NCBI RefSeq assembly: GCF_018304825.1
Contig: NZ_CP072648.1
Location: 355,501-419,500 of the forward strand
DNA: 64,000 bases
Source: Chloracidobacterium validum
GTDB lineage: Bacteria > Acidobacteriota > Blastocatellia > Chloracidobacteriales > Chloracidobacteriaceae
Reading direction: 5' to 3'
The notes under the pieces are model-generated. The model made no database searches, had not been told where the DNA came from, and saw nothing but the letters and a program-made list of their open reading frames with translations. The number at the start of each line of letters is the position of its first letter. Within the stretch, counting starts at the first letter, position 1. Made by a program: the position numbers and the translations under genes. Shown piece after piece: positions 1-64,000 of this stretch.

Positions 1-1
1 G

Positions 2-607
2 GGTCACGTCCGCTCCTCATACGGCATATGGGCTTTATTTTTCTTGATGCTGGGCAGTGCGCTCAACGTCTTTCCAAGCGGCCGGGGCCGACTGGGCATC
101 AGTTGGGCGCTTGGCCTCATGATGACGGTGGCGGCTGTTCCCTATATTCAGAAGAATGTCCGTTTGCGTTATGTTGATCAGAGTGGTGACAGGACTCAGA
201 CGGCAACCAGTGGTCCCTTGCGCGGGCTAACGACACATGCCCCGTATTTGAGCGACTTTAGTGAATTGCTTGGATTTGTGGAGGCAACCATCCCGCCTGA
301 TGCATCCATCATCTGTCTTCCGCAAGAGGAACCGTTTTATGTCACGACCGGGCGATACAACCCACTACCGGTTGTCATTTTCGACCGAACGGCCAATCCG
401 TTGTCTCCAGGTGATTTGTTTGCGGAGGCGCAACGTCGGCAGGTGACTTGGGTCATTCTCAAAAAACGTCCTCAAATGAAAGAAGTCATTCTCAGTGAGA
501 TTGAGGGTGTGCCAGCGTTATTTTTGTCTAAGTATAAAGTCTTTGCCGAGCTTGATGGCTATCTCATTCTGCACCGTCCATCGTCCGTGACATCGAATTC
601 CCCGTAA
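2..607 (+). CDS. C-terminal part of a membrane protein, GT39/PMT-like glycosyltransferase (partial)
   Basis: The reading frame is already open at base 2, so the start lies outside the window; 201 residues are visible. Two hydrophobic stretches at the beginning look like the last membrane helices. They are followed by a soluble tail with the pattern IPPDASIICLPQEEP and TTGRYNPLP. That layout (last helices, then a periplasmic tail with PPDA and TGR-NP motifs) is common in dolichyl-phosphate-mannose-type membrane glycosyltransferases of Acidobacteria. The catalytic N-terminal half is missing, so the assignment rests on the tail alone. It ends 77 bases before ybaB and may be unrelated to it in function. 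Confidence 0.55.
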   Translation, partial: GHVRSSYGIWALFFLMLGSALNVFPSGRGRLGISWALGLMMTVAAVPYIQKNVRLRYVDQSGDRTQTATSGPLRGLTTHAPYLSDFSELLGFVEATIPPDASIICLPQEEPFYVTTGRYNPLPVVIFDRTANPLSPGDLFAEAQRRQVTWVILKKRPQMKEVILSEIEGVPALFLSKYKVFAELDGYLILHRPSSVTSNSP

Positions 608-684
608 GCCAGCAAACGGCTATGCTGTCGCCTCAGTCGGCGTTGCAGCTTGGCCGGACTTTTCTTTTGTGCGAGGAAACAACC

Positions 685-1017
685 ATGAAGTTACCCGGTT
701 TGGATCGTTTGCCTGGCTTCGAACGTGCCATGGAGCAGATGCAGCAGAAACAAGAAGAAATCAAGCGCGCCCTGGAAAGTGCACGCTGCGAAGGCACTTC
801 CGGGGGCGGAATGGTGCGCGTCACGGTCAACGGACTCAAGCAAGTTATGTCAGTCAAGATTGACCCTGAAGTCCTCACTGATAAGGAAATGCTTGAGGCG
901 CTGATCGTATCCGCCGTCAACGAAGCCGGTCGCCGGGCCGATGAAGTAACCCAACAGCAGATGCAGCAACAGATGTCGGGACTCCTGGGCAACCTGAAAA
1001 TTCCCGGCATGTCCTGA
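685..1017 (+). CDS. ybaB: YbaB/EbfC family nucleoid-associated protein
   Basis: A small DNA-binding protein of 110 residues. The N-terminal half is a charged helix rich in Met, Gln and Glu (EQMQQKQEEIKRALESAR), followed by the family core GMVRVTVNGLKQVMSVKIDP. YbaB/EbfC proteins form dimers that bind DNA and are usually encoded next to recR, as here. The ATG at 685 is chosen because GAGGAAAC lies just upstream at 673-680 and the protein then has the usual family length; an upstream in-frame start at 622 would add an unconserved leader. It is 22 bases upstream of recR, so the two are probably co-transcribed. Confidence 0.93.
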   Translation: MKLPGLDRLPGFERAMEQMQQKQEEIKRALESARCEGTSGGGMVRVTVNGLKQVMSVKIDPEVLTDKEMLEALIVSAVNEAGRRADEVTQQQMQQQMSGLLGNLKIPGMS

Positions 1018-1039
1018 TGCGTCCTGACAGTGGCATAGC

Positions 1040-1645
1040 ATGCCGGAGTTTGCCGAACCGATTGCCCGTCTGATTGACGAATTGAGGCGGTTGCCGGGTA
1101 TTGGCCATAAATCAGCCCAGCGGCTGGCTTTTCACATCCTGCGGAGCACGCCGGAAGATGTTGACCGCTTGGCGCAAGCCATTGCCGAGATCAAGTTACG
1201 GGTGACGTTCTGTTCAGTGTGTCACAACTTGACGGATCTGGCGCGCGACCCCTGCGAATACTGTACGGATCCAGGGCGTGACCGGCGCGTACTGTGTGTT
1301 GTCGAAGAACCCCACAACGTGTTCGCCATCGAGCGGACCGGTGAATTCAAAGGTCTCTACCATGTCCTCCACGGGGTCTTGTCCCCGCTGCGCGGGATTG
1401 GCCCAGATGACATTCGCATTCGCTCACTCCTTGAACGTCTCCGCGCCCTAGACATCACCGAAGTCATTTTAGCCACCAACCCGACGACCGAAGGCGAGGC
1501 CACGGCCAACTACATCGGGCGGTTGCTCAAACCCATTGGCGTCCGCACGACGCGCTTGGCGATGGGGTTGCCGGTGGGCGGCGACCTGGAATACGCCGAT
1601 GAGGTCACGCTGCACAAGGCACTCACTTATCGGCGCGAGCTGTGA
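1040..1645 (+). CDS. recR: Recombination mediator protein RecR
   Basis: A full-length RecR of 201 residues, which acts with RecF and RecO to load RecA at gaps in DNA. Visible parts are the N-terminal helix-hairpin-helix ([20 protein letters not shown], residues 15-34), the zinc finger with CSVC followed by CEYC, and a Toprim domain with [19 protein letters not shown]. The [14 protein letters not shown] and [13 protein letters not shown] blocks are typical. It follows ybaB by 22 bases. Its stop is only 5 bases from the stop of the convergent monooxygenase gene, leaving no room for a separate terminator between them. Confidence 0.97.
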
Positions 1646-1650
1646 ACGTA

Positions 1651-3003
1651 TCAGGGAACTTGTCGCGGAATGGGAAGTGCCTGTCCGCGCTTCCGCGCCC
1701 GCGCTTCACCGCGCCGCCGCTCCTTGTCCAGATCGGCCAGGTAGTCGTCGAAATCCACCTGCATGGTGTGCCGCTTTGACTTGACGTAGCGCGCGAACAT
1801 CCGCGCCCGTTCGCGTTCCATGTCAGCTTCCATGTCGGCACGGGATGGTAAGGCGTATTCACCCTTCAAATAACTTGCCACCCACTGTCCCTGGGCCTCT
1901 GCCAGCGGCATGATCGCACCCAGCGGTTGGAGCAAGCCAATGAAGAAAACATTTGGAATGTCCGGTTTGAACACCCGGCGGAACAACGGCAGGTCGTTGT
2001 CTGGGGCGGAAATGAAGTCTTCATCAAAGAAGGGAAACGTCACCTTGTAGCCTGTGCAATACACGATGACATCTACATCCTCGATGCTGCCGTCAGTGAA
2101 GCGAACCTGGCTGCCGAGGAGTTCCGCAATGTTCGGTTTGGGGGTGATGACGCCGTGGGTGATCCGGTCGAGAATGCGGCCGGAAATCGTTGGGTGCGCT
2201 TCGCCGAAGCGGTGGTCGGGCTTGGGCAATCCATAATCTTCCATGCGCCCCACGGTCAGCCGTAACGTCCACTCAAACATGCGCTGCCGCACTGACCAGG
2301 GAATTTTGGCGGTGGTCACGATCTGGTCGAGCGGCTTGCCAAAAATGTACTTAGGGATGATGTACGCCCCACGTCGCGCCGCCAGAAAGGTTTGCTTGGC
2401 AACTTCGCTGGACTCACAGGCGATGTCCATGGCGCTGTTGCCCATGCCCAGAATGACTACGTTTTTGTCACGAAAGATGTCGTTGTCAATGTAGTGGTGG
2501 GAATGGAGCGTCAACCCTTGAAACTCACCAGGGAATGGCGGCTCTGGGTAGCGTGGATTCCAGTGGTGACCGTTGGCCACAATGAGCGCGTCATAGCGTG
2601 ACGTACGGCCGTCATCGAGCGTGATGACCCATGTGCCATCACTGACCTGCTCCGCGCGCCTAACGCCGGTTTCAAACTGGATGCGCGACCGAAACCCAAA
2701 ATGGTCAACGTAGGCGTCAAAGTATTCAGCGACTTGTGAGTGGTGCGGGAAGGTTGGATAGTGCTTCGGCATCGGGAAGTCGGAATACTGCATCCGCTCG
2801 CGGGAGGTGTTGATGAAGAGCCGGCGGTAGGCCGAAGACATCCCGTTCTTGTTGCCAAAAACCCAGTTGCCGCCAACCCGGTCACTTTTTTCATAGCAGT
2901 CAAAATCAAAGCCGTGCTCGTAGAGGGCTTTGGCTGCGGTAATGCCAGAGCAGCCGGCGCCGATGATGCAAACTTTTGGAAGTTCAGCCGTTGTGCGTGC
3001 CAT
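1651..3003 (-). CDS. Flavin-containing monooxygenase (FMO family)
   Basis: A 450-residue NAD(P)H- and FAD-dependent oxygenase of the FMO/class B family. The FAD-binding motif GAGCSG occurs at about residues 15-20, followed by the EKSDRVGGNW block. The FMO fingerprint F-x-G-x3-H-S-x2-Y is present as FQGLTLHSHHY. A second dinucleotide motif (GMGNSAMDIA) and the C-terminal CTGY motif complete the set. The ATG at 3003 is chosen because the protein then begins just before the beta strand of the Rossmann fold; an upstream start would add about 43 residues without family features. Substrate is unknown: such enzymes oxidise amines, sulfides or ketones. It diverges from metG. Confidence 0.9.
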   Translation of the reverse strand: MARTTAELPKVCIIGAGCSGITAAKALYEHGFDFDCYEKSDRVGGNWVFGNKNGMSSAYRRLFINTSRERMQYSDFPMPKHYPTFPHHSQVAEYFDAYVDHFGFRSRIQFETGVRRAEQVSDGTWVITLDDGRTSRYDALIVANGHHWNPRYPEPPFPGEFQGLTLHSHHYIDNDIFRDKNVVILGMGNSAMDIACESSEVAKQTFLAARRGAYIIPKYIFGKPLDQIVTTAKIPWSVRQRMFEWTLRLTVGRMEDYGLPKPDHRFGEAHPTISGRILDRITHGVITPKPNIAELLGSQVRFTDGSIEDVDVIVYCTGYKVTFPFFDEDFISAPDNDLPLFRRVFKPDIPNVFFIGLLQPLGAIMPLAEAQGQWVASYLKGEYALPSRADMEADMERERARMFARYVKSKRHTMQVDFDDYLADLDKERRRGEARARKRGQALPIPRQVP

Positions 3004-3167
3004 GGGTGTGAACGGTCTCAAAAAATCAGCGGCTTGGGGAGCGACAGGCAATGAGTGTAGAACATGATTCCACCCAAGCAACAAGTGAATGCTCCGAAAC
3101 TGTCTGACTGGAAGTCGAGTTGGTGTAAGCATTGCGCTTGTTGGCCGGCTATGTCATCCATGCGCCT

Positions 3168-5156
3168 ATGACCGACCGCCGATTCTACGTCACCACGCCG
3201 ATTTACTACGTCAATGCGCGTCCGCACTTGGGCCACCTCTACACAACCCTGCTGGCCGACACCTTGGCGCGGCATTACCGGCAGCGCCGCTTTGAAACCT
3301 TCTTTCTCACGGGGACAGACGAACACGGTCTCAACATCGAACGTGCGGCGGCGGCGGCCAACCGCCCGGTCAAAGCGCATGTGGATGCCATCGTCACCGA
3401 ATTTCAGACGACCTTCGCGGCCTTTGGGCTTCAAGCCGACCGTTGGATTCGCACGACTGACCCGGCCCACATTGCCGGCGCGCAGGCGCTGTGGCGGCAG
3501 GTGCGTGACCGCGGCTACATCTACAAGGGGCATTACGAAGGTTGGTACTGCTCAAGCTGTAACGAGTTCAAGGACGAAATAACGCCGGGTGAAGCGCCGG
3601 TCTGTGACATCCATTTGCGCCCGACCGAGCGCGTTGCGGAAGAAAGTTACTTTTTCAAGCTCTCGGCTTTTCGTGAGCGGCTGCTGGCTTTCTACGACAC
3701 CCAACCCGATGCCGTGCAGCCCGATACCCGGCGCAATGAGGTGCGCAGCTTCGTTTCCGCCAACTTGCGCGACCTCTCCATCAGTCGCGTCTCGGTCAAG
3801 TGGGGCATCCCGGTGCCTGACGATCCGGCGCACACGATGTATGTCTGGTTTGATGCGCTCTCGAACTACATCACGGCGCTTGGGTATGGCAACGCGGTCT
3901 GGGCGGAGTTTGACCGCTTCTGGCCGCATGTACTGCATTTGGTAGGGAAGGACATTTTGCGTTTTCACGCCGTGTACTGGCCGGCATTTTTGATGGCGGC
4001 AGAATTGCCTTTGCCGCAGCGCGTCTTTTCACACGGGATGTGGCTTTCCGGGGGGCGCAAGATGTCGAAAACGCCGGATGCCAGCGGTCGCTCCAATGCC
4101 ATTGATTTGAGCGTGCTGCGGCGTCATTTCGCCAATGACGTGGTGCGGTATTTTTGCTTGCGCGAGATGGCCTATGGGCAGGATGGAGACTTCACCTATG
4201 AGGCTCTCATTGACCGCGCCAACGGTGATTTGGCTTCCGGGTTGGGCAATCTGGCCAGCCGCGTGCTGACGCTCATTCGCAAGGCCTTTGACGGGATAGT
4301 GCCGAATGTGCCGCTCGATGCCCCGGAAGACGCTCGCGCCGCTGCCGCCGCCATCGCCGAACGATTTGCCGCGCAGCCGCCAGTGTTTCTTGCCCACATC
4401 GAGCGCCTGGCTCTCAACCGAGCGCTGGAGGCAGCCTGGGAACTCGTCGCTTTGCTGGACAAGTACCTGAGCGATACGACGCCGTGGAAGTTGACCGGCG
4501 ACCCGGCAGCGCGGCCGCGCCTGGCAACCATTTTGCACACGGTGGCCGAAGGGCTACGCCACCTGGCCGTTTGGCTCTACCCCTTCCTGCCCGATGCCAC
4601 CACTGCGCTCTGGCATCGGTTGGGGCTGCCGGGCCAACCGGCGGCAGTTGCTCCCGAAGACCTCTCATGGCAGCGTTTCGAGAACGCGGTCGTCACCGAC
4701 GGCCCCGGACTTTTCCCACGTTTGGATAAAACAGCCATCATGAGTGATATTGAAGCCACCACCCAACCGGCCCCGGCGGCTGCGCCGCCAGCCCCAGACA
4801 CTGGACAACCAACCACCGAAACGAACTACATCGCAATAGACGACTTTGCGAAGGTCGAACTGCGGGTGGGGCAGGTGATTGAAGCCGAGCGGGTGCCCAA
4901 AGCGGATAAGCTCCTGCGCTTGCAAGTGGATGTCGGTGAAGCGACCCCACGCCAGATTCTGGCCGGGATTGCGCAGTACTACGCCCCGGAAACGCTCATC
5001 GGGCGGAAAATTGTCGTTGTGGCAAATCTGGCTCCGCGTAAGCTCCGTGGGTTTGAATCCAACGGCATGTTGTTGGCCGCTTCGGTCGGCGAGCAAGGAC
5101 AACCGGTCATTGCCACGTTCACGGAAGACGTGCCAAACGGCGCGCGGCTCAAGTAA
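3168..5156 (+). CDS. metG: Methionyl-tRNA synthetase
   Basis: A 662-residue class I aminoacyl-tRNA synthetase that charges tRNA-Met. The HIGH-type signature is HLGH at residues 20-23 and the KMSKS loop is KMSKT near residue 298. A Cys/His cluster (CSSC, then CDIH) fits the zinc-binding insertion. An anticodon-binding helical domain follows. After a Pro/Ala-rich linker, a C-terminal EMAP/Trbp111-type tRNA-binding domain begins near residue 555 (DDFAKVELRVGQVIEAE). ATG at 3168 starts the protein four residues before the conserved FYVTTPIYY; the longer in-frame start at 3132 has no family support. Diverges from the FMO gene and precedes nuoF by 62 bases. Confidence 0.97.
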   Translation: MTDRRFYVTTPIYYVNARPHLGHLYTTLLADTLARHYRQRRFETFFLTGTDEHGLNIERAAAAANRPVKAHVDAIVTEFQTTFAAFGLQADRWIRTTDPAHIAGAQALWRQVRDRGYIYKGHYEGWYCSSCNEFKDEITPGEAPVCDIHLRPTERVAEESYFFKLSAFRERLLAFYDTQPDAVQPDTRRNEVRSFVSANLRDLSISRVSVKWGIPVPDDPAHTMYVWFDALSNYITALGYGNAVWAEFDRFWPHVLHLVGKDILRFHAVYWPAFLMAAELPLPQRVFSHGMWLSGGRKMSKTPDASGRSNAIDLSVLRRHFANDVVRYFCLREMAYGQDGDFTYEALIDRANGDLASGLGNLASRVLTLIRKAFDGIVPNVPLDAPEDARAAAAAIAERFAAQPPVFLAHIERLALNRALEAAWELVALLDKYLSDTTPWKLTGDPAARPRLATILHTVAEGLRHLAVWLYPFLPDATTALWHRLGLPGQPAAVAPEDLSWQRFENAVVTDGPGLFPRLDKTAIMSDIEATTQPAPAAAPPAPDTGQPTTETNYIAIDDFAKVELRVGQVIEAERVPKADKLLRLQVDVGEATPRQILAGIAQYYAPETLIGRKIVVVANLAPRKLRGFESNGMLLAASVGEQGQPVIATFTEDVPNGARLK

Positions 5157-5218
5157 TCATTCGCCTGCCCCCAGCGTATTTCTCAAGTCTTGACGACGGC
5201 GGAGGACCACAGGCCACC

Positions 5219-6490
5219 ATGCAGACCAAACTCCTGACCAAGCGATTTGAAACGCCTAACTCCCGCAGCATCGAAACGTACCTTGCCGACGGTGGCTACA
5301 CTGGGCTGAGAAAGGCCCTGACGACGATGCAGCCGGCAGAAGTGATTGAGGAAGTCAAAAAATCCTCCCTGCGGGGGCGCGGGGGCGCCGGCTTTCCCAC
5401 CGGGATGAAGTGGGGGTTCGTTCCCGTCAACTCACCCAAGCCGAAGTACGTCGTCTGCAATGCCGATGAAAGCGAGCCGGGCACGTGCAAAGACCGCGAA
5501 CTGATGGAAAAAGACCCACACCAGCTTGTTGAGGGGTTGCTGATTGCGGCCTACGCGCTGCTGTCCAGGCAAGTCTTCATCTACATTCGTGGCGAGTACT
5601 GGTACTTAATCGCGATCCTCGAGCAAGCAATTGCCGAGGCGCGCGCGCAGGGGTTTGTCGGAAAAAGCATCTGCGGCACGGATTTTGACTGCGAGATTGT
5701 CGTTCACCCAGGAGCTGGAGCCTACATTTGCGGCGAGGAAACGGCGCTGCTCAACTCACTGGAGGGCTACCGCGGGCATCCACGCATCAAGCCACCGTTT
5801 CCGGCCGTCGCCGGGCTATACGGCTGTCCGACGGTGGTCAACAACGTCGAGACGTTTTGCGCCGTGCCGCACATCGTCGTCAACGGCGGCGATTGGTACC
5901 GTGGCTTGGGGACGGAAAAATCCGGTGGGACGAAAATTTTCTCGGTCAGCGGTCACGTCAATCGTCCGGGCAACTATGAAGTCCGTATGGGCTATCCGCT
6001 CAAGCAACTGATTGAAGAAGACTGCGGTGGCATACGCGGCGGGCGCAAGCTCAAGGCCGTCATTCCGGGCGGGTCGTCAGTGCCGATTATGACGGCCGAG
6101 GAAGTTGAGCAAGCCACGCTGGACTACGAAGGGATGGTCAAGGCCGGTTCGATGCTCGGTTCCGGGGGCGTGATCGTCATGGATGAGACAACGGACATCT
6201 TCATGACGACCTACAACTTGATCCATTTTTACAATCACGAATCCTGCGGCTGGTGTACGCCCTGTCGGGAGGGCACGGATTGGTTGCTCAAGCTCTTCAA
6301 GAAAATCGCGCGCGGCGAAGGCACGACGGCCGACCTGGACACCATCAAGCGCCTGTGCCCAAACATCGAGGGACGGTCGCATTGTCCCCTGGGTGATGCG
6401 GCAGTGTGGCCGATTACAAGCGCGATGAAAAAATTCCCGGAAGACTTTCTCAAGCACGTCAAACCGGTTGCCGCTCCGGCAGCCGCCTAA
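5219..6490 (+). CDS. nuoF: NADH-quinone oxidoreductase subunit F
   Basis: A 423-residue NuoF homologue, the FMN-carrying, NADH-oxidising subunit of respiratory complex I. The FMN/NADH pocket is seen in RGRGGAGFPTGMKWGF (residues 50-65) and the NADESEPGTCKDRE block. GAGAYICGEETALL is the second nucleotide motif. The C-terminal [4Fe-4S] ligands appear as SCGWCTPCREG plus a later HCPLGD. GGAGGA lies upstream of the ATG. No nuoE, nuoG or other nuo gene is adjacent, so complex I genes must be elsewhere, or this is the diaphorase subunit of another NAD-linked enzyme. The next gene starts 6 bases after the stop. Confidence 0.93.
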   Translation: MQTKLLTKRFETPNSRSIETYLADGGYTGLRKALTTMQPAEVIEEVKKSSLRGRGGAGFPTGMKWGFVPVNSPKPKYVVCNADESEPGTCKDRELMEKDPHQLVEGLLIAAYALLSRQVFIYIRGEYWYLIAILEQAIAEARAQGFVGKSICGTDFDCEIVVHPGAGAYICGEETALLNSLEGYRGHPRIKPPFPAVAGLYGCPTVVNNVETFCAVPHIVVNGGDWYRGLGTEKSGGTKIFSVSGHVNRPGNYEVRMGYPLKQLIEEDCGGIRGGRKLKAVIPGGSSVPIMTAEEVEQATLDYEGMVKAGSMLGSGGVIVMDETTDIFMTTYNLIHFYNHESCGWCTPCREGTDWLLKLFKKIARGEGTTADLDTIKRLCPNIEGRSHCPLGDAAVWPITSAMKKFPEDFLKHVKPVAAPAAA

Positions 6491-6496
6491 CGTGTC

Positions 6497-7072
6497 ATGC
6501 CGGAAGCACCGCGCCGGGCCATCTTTTTCGACCGCGATGGCACGCTGAATGAAGAGGTTGGCTACATTAACCACCTGTCGCGCTTTCGGCTGTTGCCGAT
6601 GGCGGCCGCGGCCGTCCGTGCCGTCAAGGCTGCCGGCTGGCGGGCAATTGTCGTTACCAACCAGGCCGGCGCGGCACGGGGATACTTTCCCGGCTGGATG
6701 ATTGATGCCGTCCACGAACGGTTACGGGAAGATTTGGCTGCCGCCGGGGCCGAACTCGACGCTGTCTATGTTTGTCCGCATCACCCGACGGTTGGCGAGC
6801 CGCCGTACCGCTTGGATTGTGCGTGTCGAAAGCCAAAGCCTGGCTTGCTGCTCCAGGCGGCACAGGATTTTGGGTTGGACCTGACGCAGTGTGTGGTGAT
6901 TGGCGACCGCTACAGCGATGTGCAGTTGGCGCATCGCGTTGGCGCACGCGGCGTGTTAGTGCTAACCGGCTATGGACGTGGTGAGTATGAGCATTACCGC
7001 GATGGCTGGCTGCGTCAGCCGGACTTCATTGCCGAAGACGCCTTGGCCGCCGTCGTCTGGGCGCTCGCGTAA
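6497..7072 (+). CDS. gmhB: D-glycero-D-manno-heptose 1,7-bisphosphate phosphatase-like HAD hydrolase
   Basis: A 191-residue HAD-superfamily phosphatase of the GmhB/HisB-N type. Motif I is FFDRDGTLN (nucleophile Asp and acid/base Asp), motif II is VVTNQAG, motif III is CRKPKPG and motif IV is VIGDRYSDV. The zinc loop typical of GmhB is present as CPHH followed by CAC. In Gram-negative bacteria GmhB removes the 7-phosphate during ADP-heptose synthesis for the LPS inner core, which fits a genome that also carries lptD. It lies 6 bases after nuoF and is probably translated from the same message. A histidinol-phosphatase role is a less likely alternative. Confidence 0.88.
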   Translation: MPEAPRRAIFFDRDGTLNEEVGYINHLSRFRLLPMAAAAVRAVKAAGWRAIVVTNQAGAARGYFPGWMIDAVHERLREDLAAAGAELDAVYVCPHHPTVGEPPYRLDCACRKPKPGLLLQAAQDFGLDLTQCVVIGDRYSDVQLAHRVGARGVLVLTGYGRGEYEHYRDGWLRQPDFIAEDALAAVVWALA

Positions 7073-7170
7073 TGGGCAACGGCCCAACAGTTACGCCGAG
7101 CTGACGTTGAAAGGGCAGGGGGATGACAGGTGGCACGCCAGGCAACCTTCACCGCCGCAAAGCACGCCTT

Positions 7171-7190
7171 GATGAGGTTTTAGGCTCATC
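7171..7190. terminator. Short hairpin after gmhB
   Basis: GATGAG at 7171-7176 pairs with CTCATC at 7185-7190 around an 8-base loop, about 100 bases after the gmhB stop. The 6-bp stem is weak and has no T-run after it. It may be part of the gmhB/outer-membrane-protein convergent end region. Confidence 0.25.
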
Positions 7191-7205
7191 GGGGTTTGGG
7201 GTGAT

Positions 7206-7237
7206 GGGGGCGCGTGTACTGGGTCCGACACGCCCCC
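7206..7237. terminator. GC-rich hairpin between convergent genes
   Basis: GGGGGCG (7206-7212) pairs with CGCCCCC (7231-7237); after a 2-base bulge, TGT (7215-7217) pairs with ACA (7228-7230), around a 10-base loop. It sits between the convergent gmhB and outer-membrane-protein genes, where a two-way terminator is expected. No U-tract follows, so intrinsic termination is uncertain. Confidence 0.4.
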
Positions 7238-7285
7238 GGCGACTTCCCAGGCGGGACACAGCGCTTTGGCTGGGCGAACCCGCGC

Positions 7286-7888
7286 CTAGAATCGGATGAT
7301 CAGTCCGGTGCTAACTCGAACGCCATTCTGGCTGTCAGCAATCCGGTTGTCTCTGATGAACTGGTAGTCAACCGAAACTAGACGAAAGGCGACGCGCTTG
7401 CTCTGTGTGAGGTTGACGTCGAGTCCTCCGCCACCAATGAAGGTAAATGAGGTGGCATCGTCTTCAATTCGTGGAACCGCCGGTACATTTGTCGAGAACC
7501 GAGTGCTCACGCGCGTTGCACCGAACAGGGCGCGGACAAACGGCTCCACCCGACCATCTGGGTTGAAGCGATACACTGGGCCGGCCACAAAGGTGTTGTA
7601 GCGCGCGCGCAAATCAGCCGTGACCGTGGTGGGTGGCGTCCCGACCGTCAGGCTCGCGTCGCGGTTGCCCGTACCAAAGGTGTATTCACCATTGATGCCA
7701 AAGCTTTTGGTCAACCAGAGATTCGTTCCTACGCTAAAACCATTGGCATTGAGGCTATCACCGTTGGAACGATTGTTTTGAAAGGTGTACGTACCGTACA
7801 CGTCGGCTCGACCACTTGGTGTAGATTGCGCATAAGACACCGCGCTAAAGCAAAAAGCGGCAAAAGCAAGCCAGATCAGTTTTTTCAT
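7286..7888 (-). CDS. Outer-membrane beta-barrel protein (OmpA/OmpX-like porin fold)
   Basis: A 200-residue exported protein. It starts with a clear signal peptide (MKKLIWLAFAAFCFSAVSYA, cleavage about residue 20). The mature part alternates polar and aromatic/hydrophobic residues and ends in a strand finishing with Phe (GVRVSTGLIIRF), the usual C-terminal signature for Bam-dependent barrels. Strand pairs such as YGTYTFQNN, FGINGEYTFG and VAGPVYRFNPDG fit an eight-stranded small barrel. A good ribosome site (AAGGAG, at 7903-7898) lies ahead of the ATG. No specific function can be assigned. It diverges from mtnA across about 260 bases. Confidence 0.75.
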   Translation of the reverse strand: MKKLIWLAFAAFCFSAVSYAQSTPSGRADVYGTYTFQNNRSNGDSLNANGFSVGTNLWLTKSFGINGEYTFGTGNRDASLTVGTPPTTVTADLRARYNTFVAGPVYRFNPDGRVEPFVRALFGATRVSTRFSTNVPAVPRIEDDATSFTFIGGGGLDVNLTQSKRVAFRLVSVDYQFIRDNRIADSQNGVRVSTGLIIRF

Positions 7889-8148
7889 GTTTTGAAACTC
7901 CTTGGTTTTTTTGAAGTGACGCGCGTGCCAGACGCCACTTGGCGCACCGCGTGACTGGAGCGTGGATACGAACGAAGCGGTTGGATGGTTCGCTTTTTTT
8001 CCTGGCGCTGGCAGGCGTTGGGCCGTCGCGTGTTTCGAGACCGCTCGCAGATGGCCTCATTGCTGATTTGCCAAGTTTTGCTCGCTTGCTTACTATCCGG
8101 CGTCGGCTGTGGGCTATGGATGCGTAACAACGAACAGGCTGAACGACG

Positions 8149-9189
8149 ATGAACACCATTGAATGGACACCGGCTGGGCTGTGCCTGCTTGATCAGCGCG
8201 TGCTACCAGCCGAAGAGGTTTACCGCACCTACACAACCTACGAGGCAGTTGCGGAGGCTATTCGGAGCATGGTCGTGCGCGGCGCGCCGGCCATTGGGGT
8301 AGCAGCGGCTTTTGGGATTGCGTTGGGGGTTCAGTCGAGTGTTGCGGCGGGTGAGAACCTTCCGGCAGCTTTTGAGCGCATTTGCCAGACCCTTGCCGCC
8401 ACGCGCCCGACAGCGGTCAACCTGTTTTGGGCAATTGACCGTATGCGACGCAAATTTGAACAGGCCGTGGCGGACCGTCTGGCCGGTGACGAACTGGCGC
8501 AGGCGCTGGTTGCTGAGGCCCAGGCCATCCAGGCGGAAGACGTTGCGGTCTGCCGTCAGATCGGTCGCCATGGGGCGGCATTGGTTCCAGACGGCGCGAC
8601 CGTCCTGACGCACTGCAACGCCGGCGCCCTGGCAACGGCCGGCTACGGTACGGCGCTTGGCGTCATTCGCGCCGCCGTTGAAGCAGGCAAGCAAGTCGCC
8701 GTTTATGCTGACGAGACGCGCCCGTTCCTCCAGGGGGCGCGGCTCACCGCCTGGGAACTCATGCGCGATGGCATCCCCGTAACACTGATTTGCGATAACA
8801 TGGCCGGCCATTTTATGAAGTTAGGTCGCATTAGCTGCGTCGTCGTGGGCGCTGACCGGATTGCCGCCAATGGCGATACGGCTAACAAGATCGGCACGTA
8901 TATGGTTGCGGCGCTGGCGCACCGCCATCGCCTCCCGTTTTATGTGGCCGCGCCCATTTCGACGTTTGACCTGACGCTTGAAACCGGCGCTGGCATTCCT
9001 ATCGAAGACCGCGCTGCCCAGGAAGTGACCCACATCGGTAGCCACTGCATTGCTCCCCCGAACGTTGCGGTGGCAAACCCGGCATTTGATGTGACTCCAC
9101 ACGAACTCATCACAGCTATCATCACCGAGCGTGGGGTAGCCTATCCACCTTTCACGGCAACGCTGCGCCAGCTTGTTGCCAACGCCTGA
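8149..9189 (+). CDS. mtnA: S-methyl-5-thioribose-1-phosphate isomerase
   Basis: A 346-residue member of the MtnA/eIF2B-alpha family, which converts methylthioribose-1-phosphate to methylthioribulose-1-phosphate in the methionine salvage pathway. Diagnostic blocks are [14 protein letters not shown], the catalytic-Cys region [46 protein letters not shown], and the catalytic-Asp region [18 protein letters not shown]. Length is normal. It is followed after 16 bases by nagZ on the same strand. No other methionine-salvage gene is seen nearby. Confidence 0.95.
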
Positions 9190-9205
9190 GATCGCCTGAA
9201 TACAC

Positions 9206-10312
9206 ATGTTCCCGCTTGAACAAAAAATTGGGCAACTGCTGTTTATTGGATTACCCGGTCCGACGCTCGACGCTGACTCACAGCAACTGATCAAGGCAAT
9301 TCAGCCAGGGGGCGTCATTCTGTTTGCGCGCAACCTCGAATCACCTCAGCAAACCGCCGAACTCAATGCCGACATCCGCCGTTTTAGTCGGGTGATGCCG
9401 CTCGTCTCGATTGATCAGGAAGGTGGACGGGTGGACCGTCTCCGCCAGATGGCAGGGCCAATGCCCTCAGCCAAGCAAATTGCCAAGGCTGACGATGCCA
9501 AGCTGGCTTTCGAGTTGGGGGTTGTGACGGCCGACTTACTCCGTCCGCTCGGCTTCAACATGAATTTCGCGCCGGTCCTCGATCTCGACGTTGCCGGTGA
9601 CCGACCGAATGGTTTGGAAGAGCGGTGTTGGGGCATGAGTCCGTTGACGGTGATTCGCTTTGCCGGCACATACCTCGAGGGGCTGCAAAATCACGGCATT
9701 CTGGGTTGCGGCAAACACTTCCCAGGATTGGGCGATACGACGGTAGATTCGCATCATGTGCTGCCGACTGTCGAGCGTTCCGAAAAGCAACTCTTGGCTG
9801 AAGACTTGCGCGTGTATTCAGATTTATTTGGCACACTCTACACCCGCGTTCCGGCAGTCATGATTGCCCATGCCAGCTATCCGGCGTTTGATGGTCATGG
9901 TGGCATCCCGGCGTCGCTGTCGCGCAACATCGTGACCGACCTGCTACGCAAACGGATGGAATTCTCTGGCATCGCCATTTGTGATGACCTGGAGATGGGC
10001 GCAATTCAAAAGACCATCGAGTTTTCTGAAGCCGTGGTGCGGGCTATCGAAGCCGGCAATGACATGCTGCTCGTTTGCAGTCGTCCCGATTTGATCCGCG
10101 AGGCGCAATCGGCGCTCGTGCGGGCGGTCGAATCGGGACGTATTCCGCGTCCCAGGTTGGAGGCTTCGATTGACCGGATTGCCAAGATCAAGGCTATGGT
10201 CATGGCTCCGCAGCCCTACAGTGCCGAAGCCTTTCGCCGCGCAACGGAGCGATTGGCGGCCATCCATCGCGCGGTGGGTGAAGCTTCGACGCTGCAAGAA
10301 AGTTTTTTATGA
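9206..10312 (+). CDS. nagZ: Beta-N-acetylhexosaminidase, glycoside hydrolase family 3 (NagZ-like)
   Basis: A 368-residue GH3 enzyme. The substrate-binding signature is KHFPGLGDTTVDSHHVLP, which includes the catalytic His of the NagZ His-Asp dyad. The nucleophile region reads AICDDLEMGAI. The N-terminal block IGQLLFIGLPG and the SIDQEGGRVDRL motif are family-typical. NagZ removes N-acetylglucosamine from cell-wall muropeptides during peptidoglycan recycling; no signal peptide is visible, fitting a cytoplasmic enzyme. Its stop overlaps the next start by four bases (ATGA at 10309-10312), so the two genes are translationally coupled. Confidence 0.9.
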   Translation: MFPLEQKIGQLLFIGLPGPTLDADSQQLIKAIQPGGVILFARNLESPQQTAELNADIRRFSRVMPLVSIDQEGGRVDRLRQMAGPMPSAKQIAKADDAKLAFELGVVTADLLRPLGFNMNFAPVLDLDVAGDRPNGLEERCWGMSPLTVIRFAGTYLEGLQNHGILGCGKHFPGLGDTTVDSHHVLPTVERSEKQLLAEDLRVYSDLFGTLYTRVPAVMIAHASYPAFDGHGGIPASLSRNIVTDLLRKRMEFSGIAICDDLEMGAIQKTIEFSEAVVRAIEAGNDMLLVCSRPDLIREAQSALVRAVESGRIPRPRLEASIDRIAKIKAMVMAPQPYSAEAFRRATERLAAIHRAVGEASTLQESFL

Positions 10313-12546
10313 CCCCTACCGCCCAACGCTGGCTGCGATTTCTTGCACTGACCGGCGTCCTGGTCATGACGGCCTACTTGGTATCGTACTTCGTGACGCG
10401 CCGGACGCCGCCGAAGCGTCCGAGTGAAGCGCGCCAGAACCTCACGCCGGATATTGAGGTCGTCTCAAGTGATTTTCAGTACGTTCACAAAGAAGGCAAC
10501 GTGACCCGGCTGATTCTGCAAGCGAAACGGGATACCGCGTTTGTGGATGGGCGACACAAACTCGAAGGTATCGAGTTGCAATCCTTTGATGCGCAGGGGC
10601 AAGCAACGGGCAAGCTGACCGCTGACGCCTGTGATTATGACCCGACGGCGCGGGTGTCTGACTTTCGGGGCCATGTCGTCATCACGACAGCGCAGGGGTT
10701 GGACGTCAGGACCGAGACATTGCGTTACGACCGCGAAGCCGAAACTGCCACGACATCAGACCCGGTGCAGTTTGTTCGCGGGCGGATTCGTGGCGAAGCC
10801 ACTGGCGCGCAACTCGATGGCAAGGCGGATCGGCTGGTGTTAGAGAAAGCCGTACGGCTGACCATCGCGCCTGAAAAGCCAGACCAACCGACTTCGGTCA
10901 TCACGTCAGGCCGGGGCGAGTATTTGGCCCCAGACAAGCGGATTGTGCTGAGTGGTGGCGCAAGTGTCACACAACGCGGCGATGCCCTTTCCGCCCAAAC
11001 CTTGACGGCGCAGCTCGACGAAGCGCAGCGCCTGCGCCGCGTCGAAGCGCAGACGGCGGCTACCTTGCGAAGCACGGAGAAGAACTTCAGCCTGACGGCG
11101 CAGACGCTCACGTTTGATTTCGAGCCGACGGGTGGGCTGACCCGCGCAACCGGCCTTGGGCAGGCGCTCCTGCGTCAGCAAGGTGAGACTGAGCGCCGTG
11201 AAGTGTCTGGTGACCGCATGGAAGCGACGTTTACCCGTGGCGCAAGCGCTAGTGACATCACCACCGCACAAGCGACAGGCAATGCCCGTCTGCGCATCGA
11301 GTCACTGGCTGCGACAGCTTCGGCCGAGCAAAAGGTGCTTGAAGCCGGCCGCTTGGACGTGACCTTTGCACCGGGTGGACAGGTGATGCAATCGGCGTCG
11401 GCCGATGGCGGGGCTAAGTTGGTGACGACGCCGCTTGCAGCAACGCCCCAGAGCGAGCGGAAGACCATTCGCGCCCCACGTTTCGATGCGACCTTTTACC
11501 CGGACGGCAAGGTACAAACCTATGTGGCGACAGGTGGGGTCGAAGTGCTGGTCGAGCCGATGCAAGCCGGGACGAACCGTCTGTCGCGCAAGACGACCAG
11601 TGACCGCGCGGAAGCCAACTTTGACCCTACTCGCGGCGACCTGACCCGCATCGTTCAAACCGGAAACGTCGCGTTTGAGGAAGGTCCGCGCCAGGCAACG
11701 GCCGAGCGGGCGACGTTCATTCGTGAGCGCAACGTCATCGAGTTGCGCGGCGAGACGAAGCGCCCTGCGGTCTGGGACGACACCGCGCGCGCTGAAGCCC
11801 GCGAACTCGACCTTTCAACCTCCGCGCGCGAGCATGTGGCGCGTGGGGATGTCCGAACGACCTACTACGACGCCCGTCAAGCCGGGAGCGCCGGGATGTT
11901 TGGGCAGCCCAGCGCCCCAGTTTTTGTGACTTCCCGCGAGGCTCGCGCCGAACCACAGCGCGCCATGTTCACGGGCGATGCGCGTTGTTGGCAGGGCGAT
12001 AGTTTCGTGCGTGGGGATCGGCTGGAGTTGTTCAAAAGCGACCGCCGATTGACGGCGACCGGGAACGTTTCGACAGCTTTTTACCGGGTGGCCCGCTCAA
12101 CGGCGAGCAGGCCCGAAGCCAATCGTTCAGCATCGGTGGAGGGTCAGTCGCCGGTCTTTGGCACGGCACAAACCTTTACGTACAGCGATGTTGAGCGCCG
12201 GGCGCGGTACACCGAACAGGTCAAGCTCGTGCAGGGTGATGCCACATTGACGGCGGATGCCGTGGATGTTGAACTCGCCGCCCGTGAAAATCGGCTCGAA
12301 CGAATGACCGCCACCGGCAGTGTGGTCATCGTCCAGCCAGGACGCCGCGCCGTTGGCGATCTGGCGCGTTACACGGCGGCCGACGACCGCTATGTGGTGA
12401 CCGGCAATCTGGCGCGGGTTGAGGATGCCGAACGCGGCGTATCAACCGCGCCAGAAGTCTCCTTCGCCAAGTCAGATGGCATTGTCCGCGCTTCGGGTGG
12501 TGGACGCCCACAGCGTGTCCGCACGACCTATCAGTCAAAACCATAG
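10309..12546 (+). CDS. Large LptC/OstA(LptA)-like LPS transport protein
   Basis: A 745-residue protein with a single N-terminal membrane anchor (about residues 10-30), then an LptC-like segment (IEVVSSDFQYVHKEGNVTRLILQAKRDTA split over residues 45-75) and a long string of OstA-type beta-jellyroll strands. Repeated elements such as GRGEYLAPDKRIVLSGGASV, ATGLGQALL and ATGNVSTAFY suggest several LptA-like units in tandem. Such proteins form the periplasmic beta-jellyroll bridge that carries LPS to LptD, which is encoded at 52898-55450. Typical LptC and LptA are each under 250 residues, so this is unusually long. Coupled to nagZ by an ATGA overlap. Confidence 0.75.
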   Translation: MTPTAQRWLRFLALTGVLVMTAYLVSYFVTRRTPPKRPSEARQNLTPDIEVVSSDFQYVHKEGNVTRLILQAKRDTAFVDGRHKLEGIELQSFDAQGQATGKLTADACDYDPTARVSDFRGHVVITTAQGLDVRTETLRYDREAETATTSDPVQFVRGRIRGEATGAQLDGKADRLVLEKAVRLTIAPEKPDQPTSVITSGRGEYLAPDKRIVLSGGASVTQRGDALSAQTLTAQLDEAQRLRRVEAQTAATLRSTEKNFSLTAQTLTFDFEPTGGLTRATGLGQALLRQQGETERREVSGDRMEATFTRGASASDITTAQATGNARLRIESLAATASAEQKVLEAGRLDVTFAPGGQVMQSASADGGAKLVTTPLAATPQSERKTIRAPRFDATFYPDGKVQTYVATGGVEVLVEPMQAGTNRLSRKTTSDRAEANFDPTRGDLTRIVQTGNVAFEEGPRQATAERATFIRERNVIELRGETKRPAVWDDTARAEARELDLSTSAREHVARGDVRTTYYDARQAGSAGMFGQPSAPVFVTSREARAEPQRAMFTGDARCWQGDSFVRGDRLELFKSDRRLTATGNVSTAFYRVARSTASRPEANRSASVEGQSPVFGTAQTFTYSDVERRARYTEQVKLVQGDATLTADAVDVELAARENRLERMTATGSVVIVQPGRRAVGDLARYTAADDRYVVTGNLARVEDAERGVSTAPEVSFAKSDGIVRASGGGRPQRVRTTYQSKP

Positions 12547-13005
12547 GTGGGTCGGGGATGCCCCAGGTTTTGAGCTTGCTAGGTTTCAATCGGAATGCGT
12601 GCCGCGCCATGCTGGTTGAAGTCTGATGCTTATCAATGGTGATGGTGAAACAATGTTCAAAAGTGTGGTGTGTATGTTGTTTTGAAATCGGCATTTGGGC
12701 TTTTGATTGTTCCAACAATGCGCCCCAGTTGCGTTTCACGCCCGATTTCCTTGGTACTGCCGTTCTCTGGCTATCGCCAGGTGATGATCTTCAAGTGAGA
12801 TAGGAAGGCGGCTTTCAAAACGGAAGACTTGGTGAACTAGTTATTCGGCGACGTGTCAGCCTCTCGCATTGTGGTTTTTGGGGGAGGGTTGGCAGGAGTC
12901 AGCTCTGCCGGTGAGCGAAACTGTAGTCAGCCGGGCTTCGCCCCCCATGCACACAGGTATCACGGAGTATAATGGTCAAGTAATGATTTCGCAGGTGGTC
13001 GCCCA
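12547..13005. other. Intergenic region ahead of the restriction-modification genes
   Basis: About 460 bases without a convincing gene. It holds a short GGGG-ATG-CCCC hairpin just after the preceding gene followed by GGTTTT, a small CTGGC/GCCAG hairpin near 12760, a GGCAG/CTGCC hairpin at 12891-12909, and a TATAAT box at 12968. Base composition drops toward A+T in places. It probably marks the left border of the inserted restriction-modification unit. Confidence 0.5.
12968..12973 (+). promoter_or_regulatory. Possible -10 box for the restriction-modification operon
   Basis: A perfect TATAAT lies 32 bases upstream of the nuclease start codon. No good -35 hexamer is found 16-18 bases further upstream, so this is only a candidate. 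Confidence 0.3.
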
Positions 13006-14013
13006 ATGCCTAATGTGTTAGCTACATTGCACCCTTTTGAGCGCAGCTTATCGGTGTCAATGGAAGATATTTCCATGACACTTCAATCTATAAGTAGCAT
13101 TCCTTGGGCTGACTTTCTGCTCAATCCTCGCCGTCTCCGAGGTAGCGACTTTCTCATGCGTTGGTCTCAAGGTGTGTGGAGTGAAAAACTTCTAACTCAA
13201 TCCGTGAATGCGACGGGAAGGTATTTCGCTTTGCCCTACGGGCCGAGTGGAACTGCACCGGCCAATGATGTCCAGGCGTTTGAACAGTACTTTGAGCAGC
13301 TTGAGAAAGCTGGATTGGGCAGGGTCAAACGTCCTGACCTCCTAATCTACCGAGTTGAGGAAAAGGGAAATGTAGAATCAGCGGTTGAAAGACTCGGCGG
13401 AATTAGCAAGTTGCCCTTTACGCCTGAAGACAATAAGAATATGAAAAACCTGTTAGCAACTGCCGTTATTGCAGTGGAATGTGAGAACAGCCTTTGGCGA
13501 GCTAAACAAATGCCAGATTATTGTTCGGAACTCAAACCGCAGAAACGGCTTAACCAGCGTCTTGGGCTCAAGAAGACGGCAGTGGTTCCAACGATAATCA
13601 TTAAGAATGAAGATAGGAAACCACTGGGCGATTGGCAGATGAATACAAACATCCCGATTCACATTTGGCATGCATTTTTTGACAAGGCCTATGGAATATC
13701 CTTTGACAAGGCAAACCGACTTATTAATGAGGGGAGCATTGAGCCTACTAAACAAGTGTTTCAAGCGCCTGGTGGTGCCATAACCGAGAAAATCATCTAC
13801 AAGATATATCACCACTATGCCTATCCATTGGGGAAGACCGTCGAGGAACCAACATTGGTTGCCAAGTCCATTACGGACAAGAATGGACACATTCTTCCAT
13901 ACGTGCACTTTGAGGGCGGGAAGTTCGAACTGAGTAACGAGGCGTTGCAAGTTTTGGAAATCTCGCAGAGGCAACATGAGACCAATCTGCCACCAGAGGC
14001 TTCCGAAGGATAG
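13006..14013 (+). CDS. Putative type II restriction endonuclease (AccI-like)
   Basis: A 335-residue protein next to a DNA adenine methyltransferase. Conserved-looking blocks are RWSQGVWSE, LPYGPSGTAP and KRPDLLIY. The PD of RPDLLIY with the later VIAVECENS gives a PD-(D/E)xK-like nuclease arrangement in which the usual Lys is replaced. These blocks recall the AccI endonuclease family (GTMKAC cutters), but specificity cannot be read by eye. Codons are much AT-richer than in neighbours: 28 G+C in the 60 bases from 13381. Internal Met codons near the N-terminus leave the start uncertain. The 3' end overlaps the methyltransferase start by 38 bases. Confidence 0.65.
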   Translation: MPNVLATLHPFERSLSVSMEDISMTLQSISSIPWADFLLNPRRLRGSDFLMRWSQGVWSEKLLTQSVNATGRYFALPYGPSGTAPANDVQAFEQYFEQLEKAGLGRVKRPDLLIYRVEEKGNVESAVERLGGISKLPFTPEDNKNMKNLLATAVIAVECENSLWRAKQMPDYCSELKPQKRLNQRLGLKKTAVVPTIIIKNEDRKPLGDWQMNTNIPIHIWHAFFDKAYGISFDKANRLINEGSIEPTKQVFQAPGGAITEKIIYKIYHHYAYPLGKTVEEPTLVAKSITDKNGHILPYVHFEGGKFELSNEALQVLEISQRQHETNLPPEASEG

Positions 14014-15508
14014 ATGTGAACGGGAGGCGCTTCGCCAAACCGGGCAGTTTTGGACTCCGGATTGGGTTGCGGAGTTCATGGTCGCTTACGCGCTGCAAGA
14101 CCGGCCAACTTGGCTGCTCGATCCCTCCGTCGGCACGGGCGTCTTTTTCCGCGCGGCAAAGCGCTACGCCGCCGTGAACCGTCTGGAGCTCACGCTCTTC
14201 GGACGAGACGTTGACCCGGACATGCTTGCGCATGCGCAGACATCAGGATTGGACGCCACCGACTTACGACATGTGGAAATCGGAGACTTCGTGCTCAATC
14301 CGCCATCTGAGAAGTTTCCGGCCATCGTTGCCAACCCGCCTTACATACGTCACCATCGCCTTTCGGCATCACAAAAGGCTTCCTTGCGTGACTTCGCGCG
14401 CGCGACCATCGGCAGAGACATTGATGGACGCGCCGGATTCCATGTCTATTTTCTCCTCAGATCCCTGTGCGCGCTCAAGTCTGGAGGGCGACTTGCTTAC
14501 ATTGTGTCCGCTGACATTTGTGAAGGTGTGTTTGCTGATACGTTGTGGAAATGGATAACCTCCCAATACAAGCTTGATGCTGTAATTACATTTTCCACGG
14601 ATGCAACGCCGTTCCCCGGCGTGGACACCAACGCGCTCGTTTTCTGCATTCAAAACGAGCGACCGGCGGAACGCTTCGCTTGGGTAACGTGTACCTGTCC
14701 TGATGCTGCGGAATTGGTCTCTCTGCTGTCAGGACGGAAATTGCAGGAATACAAAACGGTGGAAGTGTATGAACGAACGCTCGTCGAGGCCCTTTCCACT
14801 GGACTGTCACGCGCGCCCGCTCAGGCTGTGACCAATCGGTACACGCTTGGCGACTTCGCCTCGGTTATGCGGGGCATTGCGACGGGCGACAATGATTTTT
14901 TCTTCCTGACGCGGCGGCGCGCGAAAGAACTTGGAATCCCTGAATCGCTGTTGGTCAAGGCGGTGGGGCGGATGCGGGACATTGTGGGGGAAGACTTCTC
15001 AAATGAAGATGTTGAGCGCCTTGAAGACCGCGGACGGCCGACCCGGCTGCTCAATGTCAACGGGTTATCCTTTGATCAGCTCCCCGTCGCTGTTCAGAAG
15101 TATTTGAAGGAAGGCGAGGCCCGCGGTCTGGATAAAAAAACGTTGATTCGGACCCGGAAGCCTTGGTACCGAATGGAGACCCGAAAAAGTCCCCCGATCC
15201 TGTTTGCCTATCTTGGAAGACGAAACGCACGCTTCATTAGAAACCGCGCCGGTGTCGTCCCGCTGACCTGCCTCTTGTGCGTCTATCCTAAACAAGCGGA
15301 TACGGCGTTTGTTGACCGTTTGTGGAAGGTGCTGTCCCACCCGCAGACAATCGGCAATCTCCGTGCGGTGGGCAAGTCCTACGGAGGCGGCGCTATTAAG
15401 GTCGAACCTCGCGCGCTGGAGCGTCTGCCGTTGCCGGATGAACTGGTTCGCGCGGCAGGACTCGATGACTATGCAAAAACGGTGAAGCCGCCGACACTAT
15501 TCGACTAA
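13976..15508 (+). CDS. Type II N6-adenine DNA methyltransferase (gamma-class)
   Basis: A 510-residue modification enzyme. Motif X (QTGQFWTPDWVAEFM) precedes the AdoMet motif I (LLDPSVGTGVF), and the catalytic motif IV is NPPY (ANPPYIRHH). This order and NPPY are those of gamma-class adenine methylases. The C-terminal half (VMRGIATGDNDFFFL, then RTRKPWYRME and RFIRNRAGVVPL) resembles the target-recognition part of Eco57I/TaqI-like enzymes. It should protect the host site from the nuclease encoded just upstream, with which it overlaps by 38 bases. A 60-base sample at 14401 has 33 G+C, intermediate between the nuclease and the genome. The TTC-rich start region leaves some doubt about the exact start. 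Confidence 0.9.
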   Translation: MRPICHQRLPKDRCEREALRQTGQFWTPDWVAEFMVAYALQDRPTWLLDPSVGTGVFFRAAKRYAAVNRLELTLFGRDVDPDMLAHAQTSGLDATDLRHVEIGDFVLNPPSEKFPAIVANPPYIRHHRLSASQKASLRDFARATIGRDIDGRAGFHVYFLLRSLCALKSGGRLAYIVSADICEGVFADTLWKWITSQYKLDAVITFSTDATPFPGVDTNALVFCIQNERPAERFAWVTCTCPDAAELVSLLSGRKLQEYKTVEVYERTLVEALSTGLSRAPAQAVTNRYTLGDFASVMRGIATGDNDFFFLTRRRAKELGIPESLLVKAVGRMRDIVGEDFSNEDVERLEDRGRPTRLLNVNGLSFDQLPVAVQKYLKEGEARGLDKKTLIRTRKPWYRMETRKSPPILFAYLGRRNARFIRNRAGVVPLTCLLCVYPKQADTAFVDRLWKVLSHPQTIGNLRAVGKSYGGGAIKVEPRALERLPLPDELVRAAGLDDYAKTVKPPTLFD

Positions 15509-15937
15509 GGTTCAAGCCATGCCGATCGTGTCATCTCCGCTCTTTGTTTGTACGGCATTGTTGCAAGCGCCTCATGAGGTTTGCTTCATCAGGTTTGCTC
15601 CTGCCGCGGGGCATCGGAGATGCCCGACGCGCGACGCCTGGCGGCACAGGTCGTTGGCTATGACACGCCCAATGGCGAATGGCAAAATCGGGCAAGCCCG
15701 TGGCTTGGCAATGAGCGTCGGCCACCAGCGCATCCGCTCTTTCGATTGTGACGTCCGTCGCTACAGGTTCGGCAGGGCTATGCTGACCATCGGCCTTCTC
15801 CGCAACGTGCGGATGCCGAAGCCGTGCGGCGACGGTGATTTCCACCAGTTCAGATTTGTTTCACCATCGTTGGCGTCCGCCAGAATGCGCAACCGTGAAA
15901 CGTGCCTGTGCCTTCCCAACCCAAGACCGGGCGGTAA
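15509..15937. other. Intergenic region after the methyltransferase
   Basis: About 430 bases with no convincing gene on either strand. Open frames exist but show no recognisable domain, no good ribosome site and rare-codon-like use. A perfect hairpin lies at 15609-15625. The remainder could be the degraded edge of the inserted restriction-modification unit. Confidence 0.5.
15609..15625. terminator. Hairpin downstream of the methyltransferase
   Basis: GGGCATC (15609-15615) and GATGCCC (15619-15625) form a perfect 7-bp stem with a 3-base loop, 100 bases after the methyltransferase stop. There is no T-run after it, so its role as terminator is uncertain. Confidence 0.4.
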
Positions 15938-17548
15938 TCACTTGGGCATGACATAGCCGCGCCGCGTCCGTACGACGGCCCCTTCCCTCCGCACCTTGAC
16001 TTGAATGCGCCGGAAGGTTCCATCGCGGCGCGCATCCCTGGGGTAATACCCAAAGCTGTAAACCGAGCGCAGTTCTGCCGCGACCGCCGCGTAGCAGTCC
16101 TCTAAATCCTCAACGGTTTTGGCATAGAACATACGCCCGCCGGTCAAGGTCGCCAATTCACGCAACTGCGTCCGGGCAATGGCATAGCCCGCTCGCGCCC
16201 GCGGGCCGTACCGCTCAACCGTCTCGGCCTCGGTGTCGAGGTAGATGGGAAGCAGCATCGCATCGCATTCCTGAGCCAAGGCGCGCAGCTCCTCGTAGGT
16301 CGTGCGTGAGCCGTAATCCGGGCCGCCTGGTGGCAGCACGTTGTCCAGTCCGTCCGTCACCATCACGATGGCGTTGCGCTCGCCGCGCACGTCGCGCAAC
16401 ACGGAGTTCATCGTCCCAGCCAGCGCGTCGTAAAAGTTCGTTCCCCCTTCGGGCCGGCGAATCTCGTCCAAGCGTTCGCGCAACTTACGGCGGTCGTTGG
16501 TGAGCGGACAAATCAAACGTGCCGTGTCGGAAAATGTCACCACCGCCATGCGATCTTCCGGGCGCAGGGCCGCCAAAAAGCCAAGCGCGGCCCGCCGAAT
16601 GACCGCCAGCTTCTCGCGCGTGCTGCCGCTCAGGTCAAGCAGCAGCACCAGATTGAAAGGTGTCTCCAACGTGCCGAAATAGGTGACTTCCTGCGGCTCG
16701 CCGTTTTCCAAAACGACGAAATCGGCCGGTTGCAAGCCGCGAACCGGTGTCCCGTTGGGGGTGGTAATCACCGCGTTGAGCAGGACCAACGTGGATTCCA
16801 AAACCACATCACTGCCCTCGGTAGCGCTGAATGGCTCATCAGCGGCGGCTACTGTCGGACGCTCTAGCGCCGGAGGCTCCTGCCGCTTGCCCTCTAGAGA
16901 CAGGGGACGAACCACAATATCGCCACGGTCGGTTTGCGCGACCAAAATGGCTCCGCCCCGTCCCATCTGCCCGTGCAGCGAACGTTCGTCGGGCGTTCCG
17001 AATCGCCGCAGCGGCAACTCGGCGCGGACGACCCCATGGGCGCTCGTCCAGGTCACATCGGCGTCTGCATCCGGTGGCAGGCACAGCTCAATGTTGCCTT
17101 GGTAGGCCGTGGCAATGAGTCCGGCCGGGAGTCCCTCCACGCGCAACGTTCCAACCTCGCTCATCAGGCGCAGGTAGGTGTCCTCCGGCACGAGCACCTC
17201 CAAATCTACGCCCGTGACGGTCGGCGGTGGGTCGGTGACGATGTTGAGCTGCTGGGGCAGTTCTTCGAGGGTGACTTCCTCGGCGCGCACTGGCGGACCC
17301 GGCGCGGCGTGGCGCGTCGCCGTGATGACGACATCGGGCCGGGCAACAATCTGGACCCGAATGTTGCCCCGCGGGTTCCGAATGCGAATCGTGCTTTTCG
17401 GCGGTAGCAGGGTACGGGTGTCGTCAAAGTAGCGTTTCACCGGCCGGCGCGGCTCAAAGTCCTGCTGGGTCCAGCCCGAAAGTTCACCGACCCACCCAAG
17501 CAGCGCCAAACCAACCAGGAGTGAGCGCAACCGGCGCGCAGACCACAT
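15938..17548 (-). CDS. Secreted VWFA-domain protein (VWFA-related Acidobacterial type)
   Basis: A 536-residue exported protein. A signal peptide covers about residues 1-27. Residues 30-210 are beta-rich (STIRIRNPRGNIRVQIVAR) and look like an adhesin-type strand repeat. Then comes VLLNAVITTPNGTPVRGL with DFVVLENGEPQEV, the lead-in found in the VWFA-related proteins common in Acidobacteria. The VWA domain follows, with the MIDAS motif DLSGS and the second site VTDGLD, so metal-ion-dependent binding of a partner is expected. Ligand unknown. The start lies 12 bases after the stop of the YkgJ-like gene, so they are likely co-transcribed. Confidence 0.85.
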   Translation of the reverse strand: MWSARRLRSLLVGLALLGWVGELSGWTQQDFEPRRPVKRYFDDTRTLLPPKSTIRIRNPRGNIRVQIVARPDVVITATRHAAPGPPVRAEEVTLEELPQQLNIVTDPPPTVTGVDLEVLVPEDTYLRLMSEVGTLRVEGLPAGLIATAYQGNIELCLPPDADADVTWTSAHGVVRAELPLRRFGTPDERSLHGQMGRGGAILVAQTDRGDIVVRPLSLEGKRQEPPALERPTVAAADEPFSATEGSDVVLESTLVLLNAVITTPNGTPVRGLQPADFVVLENGEPQEVTYFGTLETPFNLVLLLDLSGSTREKLAVIRRAALGFLAALRPEDRMAVVTFSDTARLICPLTNDRRKLRERLDEIRRPEGGTNFYDALAGTMNSVLRDVRGERNAIVMVTDGLDNVLPPGGPDYGSRTTYEELRALAQECDAMLLPIYLDTEAETVERYGPRARAGYAIARTQLRELATLTGGRMFYAKTVEDLEDCYAAVAAELRSVYSFGYYPRDARRDGTFRRIQVKVRREGAVVRTRRGYVMPK

Positions 17549-17560
17549 AGGCTCTTCTCG

Positions 17561-18178
17561 TTACGGCGCGGGCGTTGCCGAAAGAATGACATCCGCGATG
17601 GATTGCCGCTCGCCGTCAGGCTCAAATGCCAGACTGGCCGCGACCAGCCGCAGGTTGACAATCGTCATGTCAAAGACATCCCGATGTGAAATCTCGGCTT
17701 CGCCATCGGTGAAATTCAGCGGGCAAACATCGAGCAGTCCGCCGTCTTCCGTCGTCTCGTCGAGGTAGAGCAGCGGAAAGCCGTGGGTGCGACAGAGCAC
17801 CGGCCGCGCCGGATAGACTGCGCAGGCCTCATTCACCAGCGCCGGACACGGCACGTTCCGCTCCGGATCCGGCGGAAACGTCAGCGTACCGTTGGGCGTG
17901 ACGGTTGACGCCAAGTCAGCTTCACGGTGGCGTGTCGCCTGCGCCTGCTCACGCAACCGCGCTTGGGTCGGCGCGTCCAGCGCGGCGACATGCTCCCGCA
18001 GCCGCGCCGCCTCGATGGGCAAAATTGTCAAGTGCTGCTGGCAACATCCTGTGCAACCCAGGCGACAGGTAATCGCCGTGGGAAAGCGCGACCGGAGCGT
18101 TGCCGCGAAACGCTCGATATCGGCTAGGAGTTGGTCATAGGCCGCGCGGGCGGCCTCCGGCGTCGGTCGTTCGGACAT
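17561..18178 (-). CDS. YkgJ family cysteine-cluster protein
   Basis: A 205-residue protein of the YkgJ/zinc-iron-chelating cysteine cluster family. The signature cysteines are CRLGCTGCC near residue 40, then CPALVNEACAVYPARPVLCR with a final CPLNF, matching the C-x3-C-x2-CC ... C ... C-x2-Y..RP..CR pattern. The family is thought to bind a metal and is often found near protein-modification or methyltransferase genes, but no reaction is proven. It lies between purC (30 bases upstream) and the VWA protein. Confidence 0.85.
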   Translation of the reverse strand: MSERPTPEAARAAYDQLLADIERFAATLRSRFPTAITCRLGCTGCCQQHLTILPIEAARLREHVAALDAPTQARLREQAQATRHREADLASTVTPNGTLTFPPDPERNVPCPALVNEACAVYPARPVLCRTHGFPLLYLDETTEDGGLLDVCPLNFTDGEAEISHRDVFDMTIVNLRLVAASLAFEPDGERQSIADVILSATPAP

Positions 18179-18193
18179 GGCGCAACGTTCTCG

Positions 18194-18223
18194 CTAGTCA
18201 CCAACCAGCTAGTCACCAACCAG
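18194..18223. repeat. 15-bp tandem duplication at the end of purC
   Basis: CTAGTCACCAACCAG occurs twice in direct tandem (18194-18208 and 18209-18223). On the coding strand each copy reads Leu-Val-Gly-Asp-stop, so the last four codons and stop of purC have been duplicated behind the functional stop. Confidence 0.9.
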
Positions 18224-19105
18224 TCGGTGGTAAGCCTCCCAGTACCGCCGGCGCGTCGCCTCAGTGATGTCGTCTGGGAGCGGGGGCGCGGGGGGCTGCT
18301 TGTTCCAATCCAGGGTTTCGAGATAATCCCGCACGAACTGTTTGTCAAACGAAGCTGGACTGCGCCCAGGGGCATAGCTGGCCGCGTCCCAGTAGCGAGA
18401 TGAGTCCGGCGTCAGGGCCTCGTCAATCCATACGAGCTGGCCGTCAGGGTCGAGACCGAACTCAAACTTGGTGTCACAGAGGATGAGTCCCCGCGTGCGA
18501 GCGTACGCTGCCGCCGCCGCGTAAAGCTCAAGCGTCACTGCCTTGAGCCGCTGCGTCAACTCGATTCCGATGCGGTCAGCCATTTGTTCCAGTGAAATGT
18601 TTTCATCGTGACCGGTTTCAGCCTTGGTGGCCGGTGTAAACAGCGGTTCGGGCAGTTGGTCAGCCTCCCGCAATCCCGGCGGCAATGCCAGTCCACAGAC
18701 GCGCCCGGTGCGTTGGTAGTCTTTCCAGCCGGACCCGGCCAAGTATCCGCGCGCCACGCATTCAACCGGCAACGGCGTGGTTTTGCGCACGAGCATGGTT
18801 CGGCCAGCCAAATGGTCGCGGTACGGCTGGACGACGGCCGGGAAATCATCTGGATTACAGGACAAGACATGGTGCGGCGCAATGTGACCCAGGTGGTTGA
18901 ACCAAAAAGCCGATAGGGCCGTGAGGACGCGCCCTTTGTCAGGAATTGGCGTCGGCAAGATGCAATCAAAAGCTGAAATCCGGTCGGTGGCCACCATGAG
19001 CAAGGCATGGCCTAGGTCATAGACCTCACGCACCTTACCCGACCGAAAGCGCGGTAGGTCAAGAAACGTCGTCTCGGTGAGGGCTGGCAACCTACTCGGC
19101 ATCAT
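18209..19105 (-). CDS. purC: Phosphoribosylaminoimidazole-succinocarboxamide synthase
   Basis: A 298-residue SAICAR synthetase, which joins aspartate to CAIR in purine synthesis. Family blocks are SGKVREVYDLG, VATDRISAFDCILP, IPDKGRVLTALSAFWF, ECVARGYLAGSGWKDY and LCDTKFEFGLD. It is longer than the E. coli enzyme and of the type common in many other phyla and yeast, with SRYWDAASY near the C-terminus. The start ATG overlaps the pgsA stop (TGA at 19104-19102). A second ATG one codon later is equally possible. The stop lies in a 15-bp tandem duplication. Confidence 0.95.
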   Translation of the reverse strand: MMPSRLPALTETTFLDLPRFRSGKVREVYDLGHALLMVATDRISAFDCILPTPIPDKGRVLTALSAFWFNHLGHIAPHHVLSCNPDDFPAVVQPYRDHLAGRTMLVRKTTPLPVECVARGYLAGSGWKDYQRTGRVCGLALPPGLREADQLPEPLFTPATKAETGHDENISLEQMADRIGIELTQRLKAVTLELYAAAAAYARTRGLILCDTKFEFGLDPDGQLVWIDEALTPDSSRYWDAASYAPGRSPASFDKQFVRDYLETLDWNKQPPAPPLPDDITEATRRRYWEAYHRLVGD

Positions 19106-19878
19106 GGCGTTTCGGGGAAATCAGGCGCTGATTTGCGCGCTCGAACCTTGGCAAAGAGTGGACGTCGCCACCGGATGCGTGGGCGAATGCGCCAGCGCTC
19201 GCGGAGCGGCAAGCGGGGTGAGGTGTCAATCCGGTCGCGTACGGCAACGTAGAAGTCCTTGAAGTAGTTCCACATGGACCACAGGGCGGAAATCACGACG
19301 ATCCATAGAACGAGTCGCCCGGTGCCATAGGCAATGATTCGCAGCGCCTCGATGCCAAACGTCCCCTGCCAAAGTGTGAGGACTGCCTCGCGCACCGCGG
19401 CGACCGAGGATGTGCCCACCGGAAGCGGTGGCTTTCCTTCGTGACTGCCCAGCATCAGGCAAGTAATCGCCACGACTTGCGACAACATCTTGAACTTGGC
19501 CATCCGCGAAGCGGCAATCGTGACCCCCTGCTGGGCGGCAATGCTACGCAGGCCAGAAACGGCAAACTCCCGGCCGATGATGATGACGACGGCCCACCCC
19601 GGCGCCAGCTTGTTTTCGACCAGCGAAATCAGCGCGGCCGAAATCAGGAGTTTGTCGGCGATGGGGTCAAGCAGCGTTCCGAGCGTCGTCACCTGTCCCC
19701 GGCGGCGCGCCAGGTAGCCATCGAGTAAGTCCGTCAGGGATGCGCCCAAAAAAAGCGTGACGGCCAGCAACTGGCGCGGCAGCCCAAAGACCGACTCTGA
19801 GACGCTTGTCATCAGAACGACGACCATGAGCGGCACGACGAAGATACGTGAAACCGTCAGTGTGTTTGGCAAATTCAC
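19102..19878 (-). CDS. pgsA: CDP-diacylglycerol-glycerol-3-phosphate 3-phosphatidyltransferase
   Basis: A 258-residue integral membrane enzyme that makes phosphatidylglycerophosphate, the precursor of phosphatidylglycerol. The CDP-alcohol phosphotransferase motif D-x3-DG-x2-AR-x8-G-x3-D-x3-D is seen in DLLDGYLARRRGQVTTLGTL and the following DPIADK. Four or more hydrophobic helices flank it. I place the start at GTG 19878 because the protein then begins with NLPNTLTVSR, where this family normally starts; a TTG at 19905 would add nine residues. The C-terminal basic tail (about 60 residues after the last helix) is longer than usual. Coupled to purC by a 4-base overlap. Confidence 0.9.
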   Translation of the reverse strand: MNLPNTLTVSRIFVVPLMVVVLMTSVSESVFGLPRQLLAVTLFLGASLTDLLDGYLARRRGQVTTLGTLLDPIADKLLISAALISLVENKLAPGWAVVIIIGREFAVSGLRSIAAQQGVTIAASRMAKFKMLSQVVAITCLMLGSHEGKPPLPVGTSSVAAVREAVLTLWQGTFGIEALRIIAYGTGRLVLWIVVISALWSMWNYFKDFYVAVRDRIDTSPRLPLRERWRIRPRIRWRRPLFAKVRARKSAPDFPETP

Positions 19879-19959
19879 GATAGACGCCCCCAAACCAACA
19901 TCCAACTAAAACAACACCGGAAACAAGAACCACGACCGAACGCGGCCGCCAGGCCCACA

Positions 19960-21078
19960 TCAGAAAAGCTTGAGGCGAATGGTGAGATACTTTTTCGGGT
20001 CTTGTCGAAAATCAACCAAGAGTTGATTTGCCTGGGCAGAAGTTGCCGTCAGATTATCGTAAAGCTGGGGGTCGCGCAGCAGTTTTCCAGCCGAGCCATC
20101 CCCCCGTTCCAGTCCGGCCAGGAGATTGTTGAGGCTCGTGAGGGTTTGCTCCGCATCGCGGTAGAGCTTGTCTTCACGCAGGAGACGGCCGACGGTGCCT
20201 TCACCACGTTCGAGGCGCGTCATCGCGTCTTCGAGTTTGGCCGATGTCCGGTCGAGCCGTTCCAAAACGGCGACGACTTCCTGATAGGCCCGGTCGTCGG
20301 TCGCCAGTTTGCCCAGTGTGCCGCGCCCGTCGCTAATGTCAGCGATGAGCTTTTCGACACGGCGCACCGAGGCGTCGAGGTCGTCATACAGCCGTGGATC
20401 GTTGATGAGCTTCGCGGCCGTCCCTTGCCCGCTGCGAACCTCCTGCACGAGACGCGCCGCTTCAGCCGCCGTGCGCGTCAGGTTTTCGTAAAGGTCGGCA
20501 TCGGAGACCAGGCGTCCGACCGTGCCTTCGCCCCGATTGATCTTGTCGGCGATTTGCTTGAGCGAGTCGGACAGCGTCGTGAAGTTGGCCAGAATGTCGT
20601 CCGCGCCAGAGATGATCTGGCGGATTGTGGTTTCTGACGCCCCACCAATCAAGTCACCACTGCTGACGGGCGCAGCCGCCAGCGTGCCGGGCGTGATATC
20701 CACAACTTTGTCGCCGAGCAAGCCCACCGAGCCTAAAATCACTTGCGAGTCCTGCCGGATACGCTCGCCGGCCGGCTTGCCATCAATCACGGGGTCAATG
20801 GCCAACTCAAGCTCGACGGTCTGGGCCGCTCCCTGATCCTGGGGCACCGGCAGGAGGATGATCCGCTGCACCTTGCCCACTTTGACGCCGGCCAGCCGCA
20901 CTTCGGCTCCTGGACGCAGCCCATCCACACTGGCCAACCGGGTGCGAACCACCATGTCCCGCCGAAATGGGTTGAGGTCGCCGCTGATGGTCAGAATCGT
21001 GGCAATCAGGACGCCGATGGAGACCAGCGTCATGAGTCCAACCCGCAAATCGAGAATGGAGAGTTTTTTCTTCGCCAT
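19960..21078 (-). CDS. mlaD: MCE/MlaD-type lipid transport protein with 34-residue repeats
   Basis: A 372-residue substrate-binding component of an Mla-type ABC system that moves phospholipids between the two membranes. One N-terminal membrane helix (about residues 11-31) is followed by the MCE domain (SVDGLRPGAEVRLAGVKVGK, then GSVGLLGDKVVDITPG). The C-terminal half carries five copies of a G-x-G-T-x-G-x-L motif, each starting a helical unit of 34 residues, with one 41-residue unit (34 plus one heptad). This predicts a long coiled-coil or needle beyond the MCE ring. It is last in the mlaE-mlaF-mlaD order of transcription. Confidence 0.92.
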   Translation of the reverse strand: MAKKKLSILDLRVGLMTLVSIGVLIATILTISGDLNPFRRDMVVRTRLASVDGLRPGAEVRLAGVKVGKVQRIILLPVPQDQGAAQTVELELAIDPVIDGKPAGERIRQDSQVILGSVGLLGDKVVDITPGTLAAAPVSSGDLIGGASETTIRQIISGADDILANFTTLSDSLKQIADKINRGEGTVGRLVSDADLYENLTRTAAEAARLVQEVRSGQGTAAKLINDPRLYDDLDASVRRVEKLIADISDGRGTLGKLATDDRAYQEVVAVLERLDRTSAKLEDAMTRLERGEGTVGRLLREDKLYRDAEQTLTSLNNLLAGLERGDGSAGKLLRDPQLYDNLTATSAQANQLLVDFRQDPKKYLTIRLKLF

Positions 21079-21093
21079 ACGCGCGTCCTCTGC

Positions 21094-21897
21094 CTAGTCC
21101 AGCTCTAAAAACGTCCGAATGTAGGGGTCGGATGAATTCCAAAAGGTGTCGGCGTCGCCCTCCAACATGACCTTCCCGTGGCGCAGCATGACGAAGGTGG
21201 TGGTGGTTCCGCTGCCGCGCGCATTCTTCTGGATGGCGACCTCGCCATTGTCGCCAATGGTCGCGTGGTGGTCCGCCAGCATGACGGCGTCTTGAATGCG
21301 GTGGGTCACAAACAGCGAACTGACGCCTTCCAGGTCACGCAACTTGATGGCGAGTTCACAGATGGTGCGCGCCGTCGGCGGGTCAAGTCCGGCGGTTGGT
21401 TCATCATAAAGAATGATCTTCGGACTCCCCACCAGCGCCCGCGCAATCCCGACACGGCGCCGCATTCCACCTGATAGCTCTGACGGCATCTTATTGATGG
21501 CCTCTTCCAGGTTGACGAAACGCAGCATGCGGCGCACGGTTTCTTCAATTTCTTCTTCATCGGCCCCCTGCTCGAACAGGCGGTAGCCGACGTTCTCATA
21601 GACTGACAAGCTGTCGAAAAGCGCTCCTTCTTGAAAGATCATGCCAATCTTCTGCCGCCGCGTTGTCAACTGGGATTCGCCAAAGTCGGTAATGTCTTCG
21701 TTATCCACGATGATGCGCCCACTGTCGGGCTTGAGCAGTCCGAGGACAAGTTTCAAAACGGTGGACTTGCCCGTTCCAGACCCACCCATCAGGATTTTGG
21801 TTTCGCCGGGATGGACGCCAAAACTCACGCCGTCGAGCACTTTCTGCGCTCCAAACGCCAGGTGAACGTCTTGAAACTCGATGGCGTATTCGCTCAT
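21094..21897 (-). CDS. mlaF: ABC transporter ATP-binding protein, MlaF type
   Basis: A 267-residue ATPase that powers the Mla lipid transporter. Walker A is GGSGTGKST, the Q-loop is [17 protein letters not shown] (the FQxGALFDSL pattern is diagnostic for MlaF), the ABC signature is [15 protein letters not shown], Walker B is [13 protein letters not shown], and the switch His is in [10 protein letters not shown] short insertion after it ([10 protein letters not shown]) is not usual. ATG 21897 gives the normal length; the longer open frame upstream overlaps the permease gene. It lies between mlaE (35 bases) and mlaD (15 bases). Confidence 0.95.
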
Positions 21898-21932
21898 CGT
21901 GACTTTGGAAAGCGGTCTGGGCACACTGTCGT

Positions 21933-22697
21933 TCAGGCCATGCCGCTCAGGGTCAAAATTAATCGGGTCAGGAAAAAATCTGACACCAGAATCAACACAA
22001 TCGACACTACCACGGACGTCGTCGTGGATTGCCCAACGCCAACCGTCCCCCCACGAGTTCGGAGTCCGCACCGACAGCCAACGACCGCCACAATCAAGCC
22101 AAAGACACCAGTCTTGAGAAAGGTTCCCCAGATGTCGTCATAATTGAGCGCTTCTCGTGCCGATGACAAATACACCGACGACGGGATTTGTAAAAGCGTA
22201 ATGGCCACAATCAGCCCACCGATAATGCCCACGACATTGGCAAACACCGTGAGAATCGGCGCCATCGTTAGCAGGGCCAGCAAGCGTGGCCGCACAAGTT
22301 TGCGAAAGGGATCGGTGCCGAGCGCGCGCATGGCGTCAATCTGCTCGCTGACACACATCGCGCCCAGTTCAGCCGCAATGCCCGAACCGGCCCGCCCGGC
22401 CAGCAAAATGCAGGTCAGGACTGGACCTAGCTCGCGGAGCAACGACGTTGCCACCAGGCGTCCCGTGTAGTTTTGTGCGCCAAACGACCGAAGTGTGCCG
22501 GCTGTTTGCAACGCCAGCACGGCGCCAATGAAAAAACCGGCCAGCAGGACAATCGGCAACGTGCCAAAGCCAATTGAGTCCATTTGCGCGACCGTCTCCC
22601 GCCAGTACACGGGCCGGCGAAACGGATACCGTAAAGCTCGCCAGACGAGTAGCGTGCTTTCCTGAAGCTCGGTCAACAAGACAAGGAAGAAGTTCAC
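21933..22697 (-). CDS. mlaE: ABC transporter permease, MlaE type
   Basis: A 254-residue permease with five or six hydrophobic helices. The MlaE family signature is present: [57 protein letters not shown] and the C-terminal [15 protein letters not shown]. It forms the inner-membrane channel with MlaF below and the MlaD ring above. The start codon is GTG at 22697. It is first in the mla operon; 181 bases without a gene separate it from carB upstream. Confidence 0.95.
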
Positions 22698-22878
22698 AAG
22701 CGGTGGAACAAAACCAAGAAATCGTCGGCCCGCGACGGGTTTCGCTCAGAGACACCGCCGACCACGGCACTTTTATGGAGTCTAAGCAATCGGTGTCAAG
22801 CCTTTGGACGTACAAATCCTTGAGCGCCAGATGCTTTTTGCTACCGTGCCGCTTGGCGCGGAGCGTCGCCATTGGACA

Positions 22879-25800
22879 TCACCCGGCCATCACCTGAGAT
22901 GGAGCTGTCACACGCGACTTGCCAGCATGGTAATCCTGCAAACGACCAACCACAAACTGGTCGTGCTGGAGGGCCTGAATGGCGCTGGTGGCGGCAATCG
23001 CGCCCGTGATCGTCGTAATGCAGGGGATATTGTACTGAATGGCGGCCGCCCGAATCGCTTTCTCATCAAAGTGGGACGCCTTGCCAAGCGGTGTGTTTAC
23101 GATCAAGTCCACGCGGCGGCTGCGCACCAAGTCCACGATGTTCGGACGCCCTTCGTTGACCTTGAACACGACCTCAACCGGCAATCCGGCTTCGGACAGC
23201 AGTTCTTGGGTGCCGCGCGTCGCCACCAAGTGGAAGCCGAGTCGGTGCAACCGTTGCGCGACCTTCAGCGCGGTTGGTTTGTCGCGGTCATTGACACTCA
23301 GAAAGACGGTTCCGGTGCGTGGCAGCGGCGTGCCCGCGCCGAGCTGGGCCTTCCAGTACGCCAGTCCAAAGCTGTCTGCCACCCCCATGACTTCGCCAAT
23401 CGAGCGCATTTCTGGCCCGAGCACCGGGTCCACGCCCGGAAACTTGATGAACGGAAAGACCGGCGCCTTGATGAAGAACCGTCCCACCGGAAGCATCGGC
23501 GGCAAGTTGAAGTCGGCAAGCCGCCGGCCAACCATCAGCCAGGCCGCGATTTTGGCAACCGGGACGCCCGTGGCTTTGCTGACGAAGGGCACCGTCCGGG
23601 AAGCGCGGGGGTTGACCTCCAGGACGTACACGATGTCGTCCTTGACCGCAAACTGAATGTTCATCAGTCCGATGACGCGCAGCGCGCGGGCCAGTTGCCG
23701 GGTGTAGCGCCGCATGACATCCAAGTGCCACGGTTCAATCAGGTAGGTCGGCAGGACGCTCGAACTGTCGCCCGAATGGACGCCGGCCTCTTCGATATGT
23801 TCCTGAATGCCGGCGATGCACACTTCCTCGCCATCGGACAGAGCATCTACGTCTACCTCAACGGCTGACTCCAAAAAATGGTCAATCAGCACCGACCGCC
23901 CTGGCGAAGCGCCGATGGCTTCCACGACATAGCTGGCCAGACTCGGTTCGTCATAGGCAATCATCATCGCCCGTCCGCCTAACACGTAGCTTGGGCGAAC
24001 CAGCACCGGATAGCCGACCGAGCGGGCGACGGCGCAGGCATCCTCCACGGTCGAAGCCACGCCGGACGGCGGCTGCGGAATGTCGAGCGCGCGCAGGAGT
24101 GCGCCAAAGCGCTCCCGGTCTTCGGCCAGATCGATGTTTTCAGGTGAGGTGCCAAGAATGGGGACGCCGGCCTGCCGCAGCCCATAGGCCAGATTGAGCG
24201 GCGTTTGTCCGCCAAACTGCACGATGACGCCTTCGGGCTGTTCGCGTTCGATGATGTGCATGACATCCTCGAACGTGACCGGCTCGAAATACAGCCGATC
24301 CGAGGTGTCATAGTCCGTCGAAACCGTTTCGGGATTGCAGTTGACCATGATGGTTTCGTAGCCGGCCTCGCGCAGTGCAAAACTGGCATGGCAACAGCAA
24401 TAATCAAACTCGATCCCCTGCCCGATCCGGTTTGGGCCACTTCCCAAAATGAGAATTTTGCGCCGGTTGGTCGGGTCAGCCTCACATTCTTCGGCATAGG
24501 TCGAGTAAAGGTAGGGCGTGTATGACGCGAACTCCGCAGCGCAGGTATCAATCCGCTTGAAGACCGGGCGGATGCCGCGCTGCAAGCGGTGGTGGCGCAC
24601 CTCAGCTTCGGTGCAACCAATCGTGCGCGCGATGCGACGGTCGGAAAAGCCCATCCGCTTGACCTTGCGCAGTTCGGCATCGGGGATGTCGGCGAGCGCC
24701 CGTCCGACAAGTTGATTCTGGGCGTCGGCAATTTCCTTGAGTTGATACAAAAACCACGGATCAATGGCCGTGAGTTCGTGCAGCTCGGTACAGGTCCAGC
24801 CCCGTTCGAGTGCCATTTGCAGGTAGCGCACCCGTTCGGGGTTGGGCGTGATGAGGTGCCGGCGGAGGTCGTCGTCGGTGGTGTAGGTGGGGAGCCGCGC
24901 CGCATGGGCTTCGAGCGACCGGAGCGCCTTCATGAAGGCTTCCTTGAAGGTCCGGCCAATCGCCATAGCTTCGCCCACGGATTTCATCTGCGTCCCCAGG
25001 ACCGGCTCGGCTGCCTGGAACTTCTCAAACGCCCACTTTGGAATCTTGACCACCACGTAGTCGAGCGTCGGCTCGAAACTCGCCGGTGTTTGGCGTGTGA
25101 TGTCATTTGGGATTTCATCGAGGGTGTAGCCAACGGCGAGCTTGGCCGCGATCTTGGCAATCGGAAACCCGGTGGCCTTTGAAGCCAACGCCGACGAGCG
25201 TGAAACACGCGGGTTCATCTCGATGACCCGCACCCGTCCGTCCCGCGGGTTGACGGCGAACTGAATGTTCGAGCCGCCGGTTTCCACCCCGATGCGGCGG
25301 ATGATCTTGAGGCTGGCGTCGCGCAGGGCCTGGTATTCACGGTCGGTGAGGGTTTGCGCCGGCGCGACGGTGATGGAGTCGCCGGTGTGAACGCCCATCG
25401 GGTCGAAGTTTTCAATCGAGCAGACAATCACGATGTTGTCGGCGTGGTCGCGCATGACTTCGAGTTCGTACTCCTTCCAGCCGAGTACGGATTCCTCGAC
25501 AACGACTTCCTGAACGGGGCTGAGTGCCAGTCCGCGCTCGACAATCTGGTAAAACTCCTCGTCATTGTAGGCAATGCCGCCCCCGGCCCCGCCCAACGTA
25601 AAACTCGGTCGCACGATGGCCGGATAGCCAATCGTCGCCCTGACGTCATCCAAGTTGGTTTCGGGTGTCACGAAGACCGCCTTGGTCATCTCAAGGCCGA
25701 TCTCTTCCATGGCGGCTTTGAACTGCTTGCGCGACTCGGCCAGCTCGATTGCCTTGATGTTGGCTCCGATCAACTGGATGCCAAGCCGTTCAAGCACCCC

Positions 25801-26115
25801 AGCTTGCGCCAGTTGCATGGCCAGGTTGAGGGCGGTTTGACCACCGACCGTCGGCAGGAGGGCGTCGGGTCGCTCGCGCTCCAGGACGGCCGTCACCGCC
25901 TCCAGCGTCAGTGGTTCGATGTAGGTGCCATCAGCTAGTTCCGGGTCGGTCATGATGGTGGCCGGATTGGAGTTGATGAGAACCACCTCATACCCTTCTG
26001 CGCGCAGGGCTTTACAGGCCTGGGTGCCGGAATAGTCGAACTCACAGGCCTGCCCAATGACAATCGGCCCGGAGCCAATGACGAGAATTTTGCGTAAATC
26101 AGTGCGTTTAGGCAT
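22879..26115 (-). CDS. carB: Carbamoyl-phosphate synthase large subunit
   Basis: A 1078-residue CarB, full length. It makes carbamoyl phosphate for arginine and pyrimidines from ammonia, bicarbonate and two ATP. Two ATP-grasp halves are visible, each beginning with an IGSGP-IGQ nucleotide motif ([20 protein letters not shown] and [20 protein letters not shown]). The C-terminal MGS-like allosteric domain includes [20 protein letters not shown] and [12 protein letters not shown]. The first ATG, 26115, is preferred over a TTG four codons upstream. The small subunit carA is not in the window. CorA lies 24 bases upstream on the same strand. Confidence 0.97.
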
Positions 26116-26139
26116 GGACGCCGCCAAGTTAGGGCTGGG

Positions 26140-27237
26140 TTAGAGCCATTTTTTGCGCCGGAAGAACAAGAGCATGCCGACTACGATACCAATCATCACC
26201 ACCCAGACGAAGGGGTAAAACCACCATACTTTGAGTTCTGGCATGTAGTCGAAGTTCATGCCGTAAATGCCGACGATGAAGGTCAGTGGCATCCAGATGG
26301 TGGAAAAAATCGTGAGAAACTTCATGACTTCATTGATCCGACGCGAGGCCACGGCCAGGTGGGCTTCTGCCACGTTGGTCGCCAGTTCGATGAGGATGGC
26401 ACAGTTTTCCTCAAGGCGGATCGCGTGATCATAGACATCCCGAAAGTAAATGGCCGTCTTCGGTTCGATGAACGGGAGGTCTTCCCGCCGGCTGAGGCGG
26501 AGCAACATCTCGCGTTGGAGGCCCATGAGTCGCCGCAGTGTCATGAGTTCGCGCTTGGTCTTGAGGACGGTCGGAAGCACGTCCTGGTCGGATTCGGTGA
26601 AGATACGCGCTTCGACTTCCTGAATCTGGTCTTCGACATCGGCCAGGACTGGAAACACCTGATCGATCATCCGGTCCACGATGGCGTGCAGGACCAAATC
26701 GAGATGCTGGTCCATGGTCGTGTCGCGGGCGTCCACAATTTCGGCGACTTCCTCGGCCGGAGCAAAGCCCCGGTCGTGAATCGTCACCAGGAAGCCAACG
26801 CCGAGATAGACTGCCAGCCGATTCGTGGTGCAGTGTCCGACGCCCAGTGTCGGCAGAACCGTTTCGTCGCTGATGCCGGCCACGCTTTGAAAGACCATGA
26901 AGAGGTAGTCTTCGTGTTCGTCTATTTTCGGGCGATGCTCTGGGCTGAGGGCATCCTCGACCGTCAGCGGGTGAAAGCCAAAGAGGTTGGCGATGGACTG
27001 TACCATCGCCTGGGATGGCGCCGACAGATCGAGCCAGAACGACCGTTGCCGCCGGGACTGCCAGCAGTCACGTAGGACGGTTTCCGTCAACTCTGGGAGC
27101 GGACGGAGTCCGGCTCCATTGTGGATGCGCAAGGTTGCCGACCGCTGGAGGTCCGCCAGCGGTGGCGGCGGCGGCGGTACGACGTTCTCGATGAGGGAGA
27201 GCCGTCCGGTTGCGTGTTGTTCCATGGGCGCATTCAC
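26140..27237 (-). CDS. corA: CorA family magnesium/cobalt transporter
   Basis: A 365-residue CorA channel with a large cytoplasmic N-terminal domain and two C-terminal membrane helices. The first helix ends in the selectivity motif GMNF (TFIVGIYGMNFDYMPEL), and a second helix with a basic end (LLFFRRKKWL) closes the protein. The cytoplasmic domain includes the family block FGFHPLTVEDALSPEHRPKI. The start GTG at 27237 overlaps the mgtC stop by four bases; an ATG four codons later is an alternative. Pairing with MgtC suggests a magnesium-homeostasis operon. Confidence 0.95.
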   Translation of the reverse strand: MNAPMEQHATGRLSLIENVVPPPPPPLADLQRSATLRIHNGAGLRPLPELTETVLRDCWQSRRQRSFWLDLSAPSQAMVQSIANLFGFHPLTVEDALSPEHRPKIDEHEDYLFMVFQSVAGISDETVLPTLGVGHCTTNRLAVYLGVGFLVTIHDRGFAPAEEVAEIVDARDTTMDQHLDLVLHAIVDRMIDQVFPVLADVEDQIQEVEARIFTESDQDVLPTVLKTKRELMTLRRLMGLQREMLLRLSRREDLPFIEPKTAIYFRDVYDHAIRLEENCAILIELATNVAEAHLAVASRRINEVMKFLTIFSTIWMPLTFIVGIYGMNFDYMPELKVWWFYPFVWVVMIGIVVGMLLFFRRKKWL

Positions 27238-27986
27238 CCTTCGTCGCTGGTTGCCCGGCGTGATTCAAGCGTTGGTGTGGATTCGTCATCAATCAGCGTT
27301 TCCCAGCCAATTGCTGTGACGGCGGCTTCCATGGCCAGCCGCGCGGTAATCTCTTCGAGCCGTCGGGTTTCTTCCGTAGCCTGTCCGTCACCGCTGATGG
27401 TTGCTTCCAGGCGAACTTTATCCGAGCCGAGTAAATCCACACTCCGGAGCGATTGCAACTTGAACTGGCTGCGGGCAATTTCCTGAATCAACAGCGGTCG
27501 GATGTGGGCTTCTTGTGGTTCGCCACAGGTGACTTCCAAGCGATAGCGGGTTTCCAGATCAGCTTGGTCAATTGGCTGGCGGTTGATGCGCCGCGCCAAT
27601 GGACGGAGCGCCAGATGGGTAACCACGACAAATGCTGTCAGCAGGATGGCTTCTGGTGCAAGTCCTGACCCGGCGAGGACACCAATGGCCGAAGAGCACC
27701 AGAGCGTCGCGGCGGTGTTCAGCCCACGGACCGTCGCCCCTTCCTTCAAGATCACGCCACCGGCGAGAAAACCAATCCCCGACACGACTTGTGCCGCGAC
27801 ACGGGTCGGGCTGGTATCCACTTTGTCAACCAGTGCTGGCAACGCCACGTAAGCCGCCGAGCCGATAGCCACCAGCGCGTTCGTCCGCAGACCGGCTTGG
27901 CGTTGCCGCCACTGGCGCTCAAGTCCGACGGCCGCGCCGCAGAGCGCCGCCAGAAGTAGTTGGGCGGCAAAGGCCATCCAGGTCAC
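27234..27986 (-). CDS. MgtC/SapB family membrane protein
   Basis: A 250-residue protein with the MgtC fold: four to five N-terminal helices containing GLERQWRQRQAGLRTNALVA and QVVSGIGFLAGGVILKEG, then NTAATLWCSSAIGVLAGSG, followed by a cytoplasmic ACT-like tail (about residues 150-250). MgtC proteins help growth at low magnesium and modulate ATP synthase or transporters; transport itself is not proven. The GTG start overlaps the UDG stop (GTGA at 27986-27983), and the stop overlaps corA the same way, so UDG, MgtC and CorA form one coupled unit. Confidence 0.92.
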   Translation of the reverse strand: MTWMAFAAQLLLAALCGAAVGLERQWRQRQAGLRTNALVAIGSAAYVALPALVDKVDTSPTRVAAQVVSGIGFLAGGVILKEGATVRGLNTAATLWCSSAIGVLAGSGLAPEAILLTAFVVVTHLALRPLARRINRQPIDQADLETRYRLEVTCGEPQEAHIRPLLIQEIARSQFKLQSLRSVDLLGSDKVRLEATISGDGQATEETRRLEEITARLAMEAAVTAIGWETLIDDESTPTLESRRATSDEG

Positions 27987-28963
27987 AACCGGGCTCCCGT
28001 GCTTGCCTTGAGTTTAGCCATCACCTGTTTCATGTCGTCCCAAACTTCGCGTTTCTTGTCAGGCGAGCGCAGTAAGTAGGCAGGGTGGAAGGTTGGCATG
28101 AGTGGTATGCCACGGTAATCGTGGAACTGTCCACGGATTTTGGAAATACTGCTCAACTTTGGATCACCAAGGAGGGCGCTGGCGGCTGATGCGCCGAGAG
28201 CAACGATGACATCTGGACCGATGACGGCAAGCTGCCGGTGCAGAAAGCCGACACAGGCCGCGACCTCATCGCGTTCTGGCGTCCGGTTTTCTGGGGGACG
28301 ACACTTGACGACATTGCAGATATAGACCGCCTCGCGGCGCAAGCCCATCGCGGCGATGATTTTGTCAAGCAACTGACCGGCGCGGCCAACGAACGGACGA
28401 CCTGTAGCGTCCTCGTCCGCGCCCGGACCTTCACCCACAAAGACGAGCCGGGCCTGTGGTGAGCCCTCGCCGAAGACGATATGCCGACGGTGCTTGGCGA
28501 GTTTGCAGCGTTGGCAATCACCTAAATCGGTCTGGATTTCCTCCAGCGTCTTGTCAGTGGGGGGCGGGCTTGGCAAGCTGAACGCCTCTCCAAAGAGCGA
28601 ATCCTGTCGTTGTCCCGGCAAAGTCATCGCGGCTTGGTTGCAGTCCATCGTCATTCTAGGTACAGTGGAGGGCATAGCTTCCGAGTTGACCTGGCAAGTT
28701 GACTGACCGAATGCTGAATGGTCCGTGGGCTGCTCAGGTTTGTCATCGTTGGGTCTGGGTGTCTGGTGATCCGGTTCGGTGTTCACTGCTTCCGGTGTGG
28801 TTAGTGTCTGTGCCGCGGTCGGCGTGGTGCGGATGAGCAACGGAGAAGCGGCCTGGCCGGTTGCCGCGAAAAACGTCACGCCACTCTCGCGCAGAAATTG
28901 AACATGGCGGGTTAGGTCCTCGATGAGGGGACGCGCGGCTTCGCGGATCGTTTCCTGGCTCAT
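27983..28963 (-). CDS. Type 4 (iron-sulfur) uracil-DNA glycosylase with an N-terminal extension
   Basis: A 326-residue family-4/5-type uracil-DNA glycosylase, which removes uracil made by cytosine deamination. The iron-sulfur cluster ligands are CQRC and the pair in ICNVVKC. Catalytic motif A is [20 protein letters not shown] and motif B is HPAYLLRSP. The core matches the usual ~200-residue enzyme; the first ~115 residues are extra, beginning with [17 protein letters not shown] and then a low-complexity Thr/Pro/Gln linker. ATG 28963 is chosen since the helix there recurs at the start of related proteins; a longer frame extends to 29200. Heat-loving bacteria often rely on this type of UDG. Confidence 0.9.
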
Positions 28964-29389
28964 AGTTTGCTGTCCTAGGGGTGAGTATTGCTGATAAGCA
29001 AAGTTTGGCGCAGCCGTTTGCGACACTTCTGGTGATGTAAGACGGCGTACTGATTCCAGCCTAGCCTTGGGTAACATTGGCGTATCGTGGTCAACGTATG
29101 GTAGTCCAGTTTGATAGCGTTCACCAGAACATTGCGGCGCTCTGCACTTTTCTATGGTCTTTTGCCCGGTAAGTTGTATATAAACCACCCACCCACTCAC
29201 CGGCTTTTATTGACAAGTACCATGCGCGCTGTCGTCACAAGCACGGGTCATCGTCTTACAGATACCCGACTGCGTGTTCGCGGTGAGGGCATCCGAAGGT
29301 CTTGGTATGGAGGACAGTCCTGGTGCTAACTGGCATGGGGCACCCTTGATTCGGTGCCGGCCGGCAAGGGTAAGACCAAGGGTACGACT
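28964..29389. other. Divergent intergenic region, UDG / HhH protein
   Basis: About 430 bases between two divergent genes, with no gene that I can support. Candidate promoter elements are a TATATA box at 29177-29182 and a TTGACA at 29210-29215, but neither has a good partner hexamer. A GC-rich stretch just before the plus-strand ATG includes GCCGGCCGGC. A long 5' leader of either gene is possible. Confidence 0.4.
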
Positions 29390-30916
29390 ATGGGTTTTTT
29401 CGACCGCTTTTTTGGCAAGAAAAAAGAAGAACCACCCCGCACACCAACCCCCGCCTACGTCCCGCCGGAGCCGCCCCCGCTTCCTACGGGAGGGCGGACT
29501 TGGTCAGGACCGACGGACGTCGCGCCAGAACCGGCTGCGCCACCACCACCAGAGCAGACCTTTGAAACTCGCCCGCTTACCGACGCGCCGCCAGCCGAGC
29601 CTGCGGTCACGGCGGTTGCCGAGCCGGAGGCGCAAAGAAACCTAGTCGCCGCGGTCGAAGCCGAGGACGCATCAGCGTTGCTTGGGGATGACGCTGATTT
29701 TTCAATGCCAGACCTGATCGAGCCGTCAGCGGCGACTGCTTCAGCGGCGTCGGCGCTGGCACCCTTGCCGGCGGGCGATACCACGCAAGATCAAGCCGTT
29801 GTTGGTGTTGTCGGAGAAGTCGTGGTTGGCGCGACACGACTGGAAACGCCGTCGTCTGGAATGGATGTGGCGGACTTGAGCGCCGATGAGGCTGATTTTG
29901 ACCTCCCCACCGCCACTCCGGCTGAATCTGCATCCGCGGCTGAAGCTACTACGGATGGCATCTTCGCGGGTTTTGACGGTGAAGATGACTTGGAGGGCTT
30001 CGACGACGCCTTCGAAAGTATCCTGACGCGCGGAGAAGCGGATGACTTTGGCGAAGACGCTGCGCCGGCCGTCACCACTGACCAGTCTGAGGTACGGACG
30101 CTATTTTCTGAGATTGCGGCCAACTACATTCGCCCGGTCAAAGCCTTTATGATCGAGTTGCGGGCGGGTGCGGCCCGTAAGGAATGGCTAGAAATGTGCC
30201 AGCCGGCGATCAGCAGTCTGGGCAAGTCGGCATTGGGCATGGGCATGGAAGATGTCAGTGATGCTGTCCAGGACTTTGAATCGCTACTATCCGAGGCGCG
30301 GGCCTCGCGGGAGGGGATGGTTAGTGGTGAGCTGCGCGAGCGCATCCTGGACAATTATCAACTGTTGACGGAAATGCTCCCGGCCACTTTTGTGATTGAT
30401 GACAACACGCTTCAGTCCGAAGGCATGATTGTCAACTCGCTACTCAAGCAAATTCCTGAAGTTGGCAAGGTCACGATAGATAAGCTCTATCGCGCCGGGT
30501 TGATCACCATCGAGAGCTTCCTCGTGGGAGCCAAGGAAGACTTGGCCGTGGCGACTGGACTGCCAATTTGGCTAGCCGAAAAGATTGTCGAAAAGTTCAA
30601 GTCTTACCAGCAGGAACTAGAAAGCGGCACGGTGCAATCTGGACGCGATGGGCTCCTGAAGCGCCTTGAACAGCTCACGCGCGATCTCCAGGACGCTCAC
30701 GAAGCCTATGAGATTGCCACCGCGGAAGAGTCGAATAACCCGTCGGCGACTGAAGACCGGCGCTTTTATCGCCAGGCGCGCCAAGAAACGCAGCTTCAAA
30801 TCAACGTGCTCCTGGCGGAGTTGGGCGCTGTTGAGTTGGCGAATGAAATCCAGCGCCTTTCGTTTGAGAAACGGATTGAGCGATTACGGCGCTATGTAGC
30901 GGACGAGCGGCCATAA
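29390..30916 (+). CDS. Acidic protein with Hpt-like and helix-hairpin-helix domains
   Basis: A 508-residue cytoplasmic protein of unknown function. It starts with a basic segment (MGFFDRFFGKKKEEPP), then about 200 residues of Pro/Ala- and Asp/Glu-rich linker. Residues about 230-310 form helices resembling a histidine phosphotransfer bundle (CQPAISSLGKSALGMGMED), but the phospho-accepting His is absent. Residues about 357-404 hold a helix-hairpin-helix (VTIDKLYRAGLITIESFLVG and ATGLPIWLAEKIVEKF). A C-terminal coiled coil runs to the end. The mix of scaffold-type features and the following beta-helix genes suggests a structural or signalling scaffold. The ATG at 29390 gives the clean N-terminus. 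Confidence 0.6.
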   Translation: MGFFDRFFGKKKEEPPRTPTPAYVPPEPPPLPTGGRTWSGPTDVAPEPAAPPPPEQTFETRPLTDAPPAEPAVTAVAEPEAQRNLVAAVEAEDASALLGDDADFSMPDLIEPSAATASAASALAPLPAGDTTQDQAVVGVVGEVVVGATRLETPSSGMDVADLSADEADFDLPTATPAESASAAEATTDGIFAGFDGEDDLEGFDDAFESILTRGEADDFGEDAAPAVTTDQSEVRTLFSEIAANYIRPVKAFMIELRAGAARKEWLEMCQPAISSLGKSALGMGMEDVSDAVQDFESLLSEARASREGMVSGELRERILDNYQLLTEMLPATFVIDDNTLQSEGMIVNSLLKQIPEVGKVTIDKLYRAGLITIESFLVGAKEDLAVATGLPIWLAEKIVEKFKSYQQELESGTVQSGRDGLLKRLEQLTRDLQDAHEAYEIATAEESNNPSATEDRRFYRQARQETQLQINVLLAELGAVELANEIQRLSFEKRIERLRRYVADERP

Positions 30917-31048
30917 TGACATTTCTGGTGGCGGTTCCACACGTAGTTTCAAGACTACCCGGCGTGATGTGCTGGAGCGCAAGGATGATGTGTCAGATTG
31001 AGCGGCATTGCCCACCATATTTGAAAAAACGGCGAAAGGGGTTCCTCC

Positions 31049-32305
31049 ATGCCTGAGTTCACCTTGGAAGAAGTTATTGAACGAGTCACACGCGGCGAAT
31101 CGCTGGAGCGGGCAGATTTGCGCGACCTCGACTTGGCAAAAGCCAATCTCAACAATGCGAACTTACGTCGAGCCGACCTCGAGGGGGCCAACCTGGAAGA
31201 AGCTACCTTGAAGCGCGCAAACTTGGCGAGCGTGAGTTTGCGCGACGCCTTCCTGGTCCGGGCTGACCTGGAAGGGGCTAACTTGCGCGGGGCGGACCTG
31301 GAAAGCGCCAACTTGGAAGGGGCCAACTTGCGCGGAGCTGACTTGTCGCGGGCCAATCTCGAAGGCGCGAATCTTGAGGGCGCTGACCTGACCGATGCGC
31401 GGCTTCCGTCGGCCCAGTTGATTGACGCCAAGCTTGGCGTCGCTACGCTGGAAAACGCGAGCTTCGCCAATGCCGATTTGCGAAATGCCTATCTGGGCGG
31501 GGCAAACCTGACATCCGCGGACTTCCAGAATGCCATCCTGGAGTCGGCTAACTTTGAAGAAGCCCTGCTGACTGGCGCAAACCTGCGTGATGCCGTGCTC
31601 CGGCGGGCAACCTTGCCCGGCGCTGACCTCTCTGGCGCCAAGCTAGAACGTGCCATCCTCGAAGGCGCTGATCTCTCGCAGGTCAGCTTGCAGGATGCGG
31701 ATTGCCGGTACGCAAAGTTTCAGGGGGCGCGCCTGAAGGGCGCTCGGTTCAATCGAACCCGCCTCTACGGGAGTGATTTCTCGGTTGAAGTGGCCGACGG
31801 CGCCCAGGTTGATGAGGTGGACTTCAGCGCCGCAGGCGATGGTTCCCAACTGATTCCGCTTTCAGGACTGGCTGCCTTCCTCAATGGTAAAACCGATGGC
31901 GGCACGGCCTCGCCACAGGCGGCCGTGGCCGTTGCTCCGGCACCGACCAATCGGCGCTACTTTGGCCACGGCGACGTGCTGCGTGACGCCTCATTGGAAT
32001 TTGATGCCGATTCGATTGTCGAAGTGGACGGCCGGTTCTTGAAATGCAACATCACGTTAGGGCAGGGCGCGCAGCTCATCATTGGCCGCGAAGGCTTGCT
32101 GGATGGCTGCCAAGTTCACGGCAGTGGTGTCTTGGTCGTCCACGGACGGTTCACTTCGGAGGCCGCTCCCGGTATTGACGGCGCGCGCCGGATCATCGTT
32201 GGTTCGACCGGGTCGGTCCGTGCGACTGTCAAGCAACCGGCTGGTCATACGCACTTTGCCTTTGAGCCAGGTTGTGTCCTCCGGCTCAAAACGGAACGGG
32301 CTTAG
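31049..32305 (+). CDS. Pentapeptide-repeat protein with a bactofilin-like C-terminal domain
   Basis: A 418-residue protein. Residues about 18-250 are built of A(D/N)Lxx pentapeptide repeats (RADLEGANLRGADLESANLE is typical), predicting a right-handed quadrilateral beta-helix. After an Ala/Pro linker, residues about 300-418 carry short beta strands with Gly turns (IVEVDGRFLKCNITLGQGAQ, HGSGVLVVHGRFTSE) like the beta-helical core of bactofilins. No signal peptide or membrane helix is seen. A true bactofilin gene follows 79 bases later, so both may join the same filament. Ribosome site AAAGGGG precedes the ATG. Confidence 0.75.
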   Translation: MPEFTLEEVIERVTRGESLERADLRDLDLAKANLNNANLRRADLEGANLEEATLKRANLASVSLRDAFLVRADLEGANLRGADLESANLEGANLRGADLSRANLEGANLEGADLTDARLPSAQLIDAKLGVATLENASFANADLRNAYLGGANLTSADFQNAILESANFEEALLTGANLRDAVLRRATLPGADLSGAKLERAILEGADLSQVSLQDADCRYAKFQGARLKGARFNRTRLYGSDFSVEVADGAQVDEVDFSAAGDGSQLIPLSGLAAFLNGKTDGGTASPQAAVAVAPAPTNRRYFGHGDVLRDASLEFDADSIVEVDGRFLKCNITLGQGAQLIIGREGLLDGCQVHGSGVLVVHGRFTSEAAPGIDGARRIIVGSTGSVRATVKQPAGHTHFAFEPGCVLRLKTERA

Positions 32306-32384
32306 TCGAGCCAGTGCGCCCTGATGGCACACCCTGACTGTTAGATTGTTCGATTTTTTCACCCCCATAAGCGAGGAAGTGTTC

Positions 32385-32810
32385 ATGGCGGAGAAACTGA
32401 CAACCGTCGAAGAAGGCAGCGAAGTGACCGGCACGTTGAAATCCACCTGTGGGGTCACGGTGAGTGGTAAAGTGAGCGGCGAACTGCATGCGCCGGCATT
32501 GGTCATTGCCACGACTGGCGCTGTTCACGGCACCGTCAAAGTGGATAAGCTCCATTCCGAAGGTGAACTCTCAGGTCGAATTGACGCCGACACGATTGAG
32601 CTGTCGGGCCGGATCAATGACCAAACCACCATCACCGCCCGTTCGCTTGAAGTCAAAAGCTCAAATGGCGATCAGCCAACTGCAATCTTTGGCAATTGTG
32701 TCATCGAGGTCGGGGTTGACCCGAACGAGCCAGCAGCTCAAGCTCCAGCCCCGGTGAAAGAGGGCAAAGGCAAGAAGGGGCAGTCCGCGCCTGAACCGGC
32801 TGGCGAGTGA
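32385..32810 (+). CDS. Bactofilin (polymer-forming cytoskeletal protein)
   Basis: A 141-residue bactofilin. The DUF583/bactofilin core shows evenly spaced Gly and hydrophobic strands: GSEVTGTLKSTCGVTVSGKV, GELHAPALVIATTGAVHGTV, then LHSEGELSGRIDADTIELSG. The C-terminal tail is Pro/Lys-rich and likely disordered. Bactofilins polymerise without nucleotides and organise cell shape or envelope sites. The ATG at 32385 follows GAGGAAG at 32372-32378; a longer in-frame start at 32346 has no such site. The gene ends 48 bases before a strong hairpin. Confidence 0.9.
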   Translation: MAEKLTTVEEGSEVTGTLKSTCGVTVSGKVSGELHAPALVIATTGAVHGTVKVDKLHSEGELSGRIDADTIELSGRINDQTTITARSLEVKSSNGDQPTAIFGNCVIEVGVDPNEPAAQAPAPVKEGKGKKGQSAPEPAGE

Positions 32811-32857
32811 TTCAGTCCGACACAAAGCTATCTTCCTGACGAAAAGCTGCGGGTTAG

Positions 32858-32911
32858 AACAAACCAAGCAGATTGATGGGCCAAGCGGCACCCGAGTCTG
32901 CTTGGTTTGTT
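32858..32911. terminator. Strong bidirectional hairpin between bactofilin and YHS genes
   Basis: A perfect 15-bp inverted repeat: AACAAACCAAGCAGA at 32858-32872 and TCTGCTTGGTTTGTT at 32897-32911, with a 24-base loop. It lies between the convergent bactofilin and YHS-protein genes. The A/T-rich outer part (TTGGTTTGTT on one strand and its counterpart on the other) suits termination in both directions. Confidence 0.75.
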
Positions 32912-32919
32912 GGGAAGGC

Positions 32920-33231
32920 TTATCTGGAAGATGTCCGTTTGGCTTGCGCCTGCTTGTTCTTAAGCGCGCGGATATACTTACGTGGGTTTTTGTCGAACTT
33001 CGGCTTGCAGGCCGGACAACAGAAATAATAACGCTTGCCTTGGTAAGCACTGTAGGCAGCGTCGGACGGGTCTTCGACCTCCTCCAACATCACGGGACAA
33101 ATTGGCTTTTCTGCCGATGCGGCACCTGCCGCTGGGGATTGTCCACTGACCGCGAAGGCTTCCACCGTAAGCCCTGGGGAAACCAGACTGAGGCTGAGAA
33201 GACAACCTAAGGCACAAACGAAACGAAGCAT
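32920..33231 (-). CDS. Secreted YHS/TRASH-type metal-binding protein
   Basis: A 103-residue exported protein. A signal peptide covers about residues 1-27 (MLRFVCALGCLLSLSLVSPG). The mature protein has one YHS/TRASH-like module: CPVMLEEVEDPSDAAYSAYQ followed by KRYYFCCPACKPKFDKNP, with the Cys-x2-Cys pair and YYFCC pattern used to bind copper or heavy metals. The tail is basic. ATG 33231 gives the proper signal peptide start; a longer frame at 33261 would put ten residues ahead of it. A periplasmic metal carrier or sensor is possible. Confidence 0.8.
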   Translation of the reverse strand: MLRFVCALGCLLSLSLVSPGLTVEAFAVSGQSPAAGAASAEKPICPVMLEEVEDPSDAAYSAYQGKRYYFCCPACKPKFDKNPRKYIRALKNKQAQAKRTSSR

Positions 33232-33331
33232 CTTCAAAAACTCCAAAAGCTGATGGAGCACAAGACAGGCGCCGTTTGAACCGCGCCCAGCTTGTAGGCT
33301 TTAATCGGCTTGATAGTCTTTGAGTTGGAAT

Positions 33332-33754
33332 TTATCTGTGGGCTTGGCCACGTAGGGTCGTCCAGCCTAGCGCCAGTCCGTGCGCAGCGGTTTCCCCAAG
33401 CAACAAACCAAGCGCGCCGCACAAGATGCTGGCGGTCAGATAGCCGACCGACCAGAGCGCCCCATGTTCACGCCAGATGGTCACCGTTTCATACTCGAAG
33501 GTTGAAAACGTCGTAAATGCTCCCAGGAAACCTGTTGTCAGAGCCAGGCGCAGCCACGCCGGGATGCCAATGCGATCAGTCAGCAGGGCAACGATGAAGC
33601 CAAAGCAAAATGAACCGCTGACATTGATGACAAACGTTGGAAAGGGAAACCGCAGTGACCAGCCTCCAAGCGCCGAGAGGCTAATCGCATAACGCAGCAT
33701 CGCGCCGCAGGCACCACCAATTGCTACAACGGCATAATTGACGACAAGAGACAT
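33332..33754 (-). CDS. crcB: Fluoride ion channel CrcB/Fluc
   Basis: A 140-residue membrane protein with four helices, the size of a dimeric Fluc channel. Signature blocks are GGACGAMLRY, FPTFVINVSGSFCFGF and TTGFLGAFTTFSTFEYE; the Asn in the second and the Phe residues in the third line the fluoride path in the family. It exports fluoride and protects against its toxicity. I looked for a fluoride riboswitch in the ~120 bases ahead of it and could not support one. The neighbours are a YHS protein and an MBL hydrolase on the same strand. Confidence 0.93.
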   Translation of the reverse strand: MSLVVNYAVVAIGGACGAMLRYAISLSALGGWSLRFPFPTFVINVSGSFCFGFIVALLTDRIGIPAWLRLALTTGFLGAFTTFSTFEYETVTIWREHGALWSVGYLTASILCGALGLLLGETAAHGLALGWTTLRGQAHR

Positions 33755-33873
33755 AAAACACCGTGGCGTGGCCCGTCAGGTGATCTTGCCATTGCCACGC
33801 TTGGTGGCTACACCGATTGATGAAATGCTGGTGGGCAAGGTGAACAAGCCTTGGTCAACTGTCAGCCTGGAGC

Positions 33874-34722
33874 CTAGTTTGTGACTGGCTGGACGGCATA
33901 TTTTCCGCCTTCAGTTGCGACAATATACCCCCATGGACAAGCGTGGTCATGCTCAAAGATATTGAGCCATCGTTCCGCTGCCGACTGTGGGATCAATCGC
34001 TTTTTATTTTCCAGAAGCTCAACCGGATACAAATCGTATCCCATCACCCAGGCAAAGGGCAGATGCGCCGTGGTGGGTAAAATGTCCGCCCAGTAAAACG
34101 CTGTTTGGCCACCTGACGAAACCCGCACGCACTGGGTGAAGTCATTATGCCCGCGAACTGGCACCACCCACACACCGGGTGAAACCTCGACTTCGCCTTC
34201 AACCAGGACGAACTGGCCCGCCGCGGCGACCGGCTCCCAGTCTTCCCGGAGATAACTGGCGCGATCCCGTTCGTGTGGATGTTGGGCGTGCTCATATTCG
34301 GCGCGCTGAATCACATAACGCGCCTTGGGAAAGGTTGGGCGTACTGTGCCTTGTTCGGTCCGATAGGTGTTGCCACCCGCATGGTCAAAATGCAGATGGG
34401 TATTGATGACCAGCGTCACGTCCTCCGGTGTCAAACCCAGCGCCGCCAGCGACTGGGGAACGGTCGTTTCGTGGGCAATGCCATACATGTCAATGTGTTT
34501 GGCGCTCCATTTCGTGCCGATGCCGGTATCCACGAGAATCGTGTCGTGGGGCGTTCGAACAAGCAATGTGTTCAGGCCGAGCACGATTCGGTGCTTTTCA
34601 TCTGGTGGCGCGACTCGCTCCCACAGCACCCGTGGCACGACGCCGAACATCGCGCCGCCATCCAGGCGAAATGTTCCGTCCGAAACAATGTCAAGCTCAA
34701 CATCACCAAGCGTCAACCCCAT
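33874..34722 (-). CDS. MBL-fold metallo-hydrolase
   Basis: A 282-residue metallo-beta-lactamase-fold enzyme. The metal site motif HxHxDH is THLHFDHAGG near residue 110; further ligands are in VRGHNDFTQCV (His) and FYWADILPTTAHL (Asp/His). The LVDTGIGTKW strand is typical. Similar proteins include lactonases and general hydrolases; the substrate cannot be read. ATG 34722 begins the protein at GLTLGDVELDIVSDGTF, as in relatives; a longer frame begins at 34806 and would overlap the neighbour. Confidence 0.85.
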   Translation of the reverse strand: MGLTLGDVELDIVSDGTFRLDGGAMFGVVPRVLWERVAPPDEKHRIVLGLNTLLVRTPHDTILVDTGIGTKWSAKHIDMYGIAHETTVPQSLAALGLTPEDVTLVINTHLHFDHAGGNTYRTEQGTVRPTFPKARYVIQRAEYEHAQHPHERDRASYLREDWEPVAAAGQFVLVEGEVEVSPGVWVVPVRGHNDFTQCVRVSSGGQTAFYWADILPTTAHLPFAWVMGYDLYPVELLENKKRLIPQSAAERWLNIFEHDHACPWGYIVATEGGKYAVQPVTN

Positions 34723-34753
34723 CCCTATGTCCTCTCTCTTGGCGAATCGTTGG

Positions 34754-35119
34754 CTAATAGCTGCTTGCGCCAAGCGATCCCAAGAAAAAGATGGTGCAAG
34801 CGCCAACGAGCAATACGGGCACTAGAACCGCCAGCAATGCACCTGCCAGGAAACCATACCAACGAAAGTACACGGTTATGAACAGCACGAACGCAATCCC
34901 CAACCCCATCCCGCCGAAGAAGACTAGGTTGGGGATAATCGGCGGCAACCCATAGTTCATCGCGGTGAAAATCAAGAGAAAAAACATGACTGTGCCATAC
35001 GCCAGTGTCCCAAAAAAGCCAAGCAGTGCCTGCAAAATGAATGGGATAGCAACGTTCGGCCGCGGTGGGGTTGGATAGGGAGATGGTCCATAAGCCGGTG
35101 GCTGATTGTAGGATGACAT
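34754..35119 (-). CDS. Small membrane protein with Pro/Tyr-rich N-terminus, unknown
   Basis: I do not recognise this 121-residue protein. The first 20 residues are rich in Tyr and Pro (SSYNQPPAYGPSPYPTPPRP), like the cytoplasmic tails of many small bacterial membrane proteins. Three hydrophobic helices follow (about residues 28-55, 62-82 and 88-115). It lies 10 bases after the 261-residue unknown gene, so the two likely share a transcript. Confidence 0.6.
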   Translation of the reverse strand: MSSYNQPPAYGPSPYPTPPRPNVAIPFILQALLGFFGTLAYGTVMFFLLIFTAMNYGLPPIIPNLVFFGGMGLGIAFVLFITVYFRWYGFLAGALLAVLVPVLLVGACTIFFLGSLGASSY

Positions 35120-35129
35120 GGCGTCCTTC

Positions 35130-35915
35130 TCACGCAGACCGCGCGAAGAGCTTTGAAATCAGTTCCATGACTTCAGCGTGGCCACAGGGCTTGCCGGCCG
35201 TCTGTTCGACGGCTTTGAGCTTGCGCGCCATCTGAAGAATTGGGGCTTCGAGTTCGCCAAACGCTACCTGAAGCGCCGTATGCCGCGCCGCTTTTTCCTC
35301 TGGCGAAAGCTGATTCACCCGGTCGTTGAGATAGTTGACAAACAGGCTCAACATGGCGGCCGCCATTTCAGCAGTGGCCTGAAGCGTCTGTTGCTGCTGC
35401 TTGAGTAGATCGGCCAGTTGTCGCGTCCGTCGCCGGTAAATATCGGCTTCGGCGGCAATTTCCGGCGCCGCGTAGGTGTTTTGCTCAAAGTTGACCGGCG
35501 ACAGTTCCTGCGTAATGCGCCGATACTTTCCAGAGACATATTCCTTGAGAATTGCGTCTGATTCGCTTGTCCCACGGATTTGGAGCTGTTCCTGTAGCTC
35601 GTGCCGGTAGCCGAAGACGCTGCGCAGGTAATCCTGCAAGTCCGGACGCTCCATCGCGCCTAGCTCCATGATCAGCAAGCGGAGGAAATCCTTGTCTTCA
35701 ACCAAACGCGCCAGCCGTTCGAGACGCTGGCGATACTCGCCAACCAGAAAGCGGGTCAGTTTTTCACCGAGTTCCGGCTGGAAGTGAGCAATGCGCTGAC
35801 TCTGCTCGAAGGCCAGGAGCAGCTCCATGTCGTTGATGAGTGAGATGAGGAGTTCGCCGGCGATGGTATCTGTATCAGGAGCCGGCGGCAGTGGCTCGTG
35901 GTTTCCCATAGACAT
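35130..35915 (-). CDS. Alpha-helical protein of unknown function
   Basis: I do not recognise this 261-residue protein. It is almost entirely charged amphipathic helix, rich in Glu, Gln, Arg and Leu, with a Gln-rich coiled-coil segment (RQLADLLKQQQQTLQATAEM) and no signal peptide or membrane helix. The GTG at 35918 would add one Met-equivalent; I use the ATG at 35915. It sits between the PotC-PotD fusion and a small membrane protein. A structural or regulatory role is only a guess from composition. Confidence 0.6.
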   Translation of the reverse strand: MSMGNHEPLPPAPDTDTIAGELLISLINDMELLLAFEQSQRIAHFQPELGEKLTRFLVGEYRQRLERLARLVEDKDFLRLLIMELGAMERPDLQDYLRSVFGYRHELQEQLQIRGTSESDAILKEYVSGKYRRITQELSPVNFEQNTYAAPEIAAEADIYRRRTRQLADLLKQQQQTLQATAEMAAAMLSLFVNYLNDRVNQLSPEEKAARHTALQVAFGELEAPILQMARKLKAVEQTAGKPCGHAEVMELISKLFARSA

Positions 35916-35978
35916 CACACAGGGGGCTTTTACACAGGCGGCTTTTCGACCAGGTGGCTGCTGTTCAGCGCGTGGCAG

Positions 35979-37817
35979 TTATTTGGATTTGATGACCGTC
36001 CAATAGTAGTCGTATCGCGGTAAAATTGCACCGACATCTTCAATGACCGTGCACTTTTGAAGAAGATGCTCCGGCGGGAAAACATAGGGATTTTCAGCCC
36101 AAGTGGGCGGTAACAGCGCCCGCGCTGTCCGATTGGGGGTGCCATAGCCGGTGACTTGAACGATTTCCGCCGAGGCCTGGGGTTCGAGAATGTAATCCAT
36201 GAACCGCTCGGCCAGTTCCGGGTGCGCTGCATTGGCCGGGATGGCCAGGCAATCCACGGCCCGCGTGCCACCTTCCCTGGGCACCACAAAGGCGATGTTC
36301 GGGTTCTGCCGCGCTGCTTTGGCAATCTGACCGTTGAAGCCCTGAACCAACCAAGCTTCGCCGTTGAGCAAGAGTTGCTCGAACGTCGCGCTGTCGTAGG
36401 TCAAAACCAGTGATTTCTGGGCGGTGAGGTCAGCGGCCGCCTGCTGAAGCTCCGCTTCGTCACGGCTATTGGGGGAGGCTCCCCGCCGGCGCAAAGCCGC
36501 GCCAAAGCATTCCCGAATATCATCGAGCATGGCGATGCGCCCGCGGTACCGCGCATCCCAGAGGGCATCCCAGCTTGCCACGGGTTCGCTGACTTTGTCG
36601 CGGCGGTAACCAATCCCCGTGATGACGAAGGTGTACGGGACGGTGTAGCGATTTTCAGGGTCATAGGATGCGCCAAGAAAGGCTGGATCGAGATGGTGCC
36701 AGTTGGTCAGTCGTGACCGGTCAATCGGTCGGAGCAGTCCCTCGCGCACCAGGATGCCAACCAAGTAATCACTCGGCGCAATGAGGTCATACCGCGCCAC
36801 GCCGGTCTGCAACTTGGCAAGCAAGGCTTCGTTGGAATCGTAGGTCTCAACCACCACGCGGCAGCGATAGCGTTGTTCAAAGTCGCGGAGCAGCCGTTCG
36901 GATGTGTAGTTTGACCAAATGTAGATATGAAGCGTCGTCTCACTTGCCATGTGGGGAGGTGGTCCCAGGGCAACGGCCGTTAGTCCCAGAAAGCCGGCCC
37001 CCACACTGAGCCGTCCCCAGCGCGGCAGTCGCCGGAGGCGTTGCGCAACCTGGGCTAAACCAACCAACACGACTGTGGATATCAGCAACAGGCTGGTCGC
37101 CGCATTGATTTCAGGCGAAACGCCCGTCTTCATTTTTGAGTAGAGCAGCACCGGGAACGTCGTCACACCGTCGCCTGACACCAGGCTGGTTATGACGCAA
37201 TCGTCAAGCGAGAGGGCAAAACAGAGCAGTCCACTGCCGGTCAGCGCCGGCGCCAGCCACGGGAGGGTCACGTTCCAAAATGCGGCGACTGGCGTTGCGC
37301 CTAGGTCGCGGGCGGCCTCCAGCCATCGCTCATCAAAGCTGGCCAGTCGCGCCCGGACAATGAACACCACATACGAAGTGCAAAATGCCACGTGCGCCAG
37401 TAAGACCGACCAGAAGCCCAGCGCCAGTCCCACCTGGGCAAACAGGGCCACCGACGCAAAACCAATGACAACCTCCGGCAGGAGTACCGGCAGATAAAAT
37501 AAACGCTCCAGCCACGATTGCCCAGGAAGGCGATGCTTGCCCAGCGCCAGCCCGGCCAGTGTGCCTATAACCAACGCCGTTACCGTGGTGGCGAGGGCGA
37601 CTCGTAAGCTGGTTTGAATGGCGGTGAGCAGGGACGGATTGGAAGCCGCCTTGACATACCACGCGCCAACGAACCCAGCCTTGAAATCAGCCGTCGGCTG
37701 TGCCGTCAGCGATACCCAAATGAGGGTCAGCAGTGGCGCGTAAAGGTAGATATAAACCAGACTGGTCAGCGTGACGAGCTTCCATGGCGCACGCGCGCGC
37801 CCTGTCCAGTCCGGCAT
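35979..37817 (-). CDS. Fused polyamine-type ABC permease and substrate-binding protein (PotC-PotD)
   Basis: A 612-residue two-part protein. Residues about 1-285 are a PotC-type permease with six helices and the EAA loop (EAARDLGATPVAAFWNVTLP). Residues about 290-612 are a PotD-type periplasmic binding protein starting with TLHIYIWSNYTSERLLRDFE, with YDLIAPSDYLVGILVREGL and VPYTFVITGIGYRRD. The last permease-side helix would anchor the binding domain to the membrane. Such PotC-PotD fusions exist in some bacteria. No potA or potB is adjacent. Substrate could be spermidine/putrescine or another small cation. DHH gene lies 8 bases upstream. Confidence 0.88.
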   Translation of the reverse strand: MPDWTGRARAPWKLVTLTSLVYIYLYAPLLTLIWVSLTAQPTADFKAGFVGAWYVKAASNPSLLTAIQTSLRVALATTVTALVIGTLAGLALGKHRLPGQSWLERLFYLPVLLPEVVIGFASVALFAQVGLALGFWSVLLAHVAFCTSYVVFIVRARLASFDERWLEAARDLGATPVAAFWNVTLPWLAPALTGSGLLCFALSLDDCVITSLVSGDGVTTFPVLLYSKMKTGVSPEINAATSLLLISTVVLVGLAQVAQRLRRLPRWGRLSVGAGFLGLTAVALGPPPHMASETTLHIYIWSNYTSERLLRDFEQRYRCRVVVETYDSNEALLAKLQTGVARYDLIAPSDYLVGILVREGLLRPIDRSRLTNWHHLDPAFLGASYDPENRYTVPYTFVITGIGYRRDKVSEPVASWDALWDARYRGRIAMLDDIRECFGAALRRRGASPNSRDEAELQQAAADLTAQKSLVLTYDSATFEQLLLNGEAWLVQGFNGQIAKAARQNPNIAFVVPREGGTRAVDCLAIPANAAHPELAERFMDYILEPQASAEIVQVTGYGTPNRTARALLPPTWAENPYVFPPEHLLQKCTVIEDVGAILPRYDYYWTVIKSK

Positions 37818-37825
37818 CCCTACCC

Positions 37826-39136
37826 CTACTCCTCAGGTCGTTCCGGCAGGACGCTCGGCGGCCGAAGGGCCGAGGTAGTCGGTTGGTTCTCGATGACCCC
37901 AATCTTTTCCAGCAACTTGCGTTTCACCATGGCATCATAGATTTTCCACTTTGAACGCATGAAGTCCTCGTCATACGTGCCCGACAAAAAGCCGATGGGG
38001 ATTTCAAAGCCACCCGCTTCGTGCTTGCCGCCGCCGTAGTAGTGTCCCGCCGTATCTCGCCCAAGGGCGGATTTCAGAAACTGGTCAGGGTTGAGCGTGA
38101 CTTTCGAGGTTCGGAGGCTGCCGATAATGACTTCGCGTTCGCCTTCCTTGGTGATGATGCCATACACCACGGCCGTGTGGATGTTTTCCTCGGTCAAGAG
38201 GAAGTCGGCCGCCTGGGGAATGGCATCCCGGTCTTCGTAGCGCACGTAGCCAACGCCGGCAATGCTGTAATTGTCTCGAACAATCCGCTTTTCAAGCGCC
38301 AAGTTGATGATGTCAATGGCGCGTTTTGACCGCTTGACGTTGAGGATTTCGTTGAGCAGCGTTGGGTCTATAAACTGCGACAAGTAACCAGCCGACTGGA
38401 AGTCGCTTTCCCGCGCCCGAATCATCCCATTGGTTTCCGTGCGGATGGCGTGCATAAGCGCGGTTGCCAGCCGGACGTGCTGTGGATTGGACTTCTCAAG
38501 TGGGAAAGCATCGCGCAGGTATTCAGCGTAAATCGTTGCCGTCGCGCCAACCTTGCGAATATCGGTGAAAACCGCCTCAATCAATCCCTGTCGCTCGTGG
38601 TGATCGACGATGACCAGTGGTTTGACACCGGCCTCCCGCAGCTTGCTGGTCAGGGTGGTGGTTGTCCCCTGGTTGTCAATGAAAATACTGGCTTGGTATT
38701 GGCTCAGATCAATGGTCGGGTCGTAGTGCAGCAACTCGATTTGCAGCAGTTGTACCAGCGCAAGGTTTTCCTGGTGACTAATAAACCCGTCATAGACGAT
38801 GTCCACCGTGATGTTGAAGTTGGAGGCAATCATCTGGTGGGCCAGCGCCGAGGCAATGGCGTCCGGGTCGGGGAAGTTCTGAATGGCGACGATGTGCCGC
38901 TCACCCCGATGGGCGTCGAGCGTTGCCTTCAGCTCCACCACGGGCCGGCTGTCGGGCACGAGACGACCGTCTGGGCTGCTACCTAATCCGTTCGTGTGCT
39001 CTTTGGCTTCGCGCTGCGCGACCGTGGATTCAGCGACCGACACGGTGGGCATGCCGGTCATTGAACCCTCGGCCGGTGTCCCTTTGTCAAGTGCAGTTTT
39101 GTCGCGTCCAGCCGCGGCGCTTTTCTCGCGTGACAT
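37826..39136 (-). CDS. DHH/DHHA1 family phosphoesterase
   Basis: A 436-residue cytoplasmic phosphoesterase of the DHH superfamily. After a ~70-residue low-complexity N-terminus, the core shows FPDPDAIASALAHQ, IFIDNQGTT, and the signature VDHHE (LVIVDHHERQGL). The DHHA1 half carries GGGKHEAGGFEIP near the C-terminus. Relatives degrade nanoRNA, pAp or cyclic dinucleotides. It lacks a membrane part or GGDEF, so it is not a GdpP-type enzyme. It follows the ligase cluster by 119 bases and precedes the PotC-PotD gene by 8 bases. Confidence 0.88.
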   Translation of the reverse strand: MSREKSAAAGRDKTALDKGTPAEGSMTGMPTVSVAESTVAQREAKEHTNGLGSSPDGRLVPDSRPVVELKATLDAHRGERHIVAIQNFPDPDAIASALAHQMIASNFNITVDIVYDGFISHQENLALVQLLQIELLHYDPTIDLSQYQASIFIDNQGTTTTLTSKLREAGVKPLVIVDHHERQGLIEAVFTDIRKVGATATIYAEYLRDAFPLEKSNPQHVRLATALMHAIRTETNGMIRARESDFQSAGYLSQFIDPTLLNEILNVKRSKRAIDIINLALEKRIVRDNYSIAGVGYVRYEDRDAIPQAADFLLTEENIHTAVVYGIITKEGEREVIIGSLRTSKVTLNPDQFLKSALGRDTAGHYYGGGKHEAGGFEIPIGFLSGTYDEDFMRSKWKIYDAMVKRKLLEKIGVIENQPTTSALRPPSVLPERPEE

Positions 39137-39255
39137 AATTCAAGAACCTTTCAAAGTCCTGCCGAGTCATTGATTTTTACCGACTCGCGGCCAGAAGTAT
39201 AACGCACCCACTGCCCCCTGGCGCATGGCCTCGCAGCAGGTAGGGTCGTCGTGGG

Positions 39256-40389
39256 TTATCCGTGCTGAACCGGCGCGCTGGGCTCCATAACGCCCTGAAC
39301 CGTTTCGGCGATGAGGTTGTCAACGACGGCGTGTAAATCACCATTCGTTTCGTTGAAGATGCGGATTTGCCGGTCGGCGCTGGTGCCTTCCTTGAGTATG
39401 GTGTGAACGTAGTCAAGTTCAGCCCGACTCCCCAAGCCGTCAACGACATCATCCACGAACTCAAGGAGTTCCAGAATAAGATCGCGCACAGGAACTTCAG
39501 CCTGCTTGCCGAGGTCGAGGAGCTTGCCGTCCAGCCCATAGCGAACCGCCCGCCACTTGTTTTCTTCGATCAGCATGCGCCGATAGAGCCGGAAGCCCAT
39601 ATTCTGGCGCAGGAGCTTGTAGAGCTTGGCGACGACTGCCTGAAAAAGGGCGGCAATCGCAATGACTTCATCCACCTTGGAGGGAAGGTCACAAATGCGA
39701 AACTCGAGCGTGGGGAAGACTGGATGCGGGCGCAAGTCCCACCAAATCTTTTTGCCGTTGTCAATACATCCAGTTTTGACGAGGAGCTTGACGTAGTTGT
39801 CGAATTCACTCGCTGAACCAAAGTAATCTGGAATACCTGTCCGGGGAAACTGCTTGAAGACTTCGGAGCGGTACGACTTCAACCCCGTGTTGCGGCCGAT
39901 CCAAAAGGGCGAACTGGTCGTGAGCGCGAGGATGTGGGGCAGGAAGTAACGGGCGGCATTCATGATGTGGATGGCATCATCGCGGCTTTCAATACCCACG
40001 TGAACATGGAGGCCATAGATGGACAGCGCGCGTGCCAACTGCTGCATTTCCTCGATGAGCTGAAAGTAGCGTTCATTTGGCGTGATTTCCTGGTCTTTCC
40101 AGTGCGAAAAAGGGTGGGTTGACGCCGCCACGATCCGAAGGTCTTTTTTCTGCGCCAAGGTGGCGACCGTGCGCCGCAGTTTGACGACATCGGCGCGGGC
40201 TTCCTGAATGTTGCGACAAATGCCGGTTCCGACTTCCACCATGGACTGGTGCATTTCAGGCTTGAGCTGCTCCCCCAACAGCATCATGCCCTCGTCTAGG
40301 ATTTCGGCCACCCGTGAGCGAAGTTCCCGTGTGTTGGGGTCAACGATCTGGAACTCTTCTTCAATACCCAGTGTGAACTCTTGAGCCAT
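39256..40389 (-). CDS. GCS2-type carboxylate-amine ligase (YbdK-like glutamate-cysteine ligase homologue)
   Basis: A 377-residue enzyme of the GCS2/YbdK family, which forms amide bonds using ATP and an acidic substrate. The opening TLGIEEEFQIVDPNTRELR, then SMVEVGTGICRNIQEARAD and the GLHVHVGIESRDDAI block (metal/substrate His) are typical, as are WWDLRPHPVFPTLEFRICD and the final IAETVQG. Its members make gamma-glutamylcysteine or unknown amides. The start at 40389 is used because upstream sequence in the same frame overlaps the ATP-grasp gene. It is third in a run of three ligases. Confidence 0.92.
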   Translation of the reverse strand: MAQEFTLGIEEEFQIVDPNTRELRSRVAEILDEGMMLLGEQLKPEMHQSMVEVGTGICRNIQEARADVVKLRRTVATLAQKKDLRIVAASTHPFSHWKDQEITPNERYFQLIEEMQQLARALSIYGLHVHVGIESRDDAIHIMNAARYFLPHILALTTSSPFWIGRNTGLKSYRSEVFKQFPRTGIPDYFGSASEFDNYVKLLVKTGCIDNGKKIWWDLRPHPVFPTLEFRICDLPSKVDEVIAIAALFQAVVAKLYKLLRQNMGFRLYRRMLIEENKWRAVRYGLDGKLLDLGKQAEVPVRDLILELLEFVDDVVDGLGSRAELDYVHTILKEGTSADRQIRIFNETNGDLHAVVDNLIAETVQGVMEPSAPVQHG

Positions 40390-40465
40390 AGATGTCCTCT
40401 GACAAAACAAACTAGCGAAAATGTGAACCGACAGCGGGAACGCCAGATTCAGAAAAAAGCCAACC

Positions 40466-41824
40466 TCACGCTTTGAGGACGAACGTCGGCACCATGCCGC
40501 CGCCCGAGGTGACATTGCAGAGCGCCGTGCTCGACAGCCGGGTAAACGCGCCGCCGACCTTGCCGTGAAACAACAGTGGGTCGAGGTCCACGAGTTGTTC
40601 GATGAAGGTGATGTCACCCTCCGGCGTGAAGTGCGGGAACACCTCGTGAGCCGTCGGCACTTTTTCCTGCACCAGGCAATCACCGGCAAGGCCGTCGGCA
40701 ATCGCCGCGTCCCATTCGGCCGGCGTTGCCTCCCACCCGACAACAACCCCCTTGCCGCCATATTCATCGTTCGGCTTGATGACCAGCCGTGACTGGTTGG
40801 CGCGGATAAAGTCCAGAAGGGCGATTGGTTCGCCGGCATAGGTCGTCGGTCCGTCAGCCAGCCGCCGCGTCCAGGGGATATGCGCTCGAATGGCCGCGTG
40901 CTGCTCTGGCGTAAACAGCGATGCGTAACGCTCATCGGTGAGGATGCCAAAAAACATCTTCTTGTGGACGAACTTCGTACGGAACCCGTTGACGACGCAG
41001 ACGGCACGGTCGCGGTAAGCATTCACCAGCGCCCTGCACTCGTCTGGGCGTTCGAGGATGTCGTTGGTCAACACGCGCCGGTAAACCAAGTCGATGGCAA
41101 AGTCGCCCTGCCGCAACTTGCCGTTGTGATAGTCCAGCTTTTCAGGCGGGGCAATGATGCATTCAAAGCCTTCGTCATGGAAGTAGGCCTGGAACTGCTC
41201 AAACTCGCACTGCGTTGGGAGGCCTTCCCAGTCCACGATGGCGATCCGGGGCTTGTCCGAGCCGTTGCTCCACTCCCGATAAGCGGTCAGGAGCGTTTCC
41301 AGAAGCAAGTGCCGGGCATAGAGCGGCGTCACCGGATACGTTGCGGTAAACTGCTGCATGACTGGCAGTTCCATGAAAATGCGGGCCATGACTTCGCAAT
41401 AGGAGATCCCGGCCGGATTTTCGGCGTTGAGTTCAACGAAAGAAAACGTGTCTTCGGTGAGAAACGAGTCGAGCCGCGACGTAATGGAGATGCCCGTGTA
41501 GCCTGGCTCGATTTCGATCAGGCGGGCTTCGCCATCCGTGATGCCCAAGTCGTCGTACATCCGGCGGTCGGTGAGCGCCGCGCGCCCGACTGTCTCGACG
41601 CATTCCCAAATGCGAGCGCACTCCGCGCAGAGGTAACGCCAGCGTTCGGCTGTGACGAAGTGTGGGCGAAGGTAAGGGGAGAGCGGCCGCCCACCGAAAA
41701 TCATTTTTTCTTCGGCGCTGCGCGCGGCCAGAAAATCGCGCGCTTCCGTCAATGTGGTGGGCGAGGCCTGAAGCAGCGCATCATAGTGCGCCGTGGCGGC
41801 TTTCAAGTAAGGGTGGCTTTCCAT
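40466..41824 (-). CDS. Circularly permuted ATP-grasp protein (glutathionylspermidine-synthase-like)
   Basis: A 452-residue putative amide ligase. The ATP-binding loop is LVIKPNDEYGGKGVVVGWEA near residue 350 and the nucleotide-binding strand follows in CLVQEKVPTAHEVFPHF. The C-terminal LLFHGKVGGAFTRLSS and GGGMVPTFVLKA match the circularly permuted type-2 ATP-grasp pattern shared with glutathionylspermidine synthase. The first half contains FVELNAENPAGISYCEVMAR, typical of the family. ATG 41824 is used; a longer frame reaches 41881. It lies 76 bases ahead of the GCS2-type gene and 25 bases after the other ATP-grasp gene. Confidence 0.85.
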   Translation of the reverse strand: MESHPYLKAATAHYDALLQASPTTLTEARDFLAARSAEEKMIFGGRPLSPYLRPHFVTAERWRYLCAECARIWECVETVGRAALTDRRMYDDLGITDGEARLIEIEPGYTGISITSRLDSFLTEDTFSFVELNAENPAGISYCEVMARIFMELPVMQQFTATYPVTPLYARHLLLETLLTAYREWSNGSDKPRIAIVDWEGLPTQCEFEQFQAYFHDEGFECIIAPPEKLDYHNGKLRQGDFAIDLVYRRVLTNDILERPDECRALVNAYRDRAVCVVNGFRTKFVHKKMFFGILTDERYASLFTPEQHAAIRAHIPWTRRLADGPTTYAGEPIALLDFIRANQSRLVIKPNDEYGGKGVVVGWEATPAEWDAAIADGLAGDCLVQEKVPTAHEVFPHFTPEGDITFIEQLVDLDPLLFHGKVGGAFTRLSSTALCNVTSGGGMVPTFVLKA

Positions 41825-41849
41825 GGCTTCTCCGGGAAAGGGCGCTGGT

Positions 41850-42818
41850 CTAGCGCGGGCTGGTCTCGGCGCGTTCAGCAAGAAGTTCTTGCCACCGGAA
41901 GCTATGCGTCCGTTCGTGCGGGCGACCGGTTTGCGCGAAGCGAATGAGCATCTGGCTGACGGTCGAGACCATCCACTCGAAGTTGACCGGACCGACCGAG
42001 AATGAATCAGCGTCCGGGGCCGGGTTCATGAAGTCAATGGCGTAGGGGATGCCATCCCGAATGGCGAACTCAATGGTATTGATGTCATAGCCAAGCGCCT
42101 CACACAACAGGCGACACTCCCGCACGATGCGCGCATGCAGGTCGGGTTCAAGGTAGTCCTCTGGGGTAATGTCGAGGTACTGCGTGGGATACGGGCGCGC
42201 CGGATCGTAGGGCATGATCAGCACATGCTGCTTGCCAATACAATAGCACCGCACGTAACGGTCAAACTTCACGAACTCCTGAAGCGTCATGCAGAGCTGC
42301 CCGGTTCGGTCATAGACCTGAATCAGCTCGTCAAGTGAGTTGATCCGATAGACATCCCGCCAGCCGCCGCCATCATGTGGCTTGAGGATGGCCGGCAAGC
42401 CGACATAATCCACAATGGACTGCCAGTCGAGCGGAAACTGGAGGTTGCGGAGCGACTGGGACGTAATGCGCTCCATGTATTCCTTCTGCGGGAGCAGGGC
42501 CGTCTTGGGAATCGCCACGCCCAGTTTGTCGGCCATGGCGTAGTTGAAAAACTTGTCGTCAGCCGACCACCAGAACGGGTTGTTGACAATGATGGTCCCT
42601 GACAGGTAGGCGTTTTTCAGGTACGCCCGATAGAACGGAATCTCGTGGGAAATACGGTCAATGATAACCGCATAGGGACAGGGCGCATCCATTTGGACGC
42701 CGCCAATGGTGACATACTCAGCCGTAACGCCGGTTTCATTCGACTGCATGTTGATGCGCTCGATGAGCGCTGGTGGGAAGGTGTTTTCGCGTCCAACCAA
42801 AACGCCAACTTTTTTCAT
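41850..42818 (-). CDS. ATP-grasp ligase (RimK/GshB-like)
   Basis: A 322-residue enzyme of the classical ATP-grasp fold. The first Rossmann-like domain begins with KKVGVLVGRENTFPPALIER. The ATP-binding Lys is in GLPAILKPHDGGGW and the second nucleotide strand is MTLQEFVKFDRYVRCYCIGK. The metal ligands are in NTIEFAIRDGIPYAIDFMNP (Glu and Asp/Asn). Such enzymes join a carboxylate to an amine. Start ATG 42818 gives the normal N-terminus; a longer frame extends to 42932. It is the first gene of the ligase cluster and diverges from pmbA across 240 bases. Confidence 0.85.
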   Translation of the reverse strand: MKKVGVLVGRENTFPPALIERINMQSNETGVTAEYVTIGGVQMDAPCPYAVIIDRISHEIPFYRAYLKNAYLSGTIIVNNPFWWSADDKFFNYAMADKLGVAIPKTALLPQKEYMERITSQSLRNLQFPLDWQSIVDYVGLPAILKPHDGGGWRDVYRINSLDELIQVYDRTGQLCMTLQEFVKFDRYVRCYCIGKQHVLIMPYDPARPYPTQYLDITPEDYLEPDLHARIVRECRLLCEALGYDINTIEFAIRDGIPYAIDFMNPAPDADSFSVGPVNFEWMVSTVSQMLIRFAQTGRPHERTHSFRWQELLAERAETSPR

Positions 42819-43058
42819 ACGTATTGACGAATCCTTTAGAGTTTGGCCGCCAACGACCTCTCGTCGTTTGTTCAGCCGCCGCGAGATGAACTTGGATGGT
42901 GAAACGGTGCGATGCGCTCGCGCCGTTGTCAAGCGCTAGCGCGCAAGTCGCGGCTTGCGGCTATGGACGGTCGCCCTTTAGGATGACCAACTACGAAAGC
43001 TTCCTGGTTTGGATTTGAAGGGAACGGCTCGGATTTCAAGGAAATCATAAAAAACAGC

Positions 43059-44411
43059 ATGAACCTAACGCCTGCTGAAATTGCAGCTTCAGTTGTTGAG
43101 CGCGCGCGCCGGCTAGGGGCGACGGCGGCAGAAGTCCTGCTGCGTGAGAGCGTCGAATTCTCGGCTTCGGTGCGCTTGGGTGAGGTTGAAACCGTCAAGG
43201 AAGCTGCCAGCCGTGGCTTGGGGCTGCGGGTGTTGCTCGACGGACGGCAGGCCTCGGTTTCCACCTCCGATTTGTCACCGACCGCCTTGGATGAGTTGGC
43301 GGAGACGGCGCTGGCGCTGGCGCGGGCCACCTCGGTGGATGATACGGCTGGTATTCCAGACCCATCTGACCTGGCCACCGAAACGCCCGATCTGGACCTC
43401 TACGACGCCGCCATCTTGGCGTTGTCATCCGACGAAAAAATTCGCCTGGCGCTGACTGCCGAGGAAGCGGCCCGCGCCTATGATGCGCGGGTCGTCAACT
43501 TCGAGGGCGGCGGCGTGGACAGTGGCGCCGGCCACACCGTACTGGTAAACTCGCTGGGGTTCGTGGGCGAATACCGCAGCGCATCGCTGTCGCTGGCAAC
43601 CGTTCCAGTCGCGCGCGACGCTGACGGACGGCTGCAACGGGACTACTGGTACGACACACGACGCAAGGTCGCGGCGCTTGAAAGCCCAACGAGTATTGGT
43701 CGCCGCGCGGCCGAACGCGCGATTCGCAAGCTGGGTGCGCGCCGTGTCCCGACCCAACGGTGTCCGGTCGTGTTTGCCCCGGAAGTGGCGGCAAGTCTGG
43801 TCGGCCACATCTTTGGGGCGGTTTCCGGGGATGCCATTTTTCGCAAGGCATCGTTTTTGGTTGGCAAGCTCGGTGAAACGATAGCTTCGCCACTCGTCAC
43901 GGTGATTGATGACGGACGCCTGCCGCAGGGCCTCGGTTCGCGTCCGTTTGACGGCGAGGGCGTGCCGACGCGCCAGACCGTCGTGATTCGGGCCGGAACG
44001 TTGGAAAGCTACCTGCACAACACCTACACGGCGCGCAAGCTCGGCGAGCGCACAACCGGCAATGCGTCCCGCGGTTTGACCGGAGCGCCCACGGTCGGAG
44101 CCAACAACATGTATCTCGTCGCCGGCCCACACCCACCGGAAGCCATCCTCGCCTCGGTCAAAAACGGCTTCTATGTCACCGAACTCATCGGCTTTGGGGT
44201 CAATGGTGTCACGGGTGACTATTCCCGCGGCGCGGCCGGGCAGTGGATTCAAGACGGTGAACTTGCCTTTCCGGTCGAAGAAGTCACCATTGCGGGCAAC
44301 CTGCTGACCATGCTCAAACAAATCGAAATGGTTGGGAACGACCTCGATTTTCGCGGGCGCATGGCAGCGCCGACGCTCAAGATTGGCGAACTGATGATCA
44401 GTGGTGACTAA
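43059..44411 (+). CDS. pmbA: TldD/PmbA family metallopeptidase homologue (PmbA/TldE type)
   Basis: A 450-residue protein of the TldD/PmbA family. The family's C-terminal barrel shows FDGEGVPTRQTVVIRAGTLE, NTYTARKLGERTTGNASRG, NNMYLVAGPHPPEAIL and GFGVNGVTGDYSRGAAGQWI. The HExxxH zinc motif of TldD is not present, as expected for the PmbA/TldE partner. In E. coli TldD-TldE cleave microcin B17 precursor and CcdA. No tldD lies next to it here. It diverges from the ATP-grasp/GCS2 ligase cluster. Ribosome site AAGGAAA precedes the ATG. Confidence 0.93.
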   Translation: MNLTPAEIAASVVERARRLGATAAEVLLRESVEFSASVRLGEVETVKEAASRGLGLRVLLDGRQASVSTSDLSPTALDELAETALALARATSVDDTAGIPDPSDLATETPDLDLYDAAILALSSDEKIRLALTAEEAARAYDARVVNFEGGGVDSGAGHTVLVNSLGFVGEYRSASLSLATVPVARDADGRLQRDYWYDTRRKVAALESPTSIGRRAAERAIRKLGARRVPTQRCPVVFAPEVAASLVGHIFGAVSGDAIFRKASFLVGKLGETIASPLVTVIDDGRLPQGLGSRPFDGEGVPTRQTVVIRAGTLESYLHNTYTARKLGERTTGNASRGLTGAPTVGANNMYLVAGPHPPEAILASVKNGFYVTELIGFGVNGVTGDYSRGAAGQWIQDGELAFPVEEVTIAGNLLTMLKQIEMVGNDLDFRGRMAAPTLKIGELMISGD

Positions 44412-44458
44412 CGTCTCGAAAAGACCACCGACTAAAACCTGAAAGGAAAGACAAATCA

Positions 44459-45007
44459 ATGCCTTGCGCAAAAACATTTCTCGCGATGTTGCTGGGGTTT
44501 GGGCTGAGCTTTTTCCCAGGGGCATCGCATCCATCGGCCGCAGGGCCGGTCCAGGGCAACATGCTCTGCACCGGCACCGAAAAGCTGATCTTCGGGGCGA
44601 CGACAACGAGCGGAAAGATGGTTTGCCTGTGTGCCTCGGCTGACTTCACCAACAAGAAAGGCTACCTACAGTATCGCTTTGGGCGGCCTGGGCGAGTCGA
44701 GTTGGAATATCCCGCCGACCAAAGTGTTGGTTCTCAGCGGTTGTTCTACTATGCGCATTACACGCGCTATCAACGCGAGTGGGCTTCCGTCCGCTTCAAG
44801 AACAAGGAATACAACTACCGAATCTACTACAGCTACGACGGCGAAGCTGGGCGACCGACGGTTGAGTACGGTTTGAATGTCTATCTCGGCGAAGGCGACA
44901 AGGGCACCAATTTCACACTACGGCGCAATAGCGTGGTCGGTGCACTCCAGGAACTCGAAGGGGCTATCCAGTGTGACCGTGAGGACGCGCTGGCCGACTG
45001 TCCGTGA
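44459..45007 (+). CDS. Secreted protein of unknown function
   Basis: I do not recognise this 182-residue protein. The N-terminus is a signal peptide (about residues 1-28, MPCAKTFLAMLLGFGLSFFP start). The mature part is rich in Tyr, Gly and Arg and in short beta strands (VRFKNKEYNYRIYYSYDG). Cysteines occur at CTG, CLC and near the C-terminus (AIQCDR, ADCP), so disulfides are likely. It lies 47 bases after pmbA with its own AAAGGAAAG site. A periplasmic or surface beta-rich protein is all that can be said. Confidence 0.6.
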   Translation: MPCAKTFLAMLLGFGLSFFPGASHPSAAGPVQGNMLCTGTEKLIFGATTTSGKMVCLCASADFTNKKGYLQYRFGRPGRVELEYPADQSVGSQRLFYYAHYTRYQREWASVRFKNKEYNYRIYYSYDGEAGRPTVEYGLNVYLGEGDKGTNFTLRRNSVVGALQELEGAIQCDREDALADCP

Positions 45008-45176
45008 TGTGGAACGGTGCTTGGAATAGACTGCACGCCGTAGGCTGAGGGGGGCGGCAACGTCAGCCCGGCGGGAGTGCCTGCAAAAATCGTTGCCAAG
45101 CTGGCTGTCGCCGGAAACGTAAGCGACTGCGACAGATGCCGCCTTGGGGACACCGGAAAGCATTTGGATTGGCGCA

Positions 45177-45968
45177 ATGTTTCGCCACGCAGGGGACATC
45201 GGCTGGCGCATGCTGGAAGCGGGGTGGGACACCGCCTGGCTTCTCCTGGCGCCGCAGCGGTGTCGGTGCTGCGGTGACTTGGTTGAACGGTACCGGGATG
45301 GTGTCGTTTGCCAATCCTGCTGGGAACGATGGCTCACCGAGCAAAAGCAGCGCCCGATGATTTGTGAGCGTTGTGGTCGGTGGGCAGACGCAACCGTGAC
45401 GGTCGGCATGGCACGGCGCGAGTGCGAGCAGTGCGCGCCGTGGGTGCTGACTTGGGCGCGGTCCGCCGGCGCCTACACCGGCGCGCTGCGCGTGACGTTA
45501 CTGGCTCTGAAACGTGCCCCGCCGTTGCCCGTGCCGCTCCGCCGGTTGCTTCAGCAGATTTGGCAGCATGAAAGCCTGCTGCATACGAGTGACCTGATTG
45601 TACCGATTCCCCTTGCGCAGGAACGGCAAGCGCGCCGTGGCTACAATCAGGCGGAGTTGCTGGCCCGTGAGGTTGCGCGCGCTGCCCAGCGGCCGCTGGT
45701 GCTCGGCGTGGTGGAGCGCGTCAGGGAGACCATCCCGCATCGCGCCGGACTCGATGAACAAGCACGTCGGGCTGGACTGAAAGGCGCGTTTTGCGTGGCG
45801 CGCCCACGCCTGGTTCGCAATCGGCGGGTCTTGTTGGTGGATGATGTGCTGACTTCAGGCGCTACGCTCGATCTGGCTGCCCAGGCCCTGCTTGCTGCCG
45901 GGGCGCTGGACGTCAGCGCGCTGACCGCTGCGCGCACGCTTCGGCGCGCGCGCCCAGTAATCCGATGA
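45177..45968 (+). CDS. comF: ComF family phosphoribosyltransferase-like protein
   Basis: A 263-residue ComF homologue, a cytoplasmic protein used in DNA uptake in naturally competent bacteria and otherwise of uncertain role. The N-terminal zinc ribbon has CRCCG, CQSCW, CERCG and CEQC pairs. The PRTase core shows PIPLAQERQARRGYNQAELLA, and the PRPP loop is VLLVDDVLTSGATLDLAA. ATG 45177 is used; an upstream TTG at 45144 would add 11 residues. The stop overlaps the PAP2 gene start (ATGA), so the two are coupled. Confidence 0.9.
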   Translation: MFRHAGDIGWRMLEAGWDTAWLLLAPQRCRCCGDLVERYRDGVVCQSCWERWLTEQKQRPMICERCGRWADATVTVGMARRECEQCAPWVLTWARSAGAYTGALRVTLLALKRAPPLPVPLRRLLQQIWQHESLLHTSDLIVPIPLAQERQARRGYNQAELLAREVARAAQRPLVLGVVERVRETIPHRAGLDEQARRAGLKGAFCVARPRLVRNRRVLLVDDVLTSGATLDLAAQALLAAGALDVSALTAARTLRRARPVIR

Positions 45969-46651
45969 TCAGACGCCAAGCGGCACACCAAGAGCGGCAG
46001 GTATGCCTTGTGGCCGGATTGACGGCCGTGGCGTTTTCAGCCTTGGTGGTTGTCCATCCGCAGCCACTGGCCTGGGAAATTGCCTTCACGCGCTGGGTTC
46101 AGCAGTGGACGCTGCTTTACCTACCGCTGGCAGCGGTGTCCTGGCCCGGCAATTCGGTCGCCATACAGGGGCTGGGGCTGGTACTGATTTGCTGGCTGCT
46201 GGCACGTCACGGGTGGCGGCGGGAGGCGCGGACGTTGGCCTGGGTAGGCGTTGGCGTCTTTCTGCTGAACCTGGGCCTCAAGGCACTGGTTGGGCGGCCA
46301 CGTCCAACGGCGGAGGTCGTGACACTGTACGCGGCGGCCCATGGATGGAGCTTTCCATCCGGTCATGTGATGTTCTACACGGCGTTCTACGGTGGCTTGG
46401 TCGGCTTTGCCGGCGGTAAGCTGTCGCCGGGCATCAGCCGGACGGTTATCATGGCGCTGGGCGCGCTCCTGGTTGGCTTGGTTGGATGGTCGCGGATTTT
46501 CTTGGGCGCGCACTGGTTGACCGATGTCATAGCCGGCTACGGCTTCGGAATCGTCTGGCTGCTTCTCATTGGACGGCCGTTGTGGCGCCCGTCACTTTTG
46601 GAAACCAGACCTGCCACGGCAAGTCCTGACCACTCGCCGTCTAAACCGTAA
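45965..46651 (+). CDS. PAP2-family membrane phosphatase
   Basis: A 228-residue integral membrane protein with several helices. The phosphatase signature is complete: KALVGRPRP (K-x6-RP), FPSGH in WSFPSGHVMFY, and SRIFLGAHWLTD (SR-x5-H-x3-D). It could dephosphorylate undecaprenyl pyrophosphate, phosphatidic acid or phosphatidylglycerophosphate, the last being the product of PgsA. The start codon overlaps the comF stop by four bases. Confidence 0.9.
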   Translation: MIRRQAAHQERQVCLVAGLTAVAFSALVVVHPQPLAWEIAFTRWVQQWTLLYLPLAAVSWPGNSVAIQGLGLVLICWLLARHGWRREARTLAWVGVGVFLLNLGLKALVGRPRPTAEVVTLYAAAHGWSFPSGHVMFYTAFYGGLVGFAGGKLSPGISRTVIMALGALLVGLVGWSRIFLGAHWLTDVIAGYGFGIVWLLLIGRPLWRPSLLETRPATASPDHSPSKP

Positions 46652-46723
46652 TGCGCAGAGGAATCTGCCCGTATCACCGAGATTCCCAACCACCACCCGC
46701 TTGATCAGCAAAGGAAAATCACA

Positions 46724-47158
46724 ATGTCTGACCTTTGGATTCCACCGTGGCTGTTACCCTGGCTGCCAGGCATTCCCTGGATGCGTATCTGGACCTACCT
46801 GATTGTTTTTTACCTGATCTACTCACTCTTCACGTTGTGGTCCTACCGGTTTTCGATTCAGGCAACCGGAATGCGCGAAGCAACCTTCCAGCAGGCAGCC
46901 ATCGTGCGGGCCGTGGATATTGGGCTGCTGATTCTGGCGTTCTTCCTGCCGATTTCCTGGCTTGTCAAGCTGCCACTGCTCTTCGTGGGGCAGATTGTCG
47001 CCTTTGCGCTGGTTTTTGAAGCGCCTGCCGGACGCGCCATCATTGGCGCGATGCTTTCGTGGATCATGGCCGGGATGTTCACGGCCATCTACATTGGGCT
47101 TTTGGCGCTCTACATTTGGTTGTTCCGCAGCTTGCCGTATGGCTATGGCATGGCGTGA
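46724..47158 (+). CDS. Small four-helix membrane protein, unknown
   Basis: I do not recognise this 144-residue protein. It has about four hydrophobic helices, a Trp/Pro-rich N-terminus (SDLWIPPWLLPWLPGIPWMR) and the loop SYRFSIQATGMREATFQQAA. AAAGGAAAA precedes the ATG. The last 16 bases of its coding sequence overlap the end of the convergent gamma-carbonic-anhydrase-like gene. It may be a tail-to-tail overlap with no functional meaning. Confidence 0.6.
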   Translation: MSDLWIPPWLLPWLPGIPWMRIWTYLIVFYLIYSLFTLWSYRFSIQATGMREATFQQAAIVRAVDIGLLILAFFLPISWLVKLPLLFVGQIVAFALVFEAPAGRAIIGAMLSWIMAGMFTAIYIGLLALYIWLFRSLPYGYGMA

Positions 47159-47697
47159 TGACTCGGCGCGGCGGTGTGCCGCGCCGTGGCTCGTAGGTAC
47201 ATGTTCTTGAGTTCGATGTAGTGCTGGACGCCTTCGGCAATGCGCTGGCGCTCCGCGTCGGTGACGGGACGCTTCACCTTGGCCGGCACGCCCGCGACGA
47301 GTGAGCCGTCCGGCACCACCATGCCTTCGGGAACGACTGCGCCGGCCGCCACGATGCTGCCTTCGCCAACCACGGCGCCATCCAGGACGATGGCCCCCAT
47401 GCCGATGAGGCAGTGGTCGCCAATCGTGCAGCCATGGGCGATGACGCGGTGCCCGACGAGAACGCGGCAACCAATGTGAAGCGCAAACCGCCCGCCAGTG
47501 ACGTGAAGCACACTGTTGTCTTGAATGTTTGTTTCAGCGCCGATGCGAATGTGGTTGACATCACCGCGCACGGTGCAGTTGAACCAAATGCTGGCATCCC
47601 GGCCAACCTCGACCGCACCGATGACATCCGCCGACGGTGCGATATAAACCCCAGCCTCCAGCTTTGGAAATGCCTGCTCAAACGCTAGAACTGCCAT
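47143..47697 (-). CDS. Gamma carbonic anhydrase family protein
   Basis: A 184-residue left-handed beta-helix protein with hexapeptide repeats (GAVEVGRDASIWFNCTVRGD, IGAETNIQDNSVLH, IGDHCLIGMGAIVLDGAVVG). The zinc-binding histidines of the family correspond to VLHV, VGHRVIAHGC. YrdA/PaaY-like proteins are often annotated as carbonic anhydrase but their activity varies. It diverges from the bilin-reductase-like gene across 42 bases. Confidence 0.9.
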   Translation of the reverse strand: MAVLAFEQAFPKLEAGVYIAPSADVIGAVEVGRDASIWFNCTVRGDVNHIRIGAETNIQDNSVLHVTGGRFALHIGCRVLVGHRVIAHGCTIGDHCLIGMGAIVLDGAVVGEGSIVAAGAVVPEGMVVPDGSLVAGVPAKVKRPVTDAERQRIAEGVQHYIELKNMYLRATARHTAAPSHHAMP

Positions 47698-47739
47698 CGC
47701 CCCTGACGCTCCTTGTTGTGACTTTTCTGAAGCCTAGCG

Positions 47740-48498
47740 ATGACTGAACCCGACTTCAAAGATGTTGTTGGCTGGACCCTGCCCGACGCGCAAGCCCGGC
47801 TCGGTGGGCTGGGCTGGCAACGGGAAGTCCGCCCTGAAATGTTTCGTTCTGCCCGCTTTGACGCGGGGAGCAAATCGCTTCTGGTTACGGCCGATGGCTG
47901 GCAAATGGCCGATGGCAAGCTGTGCGGACGCTACGCTCGAATCCAGACCGCCGCGGCCGATGTAGCGACGCTGATGATCTATCCGACTGCCAGCCCGGAT
48001 GTCCTCCCGGTCTTTGCCTGTGAATGGGTAGTGATTGGCGCGCGCGCACATGTGCTGGTTCTGGATGTCGAGTGTCTAGGCGATGATAACGCCGCGCGTC
48101 AACGCGCGCGCGCGGCGCTTGCTCCACTCTTTGCGCGCTATGCGCCATCCCTGCCTCCGGTGGATGACCCGCCACAGTGGTTTGTGGACATTCGGGAAGA
48201 CTGGGCGTTGTTGACGTCGGGCGACCTGGCCTGTTTGTCCGTCGCGCGTCAAGCTTTTCAGGACTACCTGGAGATGACGGCCCGGGCGCTCTACGAGCCG
48301 TGGCTGGCGACGGCCCGTGCCGGAGATGACCATCCAGTGGTTCGGGCGTACAAAGAACACCACGCTGCACACTCTCCAGCTCCGGCGCTGCTCAGCGCCA
48401 AAGCCGGTGAACAGTGGACACGCACCTTCCTGCACGCTTGGCATTTCGGCCCGGTGCAGCCGACAACTGCCTCACAAGGCAACGAATCATCGAACTAA
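47740..48498 (+). CDS. Divergent ferredoxin-dependent bilin reductase (PcyA/HY2) homologue
   Basis: A 252-residue protein similar by eye to PcyA/HY2-family bilin reductases, which reduce biliverdin with ferredoxin electrons to make phytobilins. The best match is YPTASPDVLPVFACEWVVIG with VLVLDVE (residues 81-111), against the LPLFGCDIV ... AAIADLSP strand pair of PcyA. PPQWFVDI, FQDYLEM and a C-terminal EQWTRTFLHAWHFG also fit. The catalytic Asp of PcyA is Glu95 here and the His in the strand before it is absent, so an ordinary PcyA reaction is doubtful. It is first in a four-gene run. Heme oxygenase is not seen in the window. Confidence 0.65.
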   Translation: MTEPDFKDVVGWTLPDAQARLGGLGWQREVRPEMFRSARFDAGSKSLLVTADGWQMADGKLCGRYARIQTAAADVATLMIYPTASPDVLPVFACEWVVIGARAHVLVLDVECLGDDNAARQRARAALAPLFARYAPSLPPVDDPPQWFVDIREDWALLTSGDLACLSVARQAFQDYLEMTARALYEPWLATARAGDDHPVVRAYKEHHAAHSPAPALLSAKAGEQWTRTFLHAWHFGPVQPTTASQGNESSN

Positions 48499-48610
48499 GC
48501 TTGGTTTCTACCCCAGCGGGTGTGGTAGGCTTCGGCATCCCGATTTCACGGTACAGTTTCCACGGATTGCATCGTCTGTTGAGCTGCTCCAGCCGCTACG
48601 TCACCGCCTT

Positions 48611-49198
48611 ATGACTGCGCCCGCTGCCGCGCCATTACTGGCCAGCGACCGCCACCCCGCATGGTGGCCGGCCGACTTGATCATTGCCATTCATGTCGAG
48701 CTGGCACGGCTCCTGCCGGATGACATGGCGCGGGTGCTCTACCGGCTCGGACGGCGCACCGGCGCGCGTTTTCTCCAGGCGCATCACGTGACTGCTGCGG
48801 CCGACACGGCAGTGCTCCCGGTCGCCTCCGGTGGATTGTTACGGGAATGCGACGAATGGTTTGCTGATGCTGGTTGGGGGCGGTTTGACGTCGTTCGGCT
48901 TGGATCCGTCCTGGTTGTCAACCATTATGATTCACCGGTCGCCACCGCCCTGCGTTCGCTCCGCCCAGCCAACGGCCCGGTGGATGACTTCTTTGCCGGG
49001 CTTTTTGCCGAGGTGCTGACCCAGGCGCATGGGCAGGCTCTGGAAGGCGTGGAAATCAGTTGTCTGGCGGCCCAGGCACACTATTGCCGCTTTGTAGTCG
49101 GCGAGGCGAGTATCATTCGCAAGGTCTATGCCTGGCTCACCTACCACCTGGATGCGCAAGCCATCCTCAAGCGTCTCGCTGATGAAGCCGTTCTGTAA
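48611..49198 (+). CDS. V4R/BcsD-like protein
   Basis: A 195-residue protein. Its C-terminus has the V4R domain pattern (EGVEISCLAAQAHYCRFVV, Cys151 and Cys159), a small-molecule-binding fold also found in BchJ-like proteins. The middle (LYRLGRRTGARFL, then DAGWGRFDVVRL and DDFFAGLFAEVL) also resembles the layout of cellulose synthase subunit BcsD. Which relation is right cannot be decided by eye. No signal peptide is visible. ATG 48611 starts the domain cleanly; longer frames overlap the upstream gene. Eight bases separate it from the next gene. Confidence 0.6.
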   Translation: MTAPAAAPLLASDRHPAWWPADLIIAIHVELARLLPDDMARVLYRLGRRTGARFLQAHHVTAAADTAVLPVASGGLLRECDEWFADAGWGRFDVVRLGSVLVVNHYDSPVATALRSLRPANGPVDDFFAGLFAEVLTQAHGQALEGVEISCLAAQAHYCRFVVGEASIIRKVYAWLTYHLDAQAILKRLADEAVL

Positions 49199-49206
49199 AC
49201 AAGGTT

Positions 49207-49602
49207 ATGGCGCGTTTTACGGAAACTGATCAAGCTGCCCGGCTGTTACAGCAAATCGTGACCATGCCGGCAGCGCTGCAACCGGTCTCATACCCAGAAA
49301 CGCCACCGCCGCCCACCCGGACACCCTGGGCTGAAACTGCTGAGCCGGTGGCGACGGATCCCCTTCCGCCAACGACTTTGGAAGCACACGAATCCGCGCC
49401 GGTGCCGCCGCCAAGCATGAGCACAAGCATGAGCAGTGGCGAAGCCGTCGTGCGCGAATTGGTTGTCACACGCGCCGGGCAAGTGCAGCTCACCCTCCAT
49501 GTGCCACCCGGCCAACCAGCGCCTTTCAATGGAGAGACGGTTGGGCAGTTCTTTCAGCGCGTTGTCCGTCCGCTGCCACCCTCTGACCAGTCCACCACGT
49601 GA
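49207..49602 (+). CDS. Proline-rich small protein, unknown
   Basis: I do not recognise this 131-residue protein. A short N-terminal helix (MARFTETDQAARLLQQIV) is followed by a Pro/Thr-rich disordered stretch and then a small beta-rich end (VQLTLHVPPGQPAPFNGE). The N-terminal helix could bind a partner such as the ParA-like ATPase encoded 7 bases downstream. Proline-rich partners of ParA-like ATPases exist in cellulose and surface-polysaccharide loci, but no sequence link is shown. Confidence 0.6.
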   Translation: MARFTETDQAARLLQQIVTMPAALQPVSYPETPPPPTRTPWAETAEPVATDPLPPTTLEAHESAPVPPPSMSTSMSSGEAVVRELVVTRAGQVQLTLHVPPGQPAPFNGETVGQFFQRVVRPLPPSDQSTT

Positions 49603-49609
49603 GCTTGCC

Positions 49610-50416
49610 ATGCCGAAGACCCTGGCCGTTGTGAGTCTCAAAGGAGGCGTTGGGAAAACGACGACCTGTACGAATCTGGCTGCCTATGTCGCCGCCATGG
49701 GCGTTCCAACCTTGCTCGTGGACCTCGACGTGCAAAATGGCGTGCGCTTCGGGGTTGGGTTGGATGGCTACCGTGGCGTGACCCTGGAAGATATTCTGCT
49801 CGGCAGACACCATCCGGCCGAGGCGCTGGTCATGACCAATCGGGCTGAGCTGGCGGTCGTGCTCTCCGGGCATTTCACCAGCGACCAGTCACTCAGCGCT
49901 TACGAGCAGGCCTTTGAACAAGATGTCACGTGGCTGGCCCGCTGCCTGCCGCATATCGAACTACCGGATTTCTCCCCCCAGCTCATCCTGCTGGATACGC
50001 CGGCCGGCCTCGGCGCAATTACCACCAGCGCCCTGGTGGCCGCGGATGGCCTGATTGTACCCATCCAGTGCGAGCCGTTGAGTTTGCGGACGCTGCCCCC
50101 GATGCTCCGGCGCGTGCTTGAAATCAAGGCGCGCTACAACCCCAAGCTGAGTGTCGAGGGGATTTTGCTCACGATGTACGATGAACGCCAAGCCGCATCG
50201 GCCGATGTCGTGCGGCAGGTGCGCGAATCGTTCCCCAACGGACTGGTTTTTGACACCGTCATCCCCCGTCATGAGGAGTTGTCGGTGTCGTTTGCGGTTG
50301 GCACGCCGGCCGTGACGCTCAAAGCGCGTGCCTCCGGCGCGCAGGCTTACATTCAACTTGGACGGGAAGTCATCATGCGGCTCCCGGAAGAAGTCAGCTA
50401 TCCGGTGCCCGGTTAG
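49610..50416 (+). CDS. ParA/MinD-type ATPase
   Basis: A 268-residue P-loop ATPase. The deviant Walker A is VVSLKGGVGKTTTCTNLAAY at residues 7-26 with the signature Lys, Walker A' is LVDLDVQN, and Walker B is LILLDTPAG. The C-terminal part (VIPRHEELSVSFAVGTPAVT) matches the ParA/Soj family. Such ATPases position DNA, chemotaxis or polysaccharide-synthesis machines. No ParB or parS-like gene is nearby, so a chromosome-partition role is unlikely. It is last in the four-gene run. Confidence 0.9.
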   Translation: MPKTLAVVSLKGGVGKTTTCTNLAAYVAAMGVPTLLVDLDVQNGVRFGVGLDGYRGVTLEDILLGRHHPAEALVMTNRAELAVVLSGHFTSDQSLSAYEQAFEQDVTWLARCLPHIELPDFSPQLILLDTPAGLGAITTSALVAADGLIVPIQCEPLSLRTLPPMLRRVLEIKARYNPKLSVEGILLTMYDERQAASADVVRQVRESFPNGLVFDTVIPRHEELSVSFAVGTPAVTLKARASGAQAYIQLGREVIMRLPEEVSYPVPG

Positions 50417-50417
50417 G

Positions 50418-50449
50418 GCCATTCGGTCAAGCATCGTTGAACCGATGGC
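50418..50449. terminator. Hairpin between convergent ParA-like and response-regulator genes
   Basis: GCCAT (50418-50422), CGGT (50424-50427) and CAA (50428-50430) pair with TTG (50437-50439), ACCG (50441-50444) and ATGGC (50445-50449), with two single-base bulges and a 6-base loop. It sits exactly between the two stop codons and reaches into the response-regulator stop, so it may terminate both transcripts. No U-run is present. Confidence 0.45.
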
Positions 50450-51423
50450 TAGCCCGGAGATTGGCTTTTCATTTCCCTCACCATTGCGTCCCGGCAGTTG
50501 GGACAAATCCCATGCGTGAACTGGAAGTTGCACATCCGCTGGAAGTAGGTTTCAAACCGCACCGTTACCGTTACATTGTCGGCATTGCGTTCCATGATGT
50601 CTCGACAGTAGGCGCAGACGCGAATGTACTCCGGTAGCGACTGGTAAGCCGGCGCGGCCTGGACCGGGTGGAGCATCACAATGACGTCAACGTTGTGGCG
50701 CGCCTCCGGCCCACCGGCACCCTGCGCGTTCGGAATGGGGATCGCCTCCACCTGAACGTGGACCCGCTTGCCGGCCCGAGATTGGCACCACACCGACTCG
50801 ACGCGGACTTCCTGTCCCTGGGCGAGACACTGGGCAACCGGATCAATACTTTCTCCAGCTTCGCCGAGAAAGACCAAAACTTCGTCATCCCGCGCGCAAT
50901 CAGACCCATCGCTGCCGGTCAATTCCACGGCGGCCGGATTGAGATAGATGGGCCGCCGGGTAGCATCCAACACGAGTACGGCATCCGTCAGCTTGGCAAG
51001 CGTGGATAGGTAGTGCCGTTCACGCCGGCGGTAGTTCTGTTCCTCCGCGTGTTTCTGGAGAGCGATGCTAATGGCCGATTGAAAAGAGGCGTCATGAATG
51101 GGCTTGGCTACGTAGCCAGCCGCGTGGCCCGACAGGACTTGTTTGAGTGTTTTTTGATTGGTATTGGCCGTGAGATACACAATTGGAATCCCAAAGCGGT
51201 CATGGATTTGCTGGCCAACCGTAACGCCGTCCAGGTGGTCGGCGAGGCGGATGTCCATCAGAACCAAATCGGGCGGCGCAGCCGTAATCAGGGCGATGGC
51301 ATCTTCACCACGGGTAGCCGTGCCGGTCACCGTGTAGCCGAGGTTTTCGAGCCGGAGCCGCAGCGCTTCGGCCACAATGGTTTCGTCCTCGACAATGAAA
51401 ATACGCTTACGGTCTGCATCCAT
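50449..51423 (-). CDS. Response regulator with REC, PAS-like and Cys-rich C-terminal domains
   Basis: A 324-residue protein. The receiver domain shows IFIVEDETIVAEAL, the phospho-acceptor Asp in LVLMDIRLADHLDGV, the Thr in VYLTANT and the Lys in GYVAKPIHD. A PAS-like segment (STLAKLTDAVLVLDATRRPI) follows. The C-terminus has RVCAYCRDIMER ... GICPNCRDAMV, the Cys-x2-Cys pair often found behind PAS domains in signalling proteins. No DNA-binding output domain is visible, so it likely relays or integrates signals. It is 31 bases after the histidine kinase gene. Confidence 0.88.
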   Translation of the reverse strand: MDADRKRIFIVEDETIVAEALRLRLENLGYTVTGTATRGEDAIALITAAPPDLVLMDIRLADHLDGVTVGQQIHDRFGIPIVYLTANTNQKTLKQVLSGHAAGYVAKPIHDASFQSAISIALQKHAEEQNYRRRERHYLSTLAKLTDAVLVLDATRRPIYLNPAAVELTGSDGSDCARDDEVLVFLGEAGESIDPVAQCLAQGQEVRVESVWCQSRAGKRVHVQVEAIPIPNAQGAGGPEARHNVDVIVMLHPVQAAPAYQSLPEYIRVCAYCRDIMERNADNVTVTVRFETYFQRMCNFQFTHGICPNCRDAMVREMKSQSPG

Positions 51424-51454
51424 AACCAACCCACAACCTTTCAGCGCCCTTGGT

Positions 51455-52879
51455 TCAGAGCTGAGTCTTGGTGAGCGGGAATGCCAACGCAGCACGAAAC
51501 TGGCCTGGCTGCGGGTCGAACGCGATTGTCCCGGCAATCTGTCGGGTTAGCAAGTCCACCAGGCGGAGCCCAAGGCGCTTCGAGCTGCGCAACCGGTCCT
51601 TCACATCGGATGGGTGACAGGTGCCGTCATCAATGACCTCAAGGGTGACGGTATCGGCTGATTGATGCAACTGGATGCCTATCGTCCGTGCTCCGGCCGC
51701 CGCGCCATGCTTGAAGGCGTTGGTGAGTAACTCATGGGCAATCAACGCAACCGGTACGGCTAGGTCAAGCGGAATTCCCAGTTGGCTTGGGTGCAGTGTC
51801 ACTTGAATCGCTGAGTCAGCAAAGATGGTCTGGATGTTGGCAGTCAGTGAAGACAGCAATTCGTCAAGCTGGATCCGGCTGAAATCCTGCTGGATATACA
51901 GTTGCTCGTGGATTAGCGCGATTGCTCTGATGCGCGACTGAACGCGAGGGAGCAAGGGCGCCAGGTTGTGACCGTTTGGCTCGGCCGCATGCAACTCCAG
52001 AAGGCTCAGCACGGTTTGAAGGTTGTTTTTGACACGGTGGTGAACTTCCTTGAGCAGCACCGAACGCTCTTCGAGCGCATCGTTGAGAATGGCAATCATC
52101 GCTTTTTCCCTGGTGACGTCCCGTTGGAGCACCACCCAGTAAAGCACGCGCCCCGAGGCGTCGGCGAACGGGGAAATGCTGATGTCCGCGATGAACTCTT
52201 GTCCATCCTTGCGGTAGTTGACCAGCTCAACCCGGACCGGTTCCCACCGCTCCAGTGCCGACCGGAGCTGGTCGAGCCGGTCGCGCTGGGTTTTCGGACC
52301 CTGAAGAATGCGCGGTGTTTGTCCGATGACTTCGGCGCGCGTGTAACCGGTGGCCCGTTCAAACGCCTCGTTGACGTAAACGATCCGCGGCCCGCCTTCG
52401 GCCGCGTCAATGGGCCAAGCTTCGGTGATCAAGACCATATCCTGCATCTGCTCGAGCACGAATCTCAGCAGTTGCAAAGCATCCTGGTTTTGCTTCTGAG
52501 CCGCGACATCCCGCCCCCAGGCCAGTGTGCCGATCACCGTTCCGTCGGCATCACGGACGGGCTGCCAGTGAATCTCACAGGTTTGAGCTTCCTGACCGAA
52601 GTTGATTTCGTAAGAACCCTTGTATGGCAAGTCCCTACGTGCTTGTCGCCAGTTGGTTTCGACTTGTTTTTGAAGGTCAGGGTTCACAAGCCAGTCGCTC
52701 AGGCGCTCGCCGATTTGCGGACGGCGGCCGGAAAGTCGCTCAAAAAACTGCGCGTAGGACTCATTGAAAAAGCGCAACCGGAAGTCCGGGTCGTGGTAGC
52801 ACAGAGCACCCGGAGTGAGGTTGATCACGGCTTGCAGGATAGACTCCAGCCAGTCACTTGGCAGCGATTTCTGTTCCAT
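51455..52879 (-). CDS. HisKA_2-type histidine kinase with two PAS domains
   Basis: A 474-residue sensor kinase without membrane helices. The first PAS domain covers about residues 15-125. The second, about residues 130-260, is LOV-like in sequence: GQTPRILQGPKTQRDRLDQL with VELVNYRKDGQEFIADISIS, but the photoactive Cys of a true LOV domain is replaced. The dimerisation/phospho-acceptor helix is LLKEVHHRVKNNLQTVLSLL, typical of HisKA_2 (EHHRVKNN). The ATPase N-box region contains IAHELLTNAFKHG. ATG 52879 is preferred over a TTG at 52894. It follows lptD by 18 bases, with its response regulator next. Confidence 0.92.
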   Translation of the reverse strand: MEQKSLPSDWLESILQAVINLTPGALCYHDPDFRLRFFNESYAQFFERLSGRRPQIGERLSDWLVNPDLQKQVETNWRQARRDLPYKGSYEINFGQEAQTCEIHWQPVRDADGTVIGTLAWGRDVAAQKQNQDALQLLRFVLEQMQDMVLITEAWPIDAAEGGPRIVYVNEAFERATGYTRAEVIGQTPRILQGPKTQRDRLDQLRSALERWEPVRVELVNYRKDGQEFIADISISPFADASGRVLYWVVLQRDVTREKAMIAILNDALEERSVLLKEVHHRVKNNLQTVLSLLELHAAEPNGHNLAPLLPRVQSRIRAIALIHEQLYIQQDFSRIQLDELLSSLTANIQTIFADSAIQVTLHPSQLGIPLDLAVPVALIAHELLTNAFKHGAAAGARTIGIQLHQSADTVTLEVIDDGTCHPSDVKDRLRSSKRLGLRLVDLLTRQIAGTIAFDPQPGQFRAALAFPLTKTQL

Positions 52880-52897
52880 CGGCTTGCTTCGCAATGG

Positions 52898-55450
52898 CTA
52901 CAAGTTTCGGATTCGGTTCCCGGCGTTTTGATCGGGTTGGGTCCCAAACGTACCTAAGCCGCGCAGTCCAAAGGTAAACGTCAGGCGTCCGGCGCTCGCC
53001 ACACCCAAGTTGACGCTCGCGTAGTTGACCTGGATGGACGCGCAACGAAAGGCGTAGCCAAGTGAAAACGACGTGAAGATCAACCCTTTTTGCTGAAGAC
53101 GGCCAGTGGTTGGGCTTGGAGATCGGGAGAAATCATAAGCCACCGCCGCACTTCCGAAAAGCCCCTGGGTCGGGTCGCCTAGGGCGAGATTGGTGAAAGA
53201 CTGGCTGCCGGTAAACGTGCCCGGTTCTGGCTGCCCGTCAGCCAGGCGACGCGGCTGGCTGTAATACCAGGTTTGGCTAAGCTGAAAGCGCCGCCGATAC
53301 AACCCACCCGTGAGTCCAAAGCTCCGCACACCGCCGAGCACCGGATCGAAGTCCACGCGCACATCGGCCGCGAATGACCGCTGGGGTGTCACGCGCAGCT
53401 TGACATTGATGGGGGAAAAGCGGCGTCCGATGCCGCCGTAGGCAAATCCGCTGAACGTCAGGAGCGGCGCAATCTGGTTCCGTTGCCCCGGTATCAGCGC
53501 CCCGCCGAACGTCGGATCAAAAAAATACTTCTGGCTGACCGTCAAACTGAGGACTTCCCGTGCCTGCCGCGTTTGCCCACTGTCATCCCGAACCGGCACG
53601 AGGAGGCGATTGACGAGCGAGTACTCAAACTCATTGGTGTTGGCAAACACGTCGAGCGCGTCAAAGCGCAGAATCCGGGGAAAGTCGTCAATGCCGGCCA
53701 CCCGGCGGTAGGTAATGGACGACTCGATGATGTGCTTGAAGCGCGGTTGCCCGTCCTTGGCGCGAAAGGTCCGCCCCAGTGCCGGTGGGCGCACCTCGAG
53801 CGCAAAGTCCACAAACCGGCGGAACAGTGACTCGCCTGCCGTACCCAGGCGCGTCCCAATCGGCAGAACCGCAGGCGGCGGCGTCAAGCCAAACGCCAGT
53901 GGCGGACGGGGCGTGAGCGCCGTCTCCGGGTCGAAGGTTGCCCCATAGTAGGTCGCCCGGACGCCCAGCGTGGGCGTGATGCTCCAGCCGCCAAGGTCTG
54001 GCAGGCGGGCCGTCAAGCGGGGCGCGGCGTCAAGACGCTGCACGAACTCAGGCGTGGTGAAGGTTTGCCGGTTCGTATCCACGCGCGCTTCCGTGCGGCG
54101 CAAACCGGCGAAGCTGGCTTCGCCGCCCAAGTACCAGGTTGCGCCGGCAAAGTTGCCGAGTCGGGTTGGGAGCCAGTCGAAATTGAGCGATGGACTTTTG
54201 CGAATCGAGAACTCGACCAGCGTCGAGCCTTGCGCACCTTGGGGAATGTTCACCCGTGTCGTCCGGTTCTCGTACAGCGCGCGGAAGCCGAACGTGGGAG
54301 TCTGTCTGGTCAGGTGCAGGACGATCTTCGACTCCGGGTTGAAGACATCGTCAATGGTGTTGCCAAAAATGGCCCGGAAGTCAAAGCTCGAAGTGTAGTT
54401 GACATCGGCCACGCCAATGAAGCCGTTAGCGAAGTGGTTGATGGCTTTGGCAAAAAAGAGCGTGCCACCCTGGTTGACGCCGGGGCGGCCAAACAACCGG
54501 TCGGCCACGGTATAGGTTCCCAACCGGACAAACGAATCTTCGGCCAGCGCCACCCGCAAGGTCGCTCCAAAGCCCAGCCCCCGTGCGCTATAGAGATCGC
54601 CCTGCACGGTCAGGTCGGCGCTATCGCCCAGCGTCTGGTAGTACCCAATACCGATTACCCGCCCCTGCAACGTGTTGTTGCCAGTCGTCGGCAGGAGAAA
54701 GCCCGACTTGCGCTCGCGCCGGTCAATGGGCAAGGCCACATAGGGCAGCGGCAGAATCGGCCTGCCTTTGATGCGAAAGGCCGCGTTGCGCGCCGTGGCG
54801 TAGTCATTGACGCGAATCCGCGCCTGCCGTGCCGTCACCGTCCAGAGCGGGACGGTGTCTTCGCAGCATGAGGTCAGCTTGGCTTCATAGAGAATGTAGG
54901 TATCACGCCCGGTTCGTTCCACCCGCGCGGCCGAAAACTCCAACAGCCCTCCGTCAGCCGTTTGGTCCGTGTAGCCAGTAACGTCATAAAACGTGCCGAT
55001 CTTGCTCCGCACATTGAGTTCCGCGCGGCGCGCCGTCAGGCGCTGATTGGGCTGTGGGTCGTAAATGACATTGCCTTCGGCGCGGGCGGCTCCGCTTTTT
55101 TCGTCGTACACGACGTGATCGGCCTGGAGCCGCGCCCCGTCATACGTAATGACGACATAGCCATCGGCATACAGCGTATCACCAACGCGCCGCTGTTCAT
55201 CGGCGTCAATCTGTACCGTCGCCCCCGGACGCGCCTGCCCGGTGGACGGTTGGCCAGTGGGCTGTTGCGGCGGCGGGAGCGGCAGCGCCTGCGGCGACGT
55301 GGGCGTTCCCGGCGGCCCAACGACCAGCACCGAGGCCCGTTCATCGGTTGGCGGAAGTGGCGGCGGGGTGGGGATGTACTGGGCCGCGACCGACAGGGTC
55401 AACCCCAACCAGAGCAGACCAACCCAGCAGAGAAGGCGAGGCAACATCAT
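52898..55450 (-). CDS. lptD: LPS-assembly protein LptD
   Basis: An 850-residue outer-membrane LPS transporter. A signal peptide covers about residues 1-23 (MLPRLLCWVGLLWLGLTLSV). A Pro-rich stretch follows, then the OstA beta-jellyroll domain (ADEQRRVGDTLYADGYVVIT, RAEGNVIYDP, RAELNVRSKIGTFYDVTGYT). The LptD barrel begins with RIKGRPILPLPYVALPIDRR and runs to the C-terminus, closing with LTFTFGLRGLGTFG. Cysteines occur as SCCED between the domains. It is expected to work with the LptC/OstA-like protein at 10309-12546; lptE was not seen. It is transcribed with the downstream sensor kinase, 18 bases away. Confidence 0.9.
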   Translation of the reverse strand: MMLPRLLCWVGLLWLGLTLSVAAQYIPTPPPLPPTDERASVLVVGPPGTPTSPQALPLPPPQQPTGQPSTGQARPGATVQIDADEQRRVGDTLYADGYVVITYDGARLQADHVVYDEKSGAARAEGNVIYDPQPNQRLTARRAELNVRSKIGTFYDVTGYTDQTADGGLLEFSAARVERTGRDTYILYEAKLTSCCEDTVPLWTVTARQARIRVNDYATARNAAFRIKGRPILPLPYVALPIDRRERKSGFLLPTTGNNTLQGRVIGIGYYQTLGDSADLTVQGDLYSARGLGFGATLRVALAEDSFVRLGTYTVADRLFGRPGVNQGGTLFFAKAINHFANGFIGVADVNYTSSFDFRAIFGNTIDDVFNPESKIVLHLTRQTPTFGFRALYENRTTRVNIPQGAQGSTLVEFSIRKSPSLNFDWLPTRLGNFAGATWYLGGEASFAGLRRTEARVDTNRQTFTTPEFVQRLDAAPRLTARLPDLGGWSITPTLGVRATYYGATFDPETALTPRPPLAFGLTPPPAVLPIGTRLGTAGESLFRRFVDFALEVRPPALGRTFRAKDGQPRFKHIIESSITYRRVAGIDDFPRILRFDALDVFANTNEFEYSLVNRLLVPVRDDSGQTRQAREVLSLTVSQKYFFDPTFGGALIPGQRNQIAPLLTFSGFAYGGIGRRFSPINVKLRVTPQRSFAADVRVDFDPVLGGVRSFGLTGGLYRRRFQLSQTWYYSQPRRLADGQPEPGTFTGSQSFTNLALGDPTQGLFGSAAVAYDFSRSPSPTTGRLQQKGLIFTSFSLGYAFRCASIQVNYASVNLGVASAGRLTFTFGLRGLGTFGTQPDQNAGNRIRNL

Positions 55451-55528
55451 GACATCAGTTGCATAGGCGTCAGAGTAAGCCGCGACTCTATGCCAAAGCC
55501 ACGCAAACTTTGAAGCGTAAAGTTCAGT

Positions 55529-55540
55529 CCGACCGGTCGG
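55529..55540. other. 12-bp perfect palindrome upstream of lptD
   Basis: CCGACCGGTCGG is a perfect palindrome about 80 bases upstream of the lptD start, in the 164-base gap between SemiSWEET and lptD. It could be an operator or the core of a terminator for the upstream operon. Position alone gives no function. Confidence 0.25.
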
Positions 55541-55614
55541 TGATGGCAGGCTGGCAGGGTAAGTCCGGGCAAGGATTTCTACCGCCCTCCCTGGCCGGCT
55601 TGGAAGTCGCCCGA

Positions 55615-55938
55615 TTAGCCTGGGTGGTCGAGTTCAGTCCCCAAAGCGCGCCGGTCCGTTGCCGTGCGCTGGGTGTAGCGAACTTTCAGCGCCAGAATGA
55701 GGGCGACCAAGACCAGCGTCAGCGCATTCCACACGATGAGCGCCACGTCATGGCGCAGCATCCCATAGACCAGCCACAGGATGACACCGGTCGAAAAGAC
55801 GACGTACATGCTGGCAGAGACGTCTTTGACGGATTTCGTGCGCCAGCTTCGCCAAACTTGGAGCGCAAATGAAAAGCTGGTGAGCGCCCCGGCGATGAGG
55901 CCTAAGGTGGTCAGTGTGGTCGAAGGAAGCATAAACAT
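55615..55938 (-). CDS. SemiSWEET sugar transporter
   Basis: A 107-residue protein with one MtN3/SWEET triple-helix bundle. The first helix (LGLIAGALTSFSFALQVWRS), KSVKDVSASMYVVFSTGVIL with the following LWLVYG, and the last helix (VWNALTLVLVALILALKV) match the bacterial SemiSWEET family, which dimerises to carry sugars. It is the last of a five-gene minus-strand run from glmM. Confidence 0.88.
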   Translation of the reverse strand: MFMLPSTTLTTLGLIAGALTSFSFALQVWRSWRTKSVKDVSASMYVVFSTGVILWLVYGMLRHDVALIVWNALTLVLVALILALKVRYTQRTATDRRALGTELDHPG

Positions 55939-55965
55939 TCAAAATGAACGAAAAACCGTAGCCTG

Positions 55966-56565
55966 TCACGGTGTAAGCCAACTGCCTTGCCAGCGGCTCG
56001 CGTCGGCGTCCCAGACGAAAGCCGCCCGTTGGTGGCCGCGCGCGGCAAGCTTGAGCCATTCCAAGCGGGTGACGGTCGTGACACAGACGGCAAAGTTGGC
56101 AAATCCGGGTTCGCTTTCCGGCGCCGTTGGTGACCGCTCGATAAATGCTGCCGGCAGTCCGCTGGTTGGCTCGTCCACCGGCGTGCTCGGCGCCAGTTCT
56201 GCCAAATAACAACGCCGCGACATGAGCTTGGTGCGCGCCCACGCCTGAGCGGCAACCGCGTCGTCCCGGTGAACCGCGGTTTCCCCCTTGGCGCGAATCT
56301 GAACTTTGCCGGCCGGGTCATAAAACACCCATGCCGTTGTGTGACAAGCCTGTAACAGGGGCACCTTGGGCGCACGCGCATCCGTATGGAAGGCAAGTTC
56401 CCGGTGGTCGGGCGTGGCGCGCCGTAGCACCACCACGCGCGCGTCACAATCACCCATCCTGGCCGTGGCGACGACCGGGGTATGGAATGGATGCCGAGCG
56501 TCCTGCGCTCCGGTGACAAGACCTGCCCAGATCGCTTCGAGAATGGTTGTCAAATCGTTTGGCAC
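55966..56565 (-). CDS. Pyridoxamine 5'-phosphate oxidase-like FMN-binding protein
   Basis: A 199-residue protein of the PNPOx-like split-barrel family. Strands VVATARMGDCDARVVVLRRA and HRELAFHTDARAPKVPLLQA, then RTKLMSRRCYLAEL and the C-terminal WDADASRWQGSWLTP fit the group. Phe, Tyr and Arg at the expected spots suit FMN binding. The usual vitamin-B6 enzyme has the same fold but the match here is to the general split-barrel type. Start codon is GTG at 56565. It lies 10 bases after the AAG gene. Confidence 0.75.
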   Translation of the reverse strand: MPNDLTTILEAIWAGLVTGAQDARHPFHTPVVATARMGDCDARVVVLRRATPDHRELAFHTDARAPKVPLLQACHTTAWVFYDPAGKVQIRAKGETAVHRDDAVAAQAWARTKLMSRRCYLAELAPSTPVDEPTSGLPAAFIERSPTAPESEPGFANFAVCVTTVTRLEWLKLAARGHQRAAFVWDADASRWQGSWLTP

Positions 56566-56575
56566 GGATAGTCCT

Positions 56576-57121
56576 TCAGCGAAAGCGGCTCACGCTCGGT
56601 TCGTCGGGGATGTAGAACCGCCAGAGTAAATCGCGTCCCTTGGTGATGCCAATGCGCGGCGAACAAGCCATGGCGGGCGGGCGGTGCCGAGGAAGGAGGC
56701 GTACCCGTTCTCCCACGACCTCGCCGTTGTGTTCACGTCCAATGCCAAACGCCCGGCAGAGCCGTCCTGGGCCGCGCGCCAGTTCGTGAAGCGGCATCGG
56801 ACGCGGCGTGCGGGCCTGCATGGCTTCGATGCCATGGGTTGGAGCGACGGCGCGGATGAGCACCGCGCCGGGTCCGTGCCGATTCGTGGTGAAGTTCAGG
56901 CAGTAGTACATGCCGTAGATCAGATATACGTACAATCGCCCATGCGTTTCGCGCATCAGGTGCCCACGCGGTCCCTGCGCCACGGCATGCGAAGCTGGGT
57001 CATCGGCATAGGCTTCGGTCTCCACGATGACGCCCCCGGCCTCGCCGTGCCACAGCATACAGCCCAACAGGTCTTGCGCGACCACGACTGCGTCGCGGTC
57101 AAAGAAGTCAGCTTCCACCAT
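56576..57121 (-). CDS. 3-methyladenine DNA glycosylase (AAG/MPG family)
   Basis: A 181-residue alkyladenine glycosylase. Diagnostic blocks are DLLGCMLWHGEAGGVIVETE, GRLYVYLIYGMYYCLNFTT (the Tyr that flips the base and the aromatic pocket) and GAVLIRAVAPTHGIEAMQ, then LARGPGRLCRAFGI. It starts base-excision repair of alkylated purines. It begins 6 bases after the DUF362 stop and ends 10 bases before the PNPOx-like start. Confidence 0.92.
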   Translation of the reverse strand: MVEADFFDRDAVVVAQDLLGCMLWHGEAGGVIVETEAYADDPASHAVAQGPRGHLMRETHGRLYVYLIYGMYYCLNFTTNRHGPGAVLIRAVAPTHGIEAMQARTPRPMPLHELARGPGRLCRAFGIGREHNGEVVGERVRLLPRHRPPAMACSPRIGITKGRDLLWRFYIPDEPSVSRFR

Positions 57122-57127
57122 GGCCGG

Positions 57128-57925
57128 TCAGTCTCCTGGCCAGGTTTGCCGCTGCCCGGCGATGGCTTGGAAGTAATCCGAGAGCGGTTCGTTGGCCAGC
57201 TCGGCTGCCCGGAGGTCAACGGTCAGTAAGTCCGCCCCGGCTACGACGCTACCAACCGGCACGGCAACGCCTTCGTCGGGCTGCCAATCCCGGCTCAGGA
57301 ACTTCTGGGTGAGGTCCACCACGGCGCCGTCAAAGCGCACGCCCAGGGTGAAATACACATCCACGAGGACGCGCTGCACGTCGGGCAGGTGGAGTTGCCC
57401 GCGGGCATGCGGACTGCGGGCGTGATACACGGCGCGGGGAAAGAGGCCGTAGAGGTTCTTGATCGAGGCGCTCAAGAGCGGTCGTGCCTTGAGCGTCGTG
57501 CGTTTGAAAGCTGCCACTGACAACCGGCAATCGGCTTCATCCAACAGGGCCGGGGCGTGCATCTCCGTGAACCGCTGCGGGTGCGCTGCCGTGTTGCGAT
57601 AGGGCTTTGCGGGCAAGGTATCGGCATCCACCAGGCGCACATTGGCATCGGCCAGTTCGGCCAGCATCTGGTTGACACCCAACCGCGCCATGACTTCGGC
57701 AAAGGGGGTCTTGGTGCAGACGCCCTCCAGAAGGATGATCTCGGCCTGCGGAGCAACGCGCCGAACGCCAAGCACGACCTCGCGCAGGACGGGCAGTCCG
57801 ACCGTCACCGGAGCTGCGACTGGATAACCGAGATTGGGCTTGATGATGACGCGCCGCGCACCATGCGCGGCTGCCGGTGGCGTGTAATGAAAGGCTTCGC
57901 TGGCGGCTACGGCGGGCGGCGTCAT
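57128..57925 (-). CDS. DUF362 domain protein
   Basis: A 265-residue protein with the DUF362 pattern RRVIIKPNLGYPVAAPVTVG, ILLEGVCTKTPFAEVMARLG and the conserved RLVDADTL and SASIKNLYGLFPR blocks. Many DUF362 proteins carry a ferredoxin-like four-Cys motif; none is seen here. No enzymatic role is established. It overlaps glmM by four bases (ATGA at 57922-57925) and is followed by the AAG gene after 6 bases, so the genes are translationally linked. Confidence 0.8.
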   Translation of the reverse strand: MTPPAVAASEAFHYTPPAAAHGARRVIIKPNLGYPVAAPVTVGLPVLREVVLGVRRVAPQAEIILLEGVCTKTPFAEVMARLGVNQMLAELADANVRLVDADTLPAKPYRNTAAHPQRFTEMHAPALLDEADCRLSVAAFKRTTLKARPLLSASIKNLYGLFPRAVYHARSPHARGQLHLPDVQRVLVDVYFTLGVRFDGAVVDLTQKFLSRDWQPDEGVAVPVGSVVAGADLLTVDLRAAELANEPLSDYFQAIAGQRQTWPGD

Positions 57926-59283
57926 GGGCGACCGTTGCCCAAGTCGCGCTCGATGGCTGCGGCCACCTGTGCGGCGAGAGCGCCGATGTCAATGCCGTTG
58001 GCCGCTTCGAGCATCACACGCGCCATGTTTTCCGTGCCGGAGTAACGCAGCAGAAGTCGTCCGCGTCCGGCAAGTTGTGCTTCGACTTCCCGGACTGTGG
58101 CCGCGACACTGGGCAACGCCTCGAAGGGACGTTTTTCACGCACGGGAATGTTGACCAGCGTTTGTGGGAAGCGTGTCAGTTCCCGGGTGGCGTCGTGCAG
58201 CGACAGGTTTCGTTCCGTCAGCAGGCGGAGGACGTTGAGTGCCGTAATCAAGCCGTCTCCGGCCAGGCTCTGGCGCGCGAAGATGATGTGGCCGGACTGC
58301 TCGCCCCCGAACAACGCCCCGTGCTCGAGCATGGCCGCCAATACGGCCCGATCACCAACCGGCGTCCGAATGAGTTCGATGCCGCGTTGCTGAAGAGCAA
58401 CCTCCAGCCCCATGTTGCTCATGACGGTCGCCACGACACAGCGGGGCGTCAGTTCGCCGCGTTCATCCGCCGCCGTCGCCAGGGCGTAAAGAATGGCGTC
58501 GCCGTCCACCACCTCGCCGTGGTCGTCCACGAAAAGGCAACGGTCGGCATCGCCATCGAAGGCAATCCCAAGGTGCGCTCCGACCGAACGGGTAAAAGCC
58601 GCCAGATGCTGGATGTGAACCGTGCCGCACTGGTCATTGATGTTGCGTCCGTTGGCAGCGGCGCCGGTCACAAAGGTTTTCGCGCCAAGCGCCTGGAACA
58701 CGATGTTGGCGTAGGGGGCAGCCGCGCCGTGCGCGCAGTCGAGCGCCACCACCCAGTCGGAGAGATCGAGATTATCTCCGATGTGCTGTGTGAGAAATTC
58801 CAGGTAGCTCAACGCATGGGTTGGGTCTTCCCACAGCGTCGTTTCACCCGGGGTTGTGGTCGGCGGGGCCGGCGTCAGGCGGTTGAGCGCGGCTTCGATG
58901 GCGGCTTCCAGGGCATCGTCGCGCTTTTCGCCGGAAGCGAGAAAAAACTTTATCCCGTTGTCCTGAAACGGGTTGTGTGAAGCTGAAACGACAATGCCCG
59001 CATCGAAGCCCTCAGCCCGCGTCAAGTAGGCAATGCCGGCGGTGGGTATGATGCCGGCACAACTGACGGTTCCACCGGCGCGCGTGATCCCGTCGGCAAG
59101 GGCCGCTGCCATCCACGGGCTGGATTCCCGCGTATCGCCACCAATGACAAAACGTGGCGTGCGTCCAGCGCGACCGAGAAACACGTCGGTCAGCGTCGCG
59201 CCGATTGTTCTCAGTGCGTCTGGTTGGAGCGGGAAGTCACCCGCTCGCCCGCGGATGCCATCGGTTCCGAAAAAACGTTTCAT
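57922..59283 (-). CDS. glmM: Phosphoglucosamine mutase
   Basis: A 453-residue enzyme converting glucosamine-6-phosphate to glucosamine-1-phosphate on the way to UDP-GlcNAc. The opening KRFFGTDGIRGRAGDFPL, the phosphoserine loop GIVVSASHNPFQDNGIKFF, the metal loop AFDGDADRCLFVDD and the sugar loop GGEQSGHI are all present. It ends with LLRYSGTENMARVM, the phosphate-binding loop. ATG 59283 is preferred to a GTG two codons earlier. It diverges from glmU, which catalyses the next two steps. Confidence 0.97.
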   Translation of the reverse strand: MKRFFGTDGIRGRAGDFPLQPDALRTIGATLTDVFLGRAGRTPRFVIGGDTRESSPWMAAALADGITRAGGTVSCAGIIPTAGIAYLTRAEGFDAGIVVSASHNPFQDNGIKFFLASGEKRDDALEAAIEAALNRLTPAPPTTTPGETTLWEDPTHALSYLEFLTQHIGDNLDLSDWVVALDCAHGAAAPYANIVFQALGAKTFVTGAAANGRNINDQCGTVHIQHLAAFTRSVGAHLGIAFDGDADRCLFVDDHGEVVDGDAILYALATAADERGELTPRCVVATVMSNMGLEVALQQRGIELIRTPVGDRAVLAAMLEHGALFGGEQSGHIIFARQSLAGDGLITALNVLRLLTERNLSLHDATRELTRFPQTLVNIPVREKRPFEALPSVAATVREVEAQLAGRGRLLLRYSGTENMARVMLEAANGIDIGALAAQVAAAIERDLGNGRP

Positions 59284-59415
59284 GCCCACTTTGTCATGGT
59301 ACTTGCTAAGTTACAGCCCACCCGCCACGCGGCCATAGCTTTGGTCTTTTCCAAGAATTTATAGTCTGGCGGCCGAATCCGCACTAGCCAAGAATTGTGT
59401 TGAGGAGTCATCAAT

Positions 59416-60798
<1,383 letters not shown>

Positions 60799-60884
60799 AT
60801 TCTTTGTGAAACATGGCGTTAACGTCTTCCCGGCAACCTTCTGCTTAAAAATTCAGCTTCATTCCTAGAGGAAATCCGACCTGT

Positions 60885-62285
60885 ATGGACGCATTGTTTG
60901 GCGAGGCGCTCCCGTTTGGCACCCTCGTGCTGCTCCTCGTGTCGCTGGCGGTGGCCTTTGGCTTTGAGTTCGTCAACGGCTTTCACGACACGGCCAATGC
61001 CGTTGCCACGGTGATTTACACAAAGTCCCTTCGCCCGTGGACGGCCGTGGTGTGGTCGGGTATCTGCAACTTCTGTGGCGTCTTTTTCGGCGGCATCGCC
61101 GTTGCCATGGGGATTGTTTATCTGTTGCCGGTGGAGTTGCTGATTTCAAAAAGTACCGGCGCCGGACTCGCCATGGTGCTGGCGCTGCTGTTGGGGGCAA
61201 TCATTTGGAACCTGGGCACCTGGTACTTTGGGCTGCCGGCTTCAAGCTCCCACACCTTGATTGGCGCGATTGTGGGCGTCGGACTGGCCAACTCGATGCT
61301 GCCCGGACATACCCTGGGGGACGGCGTCAACTGGGGCAAGGTATCGGAAACCGGCTTGGCGCTCCTGCTGTCGCCGCTCATCGGCTTTTCCTTGGCGGCG
61401 ATATTGGTCTTGTTGTCAAAGAACCTGATTCCCGACAAGCGGCTGTACGAAAAGCCAGACGAGCACAATCCGCCACCGCTGTGGATTCGCGCCATTCTGG
61501 TTCTGACTTGTACCGGCGTGAGTTTTGCCCACGGCTCGAATGACGGACAGAAAGGCATCGGCCTGGTCATGCTCATCCTGACGGGCGTCGTGCCGGCGTC
61601 GTTTGCATTGGACATGTCGGTCAACGTGGCGCAAATGGAGGCCGCGCAACAATCGTTAGCGCGCCTGGACGGGGCTGCGGCCCGGCTTGCGCCAGCCGAA
61701 GCCGATGCGCTCCGGGCCGCCGTGGCGCGGGTGTGGGGGATGGTGGACGGTCGCGCAACCCTCAGCGAAATTCCCCGCGAGCAACGCAAGGATGTTCGTT
61801 CCGACATCATCAAGCTGGAAGCCCTGGTGAAGAAAAATCTCAAGTCCGACGTGGCCAAATTCTCTCCGGTCGAAGTCGATGCGCTCAAAAAGGACGCTGC
61901 CACCCTCAAAACGCTGACCGATTTCGCGCCTTTCTGGGTCAAGGTCGCCATTGCGCTTTCACTCGGCATCGGCACGATGGTTGGGTGGAAGCGCATTGTC
62001 ATCACCATCGGCGAAAAAATTGGCAAGGACCACCTCACCTACGGGCAGGGCGCATCCGCCGAACTCGTCGCCATGTCGAGCATCGGGATGGCGTCGTATT
62101 TGGGGCTTCCGGTCAGCACGACGCATGTGCTGTCATCCGGCGTCGCCGGGACGATGGTGGCAAAAGGGTCAGGCTTGCAGTCGGCTACGGTCATCAAGAT
62201 TGCTTCGGCCTGGGTACTGACCTTGCCGGCCTCAATTTTTCTCTCCGGCGGGCTGTTTCTGCTCTTCACCTGGCTTTTCGTCTGA
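60885..62285 (+). CDS. PiT family inorganic phosphate transporter
   Basis: A 466-residue transporter with two copies of the PiT signature: FVNGFHDTANAVATVIYTKS near residues 30-50 and SFAHGSNDGQKGIGLVMLIL near residue 210. Both halves have five helices. A long cytoplasmic linker (about residues 250-360) includes Ala/Asp/Lys-rich helices such as SPVEVDALKKDAATLKTLTD. It takes up phosphate or metal-phosphate complexes. Good ribosome site AGAGGAAA. It converges with the esterase gene across 26 bases. Confidence 0.95.
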   Translation: MDALFGEALPFGTLVLLLVSLAVAFGFEFVNGFHDTANAVATVIYTKSLRPWTAVVWSGICNFCGVFFGGIAVAMGIVYLLPVELLISKSTGAGLAMVLALLLGAIIWNLGTWYFGLPASSSHTLIGAIVGVGLANSMLPGHTLGDGVNWGKVSETGLALLLSPLIGFSLAAILVLLSKNLIPDKRLYEKPDEHNPPPLWIRAILVLTCTGVSFAHGSNDGQKGIGLVMLILTGVVPASFALDMSVNVAQMEAAQQSLARLDGAAARLAPAEADALRAAVARVWGMVDGRATLSEIPREQRKDVRSDIIKLEALVKKNLKSDVAKFSPVEVDALKKDAATLKTLTDFAPFWVKVAIALSLGIGTMVGWKRIVITIGEKIGKDHLTYGQGASAELVAMSSIGMASYLGLPVSTTHVLSSGVAGTMVAKGSGLQSATVIKIASAWVLTLPASIFLSGGLFLLFTWLFV

Positions 62286-62311
62286 GCTGGACAGCCTGAG
62301 CGAGTTGCCTA

Positions 62312-64000
62312 TCAGGGCTTGAATTCCCACCCACCGTTGCGCATGGTCCAGCCTGGCGGAGCCGTTGCCCGCATTCGAGCGATGATCTTGGGGACGTACA
62401 TTTCGTTGTAACGCAGTCGAGACAGGGCGTTCGGGCGGGTCGGGTCTCCATTCCAGCAATGTTCGGCCCGGTCGCCATACTGCACCTCACCTTGGTACGG
62501 TGGGTCGGTCGTGGACTTGAGGAAGTCTTCGACAAGGTACACCGCATTGTTGAGGTAGTAGTTGTCCATATCGCCGCAGTAGATATGAAGCTTGCCCTGT
62601 AGCTTCGGTCCCAGGGTCTTCCAGTTGCGGCGCAGGATGTCGCCCAAGTCGTAATGCTCGCGCCAGTATGCTGCCACCGACTTGTCAATCACACCGGTGC
62701 GCCTGTCCCAGATCGGCTTGGGGTAGCCATCCGGGCCGACGGGTGAATACACGGCCTGCCAGATGTCCCACTGCCCACCAGAGCGCCCGTTTGAGCCAAG
62801 CGCCAGCTCCAACTGGTGCATTTGCTCGATGGTGGATTGAAGATGGCCGAGGTAGTCCCGCTTGCCCGGACGCCGTACCGTTTTCCAGGGACCGTTGAAC
62901 GTGTAGGCGTTCTCATCTTCATAGATGTTGACGGTGGTGTAGGCGCGAAAGTCAATCGGGTCGGGACAAGCAGCAAAGCACCCGTTGAAGTCATCCGGGT
63001 AGAACACCTGCGCCGCCAGGGCTTCCCAGCCACCGGTCGAGCCGCCATAGGTGAAGCGCGCCCAACCCTGCCCAATGCACCGAAAGCGTTTTTCGACTTC
63101 AGGAATCAGCTCGCGCATGATGGCGTCACCATAAGGACCGAGGTTGGCCGAGTTGACCGCATAGGAGTCGTCGTAATAGGGGTTGGCGTGCTGGATTTCG
63201 ACAATCACCAGGCGCGGAAAGTCCGGGCTGGTCCAGGTTTTGTAAAAGTCATAGGCCGCCTGCTGCTGAATCCGGTTGTAGCCTTCCAACTTGAACCGCT
63301 TGCTGTAGTCCGGCTTCAGGTCAGGGTCGGGCGGCGTTTCCCGAAATCCATCGAAGGTGTACGGGAAGTGGCCGTGAAACACGCAGAGGGGGTAGCGCAA
63401 GTCTGGGTTTTCATCGAAACCTTCTGGCAACAAGACACAGGCTCCAAGCTCCATGGGACGCCCCCAAAACCTTGAGAGCAGTTCGCTGCGGATTTTGAAG
63501 TGCTTGATGTACTTCGTGTCCGGTGGCGGCGGAATCGGGGGAATTTCCTGGTCGAGCGTCAGCGCCAGCGTTCCACCCTGGCGCGGGTCAAGGCGAACCC
63601 GCTGGGGTTGGCTGTGCAGGTTGCCCGGCGCGCGATTCCACTGCTGCCCTTCGCCGCGGTCCATGGGTAGTTTCACGACATGGCCATCACTGCGCCGGAA
63701 CGTTTCGTAGCGGTGAAACAACGCCTGAACGTAGTACTCGCCAGGTGGAATGTCCGCCAGACGCAGCGTGGGGTAGCCATCCGCCAGCGGGTCGAACGTC
63801 ACGACCTGGCCGGGTTCGATGTGGTTGACATCCATGCCAAACACCTGCTGGGTGTCGAGGTCTTCGCTGATTTGGAAACGCGGTTCGGCGCTGGGGTCGG
63901 TTGAGATCAGCAACAGCAAGCGCCCATCGCAAGGAGCGCTCAGCCGGGGCTTGGGAAACGTGATGCGAATGGCGAGCGGGCGGGCAGAGCCTTTTTGGCG
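62312..64000 (-). CDS. Putative esterase, EsD/Fes-like fold (5' end truncated by the window)
   Basis: The frame is open to the last base, so the N-terminus is missing; 562 residues are visible. The first part has a beta-rich domain (RLADIPPGEYYVQALFHRYE). Then comes an alpha/beta hydrolase core with the nucleophile loop RFTYGGSTGGWEALAAQVFY (G-x-S-x-G type), CVFHGHFPYTFDGF for the oxyanion region and GKLHIYCGDMDNYYLNN with AEHCWN for the Asp/His part. It resembles large secreted esterases of the enterochelin-esterase fold, with substrate unknown. It ends 26 bases from the convergent phosphate carrier. Confidence 0.75.
   Translation of the reverse strand, partial: RQKGSARPLAIRITFPKPRLSAPCDGRLLLLISTDPSAEPRFQISEDLDTQQVFGMDVNHIEPGQVVTFDPLADGYPTLRLADIPPGEYYVQALFHRYETFRRSDGHVVKLPMDRGEGQQWNRAPGNLHSQPQRVRLDPRQGGTLALTLDQEIPPIPPPPDTKYIKHFKIRSELLSRFWGRPMELGACVLLPEGFDENPDLRYPLCVFHGHFPYTFDGFRETPPDPDLKPDYSKRFKLEGYNRIQQQAAYDFYKTWTSPDFPRLVIVEIQHANPYYDDSYAVNSANLGPYGDAIMRELIPEVEKRFRCIGQGWARFTYGGSTGGWEALAAQVFYPDDFNGCFAACPDPIDFRAYTTVNIYEDENAYTFNGPWKTVRRPGKRDYLGHLQSTIEQMHQLELALGSNGRSGGQWDIWQAVYSPVGPDGYPKPIWDRRTGVIDKSVAAYWREHYDLGDILRRNWKTLGPKLQGKLHIYCGDMDNYYLNNAVYLVEDFLKSTTDPPYQGEVQYGDRAEHCWNGDPTRPNALSRLRYNEMYVPKIIARMRATAPPGWTMRNGGWEFKP

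Follow-up and report, generated by a model that had tools for sequence, protein, structure and literature searches.

In the window (the whole stretch of 64,000 nucleotides of Chloracidobacterium validum DNA analysed here), a pre-1-like bilin reductase gene is followed by a tight three-gene module encoding a V4R-fold protein, a proline-rich linker (PRO) and a ParA-family ATPase (Table 1). Chloracidobacterium is a light-harvesting acidobacterium and an anoxygenic phototroph. The reading that we favour, with a probability of roughly four in ten, is that the module positions tetrapyrrole or bilin handling, as an analogue of the BcsD-BcsP-BcsQ set and not as a member of it. The bilin-reductase family is known; its combination with a positioning module has apparently not been described, judging from a literature search and from the main text of PMC10151467.

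Table 1. Position and nature of the four genes and of the candidate docking motif in the window
Feature	Positions	Strand	Description and basis
BIL	47740-48498	+	252 aa; ferredoxin-dependent bilin reductase (FDBR) homologue; PF05996 match, AlphaFold2 model, alignments
V4R-C1	48611-49198	+	195 aa; V4R-fold protein; Pfam V4R score, predicted model, tree grouping
PRO	49207-49602	+	131 aa; Pro/Ala-rich linker with conserved ends; 9-protein alignment, composition and motif test
PRO C-terminal FF motif TVGQFFQRV	49537-49563	+	residues 111-119; proposed V4R docking motif; motif test
ParA-family ATPase	49610-50416	+	268 aa; deviant Walker A KGGVGKTT; AAA_31 match, clade

The four genes and their products

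The four open reading frames were found where an earlier note on this DNA had placed them, with gaps of 112 bases between BIL and the V4R gene and, as that note had also said, of 8 and 7 bases between the last three genes. Across the seven Chloracidobacterium genomes compared (G000 to G006, G000 being that of the window) the corresponding gaps are 112-166, 6-13 and 6-15 bases. Promoter and terminator scans of positions 47500-50600 gave nothing above chance, and a repeat search of the region returned short weak pairs only.

The identification of the first gene as a bilin-reductase homologue held up. BIL scored 42.9 bits (E 6e-11) against the Pfam model Fe_bilin_red (PF05996), above the cut-off of 31, and its AlphaFold2 model (pLDDT 89) has a predicted FDBR fold, which resembles the entries for gtPebB, PebA and PcyA (Z about 21.5-24.6) more than it does RCCR (Z about 19); the match to gtPebB was at Z 24.6 (rmsd 2.4, 227 residues aligned) and those to PcyA at Z about 21.5-23. 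Alignment to both gtPebB and PebA shows Glu95 and Ser212 in place of two Asp that we take to be catalytic in these enzymes, so that BIL lacks the Asp pair of PebA/PebB. Glu95 is present in 10/10 aligned BIL rows and Ser212 in 9/10, the remaining one (G012) having Thr. The pre-1 subgroup is defined by the absence of the PcyA-type residues Asp105, His88 and Glu76; among these the only position aligned, by way of gtPebB/PebA, is an Asp position occupied by Glu in BIL. No match was found to the heme oxygenase profile PF01126 in 11/11 genomes, to PF14518 in the seven Chloracidobacterium genomes, G007 and G008, or to the PHY domain in 14/14 genomes. The remark that neither phytochrome nor heme oxygenase is nearby was thus borne out, no such profile being matched in Chloracidobacterium, and PMC10151467 also states that this genus is without heme oxygenase. 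Beyond the family, 162 genomes of the class were searched by profile and FDBRs were found in at least 8; among 396 of the phylum they were found in at least 3 (one of the three below cut-off); these counts are lower bounds because the Pfam model misses the BIL of G001 and G006, which tblastn detected at 67-68%.

V4R-C1 scored 28.8 bits (E 1.3e-6) against Pfam V4R (PF02830), which is just below the membership cut-off of 31. Its predicted model (pLDDT 85) resembles the V4R sensor domain of MopR (Z 16.4) and archaeal TRAPPC3 (Z 13.9), as expected of a V4R/TRAPPC3 fold, and also BcsD entries (Z 11.6-12.6), V4R and BcsD having a fold in common; among the papers listed by a literature search, none names both. 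In a tree, V4R-C1 groups with the V4R proteins of G007, G008 and G009 (support 97/97). The BchJ model (TIGR02019) gave 15.9 bits, against an equivalog cut-off of 74.3. With speed filters on, Cellsynth_D (PF03500) gave no Pfam row at E up to 10; the earlier designation 'V4R/BcsD-like' is therefore kept for the predicted fold, of which alone 'BcsD-like' is true, and not for the Cellsynth_D family.

PRO has no match in Pfam and none among PDB sequences at E up to 10. An alignment of nine proteins (that of G008, which gave no blast hit, being placed by position and by its two ends) shows a conserved segment at each end, FxETxxAAxLL at the N-terminus and E[TS]VxxFFxRxV at the C-terminus, with a variable linker between them. 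The C-terminal segment matches motifs in linkers of other V4R/globin clusters, including that of the Acaryochloris plasmid pREC2. A scoring matrix derived solely from linker proteins of V4R/globin clusters was tested against 5000 shuffles: the score of the window PRO was attained by 12 of them, and 7/9 PRO proteins, which are not independent of one another, were at 66/5000 or fewer, the other two failing the test. A control ParA protein scored 146/5000, at an unrelated place. The motif gave no support for kinship between BcsP and PRO, since 1014 and 1448 of 5000 shuffles attained the two BcsP scores. A likeness between LQTLFERL of BcsP and VGQFFQRV of PRO is apparent by eye only.

That the fourth gene encodes a ParA-type ATPase, as first proposed, agrees with its score against Pfam AAA_31 (99.5 bits) and with its top PDB sequence matches, which are ParA/Soj proteins. 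The deviant Walker A motif KGGVGKT is present in 9/9 orthologues. These form a clade of their own (9 rows, support 99/97); the Soj-like ParAs of G000, G008 and G009, included in that tree, fall outside it. The Arg of the IPRNVRL segment, presumably the DNA-contacting one in Bacillus subtilis Soj, is replaced by Glu or Gln in 9/9 members; it is kept in 8/8 Soj-like rows and in 3/4 other ParA-like rows (the fourth has Lys), and BcsQ and MinD are also without it. Because the clade has lost this residue of the 'NVRL' stretch, the module ParA may not anchor by Soj-like nucleoid binding.

Gene order in relatives and the partner globin cluster

The order BIL-V4R-PRO-ParA is kept in 7/7 Chloracidobacterium genomes. 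This is weak evidence because the flanking genes are kept too: comF, PAP2, YggT and gca lie beside the module in 6/6 of the other Chloracidobacterium loci, and tldD in 5/6. In the sole close pair (G001/G006) the dN/dS values of the module genes were 0.12-0.53, on few differences (3 for PRO). Recurrence of the four genes, named earlier as a check, is complete within the genus and partial outside it. In another genus (G007), BIL-V4R-V4R-PRO is found on one 4.6-kb contig, which covers about 1.6 kb upstream of BIL and is matched by none of nine window-neighbour proteins; the ~100 bases between PRO and the contig end contain no start of a ParA gene, and the best ParA match in that genome (E 1.1e-36) is within the Soj range. 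In G008, also of another genus, V4R-V4R-PRO-ParA are adjoining and BIL is elsewhere in the genome, where no BchL was found over cut-off. G009 has the V4R pair, a ParA orthologue on another contig and no FDBR match. From G008 and G009, it is clear that the FDBR is separable from the V4R-PRO-ParA trio.

A partner cluster lies elsewhere in the window's genome (G000:C1, about 1,065,600-1,069,500; locus L093, 7573-10809). Named by resemblance, its genes encode a flavin-reductase-like protein, a [2Fe-2S] protein, V4R-A, an FF-motif linker, a bilin-type globin and V4R-B; the bilin-type globin is present in 7/7 Chloracidobacterium genomes and in G007. 'Pre-1' FDBRs have been described with V4R, Fe-S and globin genes, in a text that mentions Chloracidobacterium (Rockwell, Martin and Lagarias 2023, PMC10151467) and in which the one pre-1 enzyme assayed yielded small amounts of phytochromobilin. 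As in the pre-1 pre-PcyA clusters reported there, the FDBR active-site residues are altered and genes for V4R, [2Fe-2S] and BBAG globin proteins are in the same genome; in line with that paper, no heme oxygenase was matched in Chloracidobacterium. The difference is that these companions (Fe-S, two V4R, BBAG globin) do not adjoin the FDBR of the window, which is away from the globin locus and beside a third V4R, an FF-motif linker and ParA, a whole word absent from the main text of PMC10151467. Likewise, the Synechocystis slr0144-slr0152 operon (V4R proteins Slr0144 and Slr0147; PMC13326532, PMC10151467) combines, in the text of these sources, a V4R pair, [2Fe-2S] and phycobiliprotein-like genes. 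Comparable clusters are carried by two Acaryochloris plasmids, one of them with a 120-aa FF-motif protein; unlike the window module, the two stretches examined have neither FDBR nor ParA among their annotated genes. Six bilin-related terms are all absent from the main text of the Chloracidobacterium genome paper PMC8245765. The earlier statement that these families are not usually found together holds only in part: the pairing of FDBR with V4R is documented in other phyla (PMC10151467), and the V4R-fold, proline-rich and ParA combination parallels BcsD-BcsP-BcsQ as presented in PMC11470070.

Cellulose secretion and cargo positioning as points of comparison

In type I cellulose secretion, the proline-rich BcsP recruits BcsD into scaffolds, with BcsQ (PMC11470070). 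The predicted likeness to the window module lies in a V4R-fold protein, a proline-rich partner and a ParA/MinD-family ATPase, in the same order in one locus: D-P-Q was seen in Caballeronia on one plasmid locus (L107) only; at L095 bcsP is followed by just a 23-residue ParA-like stretch, and at L108 a BcsD-like gene has neither BcsP nor BcsQ alongside. It is nevertheless highly improbable that the module is a remnant of such a system, with V4R-C1 as BcsD, PRO as BcsP and ParA as BcsQ. The predicted BcsD fold match, the order at L107 and the rank of BcsQ (TIGR03371) as top NCBIfam model for the window ParA speak for it. But that top score is 90.4 bits versus an equivalog cut-off of 157.85, and ParA groups apart from BcsQ (at a weak fork, 72/85, with long branches), so that its identity as BcsQ is disfavoured. 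V4R-C1 and PRO add the same kind of evidence, the former being without Cellsynth_D and the motif of the latter not being common to BcsP by the test used. Cellsynth_D was matched in 0/297 Acidobacteriota genomes, which is no proof of absence because no control matched either; BcsB (PF03170) had 0 matches in the genome of the window, with controls matched in 2/14. Because BcsB was not found, the alternative of a surface-polymer accessory set, raised in the earlier note, is weakened.

McdA-McdB and other ParA/MinD cargo-positioning systems, as outlined in PMC10241942, offer another likeness: a small low-complexity protein, possibly an adaptor, precedes a ParA-family ATPase. The window set departs from them in that no microcompartment or known cargo gene is among the four, the Soj-type Arg is lost and the adaptor role of PRO is putative.

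A possible mechanism and its alternatives

In the favoured reading, V4R-C1 would oligomerize and/or bind a tetrapyrrole or hydrophobic ligand, and PRO would use its C-terminal FF motif to dock on a V4R protein and its conserved N-terminus to dock on ParA. ATP-driven cycling of ParA could then gather or position the assembly, so that bilins or other tetrapyrroles would be reduced and passed on to the globin at a defined site. By analogy, this would work like BcsD-BcsP-BcsQ or McdA-McdB, the cargo being a tetrapyrrole-handling complex. The site-defined tetrapyrrole system proposed earlier is partly supported, by the FDBR, the predicted V4R/BcsD fold, ParA and recurrence; the FDBR being unlinked from the trio in G008 goes against it. 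More doubtful is the fuller version, in which FF-motif linker and ParA place tetrapyrrole or bilin chemistry on a V4R-fold scaffold in a BcsPDQ-like arrangement with metabolic cargo that was put together separately from the cellulose set and occurs also in a relative without detected BchL.

The gap of 112-166 bases after BIL, the location of BIL in G008 and the presence in G009 of the V4R pair and ParA clade without FDBR match would all be expected if a stand-alone pre-1 FDBR gene merely neighboured a V4R-PRO-ParA operon that serves another purpose (e.g. an envelope or signalling scaffold), and adjacency by shared ancestry would agree with the conserved flanking genes of the genus. We consider this rather unlikely: in G007 BIL adjoins V4R-V4R-PRO though none of the neighbour proteins matches the contig, FDBR and V4R are associated in other phyla (PMC10151467), and the PRO motif resembles that of the V4R/globin-cluster linkers. 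Somewhat better placed, and compatible with the favoured reading, is the possibility that BIL is not a biliverdin reductase here and acts, RCCR-like, on another open-chain or cyclic tetrapyrrole (e.g. a breakdown product of bacteriochlorophyll or heme), with V4R proteins as carriers. The profile searches without heme oxygenase or PHY match, the Glu and Ser in place of two Asp and the predicted RCCR fold match point that way. Against this, the predicted fold is nearer to the bilin reductases, biliverdin could have an external source or be made by an unrecognized oxygenase, and phytochromobilin was the product of the pre-1 enzyme assayed (PMC10151467); furthermore, a chlorophyll catabolite cannot explain all BIL carriers because G008 has BIL without BchL over cut-off.

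The role of V4R proteins in photosystem assembly is described as unresolved in PMC13326532. If positioning by the module is true, they would gain a testable mechanism, namely docking of FF-motif linkers, joined in this lineage by placement driven by ParA. Bilin-pathway genes would then be at work in an anoxygenic phototroph without heme oxygenase or phytochrome profile match, and the role of pre-1 reductases and bilin globins would become directly testable. To conclude, the pairing of an FDBR with a positioning module suggests that tetrapyrroles are handled at a set spot of the cell, and the combination of a V4R/BcsD-fold protein, a proline-rich linker and a ParA ATPase suggests a recurring design for cell-positioned scaffolds.

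Gene order and its recurrence

The earlier note had described a bilin-reductase-like gene (BIL) followed by genes for a V4R-type protein (V4R-C1), a proline-rich protein (PRO) and a ParA-type ATPase. Open reading frames for all four are indeed present, in this order and on one strand (see the table), in a genome of two contigs and 3.66 Mb. Upstream lies a divergent gamma-carbonic-anhydrase-like gene; downstream is a convergent pair encoding a response regulator and a PAS histidine kinase. The NCBIfam model that fits this kinase best describes a blue-light-activated kinase, at 179.5 bits where the cut-off is 450; judged by eye, the kinase lacks the LOV cysteine.

Features discussed, with positions in the window unless a locus is named
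Feature	Position	Strand	Remark
BIL-V4R-PRO-ParA set	47740-50416	+	
BIL	47740-48498	+	
V4R-C1	48611-49198	+	
PRO	49207-49602	+	
ParA	49610-50416	+	
PAS histidine kinase	51455-52894	-	
Partner cluster	G000:C1 about 1,065,600-1,069,500; L093 (G000:C1:1058001-1076000) 7573-11488 with kinase-like gene	minus	names by sequence resemblance
120-aa protein, Acaryochloris marina MBIC10699 pREC2	L097:7531-7893		between V4R and globin genes
BcsD, Caballeronia plasmid	L107 5893-6348		
BcsP, Caballeronia plasmid	L107 from 6472		
BcsQ, Caballeronia plasmid	L107 7128-7916		

The comparison of relatives gave the recurrence that the earlier note had looked for, but only inside the genus: the four genes keep their order in the seven Chloracidobacterium genomes examined. 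Alone, this is weak evidence, because neighbours stay alongside as well (comF, PAP2, YggT and gca in 6/6 of the other Chloracidobacterium loci, tldD in five of six). Beyond the genus, the expectation that all four stay together was not borne out: in G008, V4R-V4R-PRO-ParA are contiguous and BIL is on a separate contig; G009 has its V4R pair on one contig and the ParA orthologue on another, and gave no FDBR match. G007, from another genus, carries BIL-V4R-V4R-PRO on one 4.6-kb contig, with no ParA start in its final 100 bases. Across the class, 13 of 158 genomes have a V4R match at E ≤0.001. One of the two main rival explanations is that BIL and the V4R-PRO-ParA trio are separate units; with the G008 and G009 arrangements for it and that of G007 against it, we regard it as less likely than not.

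The bilin reductase homologue and pigment genes

The bilin-reductase call was right: BIL scored 42.9 bits with the Pfam Fe_bilin_red profile (cut-off 31) and its AlphaFold2 model (pLDDT 89, from a 10-row alignment) has an FDBR-type predicted fold. The best matches were gtPebB (Z 24.6), PebA (23.2), PcyA (about 21.5-23) and RCCR (about 19), HemF coproporphyrinogen oxidase being more distant (13.7). Coproporphyrinogen oxidases as a group gave Z about 10-14; two chloroplast FtsHi motor complexes also matched, through one chain apiece, at Z about 21. When aligned to gtPebB and PebA, Glu95 faces the Asp of the GLDLV/GVDLL segment and Ser212 that of KDP/RDP, which we take to be the catalytic positions in FDBRs. 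Glu95 is conserved in 10/10 rows and Ser212 in nine, with Thr in G012. BIL is an FDBR homologue with an altered active site.

Rockwell et al. (PMC10151467) describe pre-1 pre-PcyA enzymes without PcyA's Asp, His and Glu, and one such enzyme that yielded small amounts of phytochromobilin on assay. PF01126 heme oxygenase was found in none of 11 genomes (controls positive in 3/14) and the PHY domain in none of 14 (controls positive in 1/14); PF14518 occurs in three of 14 (G009, G011, G012), none of them Chloracidobacterium. The other main rival, that the substrate of BIL is not biliverdin, we hold to be a minority option, if a somewhat stronger one than separate units.

Elsewhere in the genome, a partner cluster (locus L093) appears to encode a flavin-reductase-like protein, a [2Fe-2S] protein, V4R-A, an FF-motif linker, a phycobiliprotein-like globin and V4R-B, and is slr0144-0149-like; a gene resembling a protein kinase follows. 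The globin is present in 9 of the 14 genomes searched (all seven Chloracidobacterium, G007 and G012) and was not found in G008-G011 or G013; BchL exceeds the cut-off in eight (G000-G007 only). In G008 the V4R-V4R-PRO-ParA module is thus present with no globin found and no BchL above the cut-off. In G012 (loci L091 and L092), of the same order, the FDBR match is stronger, at 106 bits, and the genome also carries a gene resembling flavin reductases, a cluster of globin, V4R and [2Fe-2S] genes, and a PF14518 protein; as its BchL is not over the cut-off, this set occurs in the absence of detected BchL.

V4R-C1, PRO and ParA

V4R-C1 is slightly under the V4R profile cut-off (28.8 versus 31), and its predicted structure (pLDDT 85) clearly has a modelled V4R/TRAPPC3-type fold, matching MopR (Z 16.4), Thorarchaeota TRAPPC3 (13.9) and BcsD (11.6-12.6). 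Glu148, Cys151 and Cys159 are conserved in 10/10 C1 rows; at the place of Asp125, the two clade-A rows have Cys. The spacing of the four residues presumably resembles that of the MopR zinc site.

PRO has no Pfam match. Nine PRO proteins (7-18% proline) share their ends, N-terminal FxETxxAAxLL and C-terminal E[TS]VxxFFxRxV, around a variable linker; that of G007 was detected at E 1e-5, and that of G008 was assigned only by its two ends and its position between V4R and ParA. The C-terminal segment resembles motifs of linker proteins in V4R/globin clusters. A matrix built from eight such motifs alone (two from L093, three from L092 of G012, three from Acaryochloris plasmid pREC2) was scored against 5000 shuffles: in seven of nine PROs, at most 66 shuffles reached the score and the best place was the conserved segment; the PROs of G002 and G005 did not stand out (332/5000 and 504/5000). 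BIL, V4R and two BcsPs were unremarkable, and since the ParA control reached 146/5000, at an unrelated place, single scores near 1-3% call for cautious reading. The 120-aa pREC2 protein has three VxxFFxxxxW-type repeats, the first with FL; from its sequence, it is possibly a V4R-binding linker.

The PDB sequences nearest to ParA are ParA/Soj, and KGGVGKTT is conserved in all nine module orthologues. In a 23-row tree these form one clade (support 99/97). The Soj-like ParAs in the tree, which come from G000, G008, G009 and five further genomes, are separate from it, and so are BcsQ and MinD, whose placement has weak support and long branches. The Arg of Soj 'NVRL' is Glu or Gln in 9/9. Among the matches listed, those of at least 296 bits came only from G000-G006, G008 and G009; after them the score falls to 147.5 bits.

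Likeness to BcsD-BcsP-BcsQ

On the Caballeronia plasmid (L107), genes for the V4R-fold BcsD, the Pro-rich BcsP and the ParA-family ATPase BcsQ follow one another in the order of the module. Locus L095 has bcsD-bcsP and then merely a ParA-like fragment, and L108 a BcsD-like gene without adjoining BcsP or BcsQ. Pro-rich BcsP recruits BcsD into scaffolds (PMC11470070). Family tests make the likeness one of analogy, not membership. By that analogy, the module would apply the BcsD-BcsP-BcsQ logic to a tetrapyrrole-handling cargo, with PRO as its bridge. The association of FDBR and V4R is already described; for the third V4R, in combination with an FF-motif linker and a ParA clade of its own, the literature searched seems to hold no description.
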